Of a stretch of 11,815 nt of DNA, positions 1 to 11,815 are shown piece after piece. A model generated the notes under the pieces. It did no database searches. It saw only the letters and a program-made list of their open reading frames with translations, and was not told the DNA's origin. Each line of letters starts with the position of its first letter. The first letter of the stretch is position 1. The stretch comes from Phycisphaerales bacterium (GTDB lineage: Bacteria > Planctomycetota > Phycisphaerae > Phycisphaerales > UBA1924). The DNA lies in contig JAIEQQ010000105.1 of the NCBI GenBank assembly GCA_019747615.1, positions 1 to 11,815 of the forward strand, written 5' to 3'. Made by a program: the position numbers and the translations under genes.

Positions 1-630
1 CCGATGAACACGCACTATCTGCTCGGCTCCGCCGTCGGCCCGCATCCGTTCCCGCTGCTGGTCCGCACGTTCCAATCGATCGTCGGGCGCGAGGCCCGAG
101 CGCAGATGCTCGAGTCCGTCGGCCGCCTGCCGGACGCGGTCTTCGCCTGCGTCGGCGGCGGCTCAAACGCCATCGGCATGTTCCACCCGTTCCTCGCCGA
201 TTCGTCCGTGAGACTCTTCGGCGTCGAAGCGGGCGGCACCGGCGACGCCGAGGGCCAGCACTCCGCCACCATCACCCACGGCCGCCCCGGCGTGCTCCAC
301 GGCTGCTACTCCTATCTCCTGCAAAGCGCCACCGGCCAAGTCGGCGACACACACTCGGTCTCCGCAGGCCTGGACTACCCCGGCATCGGCCCCGAGCACT
401 CGTTCCTTCACGCGATCCAGCGCGTCAGCTACATCACGGCGCAAGACACCCAAGCCCTCGACGCCGTCCGCGACTGCTGCCGCAACGAGGGCATCCTGCC
501 AGCACTCGAACCCAGCCACGCCCTCGCGGCTATCAAGCACTGGGCCAAAGCCAACCAAGGCGCCACCGTCCTTCTCAACCTCTGCGGCCGAGGCGACAAG
601 GACATGCCGATTTTGATGAAGAACCTGTGA
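1..630 (+). CDS. trpB: Tryptophan synthase beta subunit, C-terminal part (5' end outside window)
   Basis: The beta subunit condenses indole with L-serine on pyridoxal phosphate (PLP) to give tryptophan, in an alpha2beta2 complex with TrpA in the cytoplasm. The frame is open from base 1, so the ATG at 4 is internal; about half of a roughly 400-residue TrpB is present. Landmarks in order are [12 protein letters not shown], the PLP-phosphate loop [24 protein letters not shown], the conserved [13 protein letters not shown] segment (Glu equivalent to Salmonella E350) and the C-terminal CGRGDKD. The catalytic Lys87 and Glu109 regions lie upstream of the window. One oddity is that the residue contacting the PLP ring nitrogen (Ser377 in Salmonella, usual motif SGRGDKD) is Cys here, encoded by TGC at 583-585. 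trpA follows on the same strand after 127 bp, so they are probably co-transcribed. Identity is very secure. Confidence 0.97.
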
Positions 631-642
631 GACGCTTCGCGG

Positions 643-674
643 CAGCCTTCAGCCTTCAACCTTCAGCCTTCAGC
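643..674. repeat. Heptad tandem repeat in the trpB-trpA spacer
   Basis: About 4.6 copies of a 7-bp unit: CAGCCTT, CAGCCTT, CAACCTT, CAGCCTT, CAGC. It starts 12 bp after the trpB stop. Its reverse complement (AAGGCTG) is the same family as the GCTGAAG/GCTGAAA heptads at 8512-8541 and 8639-8666, but in the opposite orientation. It contains no ORF and no convincing terminator hairpin. Confidence 0.85.
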
Positions 675-709
675 AAAACAAAGCGACAATCAACCGCGAC
701 CCTGCCTTC

Positions 710-749
710 ATTTAGCAATTTGGAAATTTGACCATTTGAAAATTTGGCG
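710..749. repeat. ATTTG-core octamer tandem repeat upstream of trpA
   Basis: Five successive 8-bp units share an ATTT core: atttagca, atttggaa, atttgacc, atttgaaa, atttggcg. The ATTTG cores start at 718, 726, 734 and 742, exactly 8 bp apart. The block is far more AT-rich than anything around it and ends 8 bp before the trpA start codon, where a ribosome binding site would normally sit; no Shine-Dalgarno sequence is visible there. A related ATTTG array with a mainly 7-bp period lies at 6088-6121. Confidence 0.8.
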
Positions 750-757
750 CAGCCCCC

Positions 758-1555
758 ATGCACCCCATCACCACTTCAATCCGGTCTTTCGCCGCCCGAT
801 CGGCGCCAGCGCTCATTCCTTACGTCACCGCGGGCTTCCCCACCAAAGCCGCGTTCAGCGAGCAGCTCCGCGCGCTGGCGCCGCTGGCCGCGACGATCGA
901 GGTTGGCGTGCCGTTCTCTGATCCGATGGCCGACGGCGTCACGATCCAGACCTCCAGCCGCGTCGCGCTCGAGCAGGGCGTCTCGCTCTCATGGATTCTC
1001 GATGAGCTCTCATCGCTTCGCGGCCAGCTCGCCTGCCCGATCGCGATCATGTCGTACCTCAATCCGCTGCTCTCGATCCGCATGGAGGATCTCGGCCCGC
1101 GATTGGTCAGCGCCGGTGTCAGCGCGTTGATCGTGCCCGATCTGCCGCTCCAGGAATCCGGCACGCTCCGCGACACGCTCGCTGCCCACAGCGAAGACCT
1201 CGGCGTCGTGCAGATGGTCACGCCCGTCACGCCGCCGGACCGACGAGTGCAACTCGCCAGCGCAACGCGCGGCTTCCTCTACGCGGTCACCTCGACCGGC
1301 GTCACCGGCGGCGGGCGCGCGTCGTCGCCCTCGCCATCGAGCATCGCCGACCCGAGCGTGATCGAGTACCTCGCCTCGCTTCGGGCGATCTCCAAGGCCC
1401 CCGTCGCCGCGGGGTTTGGCATCCGCACGCCCGAACACGTCCGATCACTCCGCCCCCACGCCGACGCGCTGATCGTCGGTTCGGCCCTGATTGAGGCCAT
1501 CGGCCGCGGCGAGAAACCAGATGCCTTCCTCCGGCATCTAACAAGCGAGCACTAG
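758..1555 (+). CDS. trpA: Tryptophan synthase alpha subunit
   Basis: The alpha subunit cleaves indole-3-glycerol phosphate to indole and glyceraldehyde-3-phosphate and channels indole to TrpB. The 265-residue product matches the usual TrpA length (268 in E. coli) and is a single TIM barrel. Visible motifs are PYVTAGFP (21-28), EVGVPFSDPMADGVTIQ with the catalytic pair Glu48 and Asp59 (Salmonella E49 and D60), SYLNPL, VPDLPLQE, the loop-6 segment STGVTG, and the phosphate-binding GFGI and VGSAL motifs near the C-terminus. The ATG at 758 gives the normal N-terminus, but no Shine-Dalgarno sequence precedes it, only an AT-rich octamer repeat. It follows trpB by 127 bp, so translation is not coupled through overlapping codons. 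The catalytic residues are intact. Confidence 0.97.
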   Translation: MHPITTSIRSFAARSAPALIPYVTAGFPTKAAFSEQLRALAPLAATIEVGVPFSDPMADGVTIQTSSRVALEQGVSLSWILDELSSLRGQLACPIAIMSYLNPLLSIRMEDLGPRLVSAGVSALIVPDLPLQESGTLRDTLAAHSEDLGVVQMVTPVTPPDRRVQLASATRGFLYAVTSTGVTGGGRASSPSPSSIADPSVIEYLASLRAISKAPVAAGFGIRTPEHVRSLRPHADALIVGSALIEAIGRGEKPDAFLRHLTSEH

Positions 1556-1645
1556 GGCGACATCCGGCGACCCGCCGCGTCCGAAAGACTCTGGTTGCAA
1601 CGAGGCATCCAGAACTCGGCTCCTCCCAGATTCGTACGAGGCACC

Positions 1646-2479
1646 ATGAAGTACTTGCTTGAACAACTGAAATCCGACCGAACCCTGCCCGCGCTGGGCG
1701 TGTCGCCCGCGACCACGCGAACGACCCGCACCTCGGCAATCCAGCCGCCCCGCGCGTCTCATCGCGCCGCTCGTGCACTCGCTGCGTGCGTGGCCGCCAC
1801 GTTCGCGCTTTCGATGACCGGTTGCCAGCGCCCCGCGTCGACCGACGGCGCGCCATCAAAGACGTCCGCACCGGCAAGCGCGCCATCAACCGGCAGCACC
1901 GCGAGCACCGGCTCGGGCGCCGGCACCACTTCGAGCGACAGCACCTCTTCCACCTCAGCGAAGGACCTCCGATCCATGGCTTCTCAAGATCCCAAGTCTC
2001 TCTCCGAAGACCAGTGGCGACAGATTCTCACCCCCGAGCAGTTCCGCATCATGCGCGGCAAGGGCACCGAGCGTGCCTTCTCCGGCAAGTACTGGAACCA
2101 CTTCTCCGACGGCTACTACCGCTGCGCCGCGTGCAAGACGCCGCTGTTCAAGAGCGATTCCAAGTTTGACTCGCACTGCGGCTGGCCCTCTTTCAGCTCC
2201 GAGCTCACCAAGGGCGCGATCGACGAGACCCTCGACACCAGCTACGGCATGGTTCGCACCGAGGTGACCTGCTCTGTCTGCGACGCGCACCTGGGCCACA
2301 TCTTTGATGACGGCCCGCCGCCCACCGGCGTGCGCTACTGCATCAACAGCGAGTGCATCGACTTCATCCCCGCTGATCAGGCCGAGGCCGAGCTCAAGAA
2401 GTTCCCGCCCGTGGAGCCCAAGAGCAAGGACGCAGCGCCGAAGGCACCCGCAACGCCAACACCCAAGACCAAGGGCTGA
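1646..2479 (+). CDS. msrB: Peptide-methionine (R)-S-oxide reductase MsrB, predicted lipoprotein
   Basis: MsrB reduces the R-epimer of methionine sulfoxide in proteins. The ATG at 1646 is chosen because GAGG (1638-1641) precedes it; this gives 277 residues, much longer than the roughly 130-residue catalytic domain. A hydrophobic stretch (about 44-58) ends in SMTGC, so Cys60 is a plausible lipidation site and the enzyme would act outside the cytoplasmic membrane. A Ser/Thr/Ala/Gly linker spans 61-110. The MsrB domain (about 119-245) has zinc ligands Cys160/Cys163 and Cys209/Cys212, the resolving-type Cys178 in HCGWPSF, and the catalytic Cys232 in RYCINS. A Lys/Pro/Ala tail follows. The 59-residue leader is unusually long for a lipoprotein. 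An internal ATG at 1976 preceded by AAGGA could start a short cytoplasmic form. Function is secure; localisation is an inference. Confidence 0.93.
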   Translation: MKYLLEQLKSDRTLPALGVSPATTRTTRTSAIQPPRASHRAARALAACVAATFALSMTGCQRPASTDGAPSKTSAPASAPSTGSTASTGSGAGTTSSDSTSSTSAKDLRSMASQDPKSLSEDQWRQILTPEQFRIMRGKGTERAFSGKYWNHFSDGYYRCAACKTPLFKSDSKFDSHCGWPSFSSELTKGAIDETLDTSYGMVRTEVTCSVCDAHLGHIFDDGPPPTGVRYCINSECIDFIPADQAEAELKKFPPVEPKSKDAAPKAPATPTPKTKG

Positions 2480-2586
2480 GGCGATCTTCGCTCAGTCTCC
2501 GCAAAGTCTCTGCTCGCACGCCGCTCAACGAATGAGCCCGCGAGCCGACGCGTCTGCGAGCATGCCCCACTACGCTCGACTTCCGC

Positions 2587-4032
2587 ATGACGCTCGATCG
2601 ACTGCATATCGCCCCGGCTCCGTCGCAGTGGCTGCCCGCACTGGGATCAGCAGCGATGCGCCCGCCCGAGCTTTCGCCGGACGCCGCGAGATTTCGGGCG
2701 CAGCTCGGTCTGCCCGTTGATCGACCGGTGATCTTCTCCGGCCATCAGGCATCGATCTGGCACGCCGGCATTCTGGCCAAGTACCTCCTGGCGCACGAGG
2801 TCGCCTCGGGCATCGGCGGATGCGCCGCGTGGCTGGTGGTGGACACCGATGCAGAGGACTTCACAACGCTCGCGGTCCCGTCGCGTGACGCCGGCGGCGT
2901 CATCTCGCGCCGCACGCAGCGGATCGCCAGCACCCGCATCGGTGAGCAGATCAACGCCGGCGTTCCGCCCGCCTCGCTCGCGCCATTCGAGACGCCGGCA
3001 AGCACCGACGCCAGCACGGGCATCGCGCCAGTAGACAGCGGCCTTGCGCTCATCTCCGTCGCGATTGAACGCGCACGCCTCATCACCGCCAGCGCCGGCG
3101 AACAGATCGCCAGCGCCACGCTCTCGCTGATCGAGCCGGTCGCGCCGCGCTGCGCCGTGGTCATGGCCAGCCGAATCGGTAGCACCGATCTGTTCCAGCG
3201 CATCGCCATGGACATGGCCCGCTCGCCGGAGCGCTGGGCCCGCGGCTACAACGACGCCATCGCCGGCTCGCCCGATGCGCACCTCACGCCGCTGCGCATC
3301 ACCCCCGCCAGCGCCAGCTCCGCCGGAGTCGTTGAGCTCCCGCTCTGGCACCTGCCGGGCGTGAACCAACCTCGCCAGCGCGTGTACGCCGCCCAGTTGC
3401 CGGCACTCCTGCGCGATGGCGCATGTCTGGCGCCCAAGGCGCTGCTGCTCACCGGCCTGCTGCGTGCCGCCGGCTGCGAGTTGTTCATTCACGGGCTTGG
3501 CGGCGCGGGTGCTGACGGGCTCTCGGGATACGACGCCGCGACGGCGCGTTGGATGGGCGCGATGGGCCTGACGCTGGCCCCAGCAATCTCGTGTAGCGCC
3601 ACGCTCACACTGCCGCTGCTGCCCGGCCCGCGCGTCACGCCCGCCGAGGTGGCGCGATTGCGCTGGAAGGCCCACGCGGCCCGTCACAACCCCGGGCTCG
3701 TCCTGGATGCCCTCGGCGCGCAGCAAAAACTCGAAGCACTCGAGCGACTCAAGCACGCCAGCTCACCACTGACTCGACGCGCCGCGTTCAGCGCCCTGCA
3801 TCAGACACTCGCCGATCACCGCCATCGCGCCGCGCCCGCTCTGGAAGATCTCAACGCCCGCGCAAACGCCGCGGCCCTGCGCGTGTCTCAACAGCAGATC
3901 GCAGGCGACCGCACGTTCCCGTTCCCGCTGCACGACCTCGGCGCACTCCGCGAGCTTCGCGCCCAGATCGCCGCCGCTCTGCGCGACACCGCCGTCGCAG
4001 CAGCGCCCTCGCTCCCCCGCGCAGGGGGTTGA
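2587..4032 (+). CDS. Conserved uncharacterised protein, faintly BshC-like
   Basis: A 481-residue soluble protein with no signal peptide or membrane segment. I cannot name it firmly. N-terminal landmarks are VIFSGHQASIWHAGILAKY (about 49-67, with GHQ at 52-54) and a hydrophobic strand leading into VDTDAEDF (85-92). These resemble the GQQ and EDHDF segments of BshC, the bacillithiol cysteine ligase, but could also recall the HQP start of WbqC-like proteins. A central segment ELFIHGLGGAGAD (298-310) is followed by SATLTLP (337-343); I recall this combination in planctomycete hypothetical proteins. The C-terminal third is Ala/Arg/Leu-rich and probably helical, possibly coiled coil. The start is uncertain: ATG 2587 lacks a clear ribosome binding site and ATG 2656 is an alternative. 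It lies 107 bp after msrB. A thiol-redox role would fit that neighbour, but is only a guess. Confidence 0.7.
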   Translation: MTLDRLHIAPAPSQWLPALGSAAMRPPELSPDAARFRAQLGLPVDRPVIFSGHQASIWHAGILAKYLLAHEVASGIGGCAAWLVVDTDAEDFTTLAVPSRDAGGVISRRTQRIASTRIGEQINAGVPPASLAPFETPASTDASTGIAPVDSGLALISVAIERARLITASAGEQIASATLSLIEPVAPRCAVVMASRIGSTDLFQRIAMDMARSPERWARGYNDAIAGSPDAHLTPLRITPASASSAGVVELPLWHLPGVNQPRQRVYAAQLPALLRDGACLAPKALLLTGLLRAAGCELFIHGLGGAGADGLSGYDAATARWMGAMGLTLAPAISCSATLTLPLLPGPRVTPAEVARLRWKAHAARHNPGLVLDALGAQQKLEALERLKHASSPLTRRAAFSALHQTLADHRHRAAPALEDLNARANAAALRVSQQQIAGDRTFPFPLHDLGALRELRAQIAAALRDTAVAAAPSLPRAGG

Positions 4033-4238
4033 GCAGAGCTGGCGAGTTGTCGAGCCTCAGGCGGACCGCGGCCGGCACCGCTCGCAATCACCACCGGCCC
4101 GTCCGCCGAGACTGCCGCTCACAGAACGTGAACACTCGAGCTTCGATTCTCCAAACCCCGCCGCTTACCCCAATCACCACCGCATTGGCCAGATCACTGC
4201 GCAATCGCCACTTTTCGCGGCGAATCCAACACAATCGG

Positions 4239-4247
4239 TGCTATTCT
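4239..4247 (+). promoter_or_regulatory. Possible extended -10 promoter element upstream of the first exoprotein
   Basis: TGCTATTCT reads as an extended -10 (TGN then TATTCT at 4242-4247), 67 bp upstream of the ATG at 4314. No good -35 box sits 16-18 bp upstream, as is common for extended -10 promoters. The rest of the 281-bp spacer 4033-4313 shows no other feature I can support. This is a weak call by eye. Confidence 0.22.
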
Positions 4248-4313
4248 TGCTTTCCGCATGTCCACGCGAGCAGACGCCACACTGCCGCAGCGCGATCGCG
4301 GGGAACGCCACCT

Positions 4314-6038
4314 ATGACCAGCCGCATCACGCCCGAATCACGCCCGCTCTGCGCGCACCAAGCCCGCTGCGCCATTGCGCTCCTCACGCTGACGTGCGGT
4401 GCACCGGCCATGGCCCAGCTCCAGCGCGGCCCCTTCGCCCCCGGCAGCACAACCGCATTCGTCGTCACCGGCTCGCCCAACCGCTTCATCAGCGTGAACC
4501 TCAACGGGCAGCAAGGCCCGGCGGGCACGTACACACGCGCCAATCTGTCCGTCGATTGGGCACCGGCCAGCAACAACCCCGGCGGCCTCAACGCTCAGTG
4601 GCAGAGCGACGCCCGCATGGCCATCACCTCGCAGGCGTACACAGGGCTCGCGCCCATCGTCGCCTCCACGATCTACTGCGGCGCTCCCAGCGGCCTCCGC
4701 CCGACCACGGCGCTCGACTCGGCCGTCGCCGGCACGATCACCTGGGACAACATCGCCCTCGACACGCCCTTTGTCGCCGATGGAACCGAGCCGCTCTTTC
4801 TCCTGTTCCGCTCCAGCTTCGCCAATGGCGGTGACTCGCTCTGGTCCAACATCAGCGTCACACTCCTGCCTCCGCTGCCGCCCCTGGATTGCCCGCGCAC
4901 CGAGACCGAGCCCAACGACACAAAGCTCACTGCGACCGTGATCTCATCAGACCCCGGCGACTCGGTCTGCGGCGTCTCCTTCGGTGCCGATGAAAGCGGC
5001 ACCGACTTTTCCATCGACTTCGTGAACATCGCCACCGCCCGACACCCCGGCATCCGTCGCCGCCAGGCGCGCCTCATCTCCAACGGCGTGCCGCCGCTGA
5101 TGAACCTCGTCGGTCGGTCGCAGACCGCCGGCGTGCCCGGCTCTGGCGTCGTCAACATCCAGCCGGGTGAGCCCATCGGTGACAACACGCTGGTGACCTG
5201 GTACACACTCGGCACCGCAGAGACGCCAAACGCACGAACCGCGATCGTCGCCATCGCCGGCGATATCGCCACCAGCGACGGCTACAAGCTCGAGATCCTC
5301 AGCGTCGATCCCGTGCAACCCGCGGCCCTCGCCCGAACCGTCCGCCCCGGTGCCGTCACCATCTCCACCGCGGGCACCAGCGCCGCGGACACCGACCTGT
5401 GGATCCTGGACTCCAACTTCGATCTCATCCCCGGCTGGGGCAACGATGATCGCCTCGGCGCCACCGACCTGCAATCCACCCTCACGCGAACGATCGCACC
5501 CGGCACCTACTACCTCGCGATCGGCCAGTTCCCCATGGCCGTCGCCGAGCCGTCACCCTCGGACGATCGCTTCCGTAGCGGCGTACTCACCGATTTCCCC
5601 GGCGTCATGATCTGCGGCGTCGTCTCCGGCCCCGCGCGAGACTTCACCATCACCGATGCCGCGGGCTCATTCGTCACCCCGAGCGCGCCCACGCTCCCGC
5701 ACGAGATCATCTTCTACCGCCTCGACGTCACCAACAGCGGCGCCGCGATCACTCGCTGCAACCCCGCCGACATCGCCAACGACGGCGGCCAGCCCATCAA
5801 CAACCCGCCGGCGCCCGCGGACCCCGAGATCCCCAACAACGGCACGACCGAAGCCGACTACAACGTCTTCTTCGCGAGCTTCTTTGATGCCCTGAATGTG
5901 TGCGATATCGCCGCGGACACCGGAACGCCGCTACCCCCCTTCGGCAGCGGCGGCACCGGCAGCAACGTAAACAACGGCGTGACCGAGAGCGATTACAACC
6001 TCTTCTTCAGCATCTTCTTTGATGGCTGCACGCTCTAA
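4314..6038 (+). CDS. Exported protein with EPND-type beta modules and duplicated dockerin-like C-terminus
   Basis: A 574-residue protein of unknown function, predicted to be secreted. The ATG at 4314 is chosen because it opens a signal peptide: basic start, hydrophobic stretch 19-29, then APAMA with cleavage after Ala34 before QLQRGPF. The frame is open further upstream, but without signal or start evidence. Residues 35-190 form a domain shared with the next gene (GPFAPG, ITWDNIALDTPFVADG). Cys193 and TETEPND (196-202) begin a beta-rich region resembling bacterial pre-peptidase C-terminal modules, including DTDLWILDSNFD and the APGTYYLAI strand. The C-terminus carries two dockerin-like repeats, DIAND...NNGTTEADYNVFF and DIAAD...NNGVTESDYNLFF, with Cys482, Cys530 and Cys572 spaced 48 and 42 apart. 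Acidic residues suggest calcium binding. No enzyme motif was found. It is probably surface or extracellular. Confidence 0.8.
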   Translation: MTSRITPESRPLCAHQARCAIALLTLTCGAPAMAQLQRGPFAPGSTTAFVVTGSPNRFISVNLNGQQGPAGTYTRANLSVDWAPASNNPGGLNAQWQSDARMAITSQAYTGLAPIVASTIYCGAPSGLRPTTALDSAVAGTITWDNIALDTPFVADGTEPLFLLFRSSFANGGDSLWSNISVTLLPPLPPLDCPRTETEPNDTKLTATVISSDPGDSVCGVSFGADESGTDFSIDFVNIATARHPGIRRRQARLISNGVPPLMNLVGRSQTAGVPGSGVVNIQPGEPIGDNTLVTWYTLGTAETPNARTAIVAIAGDIATSDGYKLEILSVDPVQPAALARTVRPGAVTISTAGTSAADTDLWILDSNFDLIPGWGNDDRLGATDLQSTLTRTIAPGTYYLAIGQFPMAVAEPSPSDDRFRSGVLTDFPGVMICGVVSGPARDFTITDAAGSFVTPSAPTLPHEIIFYRLDVTNSGAAITRCNPADIANDGGQPINNPPAPADPEIPNNGTTEADYNVFFASFFDALNVCDIAADTGTPLPPFGSGGTGSNVNNGVTESDYNLFFSIFFDGCTL

Positions 6039-6087
6039 CCCAGAGCCCCCCCACCTCCGTCCACTCCCGCCGGTCGCGCCAGCTCTC

Positions 6088-6121
6088 ATTTGCTATTTGC
6101 CCATTTGCTATTTGCCATTTG
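6088..6121. repeat. ATTTG heptad repeat between the two exoprotein genes
   Basis: Five ATTTG cores start at 6088, 6095, 6103, 6110 and 6117, a period of 7, 8, 7 and 7 bp, with units of the form ATTTGCT/ATTTGCC. It shares its core word with the 8-bp array before trpA at 710-749. It begins 50 bp after the stop of the upstream exoprotein. Confidence 0.8.
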
Positions 6122-6152
6122 CCGCGGCCTCGGCGGCGCGCGTCGACTCCGA

Positions 6153-6176
6153 AGTCCGAGGGGTTCCCCTTGGATT
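6153..6176 (+). terminator. Hairpin downstream of the first exoprotein, possible terminator
   Basis: Arms 6153-6162 and 6167-6176 pair over 10 bp (two G-U pairs) around a four-base loop, with a GGGG/CCCC core. The following TCTTCCCTC is pyrimidine-rich but not a clean U tract, so this is a weak intrinsic terminator candidate, 115 bp after the stop codon at 6038. Confidence 0.35.
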
Positions 6177-6262
6177 CTTCCCTCGATTCTGACCCGCCAG
6201 CGTGGTTTGTTCGCCCGATGGCTGGCATGTCTCGCTTCGCAAAGTACCATCATTCTGGCGTC

Positions 6263-6291
6263 TTGACGTATTCACCGTGGGCCTTGTGTTC
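6263..6291 (+). promoter_or_regulatory. Possible promoter of the second exoprotein
   Basis: TTGACG at 6263-6268 is a near-consensus -35 box. The matching -10 region about 16-17 bp downstream (TGTGTT around 6285-6290) is poor. It lies 30-58 bp before the ATG at 6321. Apart from this, the ATTTG repeat and the hairpin, the 282-bp spacer 6039-6320 holds nothing I can support. Confidence 0.25.
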
Positions 6292-6320
6292 TGCGCCCAG
6301 CACCCTCTCTGGAGTTTGAA

Positions 6321-8303
6321 ATGCGCATCTCATCCACGGCCGCGGCGATCGCCGCCATCCTCGCCCTCGCCGGCGCAGCGTCCGCCCAGTTCACCCCGGG
6401 CCCCTTCGCCGGGCCGTACACCGTGCCGACCAGCGGCACGTTTCAGTCCATCGATCTCAACGGCCCCGCGGCCGTGAACGGCAACTACACCTTCGCGTCG
6501 GTGCAGGCCAACTGGGGCTTTGACGTTGCCAGCACCCAGTTCCCCAACGACATCCGCATGGCGTTGACGAACGCCGCAGTCAATGGTGTGTCCGCGGTCC
6601 CCGGGGCCACGACGCGCTTCTGGAGCGGCTTGAGCACCGGCGGCGGCGCGCCGTCGTTTGCGCTCGGCTCCGCGACGCCCAGCCCGATCACGTGGGATGT
6701 GAATCTTGAGACTCCGTTTGTCGCCAACGGTGCCAATCCGCTGCACATGGCCTTCCGCACCAGCTGGCTCAGCGGCCAGCCGGTCAAGCTCAGCAACATC
6801 ACGATCACACTCTCGACCTCGGTCCCCGGCATCCCCAACGGCACTTGCACCACCGCGTCGGACATCACCGCGACGCTCGCCGGCGCGCTGACGGGCCCGG
6901 ACACCAACACGATCCTGCCGTCGGTCCTGGCGGTCGGCGGCTCGAGCACCGCGATCGGCTTCCCGGTGTTCAGTTGCAACTCGACGGTCACCCGCCCGGT
7001 CTTCTATAAGTTCAACCCGCCGGCGACCGCGCCCTATCGCGTCACGACGTGCACCAGCAACGGCACCATCAACTCGATGGGCAACAACATCATCGGCATC
7101 TTCGAGGAAGGCCCCGGCGGCGCCTGCAACGGCGACCTGACCCAGGTCCTGTGCTCCACCACGACCTGCACCGGCGGCGCGCAGTCGCTGCCGACGGTCC
7201 TCGATTCGAGCAAGACCTACTTCGTCGTCGTCGGTCGCACGGGCACCAGCCTGCTCGGCGCCAATGAGAAGCGCTACCAGCTTCGCGTCGATCGTCTCGC
7301 GCCCCTGCCGGCGTGCACGATGACCGAGACCGAGCCCAACGATTCGAAGACTACCGCCAACGCGGTGACGCTCGCCGCGGGCGGCGTGATCTGCGGAACC
7401 ACCACCGGCGCTTCGGCGTTCAACCCCGTCGGCGATATCAGCTCGTTTGACCACTACAAAGTCCAGCTCCCCACCGCCCCGGGGATCAAGCGTTATCGCC
7501 TGACGCCGAACTCCTTCACGCCGGGCCAGTCGGTCGAACTGCTGGGCGTCTCGCAGAGCGCCGGCGTCATCGGCACGACGCTCTCGGTGCTGCAGAGCAC
7601 CTCGTTCCTGCCCAGCGCGGTGACGCCGAAGTACATCCAGTTCTACGCCTCCGGCGACGCGACGACGGCCGACGCCCGCAGCGTGCAGATCCGCATCGGC
7701 GGCGGGCCGACGACGTCGCTGCCCTACGCGGTGCAGCTCACCAGCGAGGATGTCGTTCCGGCGGCGCTGAGCCGGACGCTCAACCCCGGCAGCATCACGA
7801 TCACGACCATCGGCCAGACTGGCGGCACGCAGGTCGACACCGATCTCTGGATCCTGGATTCGAACTACAACGCCATCGCGAACTTCGGCAACGACGACGC
7901 GACCGGCCCGACGAGCCTCGGCTCTCGCCTGACGCGCACGTTCGCGCCGGGCACGTACTACATGGCCATCAGCAAGTCGAACCTCGCCCTGCGTTTGAGC
8001 TCGCCGACGGACGACAACTATCGCGCCGCCCCGGTGCCGGATTTCACGGGCATCATCGCCTACGCCGCGACCACGCTCTCGACGACGCCGGCGAACGTCG
8101 GCTTCAAGATTACCGACAGCGCCGGCGATGTCACCACCGCGGCCTCTGTCGCCCTCTGGGATGTCGCCTTCTTCAAGCTCGACATCCCCCCCCCCCCCCG
8201 CCCCCCCAGCAAACCCCCCGACAACGCCGACCCCAACCGCGCCCCCCGGCCGCCCAACGGCCTCCCCCGCGGCCCCAACAACGGCGGCCCCCCAGGCGAT
8301 TAA
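6321..8303 (+). CDS. Exported protein, paralog of upstream gene, dockerin-like end interrupted by TAA
   Basis: The open frame gives 660 residues. The start is secure: GGAG (6311-6314) lies six bases before ATG 6321, which opens a signal peptide ending GAASA with cleavage after Ala22 before QFTPGPF. Residues 23-173 match the neighbour's N-terminal domain (GPFAGP, ITWDVNLETPFVANG). Residues 176-331 form an extra beta domain, absent from the neighbour, with several Cys and a YFVVVGRTG strand. MTETEPND (334-341) opens a module parallel to the neighbour's, including DTDLWILDSNYN. From residue 622 the sequence turns into Pro-rich text and stops at TAA 8301-8303, exactly where the paralog has the Tyr of ADYN. 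The same frame then resumes the expected dockerin-like repeat to TGA 8466-8468. The true gene is probably 6321-8468 (715 residues). Function is unknown; it is predicted extracellular. Confidence 0.8.
   Translation: MRISSTAAAIAAILALAGAASAQFTPGPFAGPYTVPTSGTFQSIDLNGPAAVNGNYTFASVQANWGFDVASTQFPNDIRMALTNAAVNGVSAVPGATTRFWSGLSTGGGAPSFALGSATPSPITWDVNLETPFVANGANPLHMAFRTSWLSGQPVKLSNITITLSTSVPGIPNGTCTTASDITATLAGALTGPDTNTILPSVLAVGGSSTAIGFPVFSCNSTVTRPVFYKFNPPATAPYRVTTCTSNGTINSMGNNIIGIFEEGPGGACNGDLTQVLCSTTTCTGGAQSLPTVLDSSKTYFVVVGRTGTSLLGANEKRYQLRVDRLAPLPACTMTETEPNDSKTTANAVTLAAGGVICGTTTGASAFNPVGDISSFDHYKVQLPTAPGIKRYRLTPNSFTPGQSVELLGVSQSAGVIGTTLSVLQSTSFLPSAVTPKYIQFYASGDATTADARSVQIRIGGGPTTSLPYAVQLTSEDVVPAALSRTLNPGSITITTIGQTGGTQVDTDLWILDSNYNAIANFGNDDATGPTSLGSRLTRTFAPGTYYMAISKSNLALRLSSPTDDNYRAAPVPDFTGIIAYAATTLSTTPANVGFKITDSAGDVTTAASVALWDVAFFKLDIPPPPRPPSKPPDNADPNRAPRPPNGLPRGPNNGGPPGD
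8186..8300 (+). other. C-saturated anomalous tract inside the coding region
   Basis: The tract opens with 14 consecutive C (8186-8199), one G, then 7 C (8201-8207), and continues with repeated C5-C6 runs up to the stop codon. In-frame comparison with the neighbour's dockerin-like repeat is ungapped: Arg627 (CGC) falls on conserved Cys482 (TGC), and NNG, the Asp before Tyr, and the following NLFF/NVFF-type block and Cys all keep their spacing. The differences are substitutions, mostly to C, plus apparent C-to-A changes in runs of A (AAA at 8211-8213 and TAA at 8301-8303). The pattern looks like smearing into homopolymers. Confidence 0.8.
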
Positions 8304-8468
8304 AACCTCTTCTTCGCCAACTTCTTCGACTCGCTGCCAGTCTGCGACATCGCCAATGACAACAACTCACCCCTGCCGCCCTTCGGCACACTCACCACCA
8401 ACAACGGCGTCACCGAAGCCGACTACAACCTCTTCTTCGCGATCTTCTTTGATGGCTGCTCGCTGTGA
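8304..8468 (+). pseudogene. Cut-off C-terminal remainder of the second exoprotein (in-frame after TAA)
   Basis: Directly after the TAA, in the same frame, come 54 codons and a TGA. They encode NLFFANFFDSLPVCDIAND and then NNGVTEADYNLFFAIFFDGC-type sequence, matching the last 58 residues of the neighbouring protein almost position for position. No start codon or ribosome binding site serves it, so as the sequence stands it would not be translated. Restoring TAC for TAA would join it to the upstream frame with Cys675 and Cys713 at the expected positions. It is either a genuine nonsense mutation or a sequence error. Confidence 0.8.
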
Positions 8469-8476
8469 GAGGCAAG

Positions 8477-8541
8477 GCACTGGGCATCGGGCACTGGGCA
8501 TCAGTTGATCTGCTGAAGGCTGAAAGCTGACAGCTGATGGC
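8477..8541. repeat. Composite heptad repeat, two families in one register
   Basis: Nine consecutive 7-bp units plus GC: GCACTGG, GCATCGG, GCACTGG, GCATCAG, TTGATCT, GCTGAAG, GCTGAAA, GCTGACA, GCTGATG. The first four belong to a GCAYYGG-like family and the last four to a GCTGANN family, joined by one transitional unit without loss of the 7-bp phase. It begins 9 bp after the TGA at 8466-8468. Confidence 0.85.
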
Positions 8542-8600
8542 TTCCCCGGCAGCCGTCCCGCCTGCCTGCCGCAGACAACCATTCGCGAGAGACGAGATCC

Positions 8601-8628
8601 AAACCCCGGCGCACCCGCGCCGGGGTTT
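8601..8628 (+). terminator. Strong intrinsic terminator
   Basis: A perfect 12-bp stem (AAACCCCGGCGC at 8601-8612 with GCGCCGGGGTTT at 8617-8628) encloses the loop ACCC, and the T run continues to 8630. It lies 133 bp after the exoprotein TGA at 8468 and 72 bp before the tRNA gene, so it most likely ends the exoprotein transcript. The T run is at the + strand 3' side and only three A precede the stem, so it should act mainly on + strand transcripts. Confidence 0.85.
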
Positions 8629-8638
8629 TTCGTTCGAA

Positions 8639-8666
8639 GCTGAAAGCTGACGGCTGAACGCTGAAG
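8639..8666. repeat. GCTGANN heptad repeat upstream of tRNA-Ala
   Basis: Four 7-bp units in register: GCTGAAA, GCTGACG, GCTGAAC, GCTGAAG. They belong to the same family as units 8512-8539, from which they are separated by the terminator, and to the inverted copy after trpB at 643-674. Confidence 0.85.
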
Positions 8667-8700
8667 GCCGCCGACACGCGGCATACGCTTGCCTCCCTTC

Positions 8701-8773
8701 GGGGCGATAGCTCAATTGGTAGAGCACTAGCTTTGCAAGCTAGGGGTTACGAGTTCGAGTCTCGTTCGCTCCA
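8701..8773 (+). tRNA. tRNA-Ala (anticodon UGC)
   Basis: A full cloverleaf can be drawn. The acceptor stem is GGGGCGA (8701-8707) with TCGCTCC (8766-8772) and discriminator A at 8773. The D arm is GCTC/GAGC. The anticodon stem CTAGC/GCTAG (8727-8731, 8739-8743) carries the loop TTTGCAA, with anticodon TGC at 8734-8736. The T arm is ACGAG/CTCGT around TTCGAGT. The third acceptor pair is G-U, the G3:U70 identity element of alanine tRNAs, which confirms the charging specificity. The 3' CCA is not encoded (TTT follows), so it must be added by nucleotidyltransferase. No convincing promoter is visible, because a heptad repeat occupies the -35 area. Confidence 0.97.
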
Positions 8774-8891
8774 TTTGGCCGCGGGCCCACGCCCGGCAGA
8801 CCCCAACCCCACCCTCACCCGCCCTCGCCAGGCCCGTGACTTCGCAGAGCCTCAGTCCCGGCGTCATCACTCGCACAACTCGCGTCCACGC

Positions 8892-10412
8892 TCACTTCGA
8901 CGGCTGGCCCGACGGCTGGCCGGTGGTCTCGATCGCGGTCCCGGGTGTGCTCTGGTTGGGTTGAGCCGCGCCTCCGGCGCCGTCCCAACCGCCGCCGAGG
9001 GCTTTGTAGATCGCGACGTACTGGCGAGCGATCTCGCCCTGCGACTGGGCCTGCGCGTCTTGGAGCTGGAAGAGCTGGCGCTGCGCGTCGAGCACCGCGT
9101 TGAAGTCGGTGAGGCCCTGCTTGTAGAGCTCGCTGGAGAGCTCCACGGCCCGCTGCCCCGCGACCACCGCGTTCGTCAGCGACTCACGACGCGTGCGCTC
9201 ACGCGAGAATGACACCAGCGAATCCTCGACTTCTTGGAACGCGCCGATGACCGCTCGCTCGTACTGCGCGAGCAAGGCCTCGCTGCGGGCGGACTGCGCC
9301 CGGATGTTGGCCCGGATGCGCCCGTAGTCAAAGACGTTCCACGTCAGGCTCGGGCCGACGCCGTAGCTCACGCTGGAGGCATCGAAGAGCGAGGCGAACT
9401 TGCTGGTGTTCCAGCCGACGCTGCCGCCCAGCAGCACGCGCGGGAAGAGATCACCGGTGGCCACGCCGACGCGGGCGGTCTGAGCGGCGATGGCACGCTC
9501 GGACGCTCGCAGATCCGGCCGGCGGCGCAGCAGCTCGCTGGGCAGGCCCGTGTTCAGAGCATCGTTCACGCTGGGGATCACGCCCGGGGCGCTGAGTTCA
9601 TCGACGAGCACGCCGGGGTTACGCCCTAGCAGCACCGCCAGCGCGTGCATCGAGCGCCGCTCGCTGGCCTCAAATGCCGGGATCTCCGAGCGCGTCGTCT
9701 CGACGTTGGCCCGAGCGCGGGCGACATCCAGCTCGCTGGTGAGGCCGGCGCGGAATCGCGAATCGGCCAGCCCCAGCGTGTCCTCCTGGGTTGCGACGTT
9801 GCCGCGTGCGATCGCCAGCCGTCGCTGTGTCGTGCGCAGATCGATGTACGTGCGGGCGACCTCGGAGCTGACGATGACCATCACATCGGCGGCGCTGTAC
9901 TCCGCCGACGCGACCTCGGCCTCCGCGGCCTCCACGCCGCGCGCCACGCGACCGAAGAAGTCCAGCTCCCATGTCGCGTCAAAGCCGGTCTGGAACAGGT
10001 CGTACGAGCTGCCATCGCGGAACGCGGCCCCGCGGGCGGTGCCAGTCGTCGTGCTGTCCTCGCGGCGCGAATACCCCGCGCTCGAGTCGATCGTGGGCAG
10101 CAGGCTCGATCGCGAAATCTGCCGCAGCTCGCGCGCTTCGCGCACGCGAGCCATCGCCTGGCGGAGTTCCAGGTTCCCGGCGCTGGCTCGCTCGACCAGC
10201 GCGTCGAGCTTCGGGTCATTCAGTCGCGTCCACCACTTGCGGAGGTCACCGGCGGTTGCCGCGGGCGACTCGGACCACGCCGTCGGCGAGTCGATCACCG
10301 GCTCGACGTAGTTCGGCCCGACCTTGCAGCCGGCCAGCGTGAGCAGCGCCAGGCACGAGAGCGAGCCGACCAATCCCGGAACGGTCAACACATGAGTCGC
10401 GGATGTTCGCAC
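8892..10412 (-). CDS. Outer-membrane efflux lipoprotein, NodT/OprM type
   Basis: The outer-membrane channel of a tripartite export system: a trimeric beta-barrel with a long periplasmic alpha-barrel that carries drugs or other small molecules out of the cell. The GTG at 10412 is chosen because GGAG (complement of 10421-10424) lies eight bases upstream; a GTG at 10421 in the same frame would add three residues. The protein has 506 residues, close to the family norm of about 460-500. A signal peptide ends in the lipobox LAGC with Cys29, followed by the NodT-typical KVGPNY. Two repeated helical halves follow, with family motifs WELDFFGR, ELLRRRPDLRASE and WNVFDYGRIRANI, and a Gly/Pro/Thr-rich tail. 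It lies 85 bp downstream of the adaptor gene on the same strand, so the two are probably co-transcribed. Its substrate cannot be told. Confidence 0.94.
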   Translation of the reverse strand: MRTSATHVLTVPGLVGSLSCLALLTLAGCKVGPNYVEPVIDSPTAWSESPAATAGDLRKWWTRLNDPKLDALVERASAGNLELRQAMARVREARELRQISRSSLLPTIDSSAGYSRREDSTTTGTARGAAFRDGSSYDLFQTGFDATWELDFFGRVARGVEAAEAEVASAEYSAADVMVIVSSEVARTYIDLRTTQRRLAIARGNVATQEDTLGLADSRFRAGLTSELDVARARANVETTRSEIPAFEASERRSMHALAVLLGRNPGVLVDELSAPGVIPSVNDALNTGLPSELLRRRPDLRASERAIAAQTARVGVATGDLFPRVLLGGSVGWNTSKFASLFDASSVSYGVGPSLTWNVFDYGRIRANIRAQSARSEALLAQYERAVIGAFQEVEDSLVSFSRERTRRESLTNAVVAGQRAVELSSELYKQGLTDFNAVLDAQRQLFQLQDAQAQSQGEIARQYVAIYKALGGGWDGAGGAAQPNQSTPGTAIETTGQPSGQPSK

Positions 10413-10497
10413 GAAGAGCACTCCAAAGAAGCGCGGCTCGCGTTCGCGTGGCCACGGAGAATCACGTTCTTCAACGACGAGGCAAGGCCAACAGTAA

Positions 10498-11646
10498 TCA
10501 GTTCGACGCCGCGGCGGGCGTGGGCGACCCGACGCTCGCCGGTGTTGAGACGCCGATCGGCTCGGCCTCGATCCGCACGTCCACCTGCTGCCCGACGAAC
10601 GCGGGCATCGCCGAGCGTGGGAACGAATAGACCACCTGCAACACGCGCGTGTCCACGCGCTCGGTGCTGTCGCCGGTGAGCGATCGCTTGGGGATCACGA
10701 AGGGCTCGACGCGGACGAAGGTCGTTTCGTCGGTGCGGATCTGCGGGTTGCCGCGCAGCGAGACGCGAGCCTTGGCGCCGGGCTTGATCCGCCAGGCGTC
10801 GTTCTCGTCGACATCGACTCGCACGTGCAGCAGGTCGGTGTTGCCAACGAGCATGGCCGGCGTGGCCAGGAGCCCGGACTGCACATACTCGCCGGCGCGG
10901 GTGTTCTTCTGAAGGACCTCGCCGCTGACCGGTGAACGGACGATGAGCCGCTCGATCTCGGTCTTGGTCGCCTCGACATCGGCCTCGGCCTGCTTCACCA
11001 GGGACTCGGCCTGAGCCACTTGCGCACCGCTGATCTCAAGCTGCGCGCTCCACGCGCCGGCCAGCAACTGATCCAGCGACGATTGCGCTTCCAGCACGCG
11101 CGCTCGCGCCGTGACGACCGCGTTCTCGCGCCGCGTCAGCTCCTCCTGCACGATCGCCCGCTTGTCCGGCACCTCTTGCATGAGGTTCAGGATCTTCTCG
11201 GCGTCCAGAAGCTGCGCCTTGGCCACCTCAATACGCGCCCGCGCCGGGGGGACATCCTCCTTGCGAGGCAGTTGCTTCTGCTGCGCCAGCTCCGCCTTGG
11301 CAATCGCCACCTGACGACGTGACGCCTCCGCTCGCGCTTCGCGGATCACCAGCTCGCTCCGCAGCGAGCGATCATCAACGCGGAAGAGCGGGTCACCCGC
11401 GTTGACACGCGACCCAGCTTCCACGAACACCTCGACCACGATGCCAGGAATGTTCGTGCCGATCGCGATGTTGCGCGTGCTGGCCTCGAGAATCCCCGAG
11501 CCGGCGACCGAATCCGGGAACGGCGATCGCGCCGGCTCCGCCAGAGCCTTGCCCACCGGTCGCTCGGCGCTCTGGCTCATCACGGTGTGGATCGCGAACG
11601 CGAAGCCCGCCACCGCAACCAGCGGCACAATGATCGTTCGAAACAT
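10498..11646 (-). CDS. HlyD/membrane-fusion-family periplasmic adaptor subunit
   Basis: Bridges an inner-membrane pump (RND or ABC type) to an outer-membrane channel. It has 382 residues. The start ATG (11644-11646) is supported by AGGAG (complement of 11654-11658) seven bases upstream. An N-terminal hydrophobic segment (5-20) anchors or exports it. The first lipoyl half is at about 61-91 (NIPGIVVEVFVEAGSRVNAG), followed by a long Ala/Glu/Arg-rich coiled-coil hairpin (about 95-232), the second lipoyl half (ERLIVRSPVSGEVL, 232-245), a beta-barrel segment (VRVDVDENDAWRIKPG, 275-290) and a Pro/Ala tail. The long hairpin and the GAWSAQLEI stretch recall adaptors of ABC exporters more than AcrA, but this is judged from memory. 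It is followed by the outer-membrane channel gene. No pump gene is in the window. Confidence 0.92.
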   Translation of the reverse strand: MFRTIIVPLVAVAGFAFAIHTVMSQSAERPVGKALAEPARSPFPDSVAGSGILEASTRNIAIGTNIPGIVVEVFVEAGSRVNAGDPLFRVDDRSLRSELVIREARAEASRRQVAIAKAELAQQKQLPRKEDVPPARARIEVAKAQLLDAEKILNLMQEVPDKRAIVQEELTRRENAVVTARARVLEAQSSLDQLLAGAWSAQLEISGAQVAQAESLVKQAEADVEATKTEIERLIVRSPVSGEVLQKNTRAGEYVQSGLLATPAMLVGNTDLLHVRVDVDENDAWRIKPGAKARVSLRGNPQIRTDETTFVRVEPFVIPKRSLTGDSTERVDTRVLQVVYSFPRSAMPAFVGQQVDVRIEAEPIGVSTPASVGSPTPAAASN

Positions 11647-11667
11647 GCGAGAACTCCTAGGAAAGTC

Positions 11668-11815
<148 letters not shown>

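Follow-up and report, generated by a model that had tools for sequence, protein, structure and literature searches.

A C-saturated tract and in-frame stop codon in a Phycisphaerales exoprotein gene are best explained as a probable scar of two-channel sequencing

Introduction

When the end of an otherwise ordinary gene dissolves into cytosines and closes with a stop codon, does the tract record a mutation in the organism or an error in its sequence? The question arises in the 11,815-nt stretch of Phycisphaerales DNA analysed here (the window). An open reading frame for an exoprotein, at 6321-8303 on the plus strand, reads as 660 aa in the window and is ended by an in-frame TAA at 8301-8303. Of the 118 bases that lead up to and include this stop (8186-8303, plus strand), 73 are C, 22 are G, 20 are A and 3 are T. 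The window's C-richest 100 nt (66 C) lie inside this tract, a run of 14 C at 8186-8199 forms its left edge, and the longest T-free run of the window (77 nt, 8186-8262) begins at the same base. The frame to the left of the tract is also the frame to the right of the TAA, and read-through continues for 165 bp (8304-8468, plus strand; 54 codons and a TGA at 8466-8468) that encode a second dockerin-like repeat. A preliminary description, made from the sequence alone, had reported a C-saturated tract with an in-frame TAA and a preserved frame, followed by an extra 165 bp. Both observations hold: the same frame resumes cleanly at 8304, and 8304-8468 is the rest of it.

Results

The tract site in the orthologue and other homologues

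A protein search that scored the 7,991 candidates with the most shared words listed 17 relatives. The closest among the matches listed (P0001, 712 aa, 92% protein identity) is encoded without interruption at positions 436-2574 of a metagenome-assembled contig (L001; JALHNK010000070.1, Phycisphaerales Bin_57_2_2_sub), and a sense codon stands there where the window has the TAA. The two contigs are syntenic: window positions 5880-8477, 8604-8865 and 8866-11781 align collinearly, with a DNA identity of about 91%. No match to positions 8000-8470 was found in plasmid records.

Six of the 17 relatives (P0001-P0005 and P0008) were aligned together with a neighbouring paralogue in the window (4029-6038, plus strand; its listed start may be too far upstream), which has an ordinary dockerin-like end. 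All seven sequences carry a dockerin-like repeat at the site of the tract, and Pro-rich text or a stop codon is found there in none of them. The preliminary description had proposed a comparison of orthologues, in which the same Pro-rich text would speak for a real variant; the orthologues show ordinary text, which by that standard argues against one. In the homologues the linker that precedes the repeats is variable in length and contains some Pro, and the linker of the paralogue differs in length from that of the exoprotein. Within 8186-8203 the window exceeds L001 by 9 nt. The read-through product has the length of homologue P0003 (715 aa), not that of P0001. As the closest orthologue has a linker three codons shorter, the earlier statement that length is intact can be upheld only for 8204 and beyond. 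The proposed pairing of R627 with a conserved Cys has to be given up, as the gap-free alignment to the orthologue from 8204 places the first conserved Cys on S630.

The C-terminal double repeat resembles that of the GC-type dockerin domain-anchored proteins (NF041540), a name that relative P0015 bears in NCBI. Where matched, however, the pieces of the window and P0001-P0003 reach between 10.6 and 21 bits (8304-8468, 15.3; the paralogue, 17.2; P0001, P0002 and P0003, 17.4, 10.6 and 21, respectively), and no match to this model was listed for 6321-8303. As all scores fall under the curated cut-off of 29 bits, we do not claim membership in this family.

Density and borders of the changes

Over the 100 nt from 8204 to 8303 the alignment of the window to L001 is gap-free and has 27 mismatches; the upstream part of the gene (6325-8180) has 142 in 1,856 nt, and the downstream part (8304-8460) 14 in 157 nt. 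The mismatch excess in the tract is far above chance: no 100-nt stretch of the upstream gene has more than 18 mismatches, and at codon positions 1 and 2 the tract has 17, whereas the upstream maximum is 7. Mismatches at codon positions 1, 2 and 3 number 9, 8 and 10 in the tract and 23, 16 and 103 upstream, a comparison in which L001 serves as a relative and not as the true sequence, so that some of the third-position changes will be real. The tract has 22 changed codons, of which 17 are non-synonymous; upstream the figure is 33 of 126. Positions 8186-8203, where the lengths differ, were excluded from these counts, which drops three more mismatches at 8199-8201. The borders of the tract are abrupt, with 8160-8185 and 8304-8321 identical to L001. 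Within 8196-8303, 18 mismatches fall in the left half (8196-8249) and 12 in the right (8250-8303), a weak gradient along the supposed read.

The spectrum of changes and the two-channel dye code

Relative to L001, every changed A (7 of 7) and every changed G (10 of 10) in the tract has become C, a joint outcome with a probability of 1.5e-6 under the upstream spectrum; the seven changed T have become A (3), G (3) or C (1). C itself is nearly immune: 3 of its 41 sites are changed, as compared to 24 of the 59 sites that hold another base (Fisher p 1.9e-4). In minus-strand terms, T and C turn into G, A turns into any of T, C and G, and G hardly changes.

We compared all 12 distinct two-channel base codes, so that the code was not hand-picked. 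The best is a minus-strand code with dark G and with A carrying both labels (log-likelihood -13.7); it leads the next code (-26.5) by 12.8 log units, and a model that applies the upstream background to the tract changes reaches -29.9. The winning code equals the two-channel code given for the NextSeq 2000 and MGISEQ-200 in PMC11140927, where C and T have one label each (a different one), A has both and G has none. Loss of label under this code covers 24 of the 27 changes, including all 17 at codon positions 1 and 2, with the proviso that the loss rule lets T turn into any other base, and the seven T changes test the rule only through their split among A, G and C. The remaining three, among them the change that creates the TAA, are gains of signal and not losses; some of these may be true divergence or neighbour effects. 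Outside the tract the code has no such standing: 58 of the 142 upstream mismatches fit it, with no clear preference for any code, and it falls outside the best five for the 15 mismatches that lie in 8304-8468. Models with dark G on the plus strand, or in which everything turns into C, fit the tract worse than minus-strand dark G, as do models that copy the previous base, the next base, or one of the two bases before or after.

Copying of neighbouring bases as an alternative

An alternative explanation is an artefact of another kind, namely dephasing on the plus strand, a context-specific error in which the miscalled base repeats the preceding one. Dephasing after GGC and inverted repeats has been described (PMC3622629), and the tract resembles such Illumina errors in being strand-bound and in lying in GC-rich sequence. 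The preceding base of the orthologue equals the miscalled base in 16 of the 27 tract mismatches, versus 33 of 142 upstream; the following base does so in 9 of 27. A hairpin, which might act as a trigger, is possible in the orthologous stretch, though it is only slightly better than those of shuffled sequences (z -1.5; 18 of 200 shuffles as good). The preliminary description had likewise seen bases replaced by their neighbours, which stands as a count but fares worse as a model: copying from one base back (log-likelihood -23.4) or two back (-21.5) fits the tract less well than minus-strand signal loss, and combining copying with signal loss (-14.2) brings no gain over signal loss alone. Presumably a change to C in a C-rich stretch will often look like copying. 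Dephasing also leaves the near-immunity of C unexplained, and the tract starts with a pure C run and its errors do not grow rightward. We therefore regard dephasing as improbable, even if it is the best placed of the alternatives.

C-saturated tracts in public viral contigs

Three largely overlapping scans of viral contigs, of at least 120 stretches each, yielded at least 234 loci. In the first set together with the window, 56 of 135 listed runs of 14 or more C are internal. A C excess of at least 0.2 occurs in the first set listed on the 3' side in six entries from three sequences (L102, L109 and the window) and on the 5' side in three entries from three sequences (L045, L111 and L102). Since the excess is found on either side of the runs, the mere presence of a C run does not point to a signal-loss artefact. 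Among the at least 234 loci listed and the window, 24 internal tracts are C-saturated, 23 of them besides that of the window; 12 are purer in the 5' half, five in the 3' half, and seven, including the window's, differ by at most 0.05. Several of the internal viral tracts, unlike that of the window, adjoin poly-G or are repeats. The 75 tracts at sequence edges, among the loci listed, have no clear polarity, being purer towards the edge in 13 of 29 and 19 of 46 cases.

A pure C run that ends sharply on the 5' side and passes into a mixed zone on the 3' side, as in the window, is seen in the IMG/VR sequences L102 (1758-1844), L193 (6326-6418), L191 (14401-14453) and L197 (9827-9878, counted on the reverse complement). 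In phage records no relatives were found for the tracts of L102 and L193, and the one match to the L109 tract, of 46 nt, was not usable for a test of the dye code.

Other features of the window

Four tandem arrays of 7-base units are found between larger reading frames or at their edges: CAGCCTT at 643-674 (4.6 copies), CATTTGC at 6087-6123 (5.1 copies), GTCAGTT at 11700-11739 (5.7 copies) and GCAATCG at 11739-11815 (11.0 copies). L001 has the last of these at the corresponding position. Intergenic arrays of this kind may recur in the lineage. The spacer after the exoprotein gene holds a 24-nt direct repeat (8519-8542 and 8639-8662, 88% identical). For the 481-aa reading frame at 2587-4032 on the plus strand, no Pfam family was found at an E-value of 0.1 or better.

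Discussion

Nearly every changed base in the tract is what a fading signal would be miscalled as in two-colour sequencing, and the tract and its stop codon are therefore almost certainly sequencing error. That the tract is an artefact of sequencing and assembly of one kind or another we consider close to certain, and that it stems specifically from loss of two-channel signal on the minus strand appears very likely from the pattern of substitutions. The preference of the preliminary description for an artefact over a mutation process thus receives strong support from the orthologue comparison and from the error spectrum.

The alignments show directly the text of the orthologues, the surplus of changes and their type, and the abrupt borders; the platform, the direction of the read and the assembler's way of joining we infer. 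A two-channel short read, or a few such reads, running right to left on the minus strand, would have lost signal from about 8303. Loss of one or both labels would have produced miscalls, with minus-strand T and C called as G, and A called as T, C or G. Complete loss of signal would have left poly-G at the end of the read, and the C14 run, which is poly-G on the minus strand, may represent this fully dark end. The fading tail would then have entered the consensus and been joined to clean sequence at 8185/8186, with the TAA and the Pro-rich end as by-products of the miscalled tail. The agreement of frame across this join is expected by chance one time in three. Why a consensus should have kept the tail we can only guess; depth may have been low, a gap may have been filled, or an overlap may have been accepted too leniently.

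The components of such a process are known from raw reads. A dark G is called once synthesis stops, which gives poly-G (PMC11887611), and poly-G tails are reported for the NextSeq (PMC11861499); the C14 run, as a minus-strand G14, resembles these. However, the artefact described in these sources belongs to raw reads, whereas here both the tail and about 100 nt of partly decayed signal sit inside an assembled contig and mimic a nonsense mutation. An excess of T>G and A>C at the read level is reported for the NovaSeq 6000 (PMC13218037), likewise a two-colour platform with the same direction of error. In contrast to the tract, with its 27 changes per 100 nt in one place, that excess is scattered and of low rate, and in the tract minus-strand C>G (10) outnumbers T>G (7). 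Among the titles listed in the literature we found none on such a scar inside assembled contigs, although we do not claim that none is in print.

If mutation had instead produced the tract, a real and local process would have changed about one in four of 100 bp, mostly to C, and left a nonsense codon in the strain. Nothing beyond the tract itself favours this explanation. It would require a sharply bounded process that alters A, G and T, hardly touches C and truncates the exoprotein, and its agreement with a dye code foreign to any cell would then be a coincidence. The abrupt borders, the ordinary text in the six aligned homologues and the paralogue, and the still dockerin-like 165 bp past the stop, with 14 mismatches in 157 nt, all argue against it, and we consider it very unlikely. 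Slightly less likely still is a real Pro-rich linker, grown by homopolymer expansion, in a gene whose annotation is otherwise correct. Although the linkers of the homologues vary in length and hold some Pro, and the window has its 9 additional nt there, the tract runs on over the first dockerin-like repeat, which can still be recognised from scattered positions left intact, and none of the six aligned homologues has the Pro-rich text.

Under minus-strand signal loss, the preferred explanation, the best annotation is that of a probably intact gene with an unreliable stretch at 8186-8303. The tract is useful as a warning and perhaps as a method: with one relative, a two-channel dye code could be recovered from an assembled contig, which makes it easier, even where raw reads are missing, to tell artefacts of this type from mutation. 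If some of the C tracts in viral contigs share this cause, then gene catalogues may contain unnoticed stops and Pro-rich or Gly-rich tails that are not real. Biologically the case is ordinary: the organism very probably has an intact exoprotein gene whose C-terminus is of the usual dockerin-like kind.
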